64,000 nucleotides of DNA from Anaerolineaceae bacterium (lineage in GTDB: Bacteria > Chloroflexota > Anaerolineae > Anaerolineales > Anaerolineaceae), in NCBI GenBank assembly GCA_016841525.1, contig JAENYZ010000002.1:392078-456077 (forward strand), read 5' to 3'. Below are positions 1 through 64,000 of the stretch, piece by piece. The position numbers and the translations under genes are program-made. The notes beneath the pieces are model-generated. The model had not been told where the DNA came from, did not search any database, and worked only from the letters and a program-made list of their open reading frames with translations. Positions within the stretch are counted from its first letter, which is position 1, and every line of letters begins with the position of its first letter.

Positions 1-137
1 CGACGGCGAAGATCGCCAAAGCCCACCTGAACGAATTCCCGGAGTATTACAATGAGGATATCGGCTTGAAAGCCTGGGAGCACGCGGTGGAAGCTTTCGA
101 GGGTGATCCGAAGGGTAAGAAAATTCAAATCGTATAA
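1..137 (+). CDS. C-terminal end of a DUF5661-like protein (partial)
   Basis: Only the last 44 codons are in the window (frame begins at base 3, stop TAA at 135-137). The fragment starts TAKIAKAHLNEFPEYY, which resembles the conserved C-terminal part of DUF5661 proteins as I remember them, a small family of unknown function. It is followed within 10 bases by a strong intrinsic terminator, so it is the last gene of its transcript. The family call is tentative because the body of the gene is missing. Confidence 0.5.
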   Translation, partial: TAKIAKAHLNEFPEYYNEDIGLKAWEHAVEAFEGDPKGKKIQIV

Positions 138-145
138 GAAAGAGG

Positions 146-188
146 ATTGAAAGGTAAAGGATTTCCGATCCTTTGCCATTCAATTTTT
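146..188 (+). terminator. Intrinsic terminator after the partial gene
   Basis: A 17-base left arm (146-162) pairs with 168-184 around a TTCCG loop, with one mismatch and one G-T pair, and is followed by TTTT. It lies directly after the stop at 137 and should separate that gene from the phage-like cassette. Confidence 0.85.
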
Positions 189-300
189 AGGGAAAGTATT
201 ATTAGGCGCGTTCTGATTTTGAATGCGCTGAAATAATTACAATAATCAGTAGGTCACGCTAGCTTCGCATGGGTGACTGTCACGCAGGGAGGGTGACCAA

Positions 301-330
301 CGAGGGCGGACACAGAGGTCCGCCCCTACA
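301..330. repeat. GGGCGGAC...GTCCGCCCCTAC palindrome (REP-like)
   Basis: GGGCGGAC (304-311) and GTCCGCCC form an 8-bp hairpin followed by CTACA. The sequence belongs to the same GTAGGGGC-type palindrome family as the repeats in and after the RAYT transposase at 39194-39757. The rest of 189-390 is non-coding. It also holds GGTCAC/GTGACC inverted repeats at about 252-294, and I see no gene there. Confidence 0.6.
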
Positions 331-393
331 GAAGGCTTTATTTTTTCACTCGATTGCCGCTTGCGGCAATTTTTGCTTTAAAACCTGCCGCTT

Positions 394-420
394 TTGACGG
401 ATTGTAAACGCCCCTTTAAT
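394..420 (+). promoter_or_regulatory. Possible promoter of the phage-like cassette
   Basis: TTGACG (394-399) and TTTAAT (415-420) each match the sigma-70 hexamers at five of six positions, but the spacing is only 15 nt. Transcription would start just before the palindrome at 440-457 and run into the GTG start at 474. Low confidence because of the short spacer. Confidence 0.3.
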
Positions 421-439
421 TTGCTAAACTCTTGTCAGA

Positions 440-457
440 TTAGAACAAAAGTTCTAA
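440..457. promoter_or_regulatory. GAAC-N4-GTTC palindrome, SOS-box-like operator
   Basis: TTAGAAC-AAAA-GTTCTAA is a perfect 7-bp inverted repeat with a 4-nt spacer, 17 bases before the first cassette gene. The core GAAC-N4-GTTC equals the core of the Gram-positive LexA (DinR) box. A phage repressor operator is the alternative. Position and symmetry support an operator; the identity of the binding protein is inference. Confidence 0.45.
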
Positions 458-473
458 TTAAGGAGAAGCCCGG

Positions 474-944
474 GTGACCAATGCCCTGACCATACCCCCC
501 TTAATGCGCTTTGCGTCGCACCCGGGTCTTCTCCCACCTGGTTCACTGATACACACTGAGGAGGATCACACCCTTATGACCGCCAGGAAGCGCCCGGAAG
601 GCGAAGTTGGCTTTTATGTGGAACATTTCACCCGTGCTGAAATGCGGGACCTGGATCGTGCCCTGGGGGAATCGCTGCAGGGGGAGATCGGCATGCTGCG
701 GGTCACCATGCGCCGGTTCTTTGAGCGGGCAGCCCGGGAAGCCGATGATATGGACGCCCTGGCGGATGTGCTGCGCGTGCTGGGTCTGAGCTGTTCACGC
801 CTGGCTAAGATCATCCAGACCGAACGATCGATGCAGGATAAGCGCGCTGATGAGTTAGCTGACGCTTTAACCCACTCCATGACTGCCGTGCTGGACGAAC
901 TGAGCAATGCAAGCCTGAATACCTCCGGCGAAGGGAAGGCTTAG
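474..944 (+). CDS. Hypothetical protein, first gene of the phage-like cassette
   Basis: 156 residues from a GTG start with AAGGAG 7-8 bases upstream. I do not recognise the family. The middle and C-terminal part (from about residue 50) is helical and charged, with EMRDLDRALGESLQGEIGMLRVTMRRFFERA and heptad-like leucines. A short internal start (ATG at 576) after GAGGATCACACC is possible. Its place just before a coiled-coil membrane protein and the terminase large subunit would fit a small terminase subunit or packaging accessory, but no DNA-binding motif is evident. Confidence 0.6.
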   Translation: MTNALTIPPLMRFASHPGLLPPGSLIHTEEDHTLMTARKRPEGEVGFYVEHFTRAEMRDLDRALGESLQGEIGMLRVTMRRFFERAAREADDMDALADVLRVLGLSCSRLAKIIQTERSMQDKRADELADALTHSMTAVLDELSNASLNTSGEGKA

Positions 945-945
945 G

Positions 946-1221
946 ATGGACGAATCGACAGCATTGCTGACCGAGCAGTTACGCCATGCCAATGCCCTGC
1001 TGCAGGCACAGATCAAAACCCTGGATGCCCGCCTGGCGCACCAGCAAGCGATGAACCAGCAGCGTTTAGCCATGCTGGAAGAGCAGATCCGCGACCACGA
1101 GACCCGCATTCGAACGGCGACGGAAGGCGTGACGCAGTTCAAGCTTTTCTCCGGGCTGGCATCCGGGGGCTCGGGGTTGATGTCAATGGTGGCATTGATC
1201 AAGGCTTTTTTGGGCGGTTAG
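946..1221 (+). CDS. Small coiled-coil protein with C-terminal membrane segment
   Basis: 91 residues. Residues 1-65 are a long Gln/Leu-rich coiled coil (LLTEQLRHANALLQAQIKTL). The end, GLMSMVALIKAFLGG, is a single hydrophobic segment. This layout is like XhlA-type phage lysis accessory proteins, which anchor a cytoplasmic coiled coil in the membrane. The gene starts one base after the previous stop and ends three bases before the terminase, so the three are co-transcribed. Lysis or packaging role is inference. Confidence 0.6.
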   Translation: MDESTALLTEQLRHANALLQAQIKTLDARLAHQQAMNQQRLAMLEEQIRDHETRIRTATEGVTQFKLFSGLASGGSGLMSMVALIKAFLGG

Positions 1222-1224
1222 CAG

Positions 1225-2778
1225 ATGACGAAACTGGTAGAGCTTTTAAAGAAACTACTACGGGATGTGGTGCTCTTTGTACAGACGGCGAATGGGCTGC
1301 AGCTGCGCAGCTACCAGGAAGCTGTTGCCCGGTCGGTGATCCATTCCGTGGTGCACGGTGAGGGCTTGAGTTTTGTGGTGATCTTCCCGCGCCAATCGGG
1401 CAAGAATGAACTGCAGGCGCAGCTCCAGGCGTACCTGCTGACCCTGTTCTCCGCGCAGCAGCAGGAGATGGTGCAGGTTTCCCCCACCTGGCGCCCGCAA
1501 ACGGAAAACGCCATGCACCGCCTGGAGCGGGTGCTGAGTTCGAACCTGATCGTTAAAGACCGCTGGGAGAAGCACACCGGGCATATCTACCAGGTGGGCA
1601 AAGCGCGCCTGACCTTTCTTTCCGGATCCCCCACGGCCAACATCGTAGGGGCTACAGCAAATTTACTTTTATCGATCGACGAAGCCCAAGACATCGCCCA
1701 GGATAAATTCGATAAAGACATCGCACCCATGGCAGCCAGCACCAACGCCACCCGTGTTTTTTGGGGCACCGCCTGGACTTCAAATACACTGTTAGCCCGT
1801 GAAGAACGGGCAGCCAGGGCATTGCAAGAAAAAGACGGGGTCCAAAGGGTTTGGAAATTAACTTGCGATCATGTCGCTGCTGAAGTGCCCCCCTACGGTA
1901 AATTTGTGGCCGACCAGGTGGCCAAATTAGGCCGTAATCATCCCATGGTAAGAACGCAATACTTCAGCGAAGAGATCGACTCGGAGGGTGGCCTCTTTCC
2001 CCCCGAACGTCTCGCGCTCCTATATGGCATCTTTCCCCCGCAGGTCAAACCGGAACCGGCTCAGGTTTACGTTATGACGCTGGACCTTGCGGGGGAAGAT
2101 GAAAACTCCGCAGATCCCGAACACCTCAAAAACCCTGGGCGTGATGCAACAGCGCTTACCATTGCACGGGTGGACTTAAGCACCTTAAACGATCCCGGGT
2201 TGCTCTTACCCTCCTACGAGATCGTTTATCGCCAGTCTTGGGTCGGGGTCAAGCATACTGACCTTTACGGGCAGGTGCTTTCTCTCGCTGCCACTTGGCA
2301 GGTCAAGCATATTGTTTGCGACGCCACTGGCGTCGGGGCCGGTTTTACTTCTTTCTTGGCCCGTCGTTTTGGTGAAAAGGTGATCCCCTTTAGTTTCAAC
2401 AGCAGAACAAAATCTGATCTTGGCTGGTCTTTCTTAGCCCTGGTCGACACGGGCAGACTGAAAACTTATGCTAGTCCGGAGCGGCATCAAGCCGCACCGG
2501 ACGTATGCCAACCTCATGGGAGGTTGGCCCAGCTAAATGCCCTATTTTTCTTGCAGCTGCAAAACACCCAATACGAGATCGTCCCGGGTCCTGATAAAAA
2601 AATCAAATGGAGTGTGCCTGAAGGCGCTCGTGATCTCGCATCCGGAGAGCTCATACACGACGACCTGATCATATCTGCTGCGCTGCTATCCGTACTCGAC
2701 CAACAAAATTGGTCGGTTTCGGGTCCTGCTGCTGTAGTAAAAGCCACCGATCCCCTCGATGACATGAAAGGCTTTTAG
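1225..2778 (+). CDS. terL: Phage terminase large subunit
   Basis: 517 residues. The N-terminal ATPase has a Walker A variant FPRQSGKNE (about 54-62) and Walker B LLLSIDEAQD (about 147-156). The C-terminal RNase H-like nuclease follows with VMTLDLAGEDEN near residue 290 and VCDATGVGAGF near 370. The enzyme packages phage DNA into the prohead. Residues 417-435 are encoded by an in-frame copy of the 55-bp double-hairpin element (2474-2528), placed late in the nuclease domain; the frame continues unbroken to a normal end. Whether the enzyme is still active with this insert is unknown. Confidence 0.92.
   Translation: MTKLVELLKKLLRDVVLFVQTANGLQLRSYQEAVARSVIHSVVHGEGLSFVVIFPRQSGKNELQAQLQAYLLTLFSAQQQEMVQVSPTWRPQTENAMHRLERVLSSNLIVKDRWEKHTGHIYQVGKARLTFLSGSPTANIVGATANLLLSIDEAQDIAQDKFDKDIAPMAASTNATRVFWGTAWTSNTLLAREERAARALQEKDGVQRVWKLTCDHVAAEVPPYGKFVADQVAKLGRNHPMVRTQYFSEEIDSEGGLFPPERLALLYGIFPPQVKPEPAQVYVMTLDLAGEDENSADPEHLKNPGRDATALTIARVDLSTLNDPGLLLPSYEIVYRQSWVGVKHTDLYGQVLSLAATWQVKHIVCDATGVGAGFTSFLARRFGEKVIPFSFNSRTKSDLGWSFLALVDTGRLKTYASPERHQAAPDVCQPHGRLAQLNALFFLQLQNTQYEIVPGPDKKIKWSVPEGARDLASGELIHDDLIISAALLSVLDQQNWSVSGPAAVVKATDPLDDMKGF
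2474..2528 (+). repeat. 55-bp double-hairpin element, copy A (inside terL)
   Basis: Outer stem GTCCGG/CCGGAC, an A-A mismatch (2480/2496), inner stem GCGGC/GCCGC, loop ATCAA, linker GTAT (2503-2506), then a second 9-bp hairpin GCCAACCTC/GAGGTTGGC with loop ATGG. It is preceded by TA, giving TAG at the boundary. It is read in frame within terL as SPERHQAAPDVCQPHGRLA. Confidence 0.9.
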
Positions 2779-2780
2779 TT

Positions 2781-3524
2781 ATGTCCGCTGATCAACTCGC
2801 TTTCGGAATAGACTTGTCACGCTGGAACACCAGCGCAGACGGAAAACAAAAAGTAAACTTCGACATCATTGCAAAACACGATCCCGAAGTTTCATTTATC
2901 GCCATGCGTGCTGGGGTCAGCTGGGGGTATCAAGACCCATGGTTCCCCTACTACATGTCAGAAGCTCGCCGGATAAACCGGATCCGGCTCGCTTATCATG
3001 TTTTATTTCCAGGCGAAAACCCAATCTCGCAAATGGATAATTTCTTCAAAATCCTGGGCGACATTGACTTTCAAAAGGTGCCACTGGTTTTAGATCTTGA
3101 ATTGGACCATGGCCAAACAATAAAACGCATCACAGACACAACCGCCCAGGCAATCAACACCATCATTAAGCGCACTGGTACCAAGCCCTTTATTTATTCC
3201 CGGGCATCATGGGTCAATCAATTTGTGACCGTTAGTGATCTCCCACCAGTTTACTGGTGGTTAGCTCAATACAGGTGGCCCCGGCCATACCCACTATACA
3301 CGCCGGAACACATCCCTCCCCCAACGCTGCCCGCCGGGGTCACCTCCTGGAAGATCATGCAAACAGCCAGCAGAGCGCCCAGCATCGGTGCGCCCGCTCT
3401 TTATTACATGGACTACAACCGATTTAATGGCACCAAAGAACAGCTCTTAAAATTCGCTGGTCACGCCCAGCAACCGCTTTTGTGCCCCATCGACAGCAAA
3501 CCATGCCCGAGATTGTACGTATAG
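2781..3524 (+). CDS. GH25-family lysozyme (endolysin)
   Basis: 247 residues. The GH25 pattern is clear: FGIDLSRWN at residues 8-16, VPLVLDLEL near 100 with the catalytic Asp/Glu pair, and later YWWLAQYRW and MDYNRFNG. GH25 enzymes cut the MurNAc-GlcNAc bond of peptidoglycan. No signal peptide is seen, so export would need a holin; a holin-like gene lies at 7982. It sits between terminase and portal, two genes that are usually adjacent, which is an unusual position for a lysis gene. Confidence 0.88.
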   Translation: MSADQLAFGIDLSRWNTSADGKQKVNFDIIAKHDPEVSFIAMRAGVSWGYQDPWFPYYMSEARRINRIRLAYHVLFPGENPISQMDNFFKILGDIDFQKVPLVLDLELDHGQTIKRITDTTAQAINTIIKRTGTKPFIYSRASWVNQFVTVSDLPPVYWWLAQYRWPRPYPLYTPEHIPPPTLPAGVTSWKIMQTASRAPSIGAPALYYMDYNRFNGTKEQLLKFAGHAQQPLLCPIDSKPCPRLYV

Positions 3525-3532
3525 GAGCAAAC

Positions 3533-4954
3533 ATGCCAGAAAACTCACGCTCAGCGCCCTTCTCTCGTTTTTTACAAAACATTTTCTCGCCAATTATTGA
3601 GAAATCCGTAAGAGAGCAGCTCACAGTAAGCGAAACAGACAACACTTTTTTCATAGGCACCCGCAGGTATGACGACAGCGAGAGAGATCGCCTTGATTAC
3701 AACCGCACAGAAATACTCGAGCAGTGTTTGGACGCTTGGCGAGATAGCGCCCTGGCCAGGCGCATCGTAGAACTCACCACGCAATATGTTATCGGCCAGG
3801 GTTTCGACATCAAAGTAAACCACGAACAAACAAAGAAATTTATTAATTCGTTTTGGGGTCACCGCCTAAATCGTATGCCCTCACGCATGGTCGAACTTTC
3901 AGACGAGCTCACCCGAACAGGTAACCTGTTCCTCCTGATCAGCACAGATCAGGCCGGCATGAGTTATATTCGGGCACTGCCAGCAACCAACATCGAACAA
4001 ATCCTACATGCTGCAAACGACATCGAGCAGCCCACCGCATTTATCACCAAAGAAGACGAGCATCTTAAAACCAAAACTTATCAGGCCTACAACCACACCA
4101 CCGACACACAATCCACCGAAGGTGGTTTCGCACCTGTGGTGCTCCACTACGCCATTAACCGGCCAGCAGGGGCGCAGTGGGGCGAACCTGATCTGGCGCC
4201 CCTGCTGCCCTGGCTGCGCAGGTACTCAGCATGGTTAGAGGATCGGGTCAGGCTAAACCGCTTTAGAAACGCTTTCATGTATGTTGTTACGGGCAACTTC
4301 GCCAGTGAAGCAGCTCGCAAAGCTCGCCAGGCAGAACTCGCAGCCAACCCGCCCAGCTCCGGGTCCATTTTGGTTTGTGACGAAAGCGAAACATGGTCTG
4401 TGATCACCCCCAAACTTGAAGCCATGGACGCCAACCAAGACGGGCTCGCAATAAAAAAACTTATTGCATCAGGGGTCGGGTTACCGCTGCACTTCCTCGC
4501 AGAGCCCGAAGGGTCAAACCGCACCACAGCAGAGAGCGCCGGGGGTCCAACATTCCGCAGGTTTGAACAGCGCCAGCAGTATTTCATGTGGCTGCTAAAA
4601 GACTTGCTGCAAGTCATAATTTCCCGGCGTGCCATGGTGGACCCCACCATTGACCCCACAGTAGAAATTGAAATTTCCGGGTCCGACATATCCGCTCGCG
4701 ATAACGTCGCTCACAGCATCGCAACAGTAAACATCATGAACGCCCTCGAAAGACTAAAAGACATGGGCCTAATTTCAGATCGTGAGCTGGTAAGAGTGGC
4801 CTACAGGTTCGCAGGTGAAAACGCCGACATCGACGAACTTTTAGCAGGTGGAACGGGCATCGACGTAAGAGCAACAAAAGATCCCATCCAACCAGCTACA
4901 CAAGAGCCCGTCGACACGGGCAGCGGGTCACCAAAAAAGACCGTTCTGCCATAG
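3533..4954 (+). CDS. Phage portal protein
   Basis: 473 residues from ATG 3533, chosen because AGGAG lies 5 bases upstream; an upstream in-frame ATG at 3482 overlaps the lysozyme gene and lacks a site. Portal-type features are the N-terminal RRYDDSERDRLDYNRTEILEQCLDAWRDSALARRIVELTTQYVIGQG region, a central W-rich part and a helical C-terminus (DNVAHSIATVNIMNALERLKDMGLIS). The portal forms the ring through which terminase packs DNA. Its stop codon TAG overlaps the first base of a 55-bp double-hairpin element, so the element may have set the present end of the protein. Confidence 0.82.
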   Translation: MPENSRSAPFSRFLQNIFSPIIEKSVREQLTVSETDNTFFIGTRRYDDSERDRLDYNRTEILEQCLDAWRDSALARRIVELTTQYVIGQGFDIKVNHEQTKKFINSFWGHRLNRMPSRMVELSDELTRTGNLFLLISTDQAGMSYIRALPATNIEQILHAANDIEQPTAFITKEDEHLKTKTYQAYNHTTDTQSTEGGFAPVVLHYAINRPAGAQWGEPDLAPLLPWLRRYSAWLEDRVRLNRFRNAFMYVVTGNFASEAARKARQAELAANPPSSGSILVCDESETWSVITPKLEAMDANQDGLAIKKLIASGVGLPLHFLAEPEGSNRTTAESAGGPTFRRFEQRQQYFMWLLKDLLQVIISRRAMVDPTIDPTVEIEISGSDISARDNVAHSIATVNIMNALERLKDMGLISDRELVRVAYRFAGENADIDELLAGGTGIDVRATKDPIQPATQEPVDTGSGSPKKTVLP

Positions 4955-5008
4955 GCTGAAGGGGCATCAAGCCCCATCAGCCGTATGCCCGTTTCATGAG
5001 AAACGGGC
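4954..5008 (+). repeat. 55-bp double-hairpin element, copy B
   Basis: Outer stem GGCTGA/TCAGCC, A-A mismatch (4960/4976), inner stem GGGGC/GCCCC, loop ATCAA, linker GTAT, second stem GCCCGTTTC/GAAACGGGC with loop ATGA. The TAG formed at its left edge (4952-4954) is the portal stop codon. Bases 4952-5010 are identical to 5138-5196 (59 bp). Confidence 0.92.
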
Positions 5009-5027
5009 GAGAAAGGAGCCCCCATAT

Positions 5028-5225
5028 ATGGCCATTAATTCGCAGACCATTACAAATCATCCCACATTTAGGGGTCATCCGGTTAGCTTGCACTCTTCGA
5101 GCGGGGCAGTCCGTCGCTCGTGCTGCCTTCGCCCCCCTAGGCTGAAGGGGCATCAAGCCCCATCAGCCGTATGCCCGTTTCATGAGAAACGGGCGAAAGC
5201 CTATCAGCTATCAGCTATCAACTAA
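5028..5225 (+). CDS. Doubtful small ORF running through a repeat copy
   Basis: 65 codons starting MAINSQTITNHPTFRG after a good AAAGGAG (5011-5017, 10 bases from the ATG). Only about the first 20 codons look like natural protein; the last half is the double-hairpin element of 5140-5194 read in its open frame. It could be a remnant of a small gene broken by the repeat, or an ORF by chance. No function can be suggested. Confidence 0.25.
   Translation: MAINSQTITNHPTFRGHPVSLHSSSGAVRRSCCLRPPRLKGHQAPSAVCPFHEKRAKAYQLSAIN
5140..5194 (+). repeat. 55-bp double-hairpin element, copy C
   Basis: Identical to copy B over 59 bp (5138-5196) including the TA at the left edge. Stems, A-A mismatch, ATCAA loop, GTAT linker and ATGA loop are all preserved. 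The two copies enclose about 127 bp. Confidence 0.92.
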
Positions 5226-5234
5226 GGACTACAT

Positions 5235-7295
5235 ATGCCAGAACCAAAACCTGAATACATCACAGAACAACAAGCCCGCCTAACATCATCCGGCAAAGCC
5301 AACACCGAAGGCACCTTCGAAATCCTCTGCATCACAGCGGGCAATGGTAACGGCTGGGAGTTTCCTCCCGATGTCTTAGAAGCCTCAACAAGTCTCTGGG
5401 AAGGTGCCCACTGTTTTATTGATCATGCCTGGTTCTCTCGCTCCGTGCGTGATCTCGCTGGTCATGTCGTCAATCCCACTTGGGATGCTGATACCCAGGG
5501 TATCAAAGCCACTTTAAAGGCCATGGGGCCAGGTGGCAAGCTGCTCACTGACTTTGGCCGAGAAGTGCTCGCGGAAGACCAACCCCCCAGGGTTGGTTTC
5601 TCCGCTGATGTCCTCTTCACAGCAAACGGAAAAAAAGTCAAAGAAATCCTGCGAGTGATCTCGCTTGATTTAGTTTATGACCCTGCCCGGGGAGGTGCTT
5701 TTCTTCGGGCGCGTAATAGCCAGGAGCGTCCTCAAGACGCACCTGGCGTATGCCAGAACCATGAGGTTCTGGCCCAAAACAATTTCAACACCGAAGGAGT
5801 TATCGCAATGCCTAAGCCAGAAGAAAACAAAAAGCCAGAAGAACAACCAGCAGAAGAACCAGTTTTGGCCAAGCTGCAAGCTGATCAAGAAGCCATGCGT
5901 ACCTTGCTAAATGAGCAAGAACGCCAGACCAAACTTGACCAGGCTTTAAAACAGGCCGAAGAAACACGGGTCCAAATGTGCAGCTACTTGCTCGAGAGTG
6001 GTCTCTCAGCATCAAAGCTGCCAGCACCAATTCAAGATCGCATCCGTAAACAATTCAAAGACAAAATTTTCGAAGCATCCGAGCTTCAGGAGGTGATCCA
6101 GGATAGCCGACAAATGCTGTCGGACTTAACAGCCCAATCCGCTGTTAGTGGGCCAGGGCGCATCAGCGCCATGTACAACGAAGGCGACAAACTCCAAGCA
6201 GCTGTCGACGATCTCTTCGGGGCACCCCGTGAAGAAGGCGCCCAAGCCCTCAACACTGCAAGGCTCTCGGGCATCCGTGAGCTTTACTTAATGCTCACAG
6301 GTGATCAAGACATGCACGGTGGCTACCACCCCGATCGGGTCCAGCTGGCCACCACAGCAGACTTCACAGGCCTTGTCAAAAACGCACTAAACAAAATCGT
6401 GGTGAACACATGGGATCAACTTGGCCGAGCAGGCTACGACTGGTGGAAACACGTAACCGTTCAAGAACACTTCGGCACACTGCAAAGTATTACCGGAACA
6501 CTTGTTGGCACCGTGGGCGCACTGCCAGAAGTCTCAGAAGGCGCAGAATACACCGAGCTCGTGGTCGGTGACAGCCCCGAAACCGCCAGCTTCACCAAGT
6601 ACGGCGGTTATATCCCCCTCACCCTCGAGCTGATCGACCGGGATGAAACCCGCAAATTAAAGGCCTACGCTCGCGAGCTCGGCTCCGCCGGCTTGCGAAA
6701 AATCTCCAGCCTTGTCTCCGCCATTTTCACGGCTAACGCCGGAGTCGGGCCAACCATGGCCGACACAGGCGCACTCTTCAACGCAACCACTGTCACCTCC
6801 GCAGGTGGTCACGCCAACCTTCTCACCGCTGCCCTTGCAATCAACACCTGGGACCTTGCTTGTGCAGCTGTGTACAACCAGCCAATGCTGATCAAAAATG
6901 CTGCCACCTACTATGGCACCGGGCCAAAGATGGCCATTAATCCTAAGTTCTGTTTGGTGCCACGTGCCCTGCAGAACACCGCCTGGCAGCTGCTTAACGG
7001 AACCTTTGTTCGTGAGGCGACCTACGTTTACGACAACGTGCTCAAAGGCTCAGCAGTTCCGATCACCGTTCCCGAGTGGACCGATGCAAACAACTGGGCT
7101 GCTGTGTGTGACCCTGTTATCGCACCCGCAATATACGTCGGGGAGCGCTTCGGCATCATGCCCGAAATTTTTGTCGCAGGTAACGAGCTCTCGCCAGCAG
7201 TATTCACAAACGACGAACACCGGCTCAAAGTCCGGCACTTCCTCGCAGTATGGGTGAACGACTTCCGCCCGCTGCACAAATCGAATGTCGCCTAA
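5235..7295 (+). CDS. Fused prohead protease, scaffold and major capsid protein
   Basis: 686 residues in one frame. Residues 1-158 look like a prohead protease (GTFEILCITAGNGNGW, HCFIDHAW with the His, GFSADV with the Ser). Residues 162-180 are a double-hairpin element copy. Residues 192-310 are a Glu/Gln-rich, scaffold-like coiled coil. The rest is an HK97-like capsid (YTELVVGDSPETASFTKYGGYIPLTLELIDRDE). An internal ATG at 5808 has AAGGAG nine bases upstream, so a 495-residue scaffold-capsid may also be made alone. The repeat lies exactly at the protease/scaffold joint and may have fused two genes. Natural fusions of this type are known, so the fusion may instead be old. Confidence 0.8.
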   Translation: MPEPKPEYITEQQARLTSSGKANTEGTFEILCITAGNGNGWEFPPDVLEASTSLWEGAHCFIDHAWFSRSVRDLAGHVVNPTWDADTQGIKATLKAMGPGGKLLTDFGREVLAEDQPPRVGFSADVLFTANGKKVKEILRVISLDLVYDPARGGAFLRARNSQERPQDAPGVCQNHEVLAQNNFNTEGVIAMPKPEENKKPEEQPAEEPVLAKLQADQEAMRTLLNEQERQTKLDQALKQAEETRVQMCSYLLESGLSASKLPAPIQDRIRKQFKDKIFEASELQEVIQDSRQMLSDLTAQSAVSGPGRISAMYNEGDKLQAAVDDLFGAPREEGAQALNTARLSGIRELYLMLTGDQDMHGGYHPDRVQLATTADFTGLVKNALNKIVVNTWDQLGRAGYDWWKHVTVQEHFGTLQSITGTLVGTVGALPEVSEGAEYTELVVGDSPETASFTKYGGYIPLTLELIDRDETRKLKAYARELGSAGLRKISSLVSAIFTANAGVGPTMADTGALFNATTVTSAGGHANLLTAALAINTWDLACAAVYNQPMLIKNAATYYGTGPKMAINPKFCLVPRALQNTAWQLLNGTFVREATYVYDNVLKGSAVPITVPEWTDANNWAAVCDPVIAPAIYVGERFGIMPEIFVAGNELSPAVFTNDEHRLKVRHFLAVWVNDFRPLHKSNVA
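5719..5773 (+). repeat. 55-bp double-hairpin element, copy D (inside protease-capsid gene)
   Basis: Outer stem GCCAGG/CCTGGC, A-A mismatch (5725/5741), inner stem GCGTC/GACGC, loop CTCAA, linker GTAT, second stem GCCAGAACC/GGTTCTGGC, loop ATGA. TAG again at the left edge (5717-5719). It is read in the same frame as copy A, giving SQERPQDAPGVCQNHEVLA. Confidence 0.9.
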
Positions 7296-7327
7296 TCACC
7301 GTTCGGGGTGATCTCGCCTTCGTAACC

Positions 7328-7360
7328 CCCCGAAGCCCCCCTTGTGGGGGGTCTTCGGGG
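7328..7360 (+). terminator. Strong GC hairpin after the capsid gene
   Basis: CCCCGAAG plus six C pairs with six G plus CTTCGGGG around a TTGT loop, with one bulged T. There is no T run, so it may be a processing or attenuation hairpin rather than a full terminator. Highly expressed capsid genes are often followed by such a structure. Confidence 0.55.
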
Positions 7361-7377
7361 CTCAGGCAAGCCCCTTA

Positions 7378-7432
7378 GCCTGAAAAGGCATCGAGCCTTA
7401 TCAGGCGTATGCCCACCCCTCGTGGGGTGGGC
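7378..7432 (+). repeat. 55-bp double-hairpin element, copy E
   Basis: Outer stem GCCTGA/TCAGGC, A-A mismatch (7384/7400), inner stem AAGGC/GCCTT, loop ATCGA, linker GTAT, second stem GCCCACCCC/GGGGTGGGC, loop TCGT. TAG at the left edge (7376-7378). It lies in the leader of the next gene and its open frame is the frame of that gene. Confidence 0.9.
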
Positions 7433-7451
7433 CACAGAAAGGATCAAACCC

Positions 7452-7964
7452 ATGGGATACGTCAATATCTCTCAACTCTCTCAGTTCATACCCCCGAGTG
7501 ACTTTGTCAAGATCGGCACAGGTACTTGGACTGCCAAATTATCAGACTATGTTCTCTGCTTAGAACGTGCAGCAGGCGCAGCCGATATCCAAATCTATGT
7601 CCCAATCTCTCTCATGTCCTCACCCATCAAAACCCAGGGCGCCAAAATTCTCAGCTTGGACCTCTGGTTCAAAATCGCGACTGCCGATTGTGACATGCTC
7701 ACACCAGCTTGCTTTAAAACCACCCTCTCAGCTAATGGCGTCGCTGTTAGCTCCGAAATTTTCACTGGCGTTACCACCGACGCCGCCCATGCTGCACCCC
7801 TCACCGCAGGGGAGCAAGGCAATCACAAGCTCACCCTCACATTCAACAACCCTCCGTTTTTCCTGGAGGACACCATCTACTCATTCGGTTTTGCCATCAG
7901 TGGCACAAACCTCTCAGTAATCACCTTGTATGGTGCGCAGGTCTCTTACAAGCTGCGCATTTAG
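7452..7964 (+). CDS. Phage structural-type hypothetical protein
   Basis: 170 residues from ATG 7452 with AAAGGAT upstream. The frame is open further upstream through repeat copy E, but that part is not protein-like. Thr/Ser/Ala-rich with beta-type segments (ALSFGFAISGTNLSVITLYGAQVSYKLRI near the end). By place, straight after the capsid, it could be a capsid decoration or spike-like protein. I do not recognise the family. Confidence 0.6.
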   Translation: MGYVNISQLSQFIPPSDFVKIGTGTWTAKLSDYVLCLERAAGAADIQIYVPISLMSSPIKTQGAKILSLDLWFKIATADCDMLTPACFKTTLSANGVAVSSEIFTGVTTDAAHAAPLTAGEQGNHKLTLTFNNPPFFLEDTIYSFGFAISGTNLSVITLYGAQVSYKLRI

Positions 7965-7981
7965 TCGAAAGGAAATTAACA

Positions 7982-8203
7982 ATGTCAAAACTCAAATTGC
8001 TTTTAGCATCCCGCAAGTTTTGGGCAGCCCTGATCGGGCTGCTGCTAATCACCCTCAAAGCCTGGAAACCTGATTTTCCCCTGGCCGAAGAAGAGCTCAC
8101 AAACATTGTTTACGTGCTGGTCGCCTACATCATGGGCACCGGCATCGAAGATGGACTTGCAAGGCACTCTTCGAGCAGCAGGTCAATCGTCAGCAATAAA
8201 TAA
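7982..8203 (+). CDS. Holin-like small membrane protein
   Basis: 73 residues with a Lys-rich start, a first hydrophobic segment FWAALIGLLLITL (14-26), a short acidic turn (PLAEEELTN) and a second hydrophobic segment IVYVLVAYIMGTGI, then a Ser-rich polar tail. This two-segment layout is typical of small phage holins, which let the GH25 lysozyme reach the wall. The AAAGGAAA site precedes the ATG. Confidence 0.65.
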   Translation: MSKLKLLLASRKFWAALIGLLLITLKAWKPDFPLAEEELTNIVYVLVAYIMGTGIEDGLARHSSSSRSIVSNK

Positions 8204-8234
8204 CATCAGCCGCAGCTCAGCCCCAGATTTCATC

Positions 8235-8268
8235 CCCCTCTCCACCGGATTAAACCGGGGGAGAGGGG
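8235..8268. repeat. GC-rich hairpin of the CCCTCTCC/GGAGAGGG type
   Basis: CCCCTCTCC (8235-8243) pairs with GGAGAGGGG (8260-8268), with an inner CCGG/CCGG stem around ATTAAA. It lies in the 220-bp gap between holin-like and next gene, which also holds a CATACCC/GGGTAT hairpin (about 8291-8320) and repeat copy F. No T run follows, so it is counted as a repeat. Confidence 0.55.
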
Positions 8269-8322
8269 AGGGGTGAGGGGGCACTTAATCTGTCACGCAT
8301 ACCCGTAAGGGTATTGCGACAA

Positions 8323-8376
8323 GCTGAGCGCCTTCAAGGCGCATCAGCGAAGTGCCAGGCGGCAGGAGCCGCCAGC
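8323..8376 (+). repeat. Double-hairpin element, copy F (degenerate)
   Basis: GCTGA and TCAGC pair around inner stem GCGCC/GGCGC with loop TTCAA, then a changed linker (GAAGT instead of GTAT) and a second hairpin with GGCGGC/GCCGCC and loop AGGA. The left mismatch A is missing and the second stem is partly decayed, so this is a damaged or older relative of copies A-E. Confidence 0.65.
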
Positions 8377-8423
8377 GAAGAAGTGAAGCAATCTCGCTTT
8401 TACTCATTACCAGAAAGGTATTT

Positions 8424-8675
8424 ATGTCTTCCAAACTTGATTATAAAAACATTGCCGCATCCCTGGTCAACGGCGAACCCCTCGACTACAAAGTCTATCC
8501 CAACGGTACTCTCGCCGTCATCGCGCCCACCGGTCAAAAATTCATCTTCATCGCTGACCAGGTCCAGGCCGAATGGCAGAAGATCAAACCCGATCCTAAA
8601 CCATCAGCCAAACCGCCAACAAAGCGGGGACATCCACAAAAATCCGCATCCGATACAAAGGAAGTGAGGTCATAA
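8424..8675 (+). CDS. Small basic hypothetical protein
   Basis: 83 residues from ATG 8424 with AGAAAGG upstream. The first 50 residues (LDYKVYPNGTLAVIAPTGQKFIFIADQVQAEW) look like a small beta-rich domain; the end is Lys/Pro-rich and probably unstructured. Similar small proteins with a 'DGTVSVIAPTGQKF' pattern occur in phage-like clusters as far as I remember, with no known role. Confidence 0.55.
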   Translation: MSSKLDYKNIAASLVNGEPLDYKVYPNGTLAVIAPTGQKFIFIADQVQAEWQKIKPDPKPSAKPPTKRGHPQKSASDTKEVRS

Positions 8676-8676
8676 G

Positions 8677-9105
8677 ATGCCTGCCAGCCTGACAAGTGTC
8701 AAAACACAGCTTGAAACCCAGCTCTCGGAGCTTTCCAGCCTCGTCTGGTCATCCACTGCGCTTGAAGAAGCTGTCAGGGCTGCATTGGCGGAAATCGCCG
8801 GCACCTACGGCTCAGCCGTCACCCTGAACGGGTTGGACGGCGCAATCAGCACCACGCTGGAAGATACTGATGTGCATGCCCTGGTTATCGGGGGCGTCGC
8901 TCATGCCGCGCGATTCCGCATTTTTGGGCGTTTTGAAGAAGCGACCCCCGAAAATCTCAACCACGATGCCTTGATAGGCTGGGCGGAAGCAGCGATGGCT
9001 GTATTTCAATCAGCCCTGATACAGATCCGACTACGCTGTTTCCAGGAATCCATCGACCCTCCCTATTCCCCATGGGATTGGGATGAAGGGAGGGCTTTCC
9101 TGTGA
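8677..9105 (+). CDS. Hypothetical phage protein, connector-like position
   Basis: 142 residues, starting MPASLTSVKTQLETQLSELSSLVW. It is alpha-helical in character and ends WDWDEGRAFL. It follows the capsid block and overlaps the next gene by four bases (GTGA). Position and helical content fit a head-tail connector or completion protein, but no motif proves it. Confidence 0.55.
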   Translation: MPASLTSVKTQLETQLSELSSLVWSSTALEEAVRAALAEIAGTYGSAVTLNGLDGAISTTLEDTDVHALVIGGVAHAARFRIFGRFEEATPENLNHDALIGWAEAAMAVFQSALIQIRLRCFQESIDPPYSPWDWDEGRAFL

Positions 9106-10439
9106 ACCAAATCGCTATTGGGGCGGGTTCAAACTTTATCGTCCTGGACGGGCAGTCGGCTACAGTGCCTTTTTACCATGCCCTTCCACGCTTTTCTGAA
9201 ACCCCCGAACCCATCCTCTCTGAAAAAATTGAGATCACCCTCAGGGGGACGCCTTCGCAAATCTCGAGCGCTGTGGCAAGCCTTGAAAAGCTGATCGATA
9301 GTGCCGGGCTATACGAGCAAAAAGCCGCGCCGAGTCCTTTGTACCTGCGCTTCCAGTTAGAACCGGCGGGACCATATTATTCGACTGAAATTTCAAATCT
9401 CTCCCTCGTCAGCCACCCGACGGGCTATAAAACCCACGGGCGGGGTTCGCTTGTCCTCGAACTGCATTACACGCGCGCTAATTATTTCGACGGACCCCAG
9501 GTTGAGGTGCCCCTTTGCGGACGCTCTGGTGAGGATGTCCTCGGTGGGGTGACGCTTTACAATCACACCGATTATCACAGTGCACACGGCAATTCTGTTT
9601 ATATCAAACCCGCCAGCCTGACCTCACCCCTGCCCGCGCCGCTGCGGATTGAACTTGAGAATACATGCGCTACGGGCGCGATCAAGGATATCTTTGTCGG
9701 TATGGGTCACCATCAAAGCAATTACGATGAAAGCCCATTTTTCCACAATGCGCCCGATTTCAGCGGGGGCGAATTGCTGCTGAACACCAATGCTATTAAC
9801 GATTATTACCGTCGACTGACATGGTCGGGGACGAGCTGGTCGCAAATTGCTGCCATCAGCCTGTCCCTCGACGTGGTTGATTTGCTTGGTGGGAAGAGCT
9901 ACCGCCCATTGCTGCACCTTTTCAACATGCACGCCTATGAGGATCTGTATTTAGCATTCAAACTTCAAAGGGGGTCTTCCGTGATCTACGCCAGCGAGCC
10001 TGTTTATGCGGACCAGCTGTATGGCTATGTCTTTTTGCCGCCGGTTGACCTGCCCCCCAATCAGCTCCTGCGAGAGACACCGCCGCACTCGATGGATTTT
10101 GTCCTGTATGCATACAGCCCCTCCACGGGCACAAAGACCCTGGATGTGGACCAGGTACAGCTGTTCCCCCAGTCATTTGGCGTAAATTTTCTAGGTTTCT
10201 TTAATATGCTTGAAAATGACACCTTGATTGATGATTCATCCAGGGGTTTGAGCAATGTGCGGTATTCAATTGTCGGATCGGAGATGGTCGCGCACATCCG
10301 CCACGGCGGTCCACTTTTTGGACGGTCAAACGAATATAACCGCTTAATGTTTGCCATGGCGGATGGGAACAACACCATTGATATCACGCGAATGGCGGTT
10401 TTGCGGGTTTACCAGCGGGAAAGGCGGCGCATCTTATGA
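9102..10439 (+). CDS. Large beta-rich structural protein, tail-like
   Basis: 445 residues from a GTG that overlaps the previous stop. The N-terminal 120 residues (SEKIEITLRGTPSQISSAVASLEKLIDSAG ... LVLELHYTRANYFDG) resemble phage distal-tail type modules; the rest is beta-rich with many Tyr and Pro and reads like a carbohydrate-binding or receptor-binding jelly roll. It overlaps the next gene by four bases (ATGA), so both are translated together. Tail-tip role is inferred from place and composition. Confidence 0.55.
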   Translation: MNQIAIGAGSNFIVLDGQSATVPFYHALPRFSETPEPILSEKIEITLRGTPSQISSAVASLEKLIDSAGLYEQKAAPSPLYLRFQLEPAGPYYSTEISNLSLVSHPTGYKTHGRGSLVLELHYTRANYFDGPQVEVPLCGRSGEDVLGGVTLYNHTDYHSAHGNSVYIKPASLTSPLPAPLRIELENTCATGAIKDIFVGMGHHQSNYDESPFFHNAPDFSGGELLLNTNAINDYYRRLTWSGTSWSQIAAISLSLDVVDLLGGKSYRPLLHLFNMHAYEDLYLAFKLQRGSSVIYASEPVYADQLYGYVFLPPVDLPPNQLLRETPPHSMDFVLYAYSPSTGTKTLDVDQVQLFPQSFGVNFLGFFNMLENDTLIDDSSRGLSNVRYSIVGSEMVAHIRHGGPLFGRSNEYNRLMFAMADGNNTIDITRMAVLRVYQRERRRIL

Positions 10440-11947
10440 ACTTCGGTGTCGATTTCAGCACAAGAGATTTTTCAGCACCGATCTTCACCGGATTGAACGT
10501 ACAAATCCTTCAGATGGATTGGTCGGCTGAGGGAGGACCTTCACAAGCCCACATCCGATTGACCGGCGCCGGGGATAAATTGATGGAACCAAGCCGGCTG
10601 CTCAGGTGTCCTGTGATGGTGCGGGATAAGGCAGGCACACCGGTGTGGTGGGGCTATGTTGAAGATGTGATCGTCTATCTTGAAGGCGCTCAAATTTCGG
10701 TCTCTTTGGCGGGGCTTTTTAACAAAGTCAGGGTGCGGTATTCCTTTATTTCACCTAACAAGGGGATATCAGATCAAGCTTTTACGGAAAGCGCAGAAGA
10801 TATCGTGTCCCAGGTGGAATATGGGGTTAAAGAAATCACGCTGCAGCGATATGGGATTGACGATGATTTTGCCCTGAACCTGCGAGATACTTTTCTCAAG
10901 GGAGCAGCCTTGCCCAAATCGGCGCTTTCGAAAAACAAGCCCGGAAAGCAGAACCAGGTGATTCTAAAATGCGCTGGCTGGTTCAAAAGCCTTGCCTGGC
11001 AGTCTTACCAGAATCTCGAAGGTTTTTATGCCAACCCTGGTCCAGGACCGGGGGTATTTAATTTTGGGCAATCCAGCGCCGCTCGATACCCAAGCCAGGT
11101 TTTCACCCCCGGTGCCGACGGCGCCCTTTCGTACGCTTTTTTCCAATTACGGGGGATCGGGAACCCGACCCGGAATTTGAATGCCCAGATCCGAGATGCA
11201 GACGGCAATCTTTTAGCCACCTCGGCCCCGGTTGCCGTGTCGGCTTTATCCGGTACGGCTTACCGCTGGGTGAAGTTCACCTTCCCGACGCCTTACACAA
11301 TCACAGGCGGGACGACCTATCTGCTTGGTGTGACGGCGAATACCGTCGTTCCATCCCGGTATTTTGCCATCCGAAGCGATGAAAACCAGTCCTATGCAAA
11401 TGGATACGCACTGTATTTCAACGGGTCATCATGGTGTAACTTGCCCTCGGTCACCAACCCGGGGGGTGTACCGGATCTGATTTTTAGAGCTGTGTGCATC
11501 GCTGATACAGGCTCGCAGATTGAAGAAATCGCCAGTGCTGGCAGCCAGTTTTTTACGCGCATCACTGTGCCGGTAAGCAGTGTGATGACCTGCCCATATC
11601 GGGATAACGGCGAGGGTTGCTTGAAAGAAATCCAGAACTTGATGACGCTTGGGACATCCAATCACAGGCGGATCTTAGCCCGGGTGACGCCTGAACGGCA
11701 GCTTGAATTTTATGAACAGCCAGATCCGGATACTCCTTCTGTGTACATGGATGGGAGGGGTCAATTTTGGACCTTCCAGGGGACGCCCCTCAAAGCATAC
11801 TTTCCGCCTGTGGGGCAGTTTGCACGGTATTTGGGTTCAAGCCGCATCCTCCTGCCTTTCGACAAAGTTCGTATGCCGGCTTGTTTTATTGAGGGTGCGA
11901 GCTATTATCCACACAGCGGCAGGCTGAGGATTCGAACCTCAGCTTGA
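10436..11947 (+). CDS. Tail-like protein with inserted beta-sandwich domain
   Basis: 503 residues. Residues 1-180 (MNFGVDFSTRDFSAPIFTGLNVQIL ... VMVRDKAGTPVWWGYVEDV) and the C-terminus (RRILARVTPERQLEFYEQPD) form a frame like tail-hub proteins. Between them, about residues 200-345, is a beta-sandwich of the choice-of-anchor type (AQIRDADGNLLATSAPVAV, WVKFTFPTPYTITGGTTYLLGV). Last gene of the cassette; no terminator is obvious after it and a repeat-rich spacer follows. Confidence 0.55.
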   Translation: MNFGVDFSTRDFSAPIFTGLNVQILQMDWSAEGGPSQAHIRLTGAGDKLMEPSRLLRCPVMVRDKAGTPVWWGYVEDVIVYLEGAQISVSLAGLFNKVRVRYSFISPNKGISDQAFTESAEDIVSQVEYGVKEITLQRYGIDDDFALNLRDTFLKGAALPKSALSKNKPGKQNQVILKCAGWFKSLAWQSYQNLEGFYANPGPGPGVFNFGQSSAARYPSQVFTPGADGALSYAFFQLRGIGNPTRNLNAQIRDADGNLLATSAPVAVSALSGTAYRWVKFTFPTPYTITGGTTYLLGVTANTVVPSRYFAIRSDENQSYANGYALYFNGSSWCNLPSVTNPGGVPDLIFRAVCIADTGSQIEEIASAGSQFFTRITVPVSSVMTCPYRDNGEGCLKEIQNLMTLGTSNHRRILARVTPERQLEFYEQPDPDTPSVYMDGRGQFWTFQGTPLKAYFPPVGQFARYLGSSRILLPFDKVRMPACFIEGASYYPHSGRLRIRTSA

Positions 11948-11997
11948 GAAAATATAATGGCTTGATGAAAGATTGATGTTTGCAAGAATGAAGACCT

Positions 11998-12215
11998 CAA
12001 TTCCCCTTCCCTTCAGGGTGGGGGCCAGGGGGTAGGTTTCCGTTGGATTTTTCAAAATCTGAATCGACGCGGCGTATTGTAAATTTCTGCGACCTGGATA
12101 AAATCATCGTCAAAGGTAATTCTGTTTTTAACCTAACCCTAAATCCCTTCCCTAAAAGGAAGGGACTTTAAAAACCCCTTCCCTTCAGGGAGGGGGTCAG
12201 GGGGTAGGTGATTCA
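11998..12215. repeat. Spacer with CCCTTCCC...GGGAGGGGG palindromic repeats
   Basis: Two copies of a CCCCTTCCCTTCAGGG-type unit followed by GGGGGTAGGT (12002-12037 and 12176-12209) plus a CCCTTCC/GGAAGGG hairpin between them (about 12147-12168). The same unit occurs again at 20671-20706. The spacer 11948-12336 has no convincing gene; it marks the right edge of the phage-like cassette. Confidence 0.6.
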
Positions 12216-12336
12216 TCAACAAATTCTCATTGATCCTTCTGCTGCCAATCCTCAATAAATGTCCCCGAATATTGAAAATTCGCGTTATGATTATTGGAGC
12301 CAACACAAAGCTTTCGAGAACAGGAGCCAAATCAGG

Positions 12337-13662
12337 ATGCCAAAAGGAACTTACATTTTCCCGGAAGGATTTTTATGGGGTACAGCAACTGCAGCGCACC
12401 AGGTTGAAGGGCGCAATCAGAACAACACCTGGTATGCTTGGGAGCAGGAAGAGGGAAGGATCATTGATGGTCACAAGTCTGAACTGGCATGTGACTGGTG
12501 GGGAGGCCGCTGGCGGGAGGATTTTGACCGCGCCCAGGCTGGGGACCAGAACGCTCACCGGTTGTCGATTGCCTGGAGTCGAATCCAGCCCGAACCGGAT
12601 CGCTGGGACGAGGATGCCCTGGATCACTACCGTGAGATGCTGATTGGACTACGTTCCCGCAAGATGACGCCGATGGTCACCCTGCATCACTTCAGCGAAC
12701 CGCTGTGGCTGGCGGAGATGGGGGGCTGGGAAAATGAAGCCGTCATCGATGCCTTTGAAGCCTTCACACGCAAAGCTGTGGAAGCCCTGATGCCGTACTG
12801 CAACTTATGGGTGACTATAAATGAACCGAATGTTTTCATGTTGGGTGCTTATATTGAAGGGCTGTTTCCCCCCGGGAAAAAAGATTTAAATGCAGCCTTG
12901 CAGGTCATGCAGCACATGATCAGGGCGCATGCAAGGGCGTATAAGCTGATCCATGAGCTTCAACCCGATGGAAGAGTCGGTTCCTCGATTAACTACCGAG
13001 GGTTCAAACCAGCATCCTGGCTGCCCTGGGATCGCTTGGCGGCAAAGGCTTTGCATACACTATTTAATGATTTATTTCCACGCACCCTCAAAGACGGCGT
13101 GTTTAACACCATTAGAAAGAAGACGAGCATCCCTGAAGCGATTGGCACGCAGGATTTTGTAGGGGTGAATTATTACTCAACGGACATGGTGCGATTCAGT
13201 CCCTTTGCAGCAAAAGATATGTACACCCGGCGGTTCTACCCAGAGGATGCGGTATTAAGTGAATCGGATTTCATTGCAAATATTCCTGAGGGGATGATTG
13301 AAGCTGTTAAGTGGGCAGGAAGTTTTGGCTTACCCATTATCATTTCTGAAAATGGTGTCGATGATTCAAAGGATAGTTTGCGTCCCGGGTACCTCCTGGA
13401 GCATCTGCACGCACTCTGGAAGATCATGAATGCAAACCTTCGGGTTGAAGGCTATTTTCACTGGACATTGGTGGATAATTTTGAATGGGAACGCGGCTGG
13501 ACCCAGCGCTTTGGGCTGTGGGGTTTGGATTTGGAAACACAGGCGCGCATCCGACGACCCAGTGTGGATATGTATGCAGAGATCTGCCGAACAAATGGCA
13601 TTGCCTCTGAGACCGTCGAAAAATACGCGCCTGAATTAATGAATACTTTGTTCCCCGGTTAA
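12337..13662 (+). CDS. GH1-family glycosidase (beta-glucosidase-like)
   Basis: 441 residues from ATG 12337, chosen because MPKGTYIFPEGFLWGTATAAHQVEG is the usual GH1 beginning and AGGAG lies 10 bases upstream; the frame is open for 26 more codons. The acid/base glutamate is in VTINEPNVF, the nucleophile in IISENGVDD, and the substrate-site HWTLVDNFEWERGW is present. GH1 enzymes release terminal beta-linked glucose, galactose or fucose; the exact sugar cannot be read. No signal peptide, so it acts in the cytoplasm. It is a single gene convergent with the next one. Confidence 0.93.
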   Translation: MPKGTYIFPEGFLWGTATAAHQVEGRNQNNTWYAWEQEEGRIIDGHKSELACDWWGGRWREDFDRAQAGDQNAHRLSIAWSRIQPEPDRWDEDALDHYREMLIGLRSRKMTPMVTLHHFSEPLWLAEMGGWENEAVIDAFEAFTRKAVEALMPYCNLWVTINEPNVFMLGAYIEGLFPPGKKDLNAALQVMQHMIRAHARAYKLIHELQPDGRVGSSINYRGFKPASWLPWDRLAAKALHTLFNDLFPRTLKDGVFNTIRKKTSIPEAIGTQDFVGVNYYSTDMVRFSPFAAKDMYTRRFYPEDAVLSESDFIANIPEGMIEAVKWAGSFGLPIIISENGVDDSKDSLRPGYLLEHLHALWKIMNANLRVEGYFHWTLVDNFEWERGWTQRFGLWGLDLETQARIRRPSVDMYAEICRTNGIASETVEKYAPELMNTLFPG

Positions 13663-13671
13663 TGGATTGTC

Positions 13672-15360
13672 TCAGTCGTATGGATCAGCCTCATAGCCGC
13701 TGCAGGATTTGAACTCGCCGTTCACTTCCACGAACCAGGTATACATATCATAGCTGACGGGGTAAGCCTCAAAGTTTTCGGATTGTTTCTCCAGCAGCGT
13801 GTTTGCCTGACTTCGCGAATAATGATAGGATGCCCAGGATTCATCCTGGGACGCATCCATTTCTGCGAATTTACACGCTAAGACCCCGCCGATTTCATCC
13901 CTGATATCATCGGGGGTGTTTTCATCGCTGTAAAATTCAACCAGGGGTGGAACAGCATCGGCGGATAAGGAATACAGGTATCCGGAATCTAAATCTGATT
14001 CTGCATTGTCATTATGATTGTTGATGGCTCGACTAATATTTTGATTGACAATGAATTGATCTGTATTGAGCAGGTTAATCGTCAATCCAAAGCCAATGAC
14101 AAATAAGATCAGGATAAAAGCCAATCGTTTCATAGTCCTGGTGATTTCTAAAATTGCCACACCAGCCAGCAGTAAAGCAATCCAGATCATAAAGACATGC
14201 GCCAGGGTGCGCAATCGCGTGAAGCCATAGGCAGCTTCGTACAGGTTAAGTCGAATATAAGCGGAGGTCAGGATGATCGCCACGAGCCCGACCAGGATTA
14301 ACCCAAGCGCTGAAAATAGCCGCCCCTGGTCCTTCTGCTCACGTTTGGTGATCATGCTTAATATATAGAAAAGAAATAGGCTGATGACCGCAACGGCGAT
14401 CAGCTCAAAGAAACCGCGGCGCGCATATTCAGCGTAGGTATAGCCTTCAAGTCTGATGTTTTTGCCGCCGCTGAAGAGATAGTTGAATTGGAGTATTACG
14501 AATAAGAGGAAAAGCAAATTGACCGCACCCAGGACCATACTGGATTCAATTGAGCCTAAAAATGGGCTGATGGCTGGCTTTTCGTTATCATCGTCAGCTT
14601 GAAATTTTTTGCTCTCTACAACAGCAAAGTAATAGCTTGAGAGGAGTACATAGGCGATGACCAGGATATAAACCAGGCGAAATACGATTTCACCCAGGTT
14701 TTCAATCCTGAACCATGCAAGAGAATTTTGGATTCGATCATTAAAAATTGGGTCTGCCTGCGCCAGAAAGAAGGTCAAAATCCCAAGAACGGGCAAGGCT
14801 AATAACAAACCACGTAAATAAGGGGCAATGCCTTTGAGTGGTTTTTCTTTTTTACCGAGATTTTCTCCGTGACTTGATTGCTGTTGTTTGCCTTCGATAT
14901 CAGCATTATCATCATCATTGTCCACTTCACCAGCTTGAGGTGATTCATCTTTTTTAATTTTATTGAAGAACACGATGCCGCCGATCACATTGTTCAATAA
15001 AAATTGTATCCCGCTGACGAAAATATCTCGCAGGTTGTAGCGAAACCATGCGCCGTTACGCAGGGTCATCAGAAAAAATGCCAGGGCACTGAGTGTCACC
15101 AGGACGTTTACGGCAGTGGTGAAGGGCTCAGCCCGGATGAAGGTCATCACGGAAAAGAATCCTAATGGGACCAATAAGAGGTAGGAGGTTTTTGGAATAC
15201 TAATCTTTTCCAGCCAGGTGGGGATTAAGCCACCGAATGCCGCCAGAAGGATGAAGATGAAGAAGTTAATCCCGAAGGGGCGTTCCCAAAACAGGATATC
15301 GAAGCTGATTGCAGCCAGTAATGCAAAGATCCAGAAAAGATGCTTATTTTTGAGTTTCAT
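13672..15360 (-). CDS. DUF4173/DUF4153-like polytopic membrane protein
   Basis: 562 residues with about twelve hydrophobic segments, an acidic Asp-rich cytosolic loop near residue 150 (DNDDDNADIEGKQQQ), and a soluble C-terminal part after NRAINNHNDNAESDLDSGYLYSLSADAVP, the region that typifies DUF4173 proteins. Function unknown; members sometimes sit with sensor systems. AAAGGAAATTT precedes the ATG. It is convergent with the GH1 gene with only nine bases between. Confidence 0.75.
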   Translation of the reverse strand: MKLKNKHLFWIFALLAAISFDILFWERPFGINFFIFILLAAFGGLIPTWLEKISIPKTSYLLLVPLGFFSVMTFIRAEPFTTAVNVLVTLSALAFFLMTLRNGAWFRYNLRDIFVSGIQFLLNNVIGGIVFFNKIKKDESPQAGEVDNDDDNADIEGKQQQSSHGENLGKKEKPLKGIAPYLRGLLLALPVLGILTFFLAQADPIFNDRIQNSLAWFRIENLGEIVFRLVYILVIAYVLLSSYYFAVVESKKFQADDDNEKPAISPFLGSIESSMVLGAVNLLFLLFVILQFNYLFSGGKNIRLEGYTYAEYARRGFFELIAVAVISLFLFYILSMITKREQKDQGRLFSALGLILVGLVAIILTSAYIRLNLYEAAYGFTRLRTLAHVFMIWIALLLAGVAILEITRTMKRLAFILILFVIGFGLTINLLNTDQFIVNQNISRAINNHNDNAESDLDSGYLYSLSADAVPPLVEFYSDENTPDDIRDEIGGVLACKFAEMDASQDESWASYHYSRSQANTLLEKQSENFEAYPVSYDMYTWFVEVNGEFKSCSGYEADPYD

Positions 15361-15558
15361 AAATTTCCTTTGTTTCTGCGTTGAGATTTTAATCAGAGGT
15401 TTGTGTTTTTAATTTTATGACGAATGCATTGTAACGCTTTTTTTGAATAAAATGCTCTCAAAAACTACCAGAAATCAAATTTTTGGGTTTTTCGACACTC
15501 AAATTTCAAGTATACTTGTACCAATCATTGATATTAATATCAAAAATCAGGAGTTTAG

Positions 15559-16404
15559 ATGAAAAAAGTCGCCATAATAACGGACAGCACCGTTTATTTA
15601 CCCCAGGATCTTGTCGATGATTTGGGCATTCAAATTATCCCGCTTACCCTTCATTGGGAAGATCAGACTTACCTTGATGGGGTTGATATTCGAGCAGAAG
15701 AATTTTATGAGCGGTTGAGCACCGCAGACAGCATTCCAACCACCAGCCAGACATCGGTTGATGTGTTCGAAAAATTATTCCAAAAATTACTTGATGAGGA
15801 TTACGCTGTTTTTGCCATGTTGATCTCAAGTGGAATTTCCGGCACCGTCGATTCTGCCCTGCAGGCGAAAAAGAAGTTTGCTGATGCCCCTGTTGAAGTT
15901 ATGGATACACAACTGGTGGCAATGGCACTCGGTTTTCTTGTGCTGACTGTTGCCCGTGCAGCAAAAGATGGTGCCAGCCTTGAGGAATGTGTTGAACTGG
16001 CTGAAGCGACATTTACGAAAATTGGAGTTTATTTTACCGTTGACACCTTGAAATATTTGAATAAGGGTGGGCGAATTAATACAGCAAAGCGTTTATTGGG
16101 TTCAGCCCTGGACCTGAAACCCATTATGGAAATACGAGGTGGGAAAATTGAGCTGGTCGAATCGGTGCGTTCCCGCAAGAAATCCTTGCAGCGCATGCTT
16201 GAATTGGTGGAAAGGGATATTTCCTTGAACGACCAGGTTCGGATTTCAACTTTTCACGCCGCGGCAGAGGAAGACTGCCAGAAATTAATGGATGAAGCTG
16301 TTGCTCGTTTTTACCCAATCGAAACGATTATGACCTTTGTTAGCCCTGTGATTGGGGCACATACCGGACCTGGCACCGTCAGTATTGCTTATATGAAGGG
16401 TTAA
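15559..16404 (+). CDS. DegV family fatty-acid-binding protein
   Basis: 281 residues, full length for DegV. The start MKKVAIITDSTVYLPQDL, the IPTTSQTSVDVFEKLF segment, the ISSGISGTVDSALQAKK segment and VYFTVDTLKYLNKGGRI are family hallmarks. Bacterial DegV (FakB) proteins bind a fatty acid and present it to the kinase FakA; no fakA is in the window. A TATACT -10-like box lies at about 15512 and AGGAG precedes the ATG. Monocistronic, convergent with the YdcF gene one base later. Confidence 0.93.
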   Translation: MKKVAIITDSTVYLPQDLVDDLGIQIIPLTLHWEDQTYLDGVDIRAEEFYERLSTADSIPTTSQTSVDVFEKLFQKLLDEDYAVFAMLISSGISGTVDSALQAKKKFADAPVEVMDTQLVAMALGFLVLTVARAAKDGASLEECVELAEATFTKIGVYFTVDTLKYLNKGGRINTAKRLLGSALDLKPIMEIRGGKIELVESVRSRKKSLQRMLELVERDISLNDQVRISTFHAAAEEDCQKLMDEAVARFYPIETIMTFVSPVIGAHTGPGTVSIAYMKG

Positions 16405-16405
16405 A

Positions 16406-17200
16406 TTAGAGCCAATCTCGCAGCCCGTAGACGAAGGTCCCAATATACTCTTTAAGTACGCTGGTGGTCAGGCCGAGGGAGCTGTCGTTGGGCAGTAAGT
16501 AGATCAGGGCTTCTTTCCAGCTTGGATTGAACGCACTTTCCCAGTTTTGTTCTGTTACCGTAAAATCAACGGGCGCAGGGATCACACGAATTCCCTGTTC
16601 CTCAAATAAAGCCTTCGACCTTGGCATGTGCATGGCTGAGGTCACAAGGATGATTTCTTCGATTCCCTGCTCCCTGAGCATTCTCGCTGAATAAAGGGCA
16701 TCTTCATAAGTGTTTTGAGAATTTGGCTGCAGCCAGATGGCTTCCTGTGGGATTCCGGTCAGACCGAGAAGATCTTGCATTTCTTCAGCCGGCGTCATGC
16801 CGCGGGCTGTGCTGAAATTGACGTTGCCGCCGCTGAGCAGGATGTTTGGTGCAGCGCCTTCTTTGTAGAGTTTCGCGGCATACAGCACACGGTCACCGGC
16901 ACTGTTGATCTCTGTCATCGGTCGGGGAGCGTCACCTGATTCTGTGCCGCCGCCAAGCACGACCATCACTTCCGCCTGGGGTGTACCTTCGGGGGGCAGG
17001 TGTTTCCATTCCAATGAACGGGCAAGGGCATAGCTGACCCAGCGATTGCTGCTGAGCCATAAAAGAATTAAAGCGAGGATGAGCACGGCTTTTTGAAATC
17101 CACGCCGATATTTCGAGGCTAATGCTAATATGATTAATAGACATGCAAACCCAAGGGGGTAAACCAGGAGCGGGAGTAACTTGCTAAGATAAACGAACAT
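16406..17200 (-). CDS. YdcF/ElyC (DUF218) family membrane protein
   Basis: 264 residues. Two N-terminal membrane segments (to about residue 55) precede the DUF218 domain: VMVVLGGGTESG, SAGDRVLYAAKLYKEG, ILLSGG, NSQNTYEDALYSARML and LVTSAMHMPRSKALF. ElyC/SanA relatives affect envelope polysaccharide or peptidoglycan assembly; the biochemical reaction is not established. GAAGGAG stands before the ATG. The deacetylase-like gene upstream runs the same way, 29 bases away, so both may be one operon for cell-envelope work. Confidence 0.88.
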   Translation of the reverse strand: MFVYLSKLLPLLVYPLGFACLLIILALASKYRRGFQKAVLILALILLWLSSNRWVSYALARSLEWKHLPPEGTPQAEVMVVLGGGTESGDAPRPMTEINSAGDRVLYAAKLYKEGAAPNILLSGGNVNFSTARGMTPAEEMQDLLGLTGIPQEAIWLQPNSQNTYEDALYSARMLREQGIEEIILVTSAMHMPRSKALFEEQGIRVIPAPVDFTVTEQNWESAFNPSWKEALIYLLPNDSSLGLTTSVLKEYIGTFVYGLRDWL

Positions 17201-17229
17201 CGAATTTCTCCTTCGACACTAATGAACCT

Positions 17230-18456
17230 TTATGATGATAATTGAATGACATTTACCTCTTCGACATAAAAGGCAAATTGTCCCAATGTGTAATAACCAT
17301 TGGTGCAATTTCCTTGCCGGATTTGTTTTAATATCGCCTGCTTGATTTGAAGCGGATTTTCCAGCGAATCAGCGGGTATTTCACCCAGGTCACAATGGGA
17401 TGCCGTTGGAATTTCATCTGCTTTTTGAATGATGGCATCGATAGCTTCCTGTATGGCGTTCAGGCGTTTTACGTGGTGCGGATCAAAGCTTTTGGCAAAG
17501 GGTGGGAGAATCGGCCGTACATGCGCGCCGTCATTTGCCTCAAGAATGGCAGATACCGGTTTCCCTTCGGGAGATTGGTAATCAAAGAGCACCTGTTTCC
17601 CGGAGTCGGTTTCAGGCCAAATCACATAGGGCAGAGCCAGGATGTTATCCGGAATTTTTGCGAGTTCGGGTTTTCCCACAAGGCGCAGAGCTTCGCGCAG
17701 GGCAGTCTCGTTCTCTTCTAATTGCCAGAGGATCTGATCCGGTGTGAGCAGGGACAGGTTGGGGTGGTTGTAAAAATGATTGTAGGGGAGGGCACCGTTC
17801 TCAATGCACCAGGCGATGGCTTTCGCCCGTTCTTCCTGCCAACCGGATTCAATGTAGAAACTGCCGTTGAAATACCGGTTCGCATAGCCTTTATCGCCCA
17901 TGTTGTAGAATAAAGCCAGGTGGAAATTGAAATCCGGGTGTTCCTGGTAGAACTGCCAGATGCGCCCGATGCCCGAATAAGGCGCAACTTGCCCTTCATC
18001 ATCCAGGAAGATTTGATCGGCATAAAAAAGGTCGTCAATGGTGATGATCAGCGGCCGGCGTCCTTCAGGGAGATCAATGTCACCATTCAGCCAATCTTCC
18101 AGGGCGACCAGGGAATAGCCTGCATCATAAAAGCCCTGTAAATGCCGGTCAAGATCTGTCAAAGACACCTTGTATTTTTCTGATCTTGCACCACTTGGAA
18201 TAAAGCGATGATACATGACCATGGGTGCCATCGGGAGCTCCTGAAAAACGGCGGCAGTTACCTGGACGGTTTCTGGAGCAGGCATGACCTCAGTGGGAAC
18301 AGGGGTCACTTTGGTAAATTCCTGGGGGATTTTCCGCGCATGAACTTCGGCAGGCTTTAAGGCTGTTTCGGGTGATAAGTCATGGGATACCTGGCAGGCA
18401 GGCAGTCCAAACAAGCTTATTACTAAGAAAAGGAAAACGAATTTGCGTAATGCCAT
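17230..18456 (-). CDS. Polysaccharide-deacetylase-like lipoprotein
   Basis: 408 residues. A lipoprotein signal (ALRKFVFLFLVISLFGLPAC) puts Cys at about residue 21. A Pro/Thr linker is followed by a NodB-like fold: APMVMYHRF, LPEGRRPLIITIDDLFYAD, and HFYNHPNLSLL. These correspond to the motifs of polysaccharide deacetylases, but ITIDDLF replaces the usual TFDDG, so catalytic activity is uncertain. It likely acts on wall or exopolysaccharide outside the membrane. Leads into the YdcF gene. Confidence 0.75.
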   Translation of the reverse strand: MALRKFVFLFLVISLFGLPACQVSHDLSPETALKPAEVHARKIPQEFTKVTPVPTEVMPAPETVQVTAAVFQELPMAPMVMYHRFIPSGARSEKYKVSLTDLDRHLQGFYDAGYSLVALEDWLNGDIDLPEGRRPLIITIDDLFYADQIFLDDEGQVAPYSGIGRIWQFYQEHPDFNFHLALFYNMGDKGYANRYFNGSFYIESGWQEERAKAIAWCIENGALPYNHFYNHPNLSLLTPDQILWQLEENETALREALRLVGKPELAKIPDNILALPYVIWPETDSGKQVLFDYQSPEGKPVSAILEANDGAHVRPILPPFAKSFDPHHVKRLNAIQEAIDAIIQKADEIPTASHCDLGEIPADSLENPLQIKQAILKQIRQGNCTNGYYTLGQFAFYVEEVNVIQLSS

Positions 18457-18711
18457 ATGTCCATTTTACCGTTTTAATGTCTTACCTTGTTGGGATCAGC
18501 GTCTTTGTAATAAAGCTGCATCAATCCTGCCAAAGTTGGCAATTGTTAACAATGTTTTACAAAAAGATGATAAAGGATTGAAATTTCCATATTGGTTCGC
18601 ATTATAATTGGTGAGTGTCTTTAATGGAACTCATGTAAAATGTAGAGAATCTTGGGCAATTAACAGCCTTTACTGGTATTTTAATATTAATTTGATCATT
18701 GAGGAGCAATC

Positions 18712-19536
18712 ATGGCACGCCCAATGTGGTTTGTCAACTTATTGAAGCAGAGCTTTAGCTTGCGTGATATCGGCGCAAAAATGACCAACTGGCCAGTCCT
18801 TGGCCGGGTCATGGAACGCGCTTTGTTTAATGGGCACCGCACCGGTGATGCTTTGTTTTACCTGCCAAAGGATACAGTGGTCATCAATCATAAGATTGAA
18901 GATCAAGAGAATTTTGTTGTACCATCCAAGGTCGTAGAACACTTCATCAATGAAGCCAATCATATCTTTTTGATGAATGAGTGTATTTGCCGTGCTGCTG
19001 AAGACTGCCAGGATTATGATCATGACATTGGCTGTATTTTCCTCGGTGCGGCGGTGTTGAATATCAATCCCAAGCTTGGGCGCCTGGTTGATAAGCAAAC
19101 CGCAGTTTCACATGTGAAGCGTGCTCGAGAGGCTGGTCTGGTTCATTTGATCGGTCGGGATAAGATCGATTCAGTATGGATGGGCGCAACACCCTCCACA
19201 CGCCTGATGACCATTTGTAATTGCTGCCCTTGCTGCTGCCTTTTCAGATTTTTACCGAATTTAGCCCCCAAGCTGCAAAAGAAAATTGAGCGCATGCCTT
19301 ATGTGCACGTTGAGGTCACGGAGGATTGTGTTGGGTGCGGGGCTTGCACAGATGGGGTTTGTTTCATTGATGCCATTCACCTTGTGGACGGCAAGGCTGT
19401 GATCAGCGAGGACTGCCGAGGATGCGGGAATTGCGCGGAGCTTTGCCCTGAAGGGGCGATCAGGCTTGTGATTGAACGGGAGGATTATATTGATAATGCC
19501 ATTCAGCGTTTGACACAGGCGGTGGATGTTACCTGA
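18712..19536 (+). CDS. 4Fe-4S ferredoxin-domain protein with extra cysteine clusters
   Basis: 274 residues. The C-terminal part has two clusters: CVGCGACTDGVC (spacing C-x2-C-x2-C-x4-C, slightly unusual) and CRGCGNCAELCP (standard). Upstream are a CICRAAEDCQDYDHDIGC motif near 85 and a cysteine string CNCCPCCC near 170, which could bind a further cluster or metal. GAGGAGCAATC precedes the ATG. Similar proteins occur in anaerobes as soluble electron carriers or reductase-associated proteins; the partner is not in the window. Confidence 0.8.
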   Translation: MARPMWFVNLLKQSFSLRDIGAKMTNWPVLGRVMERALFNGHRTGDALFYLPKDTVVINHKIEDQENFVVPSKVVEHFINEANHIFLMNECICRAAEDCQDYDHDIGCIFLGAAVLNINPKLGRLVDKQTAVSHVKRAREAGLVHLIGRDKIDSVWMGATPSTRLMTICNCCPCCCLFRFLPNLAPKLQKKIERMPYVHVEVTEDCVGCGACTDGVCFIDAIHLVDGKAVISEDCRGCGNCAELCPEGAIRLVIEREDYIDNAIQRLTQAVDVT

Positions 19537-19648
19537 TTCTTGTTCTATTGTTCTTTTAAGGTGATGATGGGGGAATTACATCAAGTAATAAATAATCTTT
19601 AAAAGTTGTCAGCGAAAAATAAATCTGACCCAATAGCAAAGAATACAA

Positions 19649-20539
19649 TCAATCTTTAAGCTGGCCCTGTGCTAATCTTTCTTCGGCAAGCTGGCAGTAT
19701 TCCTCGATGACTTCGAAACCCAAAAAAATACGTCCATCTTGCTGTGCCGCAAGGCAGGTGCTGCCGCTGCCAGCGAAGGGATCAAGGACAACATCGCCCA
19801 GGTAAGTATAAAGTTGTATGCAGCGACGGGGGAGTTCAACTGGAAATGGTGCTGGATGGCCGATTTTCCTCGCCTGGACAGCGGGGAAGGTCCAGACAGA
19901 TTTTGTCCATTCCAGGAAGTCCTCTTTCTGAATGGTGCTTACACGGTCTCCCTTTGGCCGGCGAAAACCGGTTTTGCTGAAAACGAGGATGTATTCATGC
20001 ACATCACGCAGCACGGGATTGCTGGCTGAAAGCCAGCTCCCCCAGGCGGTTGAAGGACTGGCGCTGGCAGCTTTATCCCAGATGATCTCGCCGCGCATCA
20101 GGAATCCGATGTCAAGCATTTGAGCAATTATAAAAGAATGCAAGGGAATATAAGGCTTGCGCCCTAAATTGGCGACGTTGATGCATGCCCGCCCACCCGG
20201 TACCAGCACACGAAAGGTCTCCTGCCACACCCGCTCCAGCATCGCCAGGTATTCTTCCAGTGACAGGTCATCATCGTATTCTTTGCTGACGTTGTAGGGT
20301 GGCGAGGTCACCATCAGGTGGATGCTTTCATCGGGCAGCTGGGACATATCCTCGCTGGATTGGCACAGAATGCGGTTTTGAACTTCTTCTGGCAGAGGGT
20401 TTTCACGGTCCGGGACCTTTTTCCCCTTGCGGAGGTCGTCGTAAAGCTTGCTGTCATAAAAGCGTGACGCATCATGTGCCCGACGCCCTGGCGATCCAAA
20501 AGCGCTTGTCTCGGTAGTGGCGTTTTTATCTTTGTCCAT
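19649..20539 (-). CDS. Site-specific DNA methyltransferase, beta class (probably m4C)
   Basis: 296 residues. Catalytic motif IV TSPPYN is near residue 83 and the AdoMet motif DPFAGSGST near 260, so the order IV...I marks the beta class. SPPY is typical of N4-cytosine enzymes, though some N6-adenine enzymes carry it. The target site cannot be read. No restriction endonuclease is adjacent, so it is an orphan enzyme that may serve regulation, or protection against a nuclease elsewhere. Confidence 0.88.
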   Translation of the reverse strand: MDKDKNATTETSAFGSPGRRAHDASRFYDSKLYDDLRKGKKVPDRENPLPEEVQNRILCQSSEDMSQLPDESIHLMVTSPPYNVSKEYDDDLSLEEYLAMLERVWQETFRVLVPGGRACINVANLGRKPYIPLHSFIIAQMLDIGFLMRGEIIWDKAASASPSTAWGSWLSASNPVLRDVHEYILVFSKTGFRRPKGDRVSTIQKEDFLEWTKSVWTFPAVQARKIGHPAPFPVELPRRCIQLYTYLGDVVLDPFAGSGSTCLAAQQDGRIFLGFEVIEEYCQLAEERLAQGQLKD

Positions 20540-20670
20540 AATGCCTAATTATAAGGTGAAGTTGCCCAGATCGTGTTGAGAATTAGCCGTTGACTTTGAT
20601 GCTATCTCAGGGAGTCTTAGGCGTCTTATCAGGAAAAGATGCAAAATGGTCACTGCTTACCTACTTTAAT

Positions 20671-20706
20671 CCCCTTCCCTTCAGGGAGGGGGCATGGGGT
20701 AGGTCT
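20671..20706. repeat. CCCTTCCC...GGGAGGGGG palindromic repeat
   Basis: Same unit as at 12002 and 12176, ending GGGGTAGGT, in the 300-bp gap between the methyltransferase and the isochorismatase-like gene. The rest of that gap shows no gene. Confidence 0.55.
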
Positions 20707-20841
20707 CTTTTGGCATAGGGCTCCTAATCCTGTATCACAATAAGTTTTCTCAATTTGCGCGGGATCCACAGATAATTCGCTCATATATCTCCTTATAAGC
20801 TCTTGGTATAATTGAGACAATTAATAATATTTGGAGGCGCG

Positions 20842-21381
20842 ATGTTAAATTCACTTGAGGCGGTTTTGGTGATGGTCGATTTCCAGGGTCGGCTGGCAGA
20901 GATTGTCGACCGGTCTGACCTGGTGGTAACGAATGCCTCACGGATTGTAAAAGGATGCCAGTCATTGGGGGTCCCGATTTTAGCCACTGCACAGGTTCCG
21001 GAAAAACTTGGTCCGATCCTGCCCGAGCTTAAAGAAGCCCTGGAAAATGTATCAATCATTGCAAAATCGAGCTTCAGCGCGTTGCGCGAGCCAGATTTCC
21101 AATTAGCGCTTCACAAAACAGAGCGGAAACAGGTGATATTGACTGGTATCGAAGCCCATGTATGCGTGCTCCAAACCGGGATTGACCTGCTTGAAGCTGG
21201 CTACCAGGTGCATGTGTTGAGTGATGGTGTATTCTCAAGGACGGCTGTAAATCATGACCTGGCATTGAAGCGGCTTTACGAATGTGGCGCGACGCTTTCA
21301 AGCCTGGAAATCGCCCTTTTTGAGATGGTTCGCACTTCCAAACATCCTGAATTTAAAACAATTTCTCGCTTAATAAAGTAA
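20842..21381 (+). CDS. Isochorismatase-family hydrolase
   Basis: 179 residues from ATG 20842 with TTGGAGG upstream. The family triad is visible: Asp in VLVMVDFQG (10-ish), Lys in IIAKSSFSA, Cys in ILTGIEAHVCVLQT. The family hydrolyses isochorismate, nicotinamide, ureidoacrylate and similar bonds; the small size and HVC motif fit the YcaC/hydrolase subgroup of unknown substrate. Monocistronic. Confidence 0.88.
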   Translation: MLNSLEAVLVMVDFQGRLAEIVDRSDLVVTNASRIVKGCQSLGVPILATAQVPEKLGPILPELKEALENVSIIAKSSFSALREPDFQLALHKTERKQVILTGIEAHVCVLQTGIDLLEAGYQVHVLSDGVFSRTAVNHDLALKRLYECGATLSSLEIALFEMVRTSKHPEFKTISRLIK

Positions 21382-21474
21382 ATTTTTTCCGTTTTGTTTG
21401 TTGTTATTCATCGTGATAAAATGAATATAGATCTTTAAATACCGCAATACCCAACCGATCCTGAGAGGACCCTT

Positions 21475-21942
21475 ATGGCTATTACGCGAAAACTTCGAAA
21501 ATGGCACTTCCTATTTTTAGGCACTTCACTGATATTGGTTTCTGCATTTTTGTGGTATTGGAACTGGCGGCGGCTTGGGATCCCGTCTCCTTTACGCCCG
21601 GAGCACTTTACCACCATCCTTTCTTTCATTTTAGGTGTGTTCGTGCTAGGGGTGTTTATTTACCGGCTGAATCGCAAGCAAGTTGTGATCATGCTGATTG
21701 GCATGGTCATTGTCAATTTGCTGGGGGCAATGGTGACTTTATGGGCTTTTCGGTCTTTCCCGGCGATATTCGATCTTCTATGTCCCATGCCTCTTTCTGA
21801 CGCAAGTCCTGAATACTTGAGCGAATGGAAAGCTTTTTTTCTGACACCGGCAGTCTATGCTGCTCACATCGGCTTGTTGGTCCTGTGGATTGAGAGCCTG
21901 GTCATGTTCTTAATTCGTAAGCCAACGGATGATCCCGAATAA
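21475..21942 (+). CDS. Four-helix membrane protein of unknown function
   Basis: 155 residues with four hydrophobic segments at about 12-28, 45-63, 70-92 and 125-147. GAGAGGACCCTT precedes the ATG. I recognise no family. The 283 bp after it hold no convincing gene. Confidence 0.65.
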   Translation: MAITRKLRKWHFLFLGTSLILVSAFLWYWNWRRLGIPSPLRPEHFTTILSFILGVFVLGVFIYRLNRKQVVIMLIGMVIVNLLGAMVTLWAFRSFPAIFDLLCPMPLSDASPEYLSEWKAFFLTPAVYAAHIGLLVLWIESLVMFLIRKPTDDPE

Positions 21943-22225
21943 TCTATAGTAAAAAATCAAATAAATCACCTATTTTGCCTGCCATTGATATGTTGTACAA
22001 TGGTGCATTTAATGCTGGAATAATTTTTCCATGCAGAAAAATCTTTACAAATATTGCTGATGATAAATGTTAATATAAATTTTCATTTAGTATGGATTTT
22101 TCATGCACCATTAAGGAGAAGTAATTCTGCAGACTCCAATTCAGTGATTGACCGTTTTTTGGGCTTCAGACAGCTTTTTCTCGTCAAGAGAGGTTGCATA
22201 CAGTGGGATCAGTTGCTGAAGTCGT

Positions 22226-22813
22226 TTACTTTGGTTTGATATCTAATTCGAGATATTGAAGAACCCTGTTGATCAGGATGGCGGAAGCATCCGCGTTGTA
22301 GGATGGGAGTGAACTGTCTGCAAAAAGATGTTGATCACCAGGGTATAGAAACAATTCGGCTTTCTCAACTTTTACCACAAACTCGCGGGCAGAATCGATG
22401 TCGCCATCATTAACAAAATGGGGGTCGGCTTCCATTGCATGGATTTGCACAGGAACTTTCTCAGGCCAGAATGTGCCAAATTCAGAGAGCGGCAGACAAG
22501 AATATAGAAATACAGCTCCGAGGGCACCGATCCGAGTTTGTGCCAATTTCTGAGCCGGTACAACCCCAAGGGAGAAACCAATATATACCAAATCATTGGG
22601 CAGTCCCTGTATTGCTTCCTCGCCACGTTTTAGAATTTCAGCAAATCCAATATCATGTACATGCGCAACGCCTTCTTCTACGTCTTTAAAAACCTGTTTC
22701 TCAAATAAATCAGGTGTATGAACGATGTGACCAGCGCGTCGCAGCGTTTCCGCAAATTCAATCACACCCGGGGTTAAACCTAAAGCATGATGGTAAACGA
22801 CGATTTCTGTCAT
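22226..22813 (-). CDS. Dienelactone hydrolase family protein
   Basis: 195 residues from ATG 22813 (GAGAGG upstream; the frame opens five codons earlier with GTG). Alpha/beta-hydrolase marks: IVVYHHALGLTPGV at the start, nucleophile elbow VYIGFSLGVVPAQ with Ser where classic dienelactone hydrolases have Cys, Asp in AMEADPHFVNDGD and His in YPGDQHLFADSS. The Ser nucleophile and small size point to a general esterase-like activity; substrate unknown. Confidence 0.82.
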   Translation of the reverse strand: MTEIVVYHHALGLTPGVIEFAETLRRAGHIVHTPDLFEKQVFKDVEEGVAHVHDIGFAEILKRGEEAIQGLPNDLVYIGFSLGVVPAQKLAQTRIGALGAVFLYSCLPLSEFGTFWPEKVPVQIHAMEADPHFVNDGDIDSAREFVVKVEKAELFLYPGDQHLFADSSLPSYNADASAILINRVLQYLELDIKPK

Positions 22814-22865
22814 TTTGACGCCTCTCACAAATTACATAAATGTCATTAATTTGAGTTTACCTCTT

Positions 22866-22971
22866 GATCTCTCTGGCGGGGACACCAGAGAGATCGAGGT
22901 CTTGAAATGCTTTCACTTGAATGGGTATGTTTTCTCCTGATGATCGCACCGGTGAGGACACCAGCGCGATC
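22866..22971. repeat. Pair of related imperfect palindromes
   Basis: GATCTCTCTGG/CCAGAGAGATC (22866-22895, perfect 11-bp stem) and GATCGCACCGG/CCAGCGCGATC (22942-22971, two mismatches) share the loop core GGACA before CCAG and are both followed, about 20 bp on, by a TTGAAAT...CACTTGAAT sequence. They lie in the gap 22829-23096, which holds no gene. Confidence 0.7.
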
Positions 22972-23096
22972 TGAGGATCCCTATTGTTTGAAATTTCCTC
23001 ACTTGAATCTTATGGCTCTTCTAGGGTTTTTTTTTGTTTTTCATTCGCTTATCCATTAAAATTGATACAGGTGCAATTTATCAAAGGAGTATCAAA

Positions 23097-24086
23097 ATGA
23101 AAAAAATAACTCGAATACAAAGCCTAGTGATTGTGGTCCTCATGTCTTTCGTGCTGACAGCCTGCGGACTGATGGACCTTTACTTAGAAATTTCCAGGGA
23201 TGATCAGGAGCGTGTCGAAGAAAAGGTGCAGGCGACGCTGACAGCAATTGCATCAGGGAAAGGTGCTGATCCCACACAAGCCCCCAGCCCAACTGAGGCA
23301 CTTCCAACCGCGACACAGACAACTCAAGTTACACAGGCATCATCGGGATTCATCGAAGGGAGATTATCCTATCCCAGTGAATTCTTGCCTCCACAGCGGG
23401 TGGTTGCTTTCGTCGTGAACGATTTTGACACCTTTTTCATAACAGAAGTTCAATCCGGTTCAAGCTATCAACTTGAAGTGCCGCCAGGGTCCTATTTTGT
23501 GCTTGCGTATCTGATCAACCCATCACAATTAGGTGCTGGACCTGATTTCTTTGCAGCGTTTTCGCAAGCTGTTCTTTGCGGTTTACAGGCTGGGTGCGAT
23601 GATCACAGCCTGGTTCCTGTGGAAGTGCAGCCTGGCGAGACAATGATGAATATTGACCCCATTGACTGGTATTTACCGCCCGGGGTGGATGCCGGTTGGC
23701 CTTCTGACCCATTGAAAGCGGAAACTGGCTCTATCAGCGGCGATTTAGGCTACCCCAGCGAATACATTCCGCCCATGCGGGTGGTTGCCTTTGATGTGAA
23801 TTCCTCTGGTTATTATTACGTTGACACCCTGCGCAACCAGGACAGCTATCAAATCGACGGCTTACCTGCCGGCACCTATCATGTACTTGCATTTATCCGG
23901 GAAGAGGGTCCAGACATCAGCGGCGGTTTCAGCCAATTTGTCACCTGCGGCATGACTGTTGACTGCAGTGATCACAGCCTGGTCGATGTGGTGGTTTACC
24001 CAGGTGAAGTGACCGAAAATGTTGACCCGGTCGATTTTTATGCCCAGCCGGGTGAAGCCGATTGGCCAGAAGACCCAACGCAATAA
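23097..24086 (+). CDS. Lipoprotein with two tandem beta-sandwich repeats
   Basis: 329 residues from ATG 23097 (AAAGGAG 7 bases upstream). Signal with lipobox VLTAC, a Thr/Pro linker to about residue 80, then two copies of an about 115-residue unit: GFIEGRLSYPSEFLPPQRVVAFVV ... SYQLEVPPGSYFVLAY ... IDPIDWY and GSISGDLGYPSEYIPPMRVVAFDV ... SYQIDGLPAGTYHVLAF ... VDPVDFY. The units look like carboxypeptidase-regulatory-like folds and each has a Cys pair (CGLQAGC, CGMTVDC). Probably a surface-anchored adhesion or binding protein. Confidence 0.72.
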   Translation: MKKITRIQSLVIVVLMSFVLTACGLMDLYLEISRDDQERVEEKVQATLTAIASGKGADPTQAPSPTEALPTATQTTQVTQASSGFIEGRLSYPSEFLPPQRVVAFVVNDFDTFFITEVQSGSSYQLEVPPGSYFVLAYLINPSQLGAGPDFFAAFSQAVLCGLQAGCDDHSLVPVEVQPGETMMNIDPIDWYLPPGVDAGWPSDPLKAETGSISGDLGYPSEYIPPMRVVAFDVNSSGYYYVDTLRNQDSYQIDGLPAGTYHVLAFIREEGPDISGGFSQFVTCGMTVDCSDHSLVDVVVYPGEVTENVDPVDFYAQPGEADWPEDPTQ

Positions 24087-24120
24087 AATAATTAATACAT
24101 GATCAAGGCTGCTTGAAGGA

Positions 24121-24792
24121 GTGGATAAAATCTTAAACTTTATTGGCACAATCAATGCTTTTATTATTTTTAGCTCCATCGGCGCATCTGCTGCGGTGCT
24201 GGGTTCATTGATTGCAGGCATCGTTTACCGGGGCAAAGAGGGTGAGGCATACTCACCGTTCAACCATTTTATTTCTGAGTTGGGAGAAACAGGCGTTTCA
24301 ATATTTGCCTGTGCCTTTAACATTGGTTTGATGATCTCAGGGGTCAGCCTGATCTTTGGCAGCATCAGCCTGGGCTTGATCTTGCCGGGTGTGATGGCGA
24401 AATTGGGGATGGCGGCAGGCATCATCAGTTCAGTTGGCTTGTTTTTTGTGGGTGTATACCCGATGAACAAGATTAAACCCCACACGACGGCAGCGATGAT
24501 TTATTTTCGCGGGGGGCTGTCAATGGTAATCTTATTTACACTGGCAATTGCCTTGCAGTCAGGGGAGACATTCGTCTTGCCGAGAGCATACAGCCTCGCC
24601 GGACTGCCAGCGATCTTTTCCTTTGCAGGGTTTTTGTTCATGATTCAAAGGGCAATGAAAAAGTCAGACGACAACCTACTCTCCACGAAAGATGTAAAAC
24701 GTCCCACGATCTGGCCAATTGCGATATTGGAATGGTCAATATATGTGACGATTGTTCTCTGGTTTGTGCTCTTATCTATTGGTTTTTGTTGA
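24121..24792 (+). CDS. DUF998-like membrane protein
   Basis: 223 residues with six hydrophobic segments. HFISELGETG (early) and GVYPMNKIKPHTTAA are reminiscent of DUF998, where SELG and the loop His are conserved. The GTG start at 24121 sits directly on AAGGA, so the true start is uncertain; no better start is seen. Function unknown. Confidence 0.65.
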   Translation: MDKILNFIGTINAFIIFSSIGASAAVLGSLIAGIVYRGKEGEAYSPFNHFISELGETGVSIFACAFNIGLMISGVSLIFGSISLGLILPGVMAKLGMAAGIISSVGLFFVGVYPMNKIKPHTTAAMIYFRGGLSMVILFTLAIALQSGETFVLPRAYSLAGLPAIFSFAGFLFMIQRAMKKSDDNLLSTKDVKRPTIWPIAILEWSIYVTIVLWFVLLSIGFC

Positions 24793-24851
24793 AAATTGAT
24801 GCATCAACGGGAATAATTAAGTTGATTGATTAAGCTAAAAAGGAGGTAAAA

Positions 24852-25394
24852 GTGCAGCAAAATGATCGAAAAACAAAAGGAAATTATGGACGATTCTTTC
24901 TGATGATTGGCACGTCCATGATATTGATGTATTTACTGACCTATTTGAACTCATAAAATATCCTTGACCATTTTTGTTTCAGTGAAACACGATTTTTCAT
25001 GAGCCTCATCATGGGTTCGGTTATGACAGTTGTCATGCTGTTCTTGATGCTCAAGATGTAAAAGAATAAATCGCTCAACATTGTGATTATTCTTGGCGCA
25101 GTGATCATGTTTTCCTCAGCCCTTTACCTGGTACGAAGCCAGAAAACGGTCACAGGGGTTGATTACATGGAAGCAATGATCCCTCATCACTCGATTGCAA
25201 TTCTGACCAGCGAACGCGCTCAAATTGAGGACCTCAGGCTGCGCACCTTAGCCAATGAAATCAATCTTGCCCAGCGTAGGGAAATTAAAGAGATGGAATG
25301 GTTGATTGATGACATTAAGAACAATGGTCCGGTGCTCTCCCAGGATGGGCTTGATCAACGCCCGGTGCCGGATTTCTCCAATGGATCTGATTAA
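24852..25394 (+). pseudogene. DUF305-like membrane protein with two in-frame TAA codons
   Basis: From GTG 24852 (AAGGAGG upstream) one frame runs to the stop at 25392-25394, broken only by TAA at 24954-24956 and 25059-25061. Translation reads YGRFFLMIGTSMILMYLLTYLNS-stop-NILDHF, then LFLMLKM-stop-KNKSLN, then VDYMEAMIPHHSIAIL, the DUF305 signature. As I remember the family, both stop positions are Tyr in relatives (LNTY..DH and KMYKNK). No frameshift exists. A pseudogene with two nonsense changes is the simple reading; the 103-residue tail alone starts without a good site. Confidence 0.72.
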
Positions 25395-25433
25395 GAGGTG
25401 TCAATTACCGCACCAGGTTTCTAAATTTTTATC

Positions 25434-25462
25434 TTGACAAGAAGGGGTGTAAAGGATAAAAT
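25434..25462 (+). promoter_or_regulatory. Sigma-70-type promoter of tRNA-Phe
   Basis: TTGACA (25434-25439), a 17-nt spacer and TAAAAT (25457-25462) make a near-consensus promoter. The start would fall about 25 bases before the tRNA. Strong strength fits a stable-RNA gene. Confidence 0.85.
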
Positions 25463-25494
25463 CAGTGACACGCTTAAACAAGGTAAGCGTCTAA

Positions 25495-25567
25495 GCCGAG
25501 TTAGCTCAGTTGGTAGAGCACGCGACTGAAAATCGCGGTGTCCACAGTTCGATTCTGTGACTCGGCA
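25495..25567 (+). tRNA. tRNA-Phe (anticodon GAA)
   Basis: Full cloverleaf of 73 nt: acceptor GCCGAGT/ACTCGGC, D arm GCTC...GAGC, anticodon stem CGCGA/TCGCG with loop CTGAAAA, T arm CACAG-TTCGATT-CTGTG, discriminator A. CCA is not encoded. Followed by an intrinsic terminator. Confidence 0.97.
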
Positions 25568-25577
25568 CCTTGTATTT

Positions 25578-25611
25578 AAAGGGACTGCTTCTCAAAGGCG
25601 GTCCCTTTTTT
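25578..25611 (+). terminator. Intrinsic terminator of tRNA-Phe
   Basis: AAAGGGAC...GTCCCTTT hairpin with an inner GC pair and a T6 tail, 10 bases after the tRNA. Confidence 0.88.
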
Positions 25612-25769
25612 ATTAAATGTGGAATCCCCTTGGGGTGAACTTTCTCCGACCCCATATTTTCTAGTTAAGCATTAATATAGGTGTTGTATACTATCCTTAA
25701 GAAACGATTTTGATCATCCATTTATTAATGTGGATCAAAATGCATCTTTACATTGTGGAGGTGGTTTGG

Positions 25770-26033
25770 ATGTTTGCTTTCCTAAAGAAGAGAATTGTTG
25801 TTGATACATCGGGAGAGGAGATCAGAAGGGTCACGAACCTTCTAGATCAACAGGCTATCAAGTATGAACTTCGCACAAAACGTACAAGAGGTTCCATCGG
25901 AACTGCCCTGGATTCGATGGCCTATGCCCGATCCAATATCGCCATGTAAAAGGGAACATCAACACCACCTGTGGTCTATATGGTTTATGTCAATAGAAGT
26001 GATTACGCCAAAGCTTACGATTTGCTTTATTGA
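25770..26033 (+). pseudogene. Small conserved protein with an in-frame TAA
   Basis: From ATG 25770 (TGGAGG upstream) the frame reads MFAFLKKRIVVDTSGEEIRRVTNLLDQQAIKYELRTKRTRGSIG to NIAM, then TAA (25947-25949), then KGTSTPPVVYMVYVNRSDYAKAYDLLY and TGA at 26031-26033. The part after the TAA is clearly the natural end of the protein, and I expect Tyr at the stop (AMYKG). The sequence around this stop (ATG TAA AAG) equals that of the second stop in the DUF305-like gene. Family of unknown function. Confidence 0.65.
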
Positions 26034-26155
26034 TTTTTACAAACAAAATATTGATTAAACGTTAAGCAACTTGAATTAGAAAGCATTGTGTTCTTGTCAT
26101 GGCTTGCAGGTGGTAGAATGACCCTGTTGTATTAACTCGAGCCTGAACAAGACGA

Positions 26156-27184
26156 TTGTTTAATTTGAAAAATTTGATTCGGAACCACCTGAAATTTATT
26201 ATTCGTGTTGTACTGGGGGCACTATTTTTATTGGTGCCTTTCACCAGCGCAAAATCCCAACCAAACACTTTCATTTACATCCCATTGATTGTGAAACAAG
26301 GGGATTTGTGGGTTAACACACTGGACAGGGATGTGAGCCTCGCTTTTTACCAGGAAAATTATTTAATGTCAGCTTCCCCGGATATCCGATGGACGGGTAC
26401 ACACACAAGCTGCGATCCCGGGACGACTGATCCAGACTTCAAACAGGCTGTACTGGGGCGGGTGAATTATTTCCGGGGCATGGCAGGTGTGCCAGATGAG
26501 GTCACATTTTCTGATGAGTCCAATGAAAAAGCCCAGGCTGCTGCATTGGTGATGAGTGTTAATGAAACGCTGAGCCATGACCTGGATGAAAGTTGGACCT
26601 GTTATTCTCCTCTTGCGGATGCCGGAGCGGGAAGTGCCAACATTGCATTAGGTATCTATGGATGGGATGCTATAGATCTCTATATGAAGGATCCGGGTGC
26701 AGGGAATGAAGCAGTTGGGCACCGCCGCTGGATCCTCTATCCCCATACGCAAATCATGGGTACCGGGGATATGCCGCCAACAGATGAATACCCCCCCAGT
26801 AATGTCCTTGTGATCTTTGATTCTCACATGGGGGATGAAAGACCGGACACACGGGATGAATTTGTCGCCTGGCCGCCGCCAGGATACGTGCCGTACCAGG
26901 TTGTGTTTACACGCTGGTCCTTCTCCTATCCAGGTGCGGATTTCAGCCAGGCAAGCGTGAGCATGGTGCGCGAAGAACAAGCCCTGGCGATAGCCCAGGC
27001 AGAACCTGTTTATGGCTATGGAGAAAATACGATCGTGTGGCAAATTGACGGGATGAGTTCTGGCGCAGATTGGCCGCAACCGGTTGAGGATACCACTTAT
27101 ACAATTGCTATTAGTGATGTCCTGATTAATGAGGAATTACAGGATTTTTCTTACCAGGTGATTGTTTTTGACCCTGATTCGTAA
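26156..27184 (+). CDS. Secreted CAP-domain (SCP/PR-1-like) protein
   Basis: 342 residues from a TTG start (weak site; start uncertain). Signal peptide FIIRVVLGALFLLVPFTSAKS, then FIYIPLIVK, then a CAP domain: VLGRVNYFRGMAGVPDEV, NEKAQAAALVMSVNETLSHDLDESWTCYS, and a late AVGHRRWILYPHTQIMGTG containing the conserved His-Arg-Arg. CAP proteins are extracellular and often stabilise or modify surfaces; enzymatic activity is not proven. The LPLIVK-like stretch recurs as a C-terminal tail in other secreted proteins of this window. Confidence 0.82.
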   Translation: MFNLKNLIRNHLKFIIRVVLGALFLLVPFTSAKSQPNTFIYIPLIVKQGDLWVNTLDRDVSLAFYQENYLMSASPDIRWTGTHTSCDPGTTDPDFKQAVLGRVNYFRGMAGVPDEVTFSDESNEKAQAAALVMSVNETLSHDLDESWTCYSPLADAGAGSANIALGIYGWDAIDLYMKDPGAGNEAVGHRRWILYPHTQIMGTGDMPPTDEYPPSNVLVIFDSHMGDERPDTRDEFVAWPPPGYVPYQVVFTRWSFSYPGADFSQASVSMVREEQALAIAQAEPVYGYGENTIVWQIDGMSSGADWPQPVEDTTYTIAISDVLINEELQDFSYQVIVFDPDS

Positions 27185-27274
27185 TTATTGACTTCACATT
27201 TTAATCTTCTTTGCTTTTTCCCTGAACGAAAACTCGGTAGAATACAATTAACAATAAGTATTTTTGGAGGCAAT

Positions 27275-28150
27275 ATGAAATTTGGCGTTGTTTTTCCCAT
27301 GACAGAATATCCCATCGATCCTGGGGCAATCAAAGATTTTGCCCAGGCAGCAGAAGACCTGGGATTTAACCACCTGTTGACGTACGATCACGTTTTAGGG
27401 GCGAACCCCGACCGGGAAGGGGGATGGTCTGGACCCTATACGTACAAAGATTCATTTGAAGAGCCGCTGACCCTGTTCAGCTACCTCGCTGGTGTCACAA
27501 GGACCCTTGAATTTGTCACCGGGATTATTATCCTCCCTCAACGACAGACTGCTTTATTTGCAAAACAGGCTGCTACGCTTGATATTCTCAGCAATGGACG
27601 GCTCAGATTGGGTGTTGCCCTGGGCTGGAACGAGGTTGAATACATTGCTTTAAATAAAGATTTTCACAATCGGGGTGAGCGGTTTGAGGAACAGATTCAT
27701 GTATTGCGGGAATTGTGGACAAAAGAATTGGTGACCTTTGAAGGGAAATGGCACAGGATCCCGGATGCCGGACTTAACCCGCTCCCTATCCAGCAGCCAA
27801 TTCCCCTGTGGTTTGGCGGTCACGCGGACCCGGTCTTACGTCGGGTTGCCAAAATGGGGGACGGCTGGCTTCCTAATTACCGCACCGCTGAAGATGCCGC
27901 ACAAGCGCTTTCAAAACTGAAAGGATATCTGTCTGCAGAAGACAGGAAATTTGATGACCTTGGTCTTGAACCACGGCTGCGTTATGAAAGCGGAAATCCA
28001 GATGAATGGCGGAAGATTGCGGAGGATTGGGAGGATGCCGGCGCGACCCATATGACCGTGATCACCATGGGGCAGGGATTTGAAACTGTCGACGAACATA
28101 TAGGGACTATTGAAAAAATTGCCGAAGCGTTAGAGATAAAACAATCCTGA
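27275..28150 (+). CDS. LLM-class F420-dependent oxidoreductase
   Basis: 291 residues from ATG 27275 (TTGGAGG upstream). Luciferase-like TIM barrel: MKFGVVFPMTEYPIDPGAIKDFAQAAEDLGFNHLLTYDHV, GIIILPQRQTALFAKQAATLDILSNGRLRLGVALGWNEVEY, PLWFGGHADPVLRRVAKMGDGWLPN. The last motif and spacing match the TIGR03619-type F420 group as I remember it. It likely reduces or oxidises an unknown small substrate with F420. Terminated by a perfect hairpin at 28178. Confidence 0.88.
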   Translation: MKFGVVFPMTEYPIDPGAIKDFAQAAEDLGFNHLLTYDHVLGANPDREGGWSGPYTYKDSFEEPLTLFSYLAGVTRTLEFVTGIIILPQRQTALFAKQAATLDILSNGRLRLGVALGWNEVEYIALNKDFHNRGERFEEQIHVLRELWTKELVTFEGKWHRIPDAGLNPLPIQQPIPLWFGGHADPVLRRVAKMGDGWLPNYRTAEDAAQALSKLKGYLSAEDRKFDDLGLEPRLRYESGNPDEWRKIAEDWEDAGATHMTVITMGQGFETVDEHIGTIEKIAEALEIKQS

Positions 28151-28177
28151 GAAAAATAATTGGCACTACTTAAAATA

Positions 28178-28206
28178 ACAAGGATGCTGGATTCCAGCAT
28201 CCTTGT
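28178..28206. terminator. Bidirectional terminator hairpin
   Basis: Perfect 13-bp inverted repeat (28178-28190 with 28194-28206) around a 3-base loop, between the converging oxidoreductase and the leftward gene at 28238. The flanks are only weakly T-rich. Confidence 0.75.
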
Positions 28207-28237
28207 GTTGCTTATTTATCTGTTGGCAAGTAGATTG

Positions 28238-28753
28238 TTAGTCGTTGATGCAGGTACCTGCGCCGTACATACCCTGTCCGCCGCCGCGTCGAGCACCGTA
28301 GCCAGTGTTACCTTCGGGTCGTTCGTTCGTCCAGCCAAACTGTGAGCCGGGAAGCAAACCTTCTTCAACTGCCTGGTCATGAACCGTGGTGCGAATCTCA
28401 GTCAATAAGGTCCTGAAATCTTCGAGGGTCATCCCAGTTGAAAGGGCGATGTCTGCCATTGATTCACCAGCTGCGAGACGCTCTTCCAGGTCTAAAACAG
28501 GAATATTGAGTGCTTCTGAGAAAGCAGCGATCATGGCATCGTGCAGAAGTCCATCTTCCATGCTGTCACGGTTTTGGTAAAGCATTTGTGAACCGTTTCC
28601 ACGGCCGCCGCGTTTACTTCGGCTGCCGATCCCAACGCCGCCGTATCCGATGGGGGAGTCAGGGGTATCTGTTTGAGCAAAAACGGCGCTGGCTGATCCA
28701 AGCGCAATGGCAACGACTGCCAAAATTACGAATGTTTTCATTAGTTTGTTCAT
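28238..28753 (-). CDS. Secreted Gly/Arg-rich hypothetical protein
   Basis: 171 residues; AAGGAG seven bases before the ATG. Signal peptide MKTFVILAVVAIALGSASAVFAQ. The core AFSEALNIPVLDLEERLAAGESMADIALSTGMTLEDF looks like the small helical repeats often found in secreted proteins of Chloroflexi and actinobacteria. The ends are Gly/Arg-rich (RSKRGGRGNG, RRGGGQGMYGAG). Function unknown, extracytoplasmic. Confidence 0.7.
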   Translation of the reverse strand: MNKLMKTFVILAVVAIALGSASAVFAQTDTPDSPIGYGGVGIGSRSKRGGRGNGSQMLYQNRDSMEDGLLHDAMIAAFSEALNIPVLDLEERLAAGESMADIALSTGMTLEDFRTLLTEIRTTVHDQAVEEGLLPGSQFGWTNERPEGNTGYGARRGGGQGMYGAGTCIND

Positions 28754-29270
28754 GGTTAATCTCCTTGATACTTGTAATAGTGTTGAATGTAAGTCTTTGT
28801 TGATCTTACAGTAATGATGATATCGTTAAGTTATGAAGAAATTGTGAATATGAAACGAAGTACTTATGAATGTTGAAAGAGCATTAGTGACAGGTTACAA
28901 ATATCATTGATTATTTCAGGCTATCAAAAACAAAGTAGAATTGGCGTAGGCTGTGTTTTCAACGTGATTTAAACCAAATTGAAAATATCTCTCTCTTAGT
29001 CTTAGCGATCCATGTCTTATCCGATAGACTGTTTATCTTCTTAAATCAATCCATATTTGATTTCGTTTAATTATTGAGAGAGTATTTAATTTTGAATTAG
29101 CAAGATAAAAGAAAAAGTACCATTATAAAAAATCCAGTTGAACCTGCATGTAAATTTTTCCTTGAACAAAAACCTCAAACTGCTTGTATTCAATCATAAA
29201 ACTTGCTATAGTGGAATCAGATTCCCCGATTTCTACAACGAAAAAATAAGATTCCTTAATGGAGGTTGCT
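28754..29270. other. AT-rich intergenic stretch, nothing recognised
   Basis: Divergent spacer between the leftward secreted gene and the rightward surface protein. It is AT-rich, has no open frame of weight on either strand and no clear repeat. It should hold both promoters; I cannot point to convincing hexamers. Confidence 0.5.
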
Positions 29271-30401
29271 ATGAAAAATAAGATTTTGCACTTAATTCTC
29301 TTACTGGTGATTCTCTTATTACGTCCTGGCACGGAGGGCATTACTCTTGCCCAACAAAAACCTGGTGAAGCATCTGGCGACCGTGATGTTCGAACAATTA
29401 TCACCCCGCTGATTGGTTACCAGGGCCGGCTGGTGATCAATGGTGTCCTGGCAGATGGTGAATTTTCGATGACTTTCAGGTTGTTCACAACCGAGACGGG
29501 CGGCACTGCAGAATGGGAAGAGACGAAAATCGTTTACATCAGTGACGGTTTATTCCAGACTGCACTGGGGGATACTTCACCCCTGGATGCCTCACATTCG
29601 TCCCTGGCAAACAATCTCTGGCTGGAGATTGCAGTCGGTGGGACGACATTGCCACGTCAGCGTTTATTAGGGGCGCCCTATGCCCTGACCTTGGCACCCG
29701 GAGCAGTGATTTTGAATGATTCTGTATCACCCACCATGAACATTGATAACCTGGGGACAGGATCAGCGCTCCACACAACAACCCAATCAGGTTTCAGTTT
29801 ATGGGGTACAAGCGCATCCAATGCCGGCGTATATGGTGAAAGCGGTACAGGTTTTGGGGTCTGCGCTGAAAGTAGCGGTGTTGGTTTAGCTGGTTCCGCA
29901 TTGAAAGCGGAAGCCCTAAATGAGACGGGTGTAGCAGCCTGGGTAAAAGCTGACAGCTTGGATGCCACATTAGTAACCAGCAATGATGGCACGGGTGCCC
30001 TTGTGAAAGGTTTCGGCGGCGATTCCGGAGAGCATGAGTTCATCATAGAAAATGATGGTTCTTTTAAGCAGGAGCTTGGGGCAAACGGTCTGGTGAAAGC
30101 TGCTGTCTATGCTTTCTGTGGAAGCAGTGGCTCAACCGTTGTCAGATATTTTAATAATGTTGTTCTCCAGGAGAATCCAATAACTATTCTGAACGGTGGA
30201 ACAGGTATGTGTTCTATTAATTTTGGATTCCCGGTGAATGAGCGGTACTTCATGGTTACAGCCCCAGCTGTCACCGGTTTTGATCAAATGGTTTTTGCGT
30301 CCTGCCTTCTTTCTGACATTACACCCAATACTTTGATTTGTGCTCGGAGCGATCATGCCGGTACTTTTTTCAATGGGTACCTTATGATCCTTGTGTACTA
30401 G
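29271..30401 (+). CDS. Secreted repeat surface protein
   Basis: 376 residues from ATG 29271 (ATGGAGG before it). Signal MKNKILHLILLLVILLLRPGTEGITLAQ. The region ITPLIGYQGRLVINGVLADGEFSMTFRLF ... LWLEIAVGGTTLPRQRLLGAPYALTLAPGA is shared by many secreted proteins with phage-tail-like folds; it is followed by short GVYGESGTGFGVCAESSGVG-type turns. The C-terminus has a beta-rich domain. Likely a cell-surface or fibre-like protein. The next small secreted gene starts 10 bases later, so both form one operon. Confidence 0.65.
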   Translation: MKNKILHLILLLVILLLRPGTEGITLAQQKPGEASGDRDVRTIITPLIGYQGRLVINGVLADGEFSMTFRLFTTETGGTAEWEETKIVYISDGLFQTALGDTSPLDASHSSLANNLWLEIAVGGTTLPRQRLLGAPYALTLAPGAVILNDSVSPTMNIDNLGTGSALHTTTQSGFSLWGTSASNAGVYGESGTGFGVCAESSGVGLAGSALKAEALNETGVAAWVKADSLDATLVTSNDGTGALVKGFGGDSGEHEFIIENDGSFKQELGANGLVKAAVYAFCGSSGSTVVRYFNNVVLQENPITILNGGTGMCSINFGFPVNERYFMVTAPAVTGFDQMVFASCLLSDITPNTLICARSDHAGTFFNGYLMILVY

Positions 30402-30411
30402 TGAGGCAGCC

Positions 30412-30681
30412 ATGAAAAAGAATATTCTTCTTTTGATCCCACTTGTTGTATTTCTGCTTTTCCTCGCTGCAGCACCTCTTGCCCCGGCTGTCCTCATCGA
30501 TTGGTACGCTGTTGGGCCAGGTGGTGCCATTCTCACCGAAAATAATGTTGATTTGTACAGCGTGGTTGGACAGGGTATTGCTGGTCAGATCAATTATGCG
30601 GTTAGCGATGTTTGCTCAGGATATGTTTGCATGTTTACGAGATTATTTCATTGGCTATTCTTGCCATTGATTGTCAGGTGA
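30412..30681 (+). CDS. Small secreted protein ending in LPLIVR
   Basis: 89 residues from ATG 30412 (GAGGCAGCC before it). Signal peptide KNILLLIPLVVFLLFLAAAPLAPA, then IDWYAVGPGGAILTENNVDLYSVVGQGIAGQI and a C-terminal hydrophobic tail FTRLFHWLFLPLIVR. The tail resembles the YLPLVxK/R ends of many Chloroflexi surface proteins and may act as an anchoring or sorting signal. Function unknown. Confidence 0.6.
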   Translation: MKKNILLLIPLVVFLLFLAAAPLAPAVLIDWYAVGPGGAILTENNVDLYSVVGQGIAGQINYAVSDVCSGYVCMFTRLFHWLFLPLIVR

Positions 30682-30755
30682 GTTTGTTCTTTGCAGGTCG
30701 TCTTACCTTTTTGTAAAGATCAAACTATTTACAAATTTTGTTTCAGGCGAATTAG

Positions 30756-31655
30756 CTAATCATGTCCTATTTGTTTTTGCCAGCATTGAGATGCATACTG
30801 AACATCAAAGCCGAGTGCCAGGTAAAAAAGCTGATTAGAACCAACAAAGGCTTCTTGGGCTCCTGATTCAGCACAGCGGCGGATGCCTTCCAGTACGGCT
30901 GCTTTTCCCAGACCCATACGGCGATATTCCGGGTCGGTAGCAACCGGTTCAACATAGCCATATCGTCCATCGGTTTGGTAAAACATCCCGCAAATTGATA
31001 CAAACTCACCATCTGGCGCTGCCACGACGACCTTCAAATCCCTTCGAGCCGTGGTGGTATCGAACATCTTTCGGCGCATTTCAAACGCATCAAAACTCAT
31101 ATCGGGATTGTCCCCGTGGTTAAAACCCCGCCACATCACTTTATGAACCTTAGCCCAATCTGGCTTTTCTTTGAGGCTGAGAATACGAAAACCTTCTGGG
31201 AGGATTATCTCAGGGAAAGGGACAGGGATATCGAAGCGTGCCAGAGGACGATCTTCATGCGGCAGGTGTGTATATCCCCTTGATTTGACCAGACTTGTGA
31301 ATTCCGAATCTGTGTTATTAACAAAGACATGCAGATGGCCATCTGGTGCGGTAAGCTTGTTTTCAGCAAAATCTAGCATTTGGTCTCTGAGATATTGATA
31401 CCCGGGTTTGAATTGGAAGAAGGCTTCTCCTAAGCGCCATTCATAGTGTACAACAGCGACAATTTTCCGATCATCTTCCCAAATACCGATCCTGTGTAGA
31501 TGTTCTGACTGCAGGTAGGGGTGACCATGCATATACTCCCAGGCGGGTTCCAGCCAGTTACCGTCTTTATTGCCAGGTTGGTAATGGTCAATCAGGAATT
31601 TGCTGATTTTTTGGTAATCTTGAGGATCTTTATAATGCCGAAGCGTAATTGTCAT
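30756..31655 (-). CDS. GNAT-family acetyltransferase, two-domain
   Basis: 299 residues. The second half is a standard GNAT fold with acetyl-CoA loop YVEPVATDPEYRRMGLGKAAVLEGIRRC; the first half (MTITLRHYKDPQDYQKISKFLIDHY) is a degenerate second copy. The substrate cannot be deduced. GGGAAGTGAG lies before the ATG. Monocistronic. Confidence 0.82.
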   Translation of the reverse strand: MTITLRHYKDPQDYQKISKFLIDHYQPGNKDGNWLEPAWEYMHGHPYLQSEHLHRIGIWEDDRKIVAVVHYEWRLGEAFFQFKPGYQYLRDQMLDFAENKLTAPDGHLHVFVNNTDSEFTSLVKSRGYTHLPHEDRPLARFDIPVPFPEIILPEGFRILSLKEKPDWAKVHKVMWRGFNHGDNPDMSFDAFEMRRKMFDTTTARRDLKVVVAAPDGEFVSICGMFYQTDGRYGYVEPVATDPEYRRMGLGKAAVLEGIRRCAESGAQEAFVGSNQLFYLALGFDVQYASQCWQKQIGHD

Positions 31656-31784
31656 AGAATCTCACTTCCCATGGTTTTGTTAAAATCGTTTCTTTACTCA
31701 AAAATGGATTTTTTTTGTGCACATCACGATGAATGAAAAGAAAACACTATCATTAGTAATGCCATTTAAAATTGTCTTCCAGTA

Positions 31785-32396
31785 TTATATCAAATTTAGA
31801 TCAGAGAGCTTTTCAAGAACGAAAGAAAGTCGTTCTTGTGGTGCTGTCATAGGTACAAGGATTGGATTGTATCCCAATGCTCGATAATCTTTTAAAAGCC
31901 ATAATTGATGAAATTCTGCACATTGGTCATCTTCATACCTGACACCATCCTGTCGAAATGGCAATCTTTCCAAGATGAATATGGATCGATAATGATGATA
32001 AAAACAAAACTTCAGTAGTTCATTTGGATTCATACCATGTATCCTGTGGTATGACAGGCAATCTGGAAGCCCCCGATCAAGAAAGATGGTGTCATTCGCT
32101 GGAAGTTGTCGCTCAATTCCAAGATGAAAATCGGCTATTGCTTTGTTTAGCGCGACCAGATCTTTTTGGACATCATTTATTGTGAGACCTTTTTCCAATT
32201 CCATCTCTATGTATTGCCGGGCTGGTTCAGGGGCTGTTTTGTATCCCTTTTCTTCTATCAGATTAATCAAGGTGGTTTTGCCAGAACTGGGTGCGCCAGT
32301 GATGACATGCCAGTTTGTTTCGACCTCGAAAGGCGTTGACAGCATGTTTGGATCTAACTCTGTTGTTAGAAAATCGGAACGGTTTTTCAATATCAT
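31785..32396 (-). CDS. AAA_28-type small ATP-binding protein (NadR-kinase-like)
   Basis: 203 residues. P-loop VITGAPSSGKTTLI near residue 33, EPARQYIEMEL, and a lid-like FLDRGLPDCLSYHR. The pattern matches the AAA_28 P-loop kinases related to the NadR ribosylnicotinamide kinase domain. Substrate unknown. AGGAGCG before the ATG. Confidence 0.75.
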   Translation of the reverse strand: MILKNRSDFLTTELDPNMLSTPFEVETNWHVITGAPSSGKTTLINLIEEKGYKTAPEPARQYIEMELEKGLTINDVQKDLVALNKAIADFHLGIERQLPANDTIFLDRGLPDCLSYHRIHGMNPNELLKFCFYHHYRSIFILERLPFRQDGVRYEDDQCAEFHQLWLLKDYRALGYNPILVPMTAPQERLSFVLEKLSDLNLI

Positions 32397-32502
32397 AACG
32401 CGCTCCTGATAAATTCATGAGTGGAATTATTTTAAGATAGATACAATGATGGGGCAGGGTTGTGTGACTTAAGATAATTTTACAAGATATACTCTGGTCA
32501 TA

Positions 32503-33429
32503 TCAACTATTTTTTCGTTTATATCGGCCATGAATCTGGACGATGACCATACCTGAAATAACAAACAACATGGCAATGACTTGTTTAAACCTTAGGGCTT
32601 CATCTAAAAACAACCATGATAGTAGGGCTACTTGAATTAACATCATATTATTAATAATTCCAGCTTCTACGGCACTGAGCGTACGCAGGGCAGTGTTCCA
32701 TAATGTGAATGCAAAGGCAGTATTGACGACTGCTAACCAGGCGATGATCAGCCATTGGGAAAGATCTAGACGGACGAATCCCTGGGTCAATCCTCCCAAA
32801 AGCAGCAGCAATAATCCGCCAATGCCCATACTGATGGTCGTTATCAAGACTGGTGAAAGACCGCTTTTGTGGTTAATTTGTCTCCCTAAGAGATTAGAAA
32901 AGGCATTCGCTAATACACTGATCAATGCGATCAAATACCCCAGATTTTGCCCTGTTGAATTTTTCAGTGGGAAAAAATAAATTAGGGCGCCAACTAATGA
33001 TAGGAGGACACCCAGCCACTGGATCAGGGAGGTATCTTCTTTTATTATCAATCCGCTGCCGAGAGCAATTAATAAGGGTCCAAAATTGTAAATTAAACTA
33101 ACAGTATTGGCGGGCAGGAGTGATAAACTTATAAAATTTGTGCCCTGAGTGATCGTGTAAAAAAGGATGCCAAGGAAGACAAGCTTCATCCACATTTTTC
33201 CAGATACTGATTTCAGGGTATCTCGATGCTTTCTTTTAGAGATTATGATTAAGAGTAATGTAAGAAATCCAAAGCTGTATCTCAATCCAGCGAATGTAAT
33301 TGGGGGAATGCCATCTGCCAGGCCAAATTTAATTAAGACAAAAGAACTCGACCACAGGAAAGTTACGAGCAAAGCCAGCAACACGGCTCTGATATGTGAT
33401 TTTTCAGTCGAAGAAATTTTTTCTGTCAT
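32503..33429 (-). CDS. EamA-family (DMT) transporter
   Basis: 308 residues with ten hydrophobic segments arranged as two five-helix EamA halves (FAGLRYSFGFLTLLLI in the first; ALISVLANAFSNLLGRQINHKSG opening the second). Drug/metabolite efflux type; substrate unknown. Start has a weak ribosome site. Confidence 0.85.
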   Translation of the reverse strand: MTEKISSTEKSHIRAVLLALLVTFLWSSSFVLIKFGLADGIPPITFAGLRYSFGFLTLLLIIISKRKHRDTLKSVSGKMWMKLVFLGILFYTITQGTNFISLSLLPANTVSLIYNFGPLLIALGSGLIIKEDTSLIQWLGVLLSLVGALIYFFPLKNSTGQNLGYLIALISVLANAFSNLLGRQINHKSGLSPVLITTISMGIGGLLLLLLGGLTQGFVRLDLSQWLIIAWLAVVNTAFAFTLWNTALRTLSAVEAGIINNMMLIQVALLSWLFLDEALRFKQVIAMLFVISGMVIVQIHGRYKRKNS

Positions 33430-33692
33430 CTGAGATTAATTTGATTATAACAGTGTACGATCGCGTGATTAGATTAAGATTGAGATATTGATAAAAATTA
33501 ATGAGATTTCTCTGTGTGGATATAGAAAGATTGTCACACGAATTAATGCATACGATGTTCATATGTCATTTAGGGAGGAAGTGTGTCTAATTTATCACAG
33601 AATAGTGCTTGCAACTTTTAATATAATTTTAATAATTTGTATCGCATGGTGAATCATTATATAATTTAAATATCCTAGAAAGGAGAAATCCG

Positions 33693-33935
33693 ATGAGTGA
33701 AAACCAGTTTTTTATTTTGATCGCGATTGTGGTATTGGCTTTGATTGTTGGCGTTCTAATATTCACCCGCAGCCGTCGAAAAGAAACAAGGACACTGACA
33801 CCATTAGCTGGATTGGCTTTTGGATGTATTATGGCAGGCATTTTATTTGGTGAAGAGCGCTGGTTGGGGTACGGTTTAATGGGATTGGGGGTGATCCTCT
33901 CCATTGTCGATGCTATCATAAAGACAAAAAAGTGA
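33693..33935 (+). CDS. Small three-helix membrane protein
   Basis: 80 residues; AAAGGAG before the ATG. Hydrophobic segments at about 4-23, 34-50 and 56-74, with RSRRKETRT between the first two. No family recognised; start signal and composition make it a believable gene. Confidence 0.6.
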   Translation: MSENQFFILIAIVVLALIVGVLIFTRSRRKETRTLTPLAGLAFGCIMAGILFGEERWLGYGLMGLGVILSIVDAIIKTKK

Positions 33936-33992
33936 GATTAATTTGGCGAATTATTTTAGGACTTTATTGACTGCGAACAGTTCAAAATAATA

Positions 33993-34367
33993 TTACCGAT
34001 GCTGGTCAATAAGGATCATATTCCCATCAGGATCAGCCAGCATAATTGAAGCTGGGCCTTCTGTATTGGATTTGTCAACTTCATCAAGTAATTCGATGTT
34101 TCTATCTTTTAGTTGCTTCTGAATGTCCCGCACATCCATAAAGGATTCTAGTTCAGATGCATCCTGATCCCAACCCGGGTTGAAAGTGAGGATATTTCCT
34201 TCAAACATCCCCTGAAAGAGGCCAATGATGTGGTCTCCGTTTTTCAAAAGCAGCCAATTTTGGTTAGGTTCACCCCCAAAGATCTCGAAGCCTAATTTTT
34301 CATAGAACACCTTAGAAGCATCAAGGTTTTTTACAGATAAGCTTATTGAAAATGCACCAAGTTCCAC
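33993..34367 (-). CDS. VOC (glyoxalase/bleomycin-resistance fold) protein
   Basis: 124 residues from a GTG with AAAGGAG six bases upstream. Single VOC module pair: FSISLSVKNLDASKVFYEKLGFEIFGG, NWLLLKNGDHIIGLFQG and SIMLADPDGNMILIDQHR. Such proteins are small metalloenzymes or binding proteins; substrate unknown. The 274-bp gap upstream (34368-34641) shows nothing convincing. Confidence 0.85.
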   Translation of the reverse strand: MELGAFSISLSVKNLDASKVFYEKLGFEIFGGEPNQNWLLLKNGDHIIGLFQGMFEGNILTFNPGWDQDASELESFMDVRDIQKQLKDRNIELLDEVDKSNTEGPASIMLADPDGNMILIDQHR

Positions 34368-34641
34368 CGCATACTCCTTTCTCCTTAATTGTTGATAATA
34401 AATCCTACCCCTAAACCTGCGACATCCTTATTGATTGCTATTTTTCTTGGCTTGAACTTAATCTAGAATTTTGTTGGTCAAGTTTTCAAAGTGACGCATA
34501 ATCCCTTGAACAAACGACAACCTTAGTCTTAGCTATTCAAGTCACATCCCGAAAACTGTCTACTTTTGAAAATCCATGCTGTCACGTAGGTTGACCTGTC
34601 CCCGAAGCGTAGCGAAGTGGGATGGTGCAACCATACGTTTC

Positions 34642-35340
34642 CTACGAATTACGAAGTGCCCAATCCACGGCAGCTTTGGCGTGAATAGTGGTGGTATCGA
34701 AGATGGGGATCGTTACGTCTTTTTGTTTCACCAGCAGCGGGATCTCGGTGCATCCCAATATCACACCCTGCGCACCTCTTCCTTGCAGGTCGCCGATCAC
34801 ATCCAGGTATGCTTTGCGGGAATCCTCCCGAATGATTCCCTGCACGAGTTCATCGTAGATGATACGATGCACGGTTTCTCTTCTCTCATCATCCGGGATT
34901 AAAACCTCTACTCCGTGATCGTTTTCCAGTTTCCCGCGGTAAAAATCGCCCTCCATGGTAAAGCGTGTGCCGAGTAAACCCACGGTTTGCAATCCCTGGG
35001 CTTTGATGGAATCTGCTGTCGCATCAGCGATATGCAAGAGTGGGATGCTAATAGCTTCAGCTATTTCTGGCGCCATGCGGTGCATGGTGTTTGTGCAGAT
35101 CACCAGGAGGTCCGCCCCGCCGCGTTCCAGGCGTTTGGCAGCATCGATCATCGCTTGAGTTAGTGCATCCCAATCGCCAGTGTGCTGGAGTTTTTCGATA
35201 TCAGCAAAATCCACGGAATACATCAGGCTTTGCGCCGAGTGCAGTCCGCCCAGACGTGCATTAACCTCTTTATTGATGATGCGATAGTATTCAATGGATG
35301 ATTCCCAGCTCATCCCGCCCAATAGTCCGATAGTTTTCAT
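34642..35340 (-). CDS. Aspartate/glutamate racemase family protein
   Basis: 232 residues. MKTIGLLGGMSWESSIEYYRIINKEVNARLGG is the family start; the catalytic Cys pair is in LLVICTNTMHRMA and VILGCTEIPLL. The enzyme interconverts L- and D-aspartate or a similar acidic amino acid without a cofactor, which can feed wall or D-amino-acid metabolism. GGGAGC before the ATG. Confidence 0.92.
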   Translation of the reverse strand: MKTIGLLGGMSWESSIEYYRIINKEVNARLGGLHSAQSLMYSVDFADIEKLQHTGDWDALTQAMIDAAKRLERGGADLLVICTNTMHRMAPEIAEAISIPLLHIADATADSIKAQGLQTVGLLGTRFTMEGDFYRGKLENDHGVEVLIPDDERRETVHRIIYDELVQGIIREDSRKAYLDVIGDLQGRGAQGVILGCTEIPLLVKQKDVTIPIFDTTTIHAKAAVDWALRNS

Positions 35341-35583
35341 AAGCTTGCTCCCTTAAGAAATATGATTGATTAAAGTAATGCTTTCCTCAGCATTATTTTA
35401 CACATGAATTGCGAATAAGAAGCTTGTGCAATGACTATTTTCACCGACAAAATTAAAATGATTGGTGAAGCAGTATCTGAATTAGATCTTTTTGCCCAAT
35501 AGCGTAAGAAAAGCTGTTGTAATCTAAAAAACTGTTTTGAAAACATTGATCGATATTCAATGTCTGAATGCCGCCGAGAAAAT

Positions 35584-35612
35584 TTGACTTTGGAATATTA
35601 TTTTTGTAATAT
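35584..35612 (+). promoter_or_regulatory. Promoter of the BMP-type gene
   Basis: TTGACT (35584-35589), 17-nt spacer, TAATAT (35607-35612). A leader of about 115 nt would precede the ATG at 35736. The rest of the gap 35341-35735 is AT-rich and shows no gene. Confidence 0.65.
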
Positions 35613-35735
35613 ATTAACATACCATAGTCCTGATATTACATTAAATAAAAAAATTATTGTTGAAGCAACATAGAAATGATTTGGTACAGGCTTTCAATTT
35701 AACCTATTTTTATAAGCTAAAGGAGAATTTTTGAC

Positions 35736-36827
35736 ATGAAATACATTCAACTCAAAATCCAGGCTGTTAAAAATTTAAGATACCTTATTGTTTCTGTTAG
35801 CGTCTTTCTTTTTGTTGTCGTGTTCTTGATGATGGGGGCAACTCAAAGCCATGCTTTAAGAATAGAAGGCATCAAGGTCGGGCTGATTCCTACCGAATCA
35901 GGTGTTAACGATTTATCTTTCAATTGGATGGCATATCAGGGATTGCTGCAAGCTGAAACCGATTTTGGTGTGGTTGGTACGGTTTACACGCCCACTGGAA
36001 CAGAGGATTATGCTAATCAACATCAGCAATGTGTCAATGATGGTAATGTTTTATGCATCAGTGTTGGTTTCGGCTTTATGGATGTAACTACTGGCTTTGC
36101 ACAAAACAACCCTGGAGTAAATTTTGCAATTGTTGATGTTATCTACGAAACCTATCCGGTTAATTTGAGAGGGATTAACTTTGATTCTTCCCAAGCTGGT
36201 TATCTTGCTGGTACCCTGGCAGGGTTGCTGACAGAAAGCGATGTGATTGGCGGGATCGGCGGCATGGATATTGACCCAGTAAATGCATTTCTTCTTCCAT
36301 ATGGTTATGGCGCTTCCTGTGTGAATACCCAGATAAATATCATTATAGATTACATTTGGAGCTTCTCGGATGAAGAACTGGCAAACCAAATTGCCGAGGA
36401 CCAAATGGCGGCAGGGGCAGATGTCATATTTCCTGCAGCTGGACCAGCTGGAAATGCTGCATTACTTACTGCCACTCAAGCAGGAGCTTGGGGGATTGGT
36501 GTTGATTCCGATCAATGGTTAACTTTATTTGAGAGTGGATCTGTTGATGGATCGGAGTATCTATTAACCAGTGCTATGAAGCGGGTTGACAATGCCGTTT
36601 ATGCGACTATTGAAGACCAGGTATCAGATACTTTCACATCCGGTACAGTTACGTATGATTTAGCGAATGATGGTGTGGGCTTAGCGCCTTACCATGATGC
36701 AGATGCGAGCATACCACAACCGGTGAAGGATCAAATATTATCAATAAAACAGGATATCCTGGATGGCAAGATTGATGTCTGGCAGCCCTGTTATAAGTTA
36801 AATTTCTTACCGTTGATTATCAAGTAG
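35736..36827 (+). CDS. BMP-family (PnrA-like) substrate-binding protein, orphan
   Basis: 363 residues. An N-terminal membrane/signal segment (VSVSVFLFVVVFLMMGATQSHA) has no lipobox Cys, unlike most BMP lipoproteins. The fold follows: VGLIPTESGVNDLSFNWMAYQGL, NPGVNFAIVDV, RGINFDSSQAGYLAGTLAGLL, GADVIFPAAGPAGNAAL, WGIGVDSDQW. Such proteins usually bind nucleosides for an ABC importer, but no permease or ATPase lies beside it. It ends NFLPLIIK, a tail like that of other secreted proteins here, suggesting surface anchoring. AAAGGAG before the ATG. Confidence 0.82.
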   Translation: MKYIQLKIQAVKNLRYLIVSVSVFLFVVVFLMMGATQSHALRIEGIKVGLIPTESGVNDLSFNWMAYQGLLQAETDFGVVGTVYTPTGTEDYANQHQQCVNDGNVLCISVGFGFMDVTTGFAQNNPGVNFAIVDVIYETYPVNLRGINFDSSQAGYLAGTLAGLLTESDVIGGIGGMDIDPVNAFLLPYGYGASCVNTQINIIIDYIWSFSDEELANQIAEDQMAAGADVIFPAAGPAGNAALLTATQAGAWGIGVDSDQWLTLFESGSVDGSEYLLTSAMKRVDNAVYATIEDQVSDTFTSGTVTYDLANDGVGLAPYHDADASIPQPVKDQILSIKQDILDGKIDVWQPCYKLNFLPLIIK

Positions 36828-36919
36828 AACAAGGTTCTTACATCTTTTGTAATTGGATGTTGTGGCAAGAGGCTTTGTTCATAACCGGCCGATGTCACAA
36901 ATTATTTCCGTAGTCAAAC

Positions 36920-38329
36920 TCATAGATTGCGAAAGGTGTTCATGTCCACTGTTTTATTTCCAAGCCGTGAAGTCTCTGCCGCAAAAGCCATCAGGTGACT
37001 CTCCATGGAATCGCGGGCAGAGGTCAGGGGTGGTTTCTGTCCCCGCATAGCTTCGACAAAATGCTCTAACAAACCGGCATCCCCACCACCGTGACCAGCT
37101 GTTTGATCGACTTCACTGGGGAATGTATACCTTTTGATTTGGTTTGTGATGTGCTCATGCACTTCTATCCATGCCTGGCTGTATGAGAATTTACCCAGCA
37201 GGGTGGCGCGTGAGCCGTCAATCCGTAGGGTTCGCCCTTCCTGGTGGGAGTGCCCATGCATGGTCAGCGTGGCGGTGATCCCGCTTGGAAAGACCATGCT
37301 TACAATTTGGTGATCAACGACGTTGTTATCGCAGCGGTACACGCAGCGTCCATAGGGACCTGTTTTGAGGGCTTGCATCACTGCCTCGTCGCTTTGCGAT
37401 GCCCCGATGATGGTATTCCTCGGCCAGCCGCTGTATTCCGTCAGGGTTTGCAAGGGGGGAATCAGTTTTCCCAGCGCTTTTGCTATCCCGGGTTGATCCA
37501 GGGTCAATTTTCCAAAACCTCTGATAAAAGGGTTCGAAGCTCGGCTGACAGCCTGTTTGATTGGGATGCTTTCCAGGTAGATGCGCGGCGCATAGAAAGG
37601 GCAGGTCTCCGCCGTGGGGCAGCCGTCAGTGCAGCGTTCCGTGGCACCTTCGGGTGCATTTTCCGTCCGAAAATGGCGTAAATTCGCCATTGAGCTGAGG
37701 TGGGTGCATTTTTCATCCAGGAACCAGTAAAGCAGGTCAAGGTCATGACAGCACTTTGCAAGGATCATCGGTGCGCTGTTGGCTAAATTTCGCCAGTTGC
37801 CGCGCACATAGCTGTGTGCCATATGAAAATAGGAGACGTTTTCAGAATTGGAGATGTTGATGATCTGTCCCAATTGCCCGGATTTAATGATCTGGTTAAC
37901 CTTCTGGAAGAAGTCAGTGTAACGAAGCACGTGACAGATCATCAGCAGTCGTCCGGTTTCCTCTGCGGTTTGGATAATGTGCAGCGTTTCGTTGAGGGAG
38001 GTTGCGATGGGTTTATCGAGCAGCATATCATAGCCAGTACGCATGGCAGCAATAGCGGAATCGTGGTGCATTTCATCCTGTGTTGCGTTGAGCACTGCGT
38101 CAGCGATTTTGCCGGCATTGAGGGCATCCTGCCAGCTCTTGAACTGGTATTTTACTGGGATGCCATGGGCTCTGGCAAATTTCTCGCGCCTGGTAGTTTC
38201 AGGTTCAGCAACAGCCACGAATTTGATTTGATCAGGGTGTGTGAGGGAATAGGGTCCATAGGAATCGGCGCCGCGGTTGCCGGCACCGAATAATAAGATT
38301 AAAATGGGTTGTGGCAAGGTTCTCTCCAT
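36920..38329 (-). CDS. Gfo/Idh/MocA family oxidoreductase
   Basis: 469 residues. Rossmann fold ILLFGAGNRGADSYGPYSL, AVAEPETTRREKFA, then the family MLLDKPIATSLNE and the C-terminal MAHSYVRGNWRN region. A Cys-containing insertion (ATERCTDGCPTAETCPFYAPR) is seen in many sugar-acting members. It likely oxidises a sugar or cyclitol with NAD(P). The ATG has little ribosome site; a TTG four codons later follows GGAGAG and may be the true start. Confidence 0.85.
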   Translation of the reverse strand: MERTLPQPILILLFGAGNRGADSYGPYSLTHPDQIKFVAVAEPETTRREKFARAHGIPVKYQFKSWQDALNAGKIADAVLNATQDEMHHDSAIAAMRTGYDMLLDKPIATSLNETLHIIQTAEETGRLLMICHVLRYTDFFQKVNQIIKSGQLGQIINISNSENVSYFHMAHSYVRGNWRNLANSAPMILAKCCHDLDLLYWFLDEKCTHLSSMANLRHFRTENAPEGATERCTDGCPTAETCPFYAPRIYLESIPIKQAVSRASNPFIRGFGKLTLDQPGIAKALGKLIPPLQTLTEYSGWPRNTIIGASQSDEAVMQALKTGPYGRCVYRCDNNVVDHQIVSMVFPSGITATLTMHGHSHQEGRTLRIDGSRATLLGKFSYSQAWIEVHEHITNQIKRYTFPSEVDQTAGHGGGDAGLLEHFVEAMRGQKPPLTSARDSMESHLMAFAAETSRLGNKTVDMNTFRNL

Positions 38330-38404
38330 TTATATGCTTTCGTAAGGATTATAACATCCCCATTCCGTGAAAATGATAGAATAGATTTTAAGAAAGGACC
38401 TGTT

Positions 38405-39160
38405 ATGGATGAGGAATTATTGATGCGCTTGGAAGATGCCGCGTTGAACGCCTGGCCAGCACCTCGCCAGATGATTTTTGATGGCTGGCTGCTGCGTTTC
38501 GCTGAGGGGTTCACCAAGCGATCCAATTCTGTCAATGTACGCTATGAATCCAAACTGCCGCTGACGGAGAAGATTCGCGCCTGTGAGGGTTTTTATAGGC
38601 GAGCAGGATTGCCGGTGATTTTTCGGCTGCCGGACCCATTTTCATCACAGGCGCTGTTGGAAGCGCTGGATAAAGCCGGGTTCCAGACCTTTGACCCAAC
38701 CTTTGTTTTGGGGGAGGTGATTGGGAAACATGCTGCACTACCAGAAGGGGTGCGAGGGGTCGAGATGAATGTGGGGGATTGGATTGCTTTACGCGCAGAT
38801 TTGACGGGGACATCGGTTGAACATTGGAATGTGCATCGACAAATCCTTGAGGTGATCCAGCCCGAGAAGGTATTACTGGGTTTGTATGCAGGAGGAGAGT
38901 CCGTCGCGTGCGGTATGGGCGTGATCGAAGGGGATTTGTTGGGTTATTTCAGCATATATGTTTGCGAGGATTTTCGCAGGCGCGGGTATGGGCAGATGAC
39001 GATGACGGCATTGGCAAATTGGGGGTTGGCGCACGGTGCGGGTTATGGGTATTTGCAGGTGGAGGGAGATAACGAGCCAGCACTGGCAATGTATCAGAAG
39101 ATGGGGTTTGATGTTTGTTATCGGTATGTTTATAGTAAGAAAAAAGTGAATGGCGAATAG
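38405..39160 (+). CDS. GNAT-family acetyltransferase
   Basis: 251 residues from ATG 38405 (AAAGGACC upstream). N-terminal half MRLEDAALNAWPAPRQMIFDGWLLRFAEGFTKRSNSVN is a common leader of two-domain GNAT proteins; the acetyl-CoA loop is CEDFRRRGYGQMTMTALANWG with NEPALAMYQKMGF at the end. Substrate unknown. Divergent from the oxidoreductase with 75 bp between. Confidence 0.87.
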   Translation: MDEELLMRLEDAALNAWPAPRQMIFDGWLLRFAEGFTKRSNSVNVRYESKLPLTEKIRACEGFYRRAGLPVIFRLPDPFSSQALLEALDKAGFQTFDPTFVLGEVIGKHAALPEGVRGVEMNVGDWIALRADLTGTSVEHWNVHRQILEVIQPEKVLLGLYAGGESVACGMGVIEGDLLGYFSIYVCEDFRRRGYGQMTMTALANWGLAHGAGYGYLQVEGDNEPALAMYQKMGFDVCYRYVYSKKKVNGE

Positions 39161-39193
39161 TTTTTTTGTAATTGTTCATCAAGGAACAAATTT

Positions 39194-39757
39194 ATGTCAT
39201 CAAAGTTTTGCAAAAGCCTCAGATTACCCAATTTTGATTATTCGCAAGATGGTGCATATTTTATTACAATTGTCACACAGAATCGTGCATGTCTTTTTGG
39301 GGAAATTATTGATGAGCAAATGCTATTGAATGATGCTGGCAGGATGATTGAACAAGTATGTCAGGAATTGCCAATGAATTTGCCTTTTGTTGGATTAGAA
39401 ATTTTCCAAATTATGCCGAACCATTTCCATGGAATATTTACATTTGAGAATGTCGAATCTGTAGGGGCAGGCCTCCGTGCCTGCCCTGGGCGACCACGGA
39501 GGGTCGCCCCTACACAAAATGGGATTTCATTGTCCGAAATTGTTGGTCGATTTAAATCATTATCGACTTACCGTTATAGTGAGGGCGTTAAAAAGAAATG
39601 TTGGCCTCGATTTTGTCAACGTTTATGGCAAAGAAATTATTATGAGCATGTCATACGGAATGATCGTGAGCATCAGGCAATTGCAGATTATATTTTTTGT
39701 AATCCTCAAAATTGGAAAATGGATTCAGAGTATCCAGATTTAAATGAGCATTCGTAG
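39194..39757 (+). CDS. REP-associated tyrosine transposase (RAYT, Y1_Tnp family)
   Basis: 187 residues. The HUH pair is in IMPNHFHGI and the catalytic Tyr in NYYEHVIRND, both typical of Y1 transposases of the REP-associated branch. The start LRLPNFDYSQDGAYFITIVTQNRACLFG is also characteristic. These enzymes cut single-stranded hairpins of REP sequences. Residues 90-107 (VGAGLRACPGRPRRVAPT) are encoded by a REP palindrome lying inside the gene, and the stop TAG is formed by a second REP just after. Activity with this insert is uncertain, but the frame and catalytic residues are intact. Confidence 0.88.
   Translation: MSSKFCKSLRLPNFDYSQDGAYFITIVTQNRACLFGEIIDEQMLLNDAGRMIEQVCQELPMNLPFVGLEIFQIMPNHFHGIFTFENVESVGAGLRACPGRPRRVAPTQNGISLSEIVGRFKSLSTYRYSEGVKKKCWPRFCQRLWQRNYYEHVIRNDREHQAIADYIFCNPQNWKMDSEYPDLNEHS
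39461..39515. repeat. REP palindrome pair inside the transposase gene
   Basis: Begins GTAGGGGC and ends GCCCCTAC, with two inner hairpins (GGCAGGC/GCCTGCC and GGGCGACC/GGTCGCCC). In-frame within the RAYT gene. Belongs to the same family as 301-330 and 39754-39852. Confidence 0.85.
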
Positions 39758-39852
39758 GGGCGGGTCCCTGTGCCCGCCCTAACAATTGATAATCCGACAA
39801 GGGCAACCACTGCCCCGGGAAAAGCACCGGGGTATAGGGGTTGCCCCTACAC
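39754..39852. repeat. REP palindromes directly after the transposase gene
   Basis: GTAGGGGCGGG...CCCGCCC hairpin, then GGGCAACC (39811-39818) pairing with GGTTGCCC near 39840, enclosing GCCCCGG/CCGGGG, ending CCCTACAC. The first bases supply the RAYT stop codon. The remaining spacer to 39917 shows no gene. Confidence 0.8.
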
Positions 39853-39917
39853 AAGAATGATTTATTTAATCCCAATACGCGATACCCAACCATTCACATT
39901 CACCATTCACCACTCAC

Positions 39918-41831
39918 CTATTTCTCAAACTGTGTCTCGTATAAATGGGCATAGAGACCGCCCTGAGTCAGCAATTCCTCATGGGTGCCGCGCTCCACGA
40001 TCCTGCCTTTGTCCATCACCAATATCAGATCTGCCGAGAGGATCGTGCTCAACCGGTGGGCGATCACAATACTTGTGCGGTTGGCATACAGCCGTTCGAG
40101 GGCTTCCTGGATCAAGGCTTCAGATTCGCTGTCGAGATGACTGGTTGCCTCATCCAATATCATTATTTGTGGGTCTTTGAGCAGTACTCGCGCCAACGCG
40201 AGGCGCTGCTTTTCGCCGCCGCTCAACCGATAGCCGCGTTCTCCAACGATGGTGTTATATCCCTCTGGCAAATCTGAGATGAACTGGTGGATATTGGCAG
40301 CTCTGGCAGCATCAATAACTTCCTCATTAGTTGCCTCTGGGTTTGCATAGCGCAGATTAGCCTGGATGGTGTCGTGGAATAAGTAAGTTTCCTGTGTGAC
40401 CATCCCAATGGTATGGGCAAGGTCTTCTAAGCGCAGATCCCGTAAGTCGTGCCCATCCAGGCGAATGGTGCCCTGTGTGGGATCGTACAATCGCGGGATC
40501 AAGTATGTCAGTGTGGTCTTTCCAGCACCGCTGGGCCCGACCAGGGCAACCAATTCCCCTGGTTTTGCATTGAAGGTGATATCTTCCAGCGCCAACTCAC
40601 GCGCCTGGCTGCTTGCGGGAAGGACGGATCCCAGGCCCTTTTCTTCACCCTCCGATAGAATGCCGCCGGTATTTTCTACCAGATAGGGGCGATCAACATT
40701 GGATAGCAGCCCTTCGCTGGTGTTGGGGTACTTGAAGGTGACATGATTGAATTCTATCTCGCCTGCCACTTGCTTAAGTGGTATGGGATCCGGTTTTTCC
40801 TCGATGTCAACGGGCAGGTCAATTACTTCAAAGACGCGTTCAAAGCTGACCATGGATGTGGCAAATTCAACAGGGGTATTGATCAATCCCTGGAAGGACG
40901 TATACATACGCGAGAGGTAATCCCCAAAAGCGATGATCGTGCCAAGGGTGAACAACTCCAAAATGACCAGGTAGCCACCAAAGCCGTAAACCAGGGCAGT
41001 GCCAACGGCGGTTAACAAATGGATGATAACCATGAATATGATGCCCATCGTCGCTCGCTGGATGCCTAAATTCTTAACTTCATTGGCACGGCGGCTGAAA
41101 CGCTCGGTTTCCGTTTGCTGCTGACCGAACAACTTGACCAATAAAGCCCCACCGATGTTGAGGGTTTCATTCATTGTGGCATTCATTCGGGCATTCATCT
41201 CCATCTGTTGCCTAGCAATGTCACGGAAAACCCGGCCTAAACGTCTTGCGGCAAGGATGAACAGGGGTAGGATCACAATGCCCATCAATGTCAGCCGCCA
41301 TTCAAGAGTCAACATCACCACCAGCACGGATATCACCTCTACAAAATTTGTCACAAGGGTGACCAGCGTCCGGCTGATGGCTGTCTGGGCACCGACCACA
41401 TCATTATTCAATCGGCTGATCAATTCTCCCAACTGGGTATGGGTGTAAAAGCGCAGGGACATTCGCTGTAAGTGCTCGTACAATGAGACACGCAGATCAA
41501 ATATCACACCTTCACCGATTCGAGCGGTCAATCGTCGGGTGATAATTTGGAAAAAGCCGCTGACTATGGGCAGAAAAAGCAAACCAACGGCGGATAGCAG
41601 CAGTCGGTCAATGTCTTTTTCCGGGATCGCATAATCGATCAGGTGTCTCAGTATTAAAGGTGAGAGCAATGCGACACCAGTATAGATCAGGATGGTGATT
41701 AAACTGCCGATCATTGGCCATTTGTAAGGTTTACCGTAGACCAAAACACGCTTTACCAGCTTCCAGGATAAACGCGGTTTTTCATCCGATGCTTGAATAT
41801 AACTTCGCCAATTTTTACGGTGCATCCCCAA
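39918..41831 (-). CDS. ABC exporter, fused permease and ATPase
   Basis: 637 residues. Six membrane helices from about 30 to 330, then the nucleotide-binding domain with Walker A VGPSGAGKTT, signature RLSGGEKQRLALAR and Walker B IMILDEATSHLDSE. An about 40-residue insert (NVDRPYLVENTGG ... SSQARE) separates the A-loop strand FKYP from the rest of the ATPase, which is longer than usual. Half-transporter that should work as a dimer, exporting lipid, peptide or drug. Start TTG 41831 has AAGGGAAA upstream; ATG 41825 is the alternative. Confidence 0.93.
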   Translation of the reverse strand: MGMHRKNWRSYIQASDEKPRLSWKLVKRVLVYGKPYKWPMIGSLITILIYTGVALLSPLILRHLIDYAIPEKDIDRLLLSAVGLLFLPIVSGFFQIITRRLTARIGEGVIFDLRVSLYEHLQRMSLRFYTHTQLGELISRLNNDVVGAQTAISRTLVTLVTNFVEVISVLVVMLTLEWRLTLMGIVILPLFILAARRLGRVFRDIARQQMEMNARMNATMNETLNIGGALLVKLFGQQQTETERFSRRANEVKNLGIQRATMGIIFMVIIHLLTAVGTALVYGFGGYLVILELFTLGTIIAFGDYLSRMYTSFQGLINTPVEFATSMVSFERVFEVIDLPVDIEEKPDPIPLKQVAGEIEFNHVTFKYPNTSEGLLSNVDRPYLVENTGGILSEGEEKGLGSVLPASSQARELALEDITFNAKPGELVALVGPSGAGKTTLTYLIPRLYDPTQGTIRLDGHDLRDLRLEDLAHTIGMVTQETYLFHDTIQANLRYANPEATNEEVIDAARAANIHQFISDLPEGYNTIVGERGYRLSGGEKQRLALARVLLKDPQIMILDEATSHLDSESEALIQEALERLYANRTSIVIAHRLSTILSADLILVMDKGRIVERGTHEELLTQGGLYAHLYETQFEK

Positions 41832-41920
41832 GATAATTTCCCTTTTCTGCAGAATATTGGTTGGTCTCTTTCATTGTCAAGGATACCATGAAAGGATTCT
41901 GTTTTAGTGTTATTTGGTGT

Positions 41921-42538
41921 TTATAATCCTTGATCGGCATCCTCAATCAGGATATCCAGAGCATGCAACAAGGCGATTGCCTCCGGCAGTGAAAATCGAG
42001 TTTTGTGGAGTTTGTTTTGGCTTGCATCGATGCTGTAATTGACTGCACCGCAAAAATCCGCCTCTGACAGGTCGCATTTCACAAATCGCGTTCCTTCCAG
42101 ATCTGACTGCCTAAAAACTGCTTTAGTCAGGTTAGCCCCTTCGAAATCTAAGTGAAGGGCTTTGCAATGGACGAATTGGGTTTCGCTCAAATCCAAACCG
42201 GAAAAAATGGAATGGTTTAATAGACAGTTTTCGTAACCCACACGTATTTTTTTTATCAGGCTGCGTGCTTCCCAATCCGCCAGGCACCAGTTGATGCCCA
42301 TCATGCGGCAGTCTTTAAAACTTGTCTCATGAAAATTGGTTTGCGGCATTCTCATCAAGCTCAAATCACAATTGATGAAGCGGCAATTTCTAATCAGGCA
42401 TGCTGAAAGGACCGTTTCACTTAAATGACAACCTGTGAATGTGCAGCCTGTCATTTTCACCTTTTCAATGATCTGCTTAGAGATATCAAGGTTTGAAAAA
42501 GATTCATCCTGTATGTTTGTATTAGAAAAATTTTGCAT
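41921..42538 (-). CDS. Pentapeptide-repeat protein (Qnr/McbG-like)
   Basis: 205 residues with repeating A/C-D/N-L/F-x-x units (CTFTGCHLSETVLSACLIRNCRFINCDLS, LDFEGANLTKAVFRQSDLEGTRFVKCDLSEADFCGA). This folds as a right-handed beta helix that can mimic DNA. The size (about 205) and the final helical LHALDILIED are similar to Qnr-type gyrase-protection proteins; that role is inference only. GGAAGAAATTT before the ATG. Confidence 0.8.
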   Translation of the reverse strand: MQNFSNTNIQDESFSNLDISKQIIEKVKMTGCTFTGCHLSETVLSACLIRNCRFINCDLSLMRMPQTNFHETSFKDCRMMGINWCLADWEARSLIKKIRVGYENCLLNHSIFSGLDLSETQFVHCKALHLDFEGANLTKAVFRQSDLEGTRFVKCDLSEADFCGAVNYSIDASQNKLHKTRFSLPEAIALLHALDILIEDADQGL

Positions 42539-42706
42539 AAATTTCTTCCATTCAATCTAACGTTTTATATGTGGTGTTAATCATAACCGAACAATTTTGA
42601 TTTTTAACAATGAGGGATAAAATAAACTCTTATTTGGATGCAGTCCTGTTTTGTGGTTTAATTAAGAATCGCTGGACAAATGAAAATAACTAATGAAGGA
42701 ATAAGA

Positions 42707-43930
42707 ATGGTTGAAGAAAATAAAAAGAATTTACCGGTAGACCTTTCCGAGGTAACAGCGTTTGTCAAAACCATTTTTGATATCGAGGGTGTCACCATGG
42801 GGGGAGCAAAACAAGCTTACCGCGTTCGCTACATGGGAAAATTGAGCCATTCAGACAGCGAGAAAGCCTATGATCAGCTTGCTGAATTCCTGGAGGACTA
42901 TCATTTAACACCCTTGTTCAGGGAAAAGGAAAGTCAGCAAGAGATTATCATTGTCGATGAGATCCCGGTTTCACAACCCGGCCCGATCTGGGTCAATATT
43001 CTTTTATTTGTTCTGACAATCCTCAGCGTGATGTTCACCGGTGCCCAGTTTGCAGGTACTGAGTTTGTCCAGCCATTCCAACTATCGATAATGGATTTCC
43101 TGAAATACCTCTTGAAGGGGTGGCCTTTTGCTTTGAGCCTGCTTGGGATATTATTGGCGCATGAATTGGGTCATTATTTGGTTGGAAAATCACGCGGCGA
43201 AACGGTGACATTACCCTATTTCATTCCCTTGCCGCTGAGTGCTTTTGGAACCATGGGCGCGTTTATCAGTATGAAGGAGATCCCAAAGAATAAAAAGCAC
43301 CTGATGGACATTGGTGTCGCAGGCCCCCTGATAGGATTAATCGTTGCAATACCGGTGCTGTTCATCGGTTTGCGTTTGTCGACCCTGGGACCGATCGAAG
43401 CCGATTTACCAGAGGGCTATATTCATTTTATTGAGGGAAATTCCTTGTTTTACCTGGCTGCGAAATACCTCACCTTTGGAAAGCTGTTACCCCAGCCCGC
43501 TTCTTATGGAGATCTGTCCCCCATTCTTTATTGGCTGCGCTACTTTTTCACCGGCTCACCCGTCCCCCTGGGTGGACTGGACGTCACGATTCACCCGGTC
43601 GCCTGGGCAGGATGGGCTGGTTTGTTTGTTACCGCCATTAACCTGATCCCGGCGGGACAATTGGACGGCGGTCATATTTTATTTGTTTTGTTCGGCAAGG
43701 AAAAAGCAAAGAAGCTTTATCCTTTTGTTCTGGGTGCGCTTGTGCTGATGGGTTTCTTCTGGTCAGGATGGTGGCTTTGGGCTGGCCTGGTGTTCTTTTT
43801 TGGGCGCCGTTATGCAGAACCCCTGGACATGATCACCCCCATTGACCGCAAAAGAAAATTCCTAGGCATTCTTGCCCTTATTGTATTCTTGCTGACCTTT
43901 ATCCCTGTACCCCTGGTGATCATACAATGA
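42707..43930 (+). CDS. Site-2-protease family (M50) membrane metalloprotease
   Basis: 407 residues from ATG 42707 (AAGGAA upstream; an ATG nine codons earlier is possible). About seven membrane helices. Zinc motif LLAHELGHYLVGKSRG and the third ligand region INLIPAGQLDGGH are both intact. Similar proteins in cyanobacteria and plants (EGY-like) share FIPLPLSAFGTMGAFISMKE. It likely cleaves membrane-bound regulators. Its stop overlaps the start of the next gene by ATGA, and that gene overlaps rnhA in the same way: three coupled genes. Confidence 0.9.
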   Translation: MVEENKKNLPVDLSEVTAFVKTIFDIEGVTMGGAKQAYRVRYMGKLSHSDSEKAYDQLAEFLEDYHLTPLFREKESQQEIIIVDEIPVSQPGPIWVNILLFVLTILSVMFTGAQFAGTEFVQPFQLSIMDFLKYLLKGWPFALSLLGILLAHELGHYLVGKSRGETVTLPYFIPLPLSAFGTMGAFISMKEIPKNKKHLMDIGVAGPLIGLIVAIPVLFIGLRLSTLGPIEADLPEGYIHFIEGNSLFYLAAKYLTFGKLLPQPASYGDLSPILYWLRYFFTGSPVPLGGLDVTIHPVAWAGWAGLFVTAINLIPAGQLDGGHILFVLFGKEKAKKLYPFVLGALVLMGFFWSGWWLWAGLVFFFGRRYAEPLDMITPIDRKRKFLGILALIVFLLTFIPVPLVIIQ

Positions 43931-45372
43931 AGAAATTAATCAAAACAACCAACATATCCTGGCTTTATCTTCTCATCGGTCTTATGTTCATTTTTACATT
44001 CGCAGGCTGCGCCAATCAGGCAACGCCAGCGGATGAAACACCTTTTGTTGAACCGCGTGAAACCCCCGAGCCCAGCGCAACGCCGAAAGAAGAACAAGCC
44101 CAGCCAACACCGGCTGAAGCCATTCCTGAGATTGATGTTGATCCGAATGACCTGGATGGGGTATCAATCCGTTTTGTTCATCCATGGTCTGGCGCGGCAG
44201 GTGAAGTTTTCCAGGATATTGCCATGAAATTCTCATTGTCCAATCCCTGGGGAATCTGGGTGGATGTGGATTCCCAGGGTAACGAAGAAGTTTTGATAGC
44301 AGAGGTCCAATCTGATCTTGAAAAAGGTGATCTGCCTGGATTGATCGTTGTGCATCCTTATGCGCTCTCATGGTTTGAAGGTGGTATCGACACAGTGCAG
44401 TTGAATAATTATTTTAATCATCCTGAATTTGGGATGGGTGAGGATGTGCGTGAGGACATTCCCCCAGTATTTCTTGACCCCTATACAGTGGATGGAAATT
44501 TAATTGCATTGCCAGCTGCGCCGCAAGGGGTGGTTTTGTTTTATAACCAGACCTGGGCTGAAGCATTAGGTTATGAATCTTATCCTGAAAGTGAGGATGG
44601 ATTTGAAGCACAATCCTGCGCTGGGACTGCTGCAAACCTTGCTGATGAAGACGAGGAAAATGATTATACGGGCGGCTTGTTGATGAATTTTGATCCGGCA
44701 GTCCTGTTTAGCTGGTACACAGCCTTTGGCGGAGAAATCCCTGAAGATGAAATTCTTCAATTTAATACCGATGCGGGGATAAGGGCTTTTGGGTACCTGG
44801 AAGAGCTCTACTCCCCTGCAAAAGGGTGCATTTGGGTGGGTCGACAGCCTGAGCCTTACCAGTATTTTTCGGACCATTATGCCTTGATGTATGCAGGAAC
44901 ATTGGACCAGATCCCATTACAAATGCGATGGTTGGCGCAGTTTGAAAATGAGGATCAGTGGACCGTGTTTGGCTTCCCCGGGCCTGATGGGGAAGTGATG
45001 ATGGTAGACAGTCCTGGTTTGTTCATCATGGAAAGTACGCCAGAGAAACAACTTGCATCCTGGTTGTTTGCCAAACACCTGGTGAGTCCAGAGATCCAGG
45101 CTCAATTGGTGCAGAGAATGTTTACGCTCCCTGTCAGCAACGGTGCGATGGCATATCTTGACGATTTTGTCACGGCTTATCCGCAATGGGTGAGCGCCTT
45201 TAACAGGCTGGATAATGCCCAGCATTTGCCAATTTCAGAGTCTTGGGGTTATGGTCGATGGGTTCTACAGGATGGAATTAACCGCCTGTTTGCTATCGAA
45301 GAAGCGCAGGTTGGTGACATCCTGGAGCAAGTTGATGAAATGATCCAATCCCTAGAAGGGGCAGAACAATGA
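43927..45372 (+). CDS. Extracellular solute-binding lipoprotein (sugar-type)
   Basis: 481 residues. Signal with lipobox FTFAGC, then a Thr/Pro/Glu linker (to about residue 60), then an SBP_bac_1-like fold: [82 protein letters not shown]. Such proteins feed ABC importers, but no permease is present here, so it works with a distant or shared transporter or as a sensor. Overlaps both neighbours by ATGA. Confidence 0.85.
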
Positions 45373-45806
45373 GCGGTGAGAGACCAGGGGTTACCATCTA
45401 TACCGACGGCTCCTGCCAGGGAAATCCTGGTCCAGGCGGCTGGGCGGCAATTTTACGATATGGCAAGCATGAAAAAGAGATCTCGGGCGGTGAGAAGGAT
45501 ACAACGAACAACCGCATGGAATTACGCGCTGCCCTGGAAGCATTGCGGGCTTTAACCGAACCCTGCCGGGTGGTACTCTATACAGATTCGGAATACCTAA
45601 AAAAGGGAATCACCTTATGGATGCCCAATTGGAAACGGCGTAACTGGAAACGCAAGGGCGGAAAATTGGCAAATGTTGACCTGTGGATGAAATTGGATGA
45701 GGAAATTGCCCGCCATGAAGTCCACTGGCGATGGGTAAAAGGTCATGCAGGAAATACTTTGAACGAACGCGTGGATAATCTGGCACGCAAGGCAATCCCA
45801 AAATAA
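45369..45806 (+). CDS. rnhA: Ribonuclease HI
   Basis: 145 residues, normal length. All four acidic catalytic residues are visible: [43 protein letters not shown] and [12 protein letters not shown], with the catalytic-loop His in WVKGHAGN and the basic handle [15 protein letters not shown]. Removes RNA from RNA-DNA hybrids. Third gene of the overlapping M50/SBP/rnhA operon. Confidence 0.97.
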
Positions 45807-46052
45807 ATTATTTATTCATATTTATGTTAAAATTGAAGTGAGAGATTTGTTTTTAAGGTTCTTATTAGTTTGTTTTAACTGGACTCTAATGTTCGTTCAG
45901 TAATCTAAAAAACGTAACAACAAATATGACCCATAATTTCTGGTTGTGAACCGGGGATTATACACAATGAAGCTCAAAAACAATCGGTTTCAAACAAAAA
46001 TACCAATGTGGAGCGGGTCATAAGATTCAAACCAAAGTATAAAGAGGTTTCG

Positions 46053-46928
46053 ATGAACAAAAAATTTTTCAAAATTTTGACAGGCGTTTTGCTAATTTCC
46101 CTTACATTTGCGGGGATTGTCTCTGCCCAAGAAGCTCCAGATGAACCGATCGCGATGTTTGTTGAAGTCGAGGATGATCCGGAAGATGAAGCTGTTTGTT
46201 CTGGTGATGCTGTGCATCCGGTGCTCAGTTCATTGGCTGAGGATTATGAAGTTGAGTACAGTGATCTTCTCATTTATTTCTGCGAGCAAGAGATCGGTGT
46301 TGGTGAAATAGAACACGCCCTGGCAACAGCTGCTTTAGAAGAAGTCGAAGAGACCTACGATGTGCTCCTGTCCTGGTTTTATGAGGATGGCATGGAGTGG
46401 GGTGAGATCTGGCAAATGTTGGGTTTGATCGGCTCGGGTGAATTTAATCCTGATGAAGATGATGATGAAGGTGAGGATGACCCGGAAGATGAATTTGATG
46501 GTGATAAGACCTTGAGCGAGGTTTGTTCCGGAGAAATGGAACATCCTGTGCTGATTCGAATGGCTGAAGAATTTGGCGTGGATTATGAATCTCTGCTGCC
46601 TTATTTCTGCGAAGATCACTTCGGCATCGGCGAAATCAAGCATGCCCTGGAAACCGGAGAAGATGAAGCGGTTGAAAAAACCTGGGAAGAACTTTTAGTT
46701 GAACGTGATGGTGAAGAAGATGATAAAGGGAAATCAGGTTGGGGAGAAATCTGGCAAAAATTAGGTTTAATCGGTAAAAACAAAGATGAACAGGGATCCA
46801 AGACACCTGAACTTGATGCCAACAATGATGTTCTGGAGCAGCTTGAAAATATGAATTCTGACAAAGCTAATAAAGGGAAACCTGAGAATCACCCTGGCCG
46901 TGGTAAGGGTCTGAACAAGAAACCGTAA
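46053..46928 (+). CDS. Secreted acidic protein with two internal repeats
   Basis: 291 residues from ATG 46053 (AAAGAGG upstream). Signal peptide NKKFFKILTGVLLISLTFAGIVSAQ. Two copies of an about 85-residue unit: AVCSGDAVHPVLSSLAEDYEVEYSDLLIYFC ... WGEIWQMLGLIG and EVCSGEMEHPVLIRMAEEFGVDYESLLPYFC ... WGEIWQKLGLIG, each with two Cys, separated by an Asp/Glu run. The end is Lys-rich (GKPENHPGRGKGLNKK). Function unknown, extracytoplasmic. Terminator at 46958. Confidence 0.72.
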   Translation: MNKKFFKILTGVLLISLTFAGIVSAQEAPDEPIAMFVEVEDDPEDEAVCSGDAVHPVLSSLAEDYEVEYSDLLIYFCEQEIGVGEIEHALATAALEEVEETYDVLLSWFYEDGMEWGEIWQMLGLIGSGEFNPDEDDDEGEDDPEDEFDGDKTLSEVCSGEMEHPVLIRMAEEFGVDYESLLPYFCEDHFGIGEIKHALETGEDEAVEKTWEELLVERDGEEDDKGKSGWGEIWQKLGLIGKNKDEQGSKTPELDANNDVLEQLENMNSDKANKGKPENHPGRGKGLNKKP

Positions 46929-46957
46929 TTAGATCGCTGTTAACTACTTAGATAAAC

Positions 46958-46994
46958 AACAACCCTTCCTGCTTTTTGGGAAGGGTTGTTTTAT
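46958..46994 (+). terminator. Intrinsic terminator after the acidic secreted gene
   Basis: AACAACCCTTCC (46958-46969) pairs with GGAAGGGTTGTT (46979-46990), followed by TTATT. Very similar in arms to the hairpin at 47415. Confidence 0.88.
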
Positions 46995-47075
46995 TATTCA
47001 GAGATGGAAAACTGCACAAATTAATCGGCGATAATTGGTTTTATTGTCAAGAAAATGTCGTGATTCATCAATAGG

Positions 47076-47359
47076 AATTATTTTGATTAATTCAATCGGC
47101 CTGAAGGCCTCACTCCATTTGATTTTATTGTTCTGTTTAATAAGTGTATTTTCAATGATATTTTTCTCAAAATCTATTTGTAGTGAGGGACTTTCGCCCC
47201 GAACCTGCTTGGAGTGAGGGGCTTTAGCCCGAAACACTTTAATTATTCAAAGTTTTTCATGGCAGGGTTGAGGTTTGTTGTCATTAAAATGTCGTTTATA
47301 ATCATGAAAATTATTTTGATTAATTCAATCAGCCTGAAGGCCTCACTCCATTTGATTTT
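47076..47359. repeat. 51-bp direct repeat pair with tandem palindromes between
   Basis: 47076-47126 and 47309-47359 are the same 51 bp with one mismatch, each containing GCCTGAAGGC; similarity extends weakly upstream (TTGTCA..AAAATGTCG). Between them, 47184-47232, are two GTGAGGG-CTTT-CCC units. No gene is credible in 46995-47467, so this is a repeat cluster between the secreted-protein gene and the copper operon. Confidence 0.75.
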
Positions 47360-47414
47360 TGTAGTGATTAATTTTTTATTTCAAAAATGTGATTTATTAA
47401 ATCTTTAATAATTG

Positions 47415-47451
47415 AAAACCCTTCCAGCTATTTTGGGAAGGGTTTTATTTT
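47415..47451. terminator. Bidirectional terminator at the end of the copper operon
   Basis: AAAACCCTTCC (47415-47425) pairs with GGAAGGGTTTT (47436-47446), with T-rich flanks on both strands. It ends the leftward csoR-copZ-copA-rhodanese transcript, whose last stop is at 47468. Confidence 0.78.
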
Positions 47452-47467
47452 TAATCTCTAATCAGGT

Positions 47468-47926
47468 TCACGGTTCGACCGGATAACCTGCTGCAAGCCA
47501 GGCCTCAAAACCGCCGACAATTGGGTTTGCCCTGCTGATGCCGTTTTGGAGCATGATCAGCGCCGCACGGGCGCTTGTGTTTTCAGCTGGTCAGGTGCAG
47601 TAGGTAATGTACCACGTATCGGGATCTAACTCACCCACACGATCTTCAACCTGGTCAATGGGCAGGCTGATCGCCCCTGCGACACGCTGTGCTTGAAAGT
47701 TTGCTTCACTGCGGGTATCCACAATCACGGCTTCACCTGCCATCATTGCCTTGTAAGCTTCTTCAGCAGTCACCCTGGGGATATCGTCCTGGTTGGTAAT
47801 TTCACCAGGGTTTTCGATCCGTGATTGCCTGATATTGTCCGCAAGGATCAAGCCGACAATGCTTACCAGGATGACGCCTGCTAACAGGATGATGGGCATT
47901 AATGCCTGGTTCTTTTTTCTTTTCAT
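47468..47926 (-). CDS. Membrane-anchored rhodanese-like protein, probable selenoprotein
   Basis: 152 residues if TGA (47593-47591) is read as selenocysteine. One N-terminal membrane helix (LMPIILLAGVILVSIVGLILA), then a rhodanese domain: IPRVTAEEAYKAMMAGEAVIVDTRSEANFQ, AISLPIDQVEDRV, WYITYCTU, then PAENTSARAALIMLQNGISRANPIVGGFEAWLAAGYPVEP. The part after the TGA is the normal rhodanese end in the same frame, and Cys stands there in relatives as I recall them (YCTCP). A SECIS-like hairpin follows the TGA. Fourth gene after copA, so it may serve redox or sulfur handling tied to copper. Sec machinery is not in the window. Confidence 0.82.
47559..47593 (-). promoter_or_regulatory. Bacterial SECIS-like hairpin after the in-frame TGA
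   Basis: On the coding strand, AGCGCC and GGCGCU form a 6-bp GC stem with apical loop CGUGC. The loop begins 21 nt after the UGA and has G at its second position, followed by U, within the spacing and loop rules known for bacterial SECIS elements. Confidence 0.65.
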
Positions 47927-47958
47927 AAAATTCCCTTTCTAAATGTTCTAAATATAAT

Positions 47959-50379
47959 TCATTTGAATCGACGCAGCCTCAGGCTGTTGGTCACCACAAA
48001 AATGCTGCTAAAGGACATCGCGCCTGCAGCCAGCATGGGGTTTAGCAAGCCCAGGGCTGCCGCCGGTATCAGGATAGTGTTGTAAAAGAACGCCCAGAAG
48101 AGGTTCTGTTTGATAGTCCGAAGGGTGCGGCGTGATAGGGCAATTGCTTTTGGTACGCCGCGCAGATCACCGCTGATCAATACCACCGGGGCTGATGCCA
48201 TTGCCACATCCGTACCGGTGCCAATGGCGATACCAATATCCGCCTGCGCCAGGGCAGGGGCATCGTTAATCCCATCGCCAACCATTGCAACAATATGCCC
48301 TTCTGATTGAAGCGCTTTGACACGGGCAGCTTTATCCCCAGGCAGAACTTCTGCTAAAACGGCATCCACACCTACCTGCTTTCCGATAGCATTTGCCGTG
48401 CGATGATTGTCGCCAGTGACCATCACAACTTCCAATCCCATATCACGCAAAGACTGGGTGGCTTCTTGTGAGCCGTCTTTGATAGTATCAGCAACGCCGA
48501 TCACACCAGCTAATCGTTTGTTGACTGCAACCAGAAGCGCTGTATTTCCGCCTTCCTCGAGTGCGTCCAGGTCAGCCTGTGCTGCATTGATATCAATGTT
48601 ATTGCTTTCCAATAGCCGCCTGTTGCCTACCAGGATTTGTTGCTCCTCAACCTCAGCTTTTACGCCGTGCCCAGCGATAGCGGAGAACCCAAGGGGGTCA
48701 CTGAGAGATAAGCTGCGTGCGTTGGCTTCGGCTGTGATGGCTTCACCCAATGGGTGCTCGCTGCCTTTTTCTACAGAAGCTGCCAGGCGTATCAGGTCAT
48801 CCTCGTTTCCATCAAATTCATAGCGATACACCTTTGTCACTGCAGGCTGTCCGCGTGTAATCGTCCCCGTTTTGTCAAGGACAACCGTTGTGATATCGCC
48901 AGCGCGTTCAAGGCTTTCACTCTTCTTAATTAAAATGCCCAGCTCCGCACCTTTTCCTGTACCAACCATCACAGCGGTGGGGGTAGCAAGCCCCATTGCA
49001 CATGGACAGGCGATCACCAGCACGGCAACGGTGTTGATCAGTGCCCTGGTGAACAGGCTCACATCGGCGCCAGGTCCCAGAGGTACAAAGAAATACCAAA
49101 CAATGAAGGTGACGATGGCAATGCCGATCACAATCGGAACAAAAATAGCAGAGATTTTATCTGCCAGGTTTTGGATGGGAGCTTTACTCGCTTGTGCTTC
49201 TTCAACAAGTTTGATGATTTGCGCCAAAGCCGTTTCTTTGCCGATTTTTGTGGCTTCAAACTTTAGCAGTCCCAGCTTGTTGATTGTTCCCCCAATCATG
49301 CTCTCCCCGGGCACTTTTTCAACGGGAAGACTTTCGCCGGTCAGCATAGATTCGTCGACACTGGAACGACCGTCCACAACCACGCCGTCTACGGGGATCT
49401 TTTCACCGGGGTGCACAAGCACAATATCACCCACTTCGACCTGGTCGACCGGGACTTCAATTTCAATGCCGTCCCGCACGATATAGGCTTTTCTTGGGCG
49501 CAGGTCCATCAATCGTCGGATAGCGTCGCTTGCGCCGCCTTTGGCTTTTGCCTCGAAATATTTTCCCAATTTAACAAGAGTGATGATCACTGCAGAGGTC
49601 TCGAAGTATGCATGCCCGGGGATAAGCCCGAAGGCAATTGGGATGGAGTAGAAATAAGCCGCAGAGGACCCTAGGGCAACAAGTACGTCCATATTGGCGG
49701 ACCCATTTCGAATTGATTTGTAACCATTAACGTAGTACTGCCATCCCACATAAAACTGAACAGGGGTTGCTAAAGCTAGGAAAAGATAGTTCATCCAGGG
49801 TGCGTGCGCCAGGGCAGATGGCAGCAAGCCCAAATCCCTGCCCATCGATAGGAGGAATAAGGGGATTGTGAAAATAAGCCCGATGATCAGCAAACGTCGC
49901 TGTTCTGCGATTTCCTTTTGGCGTGCTTTCGCCTCAGCGTCTTCCAGGGGGATGTCCGTTTCAAGGGTCTCAAAGCCAGCAGAGCGAATCAACCTGCGCA
50001 GTTCGTTTTGGCTTACGACTGTTGGGACATATTTGATCAGGGCTTTTTCACTTGCAAGGTTCACATTTGCCTCAATAACCCCTTCTACCGCCATTAAAAC
50101 CTTTTCGAGTCGGTGAACATCGGATGAGTCGGACAGGTTTTTGATACCCAGGGATGCTTCACCCATGGCAATTTCATAACCGGCACGTTGCACCCGGTCA
50201 ATAAAATCGCCCAGATTTGCTTTTTGCGGATCATAACTAACGGCAGCGCGCTCTGAAGAGAGGTTGACATTTGCTGAATCAACCCCCTCAACCTTTTTCA
50301 GGTTACGCTCTACAGTCGCGACGCAGTTTGCACAGGTCATCCCCAGTATGGGAAGGGTTAGATGTTTTTGTTCAGTCAT
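47959..50379 (-). CDS. copA: Copper-transporting P-type ATPase
   Basis: 806 residues. First HMA domain has GMTCANC (Cys 16 and 19); the second (about 70-145) keeps the fold but lacks the CxxC pair. Eight membrane helices with CPC in [16 protein letters not shown], phosphorylation site [16 protein letters not shown] loop MLTGESLP and hinge [22 protein letters not shown]. Exports Cu(I) from the cytoplasm using ATP. Starts nine bases after copZ. Confidence 0.96.
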
Positions 50380-50388
50380 GGGTAAGCT

Positions 50389-50595
50389 TTAATTCGCTGC
50401 AGGGTAGTTTATTTCTGCAAGGGTGTCTTTGATGATTTGTTCAGTAGCCGGTGCATCGAAAGTGACCTTTACAAGTTGTGTCTGTACATCGGCTTCGACG
50501 TTTGTGACACCTTCAATCTCCGAAAGTTCCATGGTGATGGTGTGTGTGCAGTGTTTGCAGGAAATATTAGGGACAGTATAGGTTACGGTATTCAT
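50389..50595 (-). CDS. copZ: Copper chaperone, HMA domain
   Basis: 68 residues from ATG 50595 (GGAGT upstream). Single HMA domain with metal site ISCKHCTHT and VEADVQTQLVKVTFD. Carries Cu(I) to CopA and probably to CsoR. Lies between csoR and copA in the same operon. Confidence 0.92.
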   Translation of the reverse strand: MNTVTYTVPNISCKHCTHTITMELSEIEGVTNVEADVQTQLVKVTFDAPATEQIIKDTLAEINYPAAN

Positions 50596-50611
50596 GGGTA
50601 ACTCCTTTTTT

Positions 50612-50887
50612 TTAAACTCTATTGGCAGTTTCAAATACTTCGGTGATCTCGTTCAGTACACGCTGACGATCGGCGGGGTCATCCCCCTGGGCAACAGTTA
50701 AAAGACATGTGTTCAGGTGACCATCCAGAATTTGCGTGCTGATTTTATTCAAGGCTGATTGAACAGCCTGGATTTGACGAATGACATCAATGCAATACTG
50801 GTCTTCGTCAAGCATGCGCTGGATGCCCCTGATATGACCTTCAACGGTTTTTAATCGCTGGATGCTGTCTTTGTGATCGTGTACCAT
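50612..50887 (-). CDS. csoR: CsoR-type copper-sensing repressor
   Basis: 91 residues, all helical (DUF156). The Cu(I) ligands Cys-His-Cys are present: QYCIDVIRQIQ, DGHLNTCLLTV. Represses its own operon until Cu(I) binds. First gene of csoR-copZ-copA-rhodanese. Confidence 0.92.
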   Translation of the reverse strand: MVHDHKDSIQRLKTVEGHIRGIQRMLDEDQYCIDVIRQIQAVQSALNKISTQILDGHLNTCLLTVAQGDDPADRQRVLNEITEVFETANRV

Positions 50888-50900
50888 ATGAGTCTCCTGT

Positions 50901-50964
50901 ACCCCCTCCCGGAGGGGGTGGGGTAATTTGTATAAATTTTACTAAATTTGTCATATTAAGTCAA
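50901..50964 (-). promoter_or_regulatory. Promoter and probable CsoR operator of the copper operon
   Basis: Reading leftward: TTGACT (50964-50959), 17-nt spacer, TAAAAT (50941-50936), then a perfect 9-bp inverted repeat ACCCCCTCC-C-GGAGGGGGT (50919-50901) between the expected start and csoR. CsoR operators known elsewhere are GC-tract palindromes with TACCCC/GGGGTA edges, and this one fits in place and style. A chance REP-like palindrome is the alternative. Confidence 0.68.
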
Positions 50965-51058
50965 TGGTGGTAGTTTTAACTGTGGTCTTCTCCCTATTGA
51001 AGCTTTTTATTAAAGGATAAACCAGTATAATAAACCGCATTATTTTCTTGGAGATCTT

Positions 51059-51976
51059 ATGAATAAACAAAAAATTGGGCTATTGTTGATGATCCTGGCT
51101 GCTTTTGGCCTGGGCATTTCAGTTATCTTGATGCGGATCATGACCCAATCAATGGCGTTGCCGCCTTATCAAATAGGCATTTGGCGATTTGTTATGTCCG
51201 GCTCTATGATCTGGATACTTTCGATTTTTCGAAAAGGGAAACAAAAATTAACCAACAAGCGTCATTTGAGGTTAATTGGGCTGGGAGCGATTTTTTCGAT
51301 ATCTGGTTACACAGCTTTGTTTGCATTGAACAGGATGCCCTCCTCACTTTATATTATCATCCTTTATATTTATCCTTCGCTGGTTGTTTTGTATGCGATG
51401 GCAAGAAAGCATCCGATACCCTCTTTGTTTTGGCTTGCGCTGCCAATGTCTTTTATTGGGCTGGTTTTAACGGCTTACCATCCTGGTGAAGCATTGGTGA
51501 TCGACTCGATTGGTTTGCTATTTACACTCATCAATGCCGTTGCGATGGCACTTTACCTGATATTGAGTGAAAAAGGGTTCCGTGGTGTTGATGACCGCCT
51601 TTCAGGAACAAGCTGGGTGATCACCGGGGCGATGCTGGTCAGCCTGGTGTTGATTCCTATTTTCGGTCTGTCGCTTCCAAATTCGGGTTGGGAGTGGGGA
51701 ATTTTGCTTATTTACAGTATTTTTGGAACATTAATGCCGGTCTTATCCATGAATATAGGACTGCAACTTTTAGGTGCGGCCCGGGGTTCGGTTATTATTA
51801 CGGTTCAGCCGGTGATTACAGTGCTGATGTCTGTCATCTTCCTTGATGAAGTGCTAACCGGTCAGCAGTGGATCGGCGGATTACTGGTGGTGATTGCGGT
51901 TGTTGTGCTTCAGCTCAGCCCGGATCGTAAAAGTCGGGGTATTCAGGTCAATCGCACGATCCCGGATCCTGAATAA
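51059..51976 (+). CDS. EamA-family (DMT) transporter
   Basis: 305 residues with ten hydrophobic segments; MILAAFGLGISVILMRIMTQ opens the first EamA half and DSIGLLFTLINAVAMALYLILSEK the second, ending VIFLDEVLTGQQWIGGLLVVIAVVV. Metabolite exporter of unknown substrate; only distantly like the one at 32503. Divergent from csoR. Confidence 0.85.
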   Translation: MNKQKIGLLLMILAAFGLGISVILMRIMTQSMALPPYQIGIWRFVMSGSMIWILSIFRKGKQKLTNKRHLRLIGLGAIFSISGYTALFALNRMPSSLYIIILYIYPSLVVLYAMARKHPIPSLFWLALPMSFIGLVLTAYHPGEALVIDSIGLLFTLINAVAMALYLILSEKGFRGVDDRLSGTSWVITGAMLVSLVLIPIFGLSLPNSGWEWGILLIYSIFGTLMPVLSMNIGLQLLGAARGSVIITVQPVITVLMSVIFLDEVLTGQQWIGGLLVVIAVVVLQLSPDRKSRGIQVNRTIPDPE

Positions 51977-52082
51977 TCGAGAATTCGAAAAATTTCTAAT
52001 AAAATTTCAACAAAGTGGGGGTAGTCTTATTTTTAGAAAGAAGTGATAAGCAAGCTCATCTTCTTCTCCTTTTCTATTGACC

Positions 52083-52113
52083 AAACCCTCCCAGCTTCAG
52101 GTTGGGAGGGTTT
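52083..52113. terminator. Terminator hairpin between EamA gene and replication block
   Basis: AAACCCTCCCA (52083-52093) pairs perfectly with TGGGAGGGTTT (52103-52113). It lies between the converging EamA and helicase-loader genes and probably serves both. Confidence 0.75.
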
Positions 52114-52153
52114 GCGTTTAAACAGAATGAAAAGTTTTTAAATTTGGAATTTA

Positions 52154-53539
52154 TCAATCCCCGCGATAAGCCGGTACCGGGATGACAATATTTGTGCAAA
52201 TCCGATGATCCTGCATACGGCTGTAAAGGCGGGGATCCAGTTCTTCAGGTGTGCTGGATGTGGTAATCACTGTCGGCAGTTCTGCATTATAGCGATAATT
52301 GAACAATTGATAGAGCTTTTCTCTTGCCCATGGGGTAGCGGATTGGGTTCCCAGGTCGTCAAGGATCAGGATGTGAGATTGTTTTACCTCTTCAAAACGG
52401 CGATCCAGTGAAACGTTGCTGTTTGGGCTGAATGTCGCCCGAAGGTGATCCAACAAATCCGGGACGCTCACCATCAACGGCGGGAAGCCAAGGCTTGCCT
52501 GGTAATTGCCAATTGCAGCCGCAAGGTGAGTCTTTCCGCACCCATAGGGCCCTGTTAGCAGCAGCCATCCTTTTGGAAGTTCTGCAAAATCACGTGCTGC
52601 CTCAAATGCTTTTTTAAGATCGCGCAAATCCTCTTTGGGGAGTTTTTCACCCTGCCGCATACTGAAATTGCCAAAGGTCTGCCGGCTGTGAAGCGCCAAA
52701 GTTGAAAGCTCAGGATGACCGGTGTCGTCAGTTGGGTTGCGGTAATCCGGTGCGAGAATTTTCACTACCGTAACCAGGTTGGGATCCTGCAGCCGGGAGC
52801 GAATACGACCATCAAAGTCATTGATCAGCATATTGCTGGTCACTACGGTAGGCAGTTTGTTAATATAGCGGTGGTTCATGATCTGAAAGATTTTTTCCTG
52901 TGCCCAGGCAGTTGCGTTTTGGGTGCCAAAGTCATCCAAAATAAGCAATGAGCTTTCCCGTATTTCTTCAAAACGTTCTTCAAAACTCAAGGTTGCCCCT
53001 GAATAGGCATAGCGCAGCCAATCCAGCAGGTCTGGGACGGTCAGAAACAGGGTCGTAACGCCCTCTTCAATGGCTTCGTTCGCAATAGCAGCTGCCAGGT
53101 GTGTTTTTCCGCTGCCATACGGTCCCATGAATAACAACCATCCTTCAAGGTTTTTGGCGAAATTATGCGCCTGATTGTAGGCATTTTCCAGGGAATCCGA
53201 TTGATGTTTCCCAAGGCCGACTCTTCCTCGTTTTTCAAAATTATCAAATCGTAAATCCTTAAGGGCATCCAGGCTGCTCATTTTGAATAATCGGGTTCGT
53301 GCAGATTGTGTGATGGCTTCTGAACGGCATGAACACGGATAAATCTTCCCGAAATCGGAATGGTTGATAGGGACATCACGGCGGAGATAGCCAATACCAC
53401 CGCAAATCGGGCAATTCGGATCACCAGGCATCTTCACCTGGCGGATGGGCTCGTTATTCTCTTCTTGATTATTTTTTGCCAAGCCAGCTTCTTCGATATC
53501 TGCTCGGATCTTGCGAATCGTTTCGTCGATTTTGCTCAT
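52154..53539 (-). CDS. Helicase-loader-like protein with two fused DnaC/IstB AAA+ modules
   Basis: 461 residues from ATG 53539 (GGACGTGG upstream; frame open 21 codons further). N-terminal Cys pairs CPICGG and YPCSC may bind zinc, as in DnaI/DnaC. Module 1 has GPYGSGKTHLAAAIANEA and SLLILDDFGTQNATAWAQEKIFQIMNHRY; module 2 has GPYGCGKTHLAAAIGNYQ and HILILDDLGTQSATPWAREKLYQLFNYRY. Both Walker sites and the sensor-type regions look intact, so this is a true tandem duplication. Encoded downstream of dnaB and a DnaD gene, it should load DnaB on DNA. The first 71 bp overlap the DnaD gene. Confidence 0.85.
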   Translation of the reverse strand: MSKIDETIRKIRADIEEAGLAKNNQEENNEPIRQVKMPGDPNCPICGGIGYLRRDVPINHSDFGKIYPCSCRSEAITQSARTRLFKMSSLDALKDLRFDNFEKRGRVGLGKHQSDSLENAYNQAHNFAKNLEGWLLFMGPYGSGKTHLAAAIANEAIEEGVTTLFLTVPDLLDWLRYAYSGATLSFEERFEEIRESSLLILDDFGTQNATAWAQEKIFQIMNHRYINKLPTVVTSNMLINDFDGRIRSRLQDPNLVTVVKILAPDYRNPTDDTGHPELSTLALHSRQTFGNFSMRQGEKLPKEDLRDLKKAFEAARDFAELPKGWLLLTGPYGCGKTHLAAAIGNYQASLGFPPLMVSVPDLLDHLRATFSPNSNVSLDRRFEEVKQSHILILDDLGTQSATPWAREKLYQLFNYRYNAELPTVITTSSTPEELDPRLYSRMQDHRICTNIVIPVPAYRGD

Positions 53540-54161
53540 TTCCACGTCCTTCATTTTGCCAGCGTTCCAGAATCGCCTGAACATATTTCCAATTGCGCAC
53601 ATTACGCTTCACAGCAATTTCAATGGCTTCTTTGATCCAGGCTTCAGGGTATGTTTTTTCGTCTTCTTTCAAGATTTCTGCGATCAAGGGTGTGATCGGG
53701 CCAATATTTTCTTCATAGAGCCCGTAAATATTAGGCTGCTGATCTGTTAATTGGATTGGCTTTCTTTCAACATCCGTGTTTTGCCACTGCCCGTCCTCAA
53801 TGGCTTTCACAGCTGCACGTCCCTGGGGTCCGTTGATAAAGTAAATAAGTTCTTGCTCCCTGGACAATTGAGCTTCTAAAAGGATACCCATGCCCACGAT
53901 AATTTCCAAGTCTTCTCTGAGAGTTTTTTCAGTGCCGATCATCGCCATCAGGGTAGGGTCAGAAGTCAGGTCTGAATACTTTAGAAAGCGGATATTGCTT
54001 TTTTGTTGTTCAATATGCCAGAAGAAGTACAGCAACAGCCGAAGCTGCGTTAAGGATTTGATCAAGGGCAAAAGCTGAGAGAAAAAAGGTTCTGGTAAAC
54101 GTACCAAATCCAGGTTATCTTCTTGTAAGCCCTTAAAAAGTCTTGTACTTTCAGGAGTCAC
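53469..54161 (-). CDS. DnaD-domain primosome protein
   Basis: 230 residues from GTG 54161, chosen because AAAGGA lies nine bases upstream, overlapping the dnaB stop; the frame is open 35 more codons into dnaB. N-terminal winged-helix-like part RLPEPFFSQLLPLIKSLTQLRLLLYFFWHIEQQ; C-terminal DnaD domain NIYGLYEENIGPITPLIAEILKEDEKTYPEAWIKEAIEIAVKRNVRNWKYVQAILERWQNEGR, with the family YIEGIL-like end replaced by YVQAIL. Works with DnaB helicase and its loader during initiation or restart. Starts 13 bases after dnaB. Confidence 0.83.
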   Translation of the reverse strand: MTPESTRLFKGLQEDNLDLVRLPEPFFSQLLPLIKSLTQLRLLLYFFWHIEQQKSNIRFLKYSDLTSDPTLMAMIGTEKTLREDLEIIVGMGILLEAQLSREQELIYFINGPQGRAAVKAIEDGQWQNTDVERKPIQLTDQQPNIYGLYEENIGPITPLIAEILKEDEKTYPEAWIKEAIEIAVKRNVRNWKYVQAILERWQNEGRGNEQNRRNDSQDPSRYRRSWLGKK

Positions 54162-54174
54162 GGCTTTGATTCCT

Positions 54175-55545
54175 TTAACCTTCCGGATATTGTCCCCTGG
54201 CAGCATTTTCAAACTTTGCCAGTTCTTCAATGAACACCAATCCGATACCGCTGTGGGTTGGCCCATTGCGGTGTTTTGCGACGATCATCTCAGCTTTGTT
54301 TCGTTCTTCTTCAACTTCGCTCATTGAATTGCGATGAATGAACATCACAATGTCAGCGTCCTGTTCAAGAGAACCGGATTCACGCAAGTCGGAAAGCTGC
54401 GGCTTTTTATCAGGGCGGTGCTCCACTGCACGAGAAAGTTGGGCTGCCGTTAGCACAGGGACATTCAATTCACGGGCAAGGACTTTCATATTTCGGGAGA
54501 TATTTGAAACTTCCTGAACGCGGTTATCTGTTCGTGAGTCGCCTGACATCAGCTGTAAATAGTCGACGATGACAAGGTCCAAACCGAATTCCATGTGAAG
54601 CCGGCGGCATTTGGTCCGTAAGGACAGCGGTGTGATGGCAGGTGTATCGTCGAGGAAGATTGTTGCACCACCATAGCTATCTAAAGCCTGGAAGAAGATC
54701 GTCCATTCGTTATCATTTAATTTGCCAGAGCGCAGTCTTTGGGTGTCAATACGTGTATCCATTGCCACCAGCCTCTGCAGCAGCTGCTCATTCGACATTT
54801 CCATTGAAAACATGGCAACATGTTTCTTGTGCAGAAGGGCTGCGTTTCGCAAAACACCCAGCAAGAAGCCTGTTTTACCCATACCAGGGCGTCCGGCGAC
54901 AATTAACAAGTCTGATTTCTGCAAGCCACCCAGGAGGCTGTCGATGTCGATCAAACCAGTCGGGACGCCGAAGATATCATCTGAACGTTTTGCTAATTCA
55001 TCAATCCGATCATAATAGGTGCTGACAACCTCACTGATTGGAACAAGATCGCGTTTAATTCTTCGTTCACTGACGTTGAAAATGGCTTTTTCTGCTTCAT
55101 CAACAACGGTATCAATGGATTGATCCTGGTGGTATGCCAGCCGAGCGATCTCGTTAGCTGCGTCAAGCATGCGCCGGCGGACAGCGTTTTGTTCGATGAT
55201 CCGCCCGTAAGATCCTGCGTGAAAGGCGTTGGGTGCTCGATTAACAAGAGAAATAAGGTAAACCTGCCCGCCGATTTCATCAAGTTGGCCGCGGTTGGTT
55301 AAAACTTCTGTGACAGTTACCAGGTCGATGGGTTGACGTGATTCATTCAGGTGCTTAAAGGCTTCCCAAATCCACTTATTACGGACAATGAAAAAATCCT
55401 CGGCGGTCAGGAATTGTGCAATTTCCAAATAAACTTCTTGATTGATTAAAACAGCACCAATTAAGGCTTCTTCAGCTTCCCGGTTACTTGGGAGGGTAAG
55501 GGCTTCTGAAAGTGAGTTGTCGCTGATGTTAAAATCGTCTGTCAT
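54175..55545 (-). CDS. dnaB: Replicative DNA helicase
   Basis: 456 residues. N-terminal domain LPSNREAEEALIGAVLINQEVY, linker, then RecA-like ATPase: LLIVAGRPGMGKTGFLLGVLRNAA (Walker A), VAMFSMEMSNEQL, LDLVIVDYLQLM (Walker B), LARELNVPVLTAAQLSRAVE and DLRESGSLEQDADIVMFIHR. Hexameric 5'-3' helicase of the replication fork. First gene of the leftward dnaB-DnaD-loader operon. Confidence 0.97.
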   Translation of the reverse strand: MTDDFNISDNSLSEALTLPSNREAEEALIGAVLINQEVYLEIAQFLTAEDFFIVRNKWIWEAFKHLNESRQPIDLVTVTEVLTNRGQLDEIGGQVYLISLVNRAPNAFHAGSYGRIIEQNAVRRRMLDAANEIARLAYHQDQSIDTVVDEAEKAIFNVSERRIKRDLVPISEVVSTYYDRIDELAKRSDDIFGVPTGLIDIDSLLGGLQKSDLLIVAGRPGMGKTGFLLGVLRNAALLHKKHVAMFSMEMSNEQLLQRLVAMDTRIDTQRLRSGKLNDNEWTIFFQALDSYGGATIFLDDTPAITPLSLRTKCRRLHMEFGLDLVIVDYLQLMSGDSRTDNRVQEVSNISRNMKVLARELNVPVLTAAQLSRAVEHRPDKKPQLSDLRESGSLEQDADIVMFIHRNSMSEVEEERNKAEMIVAKHRNGPTHSGIGLVFIEELAKFENAARGQYPEG

Positions 55546-55592
55546 GGGTCTCTTATCAAGATTTCTGGATGGTTATTGGTGTTTTTGTGTAC

Positions 55593-55630
55593 AAAAAACC
55601 GGGATTCAGTTTTACTGATATCTCCCGGTT
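55593..55630 (-). terminator. Intrinsic terminator after the DUF151 gene
   Basis: Leftward hairpin of AACCGGGA/TCCCGGTT with an inner TCAGT/ACTGA stem, followed on the coding strand by a T6 run. It isolates the DUF151 gene from dnaB. Confidence 0.88.
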
Positions 55631-55660
55631 AATTATAACCTTTATATAGTGGGTCGCTGG

Positions 55661-56224
55661 TTATTCCTGGTCCTCGTCATCAACATCCTCATCGGAAGGA
55701 ATGTCATCGATATTGAAATTCTGAAGAAAATCTTCAAAAACGTCCAAATCTACGTCTTCTACATCTTCCTGACCACGGGCTTCTGCCTTACCCGCGTCTG
55801 CTTCGGAAATATCTTCTTCTGGGATGATCCCTGCCTGGCTCATAACGTCTTCTGATACCATAATTGGCACATTGGTTCTTGCGGCAAGGGCGAGCGCATC
55901 GGAAGGACGGCAATCCACCTGGCGGCGTTGACCATCAATATCCAAAATCAGGTTGCCGTAGAATACATCGTCTGATAAGGAAACCACTTCAACCTGGACA
56001 AGGCGTGCATTGAGGGTATGGATGAGTGTTTTGAGTAGGTCGTGTGTTTGAGGACGAGCAACCTGTATGTCTTGCAAGGCGATTGTGATCGCTTCAGCTT
56101 CGTATAAACCGATCCAGATCGGCAAGTAGCGTTCCTGATTAACTTGTTTCAAGATCACGATGCGCTGCTGGTTGGTCAGGCTTACTCGAACGCTGTCGAT
56201 CTCGACCTCAATCATTTTTACCAT
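55661..56224 (-). CDS. Bifunctional nuclease family (DUF151) protein
   Basis: 187 residues; GAGGAG before the ATG. DUF151 core: VEIDSVRVSLTNQQRIVILKQVNQERYLPIWIGLYEAEAITIALQ, RPQTHDLLKTLI, and RQVDCRPSDALALAARTNVPIMVSEDVM. An unusually acidic C-terminal tail of about 45 residues follows. Relatives have DNase/RNase activity in some reports; cellular role is not settled. Own terminator. Confidence 0.88.
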   Translation of the reverse strand: MVKMIEVEIDSVRVSLTNQQRIVILKQVNQERYLPIWIGLYEAEAITIALQDIQVARPQTHDLLKTLIHTLNARLVQVEVVSLSDDVFYGNLILDIDGQRRQVDCRPSDALALAARTNVPIMVSEDVMSQAGIIPEEDISEADAGKAEARGQEDVEDVDLDVFEDFLQNFNIDDIPSDEDVDDEDQE

Positions 56225-56537
56225 TAGGTACTCCTCGGATTTTTAGCTGGTTTGATTCTAACACGGCGCTAATCAGGACGCAACCAATAGAGATAATAAA
56301 TCTACGATTCTTTAAGCTTTTCGAGTATAATCGTAACACTTGATTTGCAGAAGTTTTTCTTCAATTATGAGATTTTATCTTATAATAATTTAATAGAAGA
56401 CATTCTTCTGTTTTGGTGGCGAGGATTCCCCAGGGGATCTCAAGGATTAATATCAAAATATTGCAAGGCGCTATTATCTACGCACGAACTTTCCAGTGAA
56501 GTTTTTTTCATGTCTTTGGAAAGAGAAGGAAATTATA
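56225..56537. other. AT-rich intergenic stretch, nothing recognised
   Basis: Divergent spacer between the DUF151 gene and the regulator. No credible gene or repeat. It must contain both promoters, but no good pair of hexamers stands out. Confidence 0.45.
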
Positions 56538-57206
56538 TTGGCACAGGAAATCACAATAACTGCCTTAATGGTGGAAGGCAGGCGGGGTAATCATTCCTCA
56601 TTTGCTGACGAATTAGGCGAAAAGGGGTATTCGGTAACAAAAGCTGCTAATGGCAGTGCGGGCTTGAAATTACTCGATTCAGTGGATCCTGATATTGTGA
56701 TTATTGACGCCGCTTCTCTCCGAACCAGCGGCGTGCGAATTTGCCAATCCTTTAGAAAATCCGATAACGACTTACCGATAATTTTGATCGTGGATGCAGA
56801 TACGTCTTTGCCAGATATTGTCGATGCCAATTTAGTGCTCCGGCTCCCTTTCACAACACAGAAATTAGTTAATAGAACCCAGATATTTCAGCAAACGGCT
56901 GATAAATTCATTGTGCAGGTGGGACCGATTGAATTAAATACCAAAACGCAGCTTGTCGCCTGTAACGATCGGCAGACAAAACTCACACCTCGTCTTATGG
57001 AAATTTTGAGGATGCTGATGCGGAATAAAGGGAAGCTTGTGAAACGGGATGTGCTTTTTTCAAAGGTTTGGCAAACCGACTATACTGGCGACACAAGAAC
57101 TTTGGATGTGCATATTAGCTGGCTGCGACAGGCGATTGAGGAAGACCCCCATCACCCAAGGCTCATTCAAACCGTCAGGGGGAAAGGTTATATCCTGGAA
57201 GTTTAG
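56538..57206 (+). CDS. OmpR-type winged-helix regulator with degenerate receiver
   Basis: 222 residues from TTG 56538, chosen because AGAAGGAAA lies before it and LAQEITITALMVEGRRGNHSSFADELGEKGYSV then fits a receiver start. The phosphoacceptor Asp is possible in DIVIIDAASL, but the conserved Lys of K-P-F is replaced (LRLPFTTQ), so phosphorelay control is doubtful. The C-terminal winged helix is intact: LTPRLMEILRMLMRNKGKLVKRDVLFSKVW, TRTLDVHISWLRQAIEEDP, IQTVRGKGYILEV. No histidine kinase adjacent. Confidence 0.85.
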   Translation: MAQEITITALMVEGRRGNHSSFADELGEKGYSVTKAANGSAGLKLLDSVDPDIVIIDAASLRTSGVRICQSFRKSDNDLPIILIVDADTSLPDIVDANLVLRLPFTTQKLVNRTQIFQQTADKFIVQVGPIELNTKTQLVACNDRQTKLTPRLMEILRMLMRNKGKLVKRDVLFSKVWQTDYTGDTRTLDVHISWLRQAIEEDPHHPRLIQTVRGKGYILEV

Positions 57207-57338
57207 GATTGTAAGCGTAGATTATTCTGCAATTATTCCCCCCTGTGGGGATTTTGTTTAAAAGCTTGCTGGTTCATTTCAGGTCATAAACAGGTAATAT
57301 TAGAATTAATAGTGTAAGAGATCAACAGGATATTAACT

Positions 57339-58712
57339 ATGCAATCAAGTGAAAAGTCAAAAACTATCAAATATGTGCTTATAAGTTGTGGCGTGGTTCT
57401 CATAGTAGGCTGTCTCTGCCTGGTACTTGTTTTGCTCTCAGGCATTGGGGTATCAAGTTTGTGGCCAATCGAGTTGCCTGTTGAAAGCACTCAAGCGCCG
57501 ATTTCGACACCTGTCAGTGAACTGCCTGAAGATTTGGCAGGGACAATTGCTGAAATAGAATCACAGGTTATTCAAATTCGAGGACTTGAAAATGGTCAGG
57601 ATGTTCAACACACCATGATTTCTGCAGAGGAGCTTGAAGAAATTGTTGTAGAAGATTTCTTTTCTGAATATTCTGACGAAGATGCCCGGCAGGATGTTTT
57701 GGTCCTTTCGAGTTTAGGGCTTTTACCCCGGGATTTCGACCTTAAAGGGTTTTACCAAGCGCTTTACAGCGAACAAATTGCTGGTTTTTATGACGAGGAA
57801 ACAAAAGAAATTTATATTGTCCAGGGGCAGGATTTTGGCGCTTCAGAAAGATTGACCTATGCCCATGAGTTCACCCATGTGCTTCAGGACCAGGTTTACG
57901 GCCTTGATGAGGGCTTGGGCATGAATCAGGAAGCCTGTGATGAGGATTCTGAAAAATGTGCGGCTATCCAGGCTTTGATTGAAGGCGACGCTTCGCTGAC
58001 CGAAATTTTGTGGTTTCAAACCAATGCCTCAATGGAAGATTACCGCGATTTGATGGACATGTTAGACCATTTAGAAACCCCTGTGCTGGATTCAGCCCCG
58101 CCTTATATGTCCGCCGATATGTATTTCCCATATGAAAAGGGGTTGGCATTTGTTCAACATTTGTACGACCAGGATGATTATAAAAGTGTTGATCAGGCAT
58201 TTGCTAACCCACCTGTCTCAACAGAACAAATTCTGCATCCAGATAAATACCCGGTTGATGTCCCCTTAAGCGTGAACTTACCCGATCTTTCTTCTCAGCT
58301 GGGTGACACCTGGACTTTATTTGACCAAAATGTGATGGGTGAATGGTATGTATATTTGATCCTGAATAAATCGCATGAAGAGAATTTCCGGATATCGGAA
58401 GAAACAGCGCAAATTGCCGCTGAAGGTTGGGGCGGCGATGCTTATGCAATTTATCTGAATGAAAACACAAACGAAACCATTTTTATAATGGATTCTCTTT
58501 GGGATACCACAGAAGATGCAGGTGAATTTATTGATGCTTTCTATCAATATGCATCACAACGATGGACATCTCTTTCTGCTACCCTGTCAGATGCCAGGCT
58601 TTGGAAAGGACCAGATAGCACTATTGCTTTATGGCATCAAGGTGATCGAACGCTTTGGGTGATGGCACCTGACAATGACCTGTTGGATATTATTCTTTCT
58701 GAACTTCAATGA
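57339..58712 (+). CDS. Membrane-anchored HEFTH putative metallopeptidase
   Basis: 457 residues. One N-terminal membrane helix (YVLISCGVVLIVGCLCLVLVLL), a Pro/Ser linker, then an extracytoplasmic domain with zinc-type motif LTYAHEFTHVLQDQVYG near residue 180 and a possible third ligand in ALIEGDASLTE about 40 residues later, a gluzincin-like spacing. The rest is acidic and helical. Substrate unknown. Its stop overlaps the next start by ATGA. Confidence 0.75.
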   Translation: MQSSEKSKTIKYVLISCGVVLIVGCLCLVLVLLSGIGVSSLWPIELPVESTQAPISTPVSELPEDLAGTIAEIESQVIQIRGLENGQDVQHTMISAEELEEIVVEDFFSEYSDEDARQDVLVLSSLGLLPRDFDLKGFYQALYSEQIAGFYDEETKEIYIVQGQDFGASERLTYAHEFTHVLQDQVYGLDEGLGMNQEACDEDSEKCAAIQALIEGDASLTEILWFQTNASMEDYRDLMDMLDHLETPVLDSAPPYMSADMYFPYEKGLAFVQHLYDQDDYKSVDQAFANPPVSTEQILHPDKYPVDVPLSVNLPDLSSQLGDTWTLFDQNVMGEWYVYLILNKSHEENFRISEETAQIAAEGWGGDAYAIYLNENTNETIFIMDSLWDTTEDAGEFIDAFYQYASQRWTSLSATLSDARLWKGPDSTIALWHQGDRTLWVMAPDNDLLDIILSELQ

Positions 58713-59422
58713 AAAAAGACAAAAAGTTTGACCACGCAAAAATTGATCCAGGGCGAATAAAAGCGGTTTTGTTTGATGTCGATGGCACCCTGAGTGACAC
58801 AGATGACCACCTGGTCGCGCGGATTTCACGGAGACTAAAACCCCTTGCATGGCTTTTCAAAGATCGGGATTCCCGGAAGTTTGCACGCCGGCTTGTCATG
58901 GCGGCAGAAACACCGGGGAATTTCGTCTACCAGATCGCAGACCGATTGGGGATTGATAAGTTTTTTGCAAAGTATTATAAAGTCTTGTCTACCAGGCGAT
59001 TGGCGAAAAAACCGAGTAAAGAAAGGTTCTGGCTCATCCCTGGTGTGCGAGAGATGCTGGAAGCGTTGTCTCATGATTACCCCCTGGGTGTTGTCAGTGC
59101 TAGAGATGAGCTTTCCACCAAAGAATTTTTAAACCATTTTGAACTCACATCATTTTTTGATGTGATCGTCACATCACAAACCTGTCGATTCACCAAACCC
59201 TATCCTGATCCAGTGATTTACGCCGCAAAGGCTCTTGGCATGACACCAGGGGATTGTGTGATGGTTGGCGATACGATTGTTGACATAAAATCGGGAAAAT
59301 CTGCCGGTGCACAGACAGTTGCTGTTTTATGTGGTTTTGGCACGGAGAAGGAACTGGCACGTGTTGGGGCTGATCTGATACTTCAAACAACCCCGGATAT
59401 TCAATCCTATTTGTCCTATTGA
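58709..59422 (+). CDS. HAD-superfamily hydrolase
   Basis: 237 residues. Motif I VLFDVDGTLSDTDD, motif II VVSARDE, motif III Lys in CRFTKPYPDP and motif IV VMVGDTIVDIKSGKSAG. Phosphoglycolate-phosphatase-like layout; likely dephosphorylates a small metabolite. Translationally coupled to the metallopeptidase gene. Confidence 0.88.
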   Translation: MKKDKKFDHAKIDPGRIKAVLFDVDGTLSDTDDHLVARISRRLKPLAWLFKDRDSRKFARRLVMAAETPGNFVYQIADRLGIDKFFAKYYKVLSTRRLAKKPSKERFWLIPGVREMLEALSHDYPLGVVSARDELSTKEFLNHFELTSFFDVIVTSQTCRFTKPYPDPVIYAAKALGMTPGDCVMVGDTIVDIKSGKSAGAQTVAVLCGFGTEKELARVGADLILQTTPDIQSYLSY

Positions 59423-59560
59423 ACTTTCAAGCGTGCTTTCGAGGCCCCAGTCGCAACCTTTGATGGACTTATTGGTTATAATACAGGGAATAAAAATTCC
59501 CGATATTGTTTTGCCGGAATTGGTATTTTACAGGTTGAAATAATCAGGAGTGTGAATTTG

Positions 59561-60271
59561 ATGACCGATAAAGATTTAACGCAAAACTACATCAAAAAAT
59601 ATCCATGGCCACGTCGGCGATTTATTCGCGGTGTGTTTGGCGGCATAATAGACATTCTTGCCAATGTGCTTGTCCGCTGGGAGGTCACCGGGAAAGAGAA
59701 TATTCCAAAAAAGGGGCCATTATTAATTGTGGGAAATCATTTTAGCTTTTTAGATACCGTTGCCCCAATACACGCAACCAGTTGGCCTATTGAATTCATT
59801 GGTGACTTCGAAATGCCAAATGCACCAGCCCTTATGCGCATTTTCCCTAACCTCTGGCAAACCTTAAAAATCGAGCAGGGAACGCCGAATTTTGAAGCAT
59901 TACAGGCTTCAGAGGCTGTCCTGGCACAGGATGGGGTCTTGGTTATTTATCCTGAAGGTCATGTTCACAGCGGTCCGTTACGAAGAGCGCTGCCCGGTGC
60001 TGCTTATATGGCATTGCGCACAGGCGTGCCGATTTTGCCTATGGCGACAATTAGCGATAATAACTGGAAACTTTTCAAAACAATTACTGAAGACAAGCGT
60101 CGTTTGGGTGTCTTTACGAAAATAGGGGAGGTCTTTGGCCCCTTAAAATCCGAGCATGGGACCCGTCCTTCGAGAGATGAGATCCGTGAGACGGGTCATT
60201 TGATCATGTCCAAAATTGGCGCTCTATTGCCGAAAGAGTATCGGGGAGAATTCGATCCCGAGATCGTTTAG
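59561..60271 (+). CDS. 1-acyl-glycerol-3-phosphate acyltransferase (PlsC-like)
   Basis: 236 residues from ATG 59561 (AGGAG ten bases upstream; GTG 59552 and TTG 59558 are alternatives). Acyltransferase blocks: GNHFSFLDTVAP (H-x4-D), EQGTPNFEALQAS and VIYPEGHVHSGPL, then GVPILPMATI. Block III reads PEGH instead of PEGTR. Adds the second acyl chain in phospholipid synthesis or a related transfer. Terminated at 60295. Confidence 0.85.
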   Translation: MTDKDLTQNYIKKYPWPRRRFIRGVFGGIIDILANVLVRWEVTGKENIPKKGPLLIVGNHFSFLDTVAPIHATSWPIEFIGDFEMPNAPALMRIFPNLWQTLKIEQGTPNFEALQASEAVLAQDGVLVIYPEGHVHSGPLRRALPGAAYMALRTGVPILPMATISDNNWKLFKTITEDKRRLGVFTKIGEVFGPLKSEHGTRPSRDEIRETGHLIMSKIGALLPKEYRGEFDPEIV

Positions 60272-60294
60272 CGATAAACTTGAATTTGTTTATT

Positions 60295-60328
60295 AGAGGC
60301 TGGAGTTATCCATTTCCAGCCTCTTTTT
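60295..60328 (+). terminator. Intrinsic terminator after the acyltransferase gene
   Basis: AGAGGCTGGA (60295-60304) pairs with TCCAGCCTCT (60315-60324) followed by TTTT. Confidence 0.88.
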
Positions 60329-60442
60329 ACTTGTACATCGAGAATGTACTTGAGATTTTATTTGATAGTAGATACTCTAATGATTTTCAGATATTATTGT
60401 CTTAAAATAATAAGGTTAGAAAGAAACTAAAAGGAATTATTT

Positions 60443-61399
60443 ATGCAATATCGAGATTATTACCAGATTTTGGGCGTCAAAAAAGACGCAAGCCAGGATG
60501 AGATTAAGAAAGCTTATCGAAAGATGGCGCGAAAATACCATCCGGATGTCAATCCTGATGATCCTGGTGCTGAGGAAAAATTTAAGGACATTAACGAAGC
60601 TTACCAGGTGTTGTCTGATGAGGAAAAACGAAGCAAGTACGATCGTTTTGGTTCACAGTGGAAACAGTATCAGCAAACTGGTGGACGTGCTGAGGATTTC
60701 GATTGGTCGCAGTGGGCAAGCCAGGGCGCTCCCGGCGGCGGTTACCGAACAGTTTCGCAGGAAGAATTTAAGCAAATGTTTGGCGGCGGCTTGGGCGGAT
60801 TTTCAGACTTCTTTTCAACCCTATTTGGCGGTATGCCTGGTGGCAGGACTTCCCAGCGGACTGCTCGTGGGACAAGAACGAGCGCCATGCAGCGTGGGCA
60901 GGACATTGAACACAGCATTCAGATCTCACTTGAAGAAGCTTTCAATGGAACCACCCGGCTTTTAACTTTTGAAGATGGTCGCAGGATTGAAGCCAACATC
61001 CCGCCAGGCGTGAAGACGGGTTCGAAAATTCGGTTAAGCGGACAGGGGGGCGCTGGACAGCGCGGTTCTGGCGACCTGTACCTCAAAATTAAAGTTGCAT
61101 CCCACCCAAATTTCTCACGAGATGGTGACGACTTGAGAATTGACCAGCCTGTGGATTTCTTCACAGCGCTTTTAGGCGGTGAGCTTGAGGTTTCAACCAT
61201 TGATAAGCGAGTTAAGCTGACCGTTCCACCGGAATCTGATTCTGGGAAGACCTTCCGCTTGAAGGGGTTGGGAATGCCGAAATTAAACCATCCCGATCAA
61301 CGGGGCGACCTGTATGTTACTTTACAGGTGCAGGTGCCTAAGAACCTGACGGCTGAACAAAAGACGAAATTTAAAGAATTGCAAAAATCTGTCAAATAA
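60443..61399 (+). CDS. DnaJ-family co-chaperone (CbpA-like, no zinc fingers)
   Basis: 318 residues. J domain [40 protein letters not shown] with HPD, a Gly/Phe/Trp-rich linker (about 70-150), then the DnaJ C-terminal beta domains ([47 protein letters not shown]). The CxxCxGxG repeats of true DnaJ are absent, as in CbpA. Stimulates DnaK. No grpE/dnaK adjacent. Confidence 0.93.
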
Positions 61400-61821
61400 G
61401 TGTTATTTTTGGGGTTGTCCAAAAAGCCATACTTTGACTTTAATTTCACTTATTCTTTAGTCATTTGGAAAGATCAATCTTGTTAAGTTGTTCTTAAGAA
61501 TTTTTTCAAATATCGGAGTGCGGACTTCAGTCCGCAATTTTAGCATTATAACAATATTCTTATTAAGACAAAATATTTCTGGATAGTTTTTTCAAAGCGG
61601 GTTGAAACCCGCGCTCAGGATGATTAATTTGTAAGAAATAACCAAATTGTTTAAATATATGCTGTATATTCAAAGACACTATTCTTATTTTTGAGACAGC
61701 ACCTTTTTCTTTGAAGCTTTGTAAATAATCCTGACACATTCGGTTTATTAAGTTATGAATAACAATCCGGGATGATAAAATTCAGGTAAACATGCCCTCA
61801 TTAGGCTAATGGAGCAACGTG
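61400..61821. repeat. Intergenic stretch with two short palindromes
   Basis: GCGGACT-TC-AGTCCGC (61520-61535) and GCGGGTT-GA-AACCCGC (61597-61612) share a 7-2-7 design with different arms, the common 'gene-free' palindromes of many bacterial genomes. Otherwise AT-rich with no gene. Confidence 0.6.
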
Positions 61822-62565
61822 ATGAATCACAGAATTAAAATTTTCTCAACCCGTGAGTATTTGAACCAGGCAGTTGCTGAATATTTCATAAAGGTGGCAC
61901 GCACATCCATTCAGGATCGTGGCATTTTTTCAGCTGCCCTTTCGGGTGGGAGCACCCCAGAACCAGTTTACAGGACATTGGGGTCACTTGAAAAAGAGAA
62001 GCAGTTAGATTGGGACAATATCCACCTCTTCTGGGGAGATGAACGCTGTGTGCCGCCAAATCATCCGGATTCAAATTATCGCATGGTCAGAGAGGCCTTG
62101 TTGGAGCATATTCGTATTCAGGAAGAGAATGTTCACCGTGTCCTAACAGAATTTGAGCCCCATATTTCAGCCCAATCTTATGAAGCGACGTTAAGAGATT
62201 TCTTTAAAGGCGATTTCCCTCAGTTCGACCTTGTGTTTCTTGGGATGGGTGATGACGGGCACACAGCCTCGCTTTTCCCCCATTCTGCAGGATTGAAGGA
62301 AGAAGATCGCTGGTTCATCGAAAATTATGCCCCGGCCATGGATACCTGGCGATTGACCCTCACTAAAAATGCGATCAATGCTGCCCGTCACATTGCTGTG
62401 CTTGTGATTGGGGAGTCAAAGGCAGATATGCTGCTTGATGTGTTGGAAGGCGCCCATCAACCTGGTGATAAACCAATCCAATTAATTGACCCAAAAAACG
62501 GGCAGATGGTGTGGTTCCTGGATCAGGCTGCAGCTAAAAAACTTTCTGGTCAAGAAGGAACGTAG
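61822..62565 (+). CDS. pgl: 6-phosphogluconolactonase
   Basis: 247 residues from ATG 61822 (GGAG seven bases upstream; GTG three bases earlier possible). Family motifs: FSAALSGGSTPEPVYRTLGS, IHLFWGDERCVPPNHPDSNYRM, FDLVFLGMGDDGHTASLFPHS and RLTLTKNAINAARHIAVLVIGESKADML. Hydrolyses 6-phosphogluconolactone in the oxidative pentose phosphate pathway. The Crp-like gene follows 25 bases later. Confidence 0.95.
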   Translation: MNHRIKIFSTREYLNQAVAEYFIKVARTSIQDRGIFSAALSGGSTPEPVYRTLGSLEKEKQLDWDNIHLFWGDERCVPPNHPDSNYRMVREALLEHIRIQEENVHRVLTEFEPHISAQSYEATLRDFFKGDFPQFDLVFLGMGDDGHTASLFPHSAGLKEEDRWFIENYAPAMDTWRLTLTKNAINAARHIAVLVIGESKADMLLDVLEGAHQPGDKPIQLIDPKNGQMVWFLDQAAAKKLSGQEGT

Positions 62566-62590
62566 AAATTTACATAAGGTATGTCTGATT

Positions 62591-63271
62591 ATGCCAAATA
62601 AAATCCCCCTTGATACATTAAGAAAATTCTCGTTGTTTCAGGATTTTAAAAAAGAAGATCTTGCCAGTATCCAGAAGCTGATGCTTTATCGAGCAGTAGA
62701 AAAAGATGAGATCATTCTTCTAGAAGGTGAACTTTCGGATCAGCTCATCTTTGTTGAAAAAGGCTGGTTTAAATCAGAAAAGACATCGAAAGAAGGCCGC
62801 CAGCAGACCTTGCGTTTTATTGGGCCGATGGAAGTCATCAATGAATATTCTGTTTTCTCAGATGAACCCAATGCAGCCACAATAATGGCATTGGAAAAGG
62901 CGGATATCTTTCAGCTTAATAAATCGGATGTTGAGATTTTTTTGAGCCAGTCTTCAGGGTTTGCAAGAGCAGTTATTGCCAGCTTGGCGAAAAGAATTCA
63001 GATTTTGCTAAATCATGTAGAAAATTTATCCCTGTATTCGGTAGAGCAGCGATTGGCACGTTACCTGCTTGATGAGGCGGAGGACAGCACCGTCAGACGG
63101 CAAACCTGGAAAACCCAGGCGGAAATTGCGGCTCATTTGGGGACAGTTGTGGATGTTGTCAACCGGATATTGCAAAAATTTCAAAGGCAAAGCTTGATTT
63201 CCATCAGCCGTAAGCAATTTAAAATCCTTGACAAAGATGGTCTTAAGGAAATTACTGAAAAATTTGAATGA
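62591..63271 (+). CDS. Crp/Fnr-family transcriptional regulator
   Basis: 226 residues from ATG 62591 (AAGG upstream). Cyclic-nucleotide-binding-like barrel SLFQDFKKEDLASIQKLM ... DEIILLEGELSDQLIFVEKGWFK, long dimer helix, and HTH WKTQAEIAAHLGTVVDVVNRILQKFQRQSLI. No FNR-type N-terminal Cys cluster, and the cAMP pocket is not clearly conserved, so the signal is unknown. Confidence 0.9.
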   Translation: MPNKIPLDTLRKFSLFQDFKKEDLASIQKLMLYRAVEKDEIILLEGELSDQLIFVEKGWFKSEKTSKEGRQQTLRFIGPMEVINEYSVFSDEPNAATIMALEKADIFQLNKSDVEIFLSQSSGFARAVIASLAKRIQILLNHVENLSLYSVEQRLARYLLDEAEDSTVRRQTWKTQAEIAAHLGTVVDVVNRILQKFQRQSLISISRKQFKILDKDGLKEITEKFE

Positions 63272-63368
63272 GCAGTGTATTTAAATTTGAATTTCGACTT
63301 TAGTCGAAGATAATTCAGAAAAGAAAAGATATCATTAATGGAATTCTAATTAGAGAAAGGAATCAACT

Positions 63369-63842
63369 ATGCCATCACCGATTATATTTGGCGTTGTTCG
63401 GTCATTACATAATGTATTCACTGCAATGTGGGTTGGGGGTTTGCTGACAACGGCATTGATTTTTATGCCAATTTTTAAAGAAGCTAAAGAAAAATTTAAA
63501 GGCCTGGGTGAGGTTCTCATTGCCTATCAAAAACGACTGGGGATAGCTGCCCTGATCAGCATCATTGGCTTGTGGATTACCGGTTTACTGCTTGGCAAAC
63601 AATCCCAGGCTTATTCGGGATTTATGAGTTTTGCTAATACTTATAATGCTTTGATATCTATAAAGCATTTGCTGATCTTCGTGATGATCATTGTCGCAAT
63701 TTATCGTAGATTTGTCCTCGGTAAAAATATTAAGAGTTTCGATGCCAAGCAGCAAAAACTCTATGGTATGCTCTTGATGGCGAATGCAATACTTAGTGTG
63801 CTTGTATTGTTCTTGAGCGGAATCAGCACAGCCTTAGGCTAA
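63369..63842 (+). CDS. CopD-like four-helix membrane protein
   Basis: 157 residues with four membrane helices. Conserved-looking His in VRSLHNVFTAMWVGGLLTTALIFMP and ISIKHLLIFVMIIVAIYRRFVLG recalls the CopD/heme-binding family. Possibly copper or heme related; not linked to the cop operon here. AGAAAGG precedes the ATG. Confidence 0.65.
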   Translation: MPSPIIFGVVRSLHNVFTAMWVGGLLTTALIFMPIFKEAKEKFKGLGEVLIAYQKRLGIAALISIIGLWITGLLLGKQSQAYSGFMSFANTYNALISIKHLLIFVMIIVAIYRRFVLGKNIKSFDAKQQKLYGMLLMANAILSVLVLFLSGISTALG

Positions 63843-63906
63843 GTCAACAGGAATTAGGGCAAAACCCGAAAATTTACCTCGAAATAATTTAATTAACTCA
63901 TGTATT

Positions 63907-63941
63907 AAACACCATGCAAATGTTTTTTGCACGGTGTTTTT
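63907..63941 (+). terminator. Intrinsic terminator after the CopD-like gene
   Basis: AAACACC-A-TGCA pairs with TGCA-C-GGTGTTT, T-rich tail (TTTTTG). The rest of the window to 64000 shows no gene. Confidence 0.8.
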
Positions 63942-64000
63942 GTAAAATTTCTGCATTTATTCAGGCTCTGCAAAGATTAGACATGCTTGACTGAAATTAT

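Follow-up and report, generated by a model that had tools for sequence, protein, structure and literature searches.

An in-frame TGA that almost certainly encodes selenocysteine in a rhodanese gene behind a copper operon of an Anaerolineaceae bacterium

Is a TGA that interrupts a rhodanese reading frame, and is followed in the same frame by the remainder of the domain, a stop or a selenocysteine (Sec) codon? The question is raised by a gene on the minus strand of the window, i.e., the entire stretch of 64,000 nucleotides from an Anaerolineaceae bacterium that was analysed here. The position of the gene behind a set of copper-export genes raises a second one, that of its function. Our joint reading, to which we assign a probability of roughly 0.85, is that of a membrane-anchored Sec rhodanese, decoded with the aid of a hairpin, equipped with a C-x-U redox pair and, within its genus, expressed in connection with copper. 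As judged by comparison of sequences, the frame is almost certainly a true bacterial selenoprotein gene, easily mis-annotated, in which UGA-112 is read as Sec.

The frame is one gene. Its ATG lies at 47926-47924; 111 codons precede the in-frame TGA, which is codon 112 in the context ...WYITYCT-TGA-PAENTSARAA..., and 40 more codons lead to the end of the rhodanese domain (...GGFEAWLAAGYPVEP) and to the terminal stop. If TGA is translated as U, the product starts with MKRKKNQ, proceeds through a hydrophobic stretch and enters a rhodanese domain with the sequence WYITYCTUPAENTSARAA. It scores 44.9 bits against the Pfam model Rhodanese (PF00581; cut-off 22.2) and thus belongs to the superfamily. 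The original prediction had described this frame by its coordinates, its motif, the 40 codons beyond the TGA and a proper stop, all of which can be read on the minus strand. It had further warned that a standard annotation would truncate the gene; indeed, the plain reading lists just 47591..47926 and cuts the gene off before its active-site selenium. The features are compiled in Table 1.

Table 1. Features of the Sec rhodanese locus and its upstream neighbours (positions within the window)
Feature	Position	Strand	Basis or remark
Sec-containing rhodanese gene (almost certain), 152 aa, Sec at 112	47468..47926	-	translation with TGA=U; Pfam Rhodanese; same-codon TGA in orthologues
In-frame TGA (codon 112), almost certainly a selenocysteine codon, within C-T-U-P	47591..47593	-	TGA in the 70 strongest family matches
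Cys110 codon, partner in C-x-U; TGA in U-x-U relatives	47597..47599	-	U-x-U in 17/231 distinct TGA loci
SECIS hairpin of the bacterial type (stem of 6 bp, loop CGUGC)	47559..47575	-	folding, covariation, bSECIS criteria
Probable N-terminal membrane helix, residues 9-38, presumed N-in/C-out	47813..47902	-	predicted structure and hydrophobic sequence
Terminal stop codon TGA	47468..47470	-	reading of the sequence
copA-type Cu(I) P-type ATPase, 806 aa	47959..50379	-	GMTC..C and CPC motifs; upstream neighbour conserved within the genus
copZ-like copper chaperone with uncertain start codon	50389..50634	-	7/7 genus loci with enough flank
csoR-type repressor, Cys32-His57-Cys61	50612..50887	-	7/7 genus loci with enough flank

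The simplest alternative is that the TGA is a real stop and the gene a truncated or decaying rhodanese. It would agree with the plain reading, yet it is extremely improbable in view of the relatives. A search with the window protein in 147 genomes of the family yielded matches in 117. Codon 112 is TGA in all of the 70 strongest matches (E up to 7.7e-22) and also in one weaker match, in G134. Were it an ordinary stop, one would expect TAA or TAG in part of the matches, and the terminal stops do vary in this way: in 68 distinct loci they are TAA (37), TAG (20) and TGA (10), one being lost to a contig end. The 68 loci were obtained by collapsing 85 rows that had been kept for their TGA, so they are not independent evidence for the TGA itself. 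Three matches (G019, G077 and G087) are too short to include codon 112 because the contig stops first; four weaker ones, fetched for comparison (L090, L105, L106 and L107), are ordinary rhodaneses of the CRSGNRS type without TGA; L104 gave no match in the comparison of the TGA column. In 67 of the 68 loci (exception: L067), no fewer than 90 open codons precede the TGA; 39-43 codons follow it, except in L031, which runs into a contig end. The original prediction had also counted on homologues with Cys in place of the TGA. Such homologues do exist, since three of the 15 TGA-less loci fetched (L283, L284 and L294) read YCACP; among close homologues no Cys was found in this column.

A real stop is equally hard to reconcile with the behaviour of the codons that follow it. 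In 13 of the 14 genus loci (L031 was left out), pN/pS for codons 13-38 after the UGA is 0.285. The corresponding control, taken downstream of the gene, is saturated, and the distribution of differences over the three codon positions is the safer statement: 0.26/0.17/0.57 after the UGA against 0.33/0.33/0.34 beyond the gene end. By these measures the codons downstream of the TGA are under purifying selection. A conserved UGA followed by conserved coding sequence, which is one of the criteria for a bacterial selenoprotein, is what was found. The same arrangement recurs in several phyla and is accompanied by a covarying hairpin (see below), which a real stop would not predict either.

A selenoprotein gene makes sense in a genome that can decode it. 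The source genome (3.2 Mb, 97.3% complete) was checked, as originally proposed, for selA, selB, selC and selD, and all four exceeded the curated cut-offs: selA with 517.7 bits, selB with 345.6 bits, tRNA-Sec (selC) with 69.3 bits, which ARAGORN also calls SeC, and selD twice, with 401.1 and 331.7 bits. The two selD genes deserve a remark of their own. One of them (L110, G000:C9:527786-528712) has an in-frame TGA in CSGUASK and is probably itself a Sec-containing SelD. The other (L109, G000:C1:144610-145533 and upstream) lies within a 750-codon frame, the N-terminal half of which resembles, by eye, a NifS-type cysteine desulfurase; it is a candidate desulfurase-SelD fusion.

In the family as a whole, 62 of the 147 genomes were scored by reading as carriers of the TGA form. 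Either tRNA-Sec or selB surpassed the cut-off in 59 of these 62 genomes versus 61 of the 85 others (Fisher p 2e-4), whereby tRNA-Sec matches barely above the cut-off (e.g., G017, 48.7 bits) may be other tRNAs. Three carriers had neither above the cut-off. One is G053, a genome that is 77% complete. In the other two, G125 and G138, the gene is broken by a TAG in frame upstream of the TGA (18 codons before it in the G125 copy, L067), as is to be expected if the gene no longer works without Sec decoding. These two copies appear to have decayed after loss of the Sec machinery, unless the contigs were mis-binned. With L067, one of the 68 distinct loci thus fits the idea of a decaying gene.

A hairpin of 6 bp with a CGUGC loop 21 nt after the TGA had been likened to bacterial SECIS elements. 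It is indeed present (AGCGCC-CGUGC-GGCGCU): six pairs enclose five loop bases with -10.6 kcal/mol for the hairpin alone, and the distance from the UGA is 15 nt to the stem and 21 nt to the apical loop, to which the claim thus referred. The criteria of the bSECIS model, as reproduced in the review PMC13188914, are a loop of 3-9 nt, a stem of 4-16 bp, a G in loop positions 1-2, 16-37 nt from the UGA and an MFE <= -7.5; the window hairpin, with a loop of 5, a stem of 6, a loop starting with CG, 21 nt and -10.6 kcal/mol, falls within all these limits. Folding of the single sequence, in contrast, had to be discarded as proof of a SECIS: the z-scores were -2.11 (21 nt), -0.97 (45 nt) and +0.38 (61 nt), i.e., stability is not significant in the wider context. 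That the hairpin alone is not unusually stable in 61 nt is a further point on the side of a real stop. Comparative counts were used instead.

In the 68 distinct loci the hairpin region aligns without gaps. Over the six-pair stem, 90.7% of the cells are paired versus 84.8% in shuffles, 24 cells are changed on both sides versus 4.8, and the covariation score is 0.276 versus 0.157; none of 500 shuffles reached any of these values, and slid controls scored at most 0.106. Two cruder counts were not significant in the same loci, namely the number of pairs with both sides changed (4, reached by 52/500 shuffles) and that of further pair types (7, reached by 128/500). The loop-closing pair joins the third positions of two Ala codons and is C-G in 56 loci, U-A in 11 and C-A in one; when the 990 position pairs are ordered by mutual information, this wobble pair (21:27) comes first and the next one (C-G 55, U-A 6, U-G 5, A-U 1, C-A 1) 25th. 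High values are also seen for position pairs outside the hairpin and presumably reflect relatedness. Two stem pairs are invariant, the outermost one is unformed in 33 of the 68 loci, and the loop reads CGUGC in 45 and GGUGC in 13. A SECIS so highly conserved, and covarying at purely synonymous sites, provides a clean marker for finding more genes of this kind. The covariation and the published model together uphold the hairpin as a SECIS, and with the Sec machinery and the conserved TGA they bear out the selenocysteine rhodanese that had been predicted. Decoding of UGA-112 as Sec is strongly supported, with all the certainty that comparative evidence can give.

How widespread is this protein, and is it new? 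A scan of public genomes for the pattern YC[TA]-TGA-PxE yielded at least 118 matches in at least 117 stretches. All 118 matches listed proved by eye to be rhodanese frames with an in-frame TGA; three of them (L162, L163 and L198) break off where the locus or contig stops, and in L164 the frame is interrupted early by an upstream stop of the G125 type. According to the record titles, the phyla include Acidobacteriota, Chloroflexota, Thermodesulfobacteriota, Myxococcota, Rokuibacteriota, Nitrospirota and Thermomicrobiota, with one from Pseudomonadota. At the level of the class, 83 of 396 genomes gave a match at 1e-12, most matches having the TGA. Fusions also occur. Among nine long frames chosen for inspection, the Sec rhodanese domain forms the C-terminal part of Na+/H+ exchangers in six (L207, L230, L297, L299, L301 and L151), of VTT/DedA proteins in two (L136 and L195) and of a trypsin-like protease in one (L137).

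A CxU rhodanese as such is not new. The review PMC13188914, in its account of rhodanese-like selenoproteins, equates form 3 (CxU) with NF041203 and credits it to Zhang and Gladyshev 2005. This model, rhodanese_LYCAU, shares with the window protein the rhodanese domain and the C-x-U (here C110-T-U112), and its members, e.g., that of Desulfofustis (L204, 171.7 bits), have the same in-frame TGA. It is also the best NCBIfam match of the window protein, yet with 71.8 bits against a cut-off of 115 membership had to be rejected; the motif is YCTU instead of LYCAU, and the copper operon is a further difference. The cut-off was passed, with 166-175 bits, by five proteins of the LYCAU type (Desulfobacterota and Nitrospirota) and missed by five others (Acidobacteriota and Chloroflexota, one of them with U-x-U), which scored 78-104 bits. 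In the phylum, not one genome out of 400 reached 115, which means that a selenoprotein common there would go unnamed by NF041203. The kind is thus known, and the window protein is, by its sequence, part of a large YCTU group that spans several phyla and lies outside this model. Forms 1, 2 and 4 of the same review likewise have Sec in a rhodanese-like domain, but with UxxS/UxxG motifs, and are set apart in its table. TsoB (NF045694), a rhodanese/DsbD fusion with UxxxxU, is listed there as rhodanese-related with two Sec residues; the window protein reaches 21.1 bits (cut-off 805), and the U-x-U spacing of its relatives differs. The thiosulfate sulfurtransferases GlpE and PspE have the same family and fold but no Sec, and the window protein is far below their cut-offs (GlpE: 39.6 vs 102).

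A check for U-x-U proteins was prompted by two relatives in which the Cys codon, too, is TGA. The 269 TGA rows, collapsed to 231 distinct loci, comprise 214 CxU and 17 UxU loci; the latter were found by following two-TGA matches, so 17/231 is not a frequency. The 17 are L302-L315, L317, L328 and L329; most of them read UTUP, two UAUP and one UTUA. In all 17, two UGAs one codon apart precede a single SECIS hairpin, in which 5-6 of the six pairs are kept. The rhodanese tail is retained, though in L329 it is cut short at the locus end, and in L317, the same gene as L028, Tyr is replaced by Ile beside the first TGA, which may be a sequence error. A scan of 400 genomes of the phylum for the UxU pattern gave nine matches, six of which are such rhodaneses; the backward control gave one. 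tRNA-Sec is above the cut-off in 13 of the 17 UxU genomes, one of which (G472) passes it only weakly. On a FastTree tree, from which L067 and L162 were left out as too short, the state changed between CxU and UxU at least seven times, which is a rough minimum. Our literature search found no published description of a UxU rhodanese, and the term 'UxU' does not occur in the main text of PMC13188914. These relatives offer a natural test of two close UGA codons sharing one SECIS.

The predicted structure (mean pLDDT 94.1) shows one helix, residues 9-38, followed by the rhodanese domain. A strand (105-109) leads into Cys110-Thr111-Sec112 and from there into a helix (113-127). The nearest solved folds are rhodanese domains, 3tp9 in the first place, and also 6mxv and 1gmx. 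The hydrophobic helix after MKRKKNQ suggests a location at the membrane with the N-terminus inside and the C-terminus outside, so that the rhodanese is probably anchored by this single helix with its domain outside. In an alignment of 58 relatives, the rows of which were chosen for TGA with Sec written as C (L262 and L297 were dropped from 59 random rows), Cys110, Sec112, Glu115, Ser118, Ala119 and Gly129 are invariant; Asp70, Arg72, Glu115, Ser118 and Trp143 are invariant or nearly so. The classical rhodanese cysteine aligns with Cys110 in 3tp9, 3nhv and 1yt8, but with Sec112 in 6mxv. Sec112 and Cys110 may be seen as a pair for redox or sulfur-transfer chemistry, probably outside the membrane.

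A sequence of events can be proposed from these data. UGA-112 would be decoded by SelB and tRNA-Sec at the hairpin 21 nt downstream. In the model, Sec112 would team up with Cys110; this C-x-U pair lies within the active-site loop, directly behind the strand and at the start of the helix. One chalcogen may accept sulfane sulfur or an oxidised thiol, while the other would resolve the intermediate as a selenenylsulfide. Being placed behind csoR-copZ-copA in the genus, the gene is probably expressed when Cu(I) is exported, and the rhodanese would then protect or reset thiols at the membrane face.

The copper context had been part of the original prediction, and the three genes were indeed found upstream on the same strand, the stop of copA lying 32 nt before the ATG of the rhodanese. 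The spacing of Cys32-His57-Cys61 in the repressor matches that of the residues which bind Cu(I) in CsoR of M. tuberculosis. An operon of the persulfide-sensing CstR type was considered instead and appears unlikely, given these residues and the CPC of the ATPase, which point to copper. A promoter scan gave five sites, no more than the 5.2 of shuffles.

Within the genus the linkage to copper stood up; in the rest of the family it did not. The search covered 16 genomes of the genus. The TGA region is complete in 14 of them, whereas G019 has part of the gene at the end of a contig and G020 gave only weak matches. copA is directly upstream in 14/14 of the complete loci, and copZ and csoR are present in all seven with enough flank. 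Among the other 54 family loci, copA was directly upstream in none, and two had weak, distant matches to P-type ATPases. A general role in copper metabolism is therefore rejected, and a copper-specific function, if there is one, is not general. Other groups of the family have other neighbours, e.g., a run of genes with protein starts resembling those of gcvH-gcvPA-gcvPB. In 175 wider loci, of which several repeat family loci and many have short flanks, 11 contain a member of the P-type ATPase cluster, which lies directly upstream in a few (L114, L115, L140 and L173); two of the 11 (L152 and L198) match contigs of the window's genus in length.

This distribution would suit a Sec rhodanese that merely hitch-hikes behind copA and performs sulfane-sulfur or thiol chemistry of a general kind, without relation to copper, as would the diverse fusion partners of the domain. 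We rate this a strong contender that falls somewhat short of even odds: the linkage persists in every complete genus locus although the rhodaneses diverge down to about 59% identity, and the few P-type ATPases just upstream in other lineages also speak against it. Alternatively, the C-x-U loop could be a Cu(I)-binding site and the protein an extracytoplasmic copper acceptor or buffer, not a catalyst. Two-cysteine Cu(I) sites are usual in copper-export operons, and the operon position and a soft Cys/Sec pair close to the membrane would fit. This is unlikely, however, as the rhodanese core is kept beyond the loop (the five residues from Asp70 to Trp143 listed above) and most family loci are devoid of a copper context. 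We thus prefer the anchored Sec rhodanese with a C-x-U redox pair. That its Sec thiol acts beside Cu(I) export was the idea of the original prediction and may be correct for the genus; our literature search found no published description that pairs a Sec rhodanese with copA. Should the link to copper prove true, selenium would be tied to metal export at the cell surface.

More speculatively, the YCTU proteins might be regarded as a widespread selenoprotein family that lacks a name and whose two active-site chalcogens can both be selenium, U-x-U being decoded from one hairpin to give a diselenide-capable loop, and the Cys/Sec form of the genus serving copper export as an extracytoplasmic enzyme of thiol repair or Cu(I) handling. 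We consider this extended view possible, at odds of about one in three.

Finally, in the intergenic region after the rhodanese gene (window positions 46950-47450), CCCTTCC...GGAAGGG forms two hairpins that resemble each other, and a CCTGAAGGCCTCACTCCA stretch is repeated.
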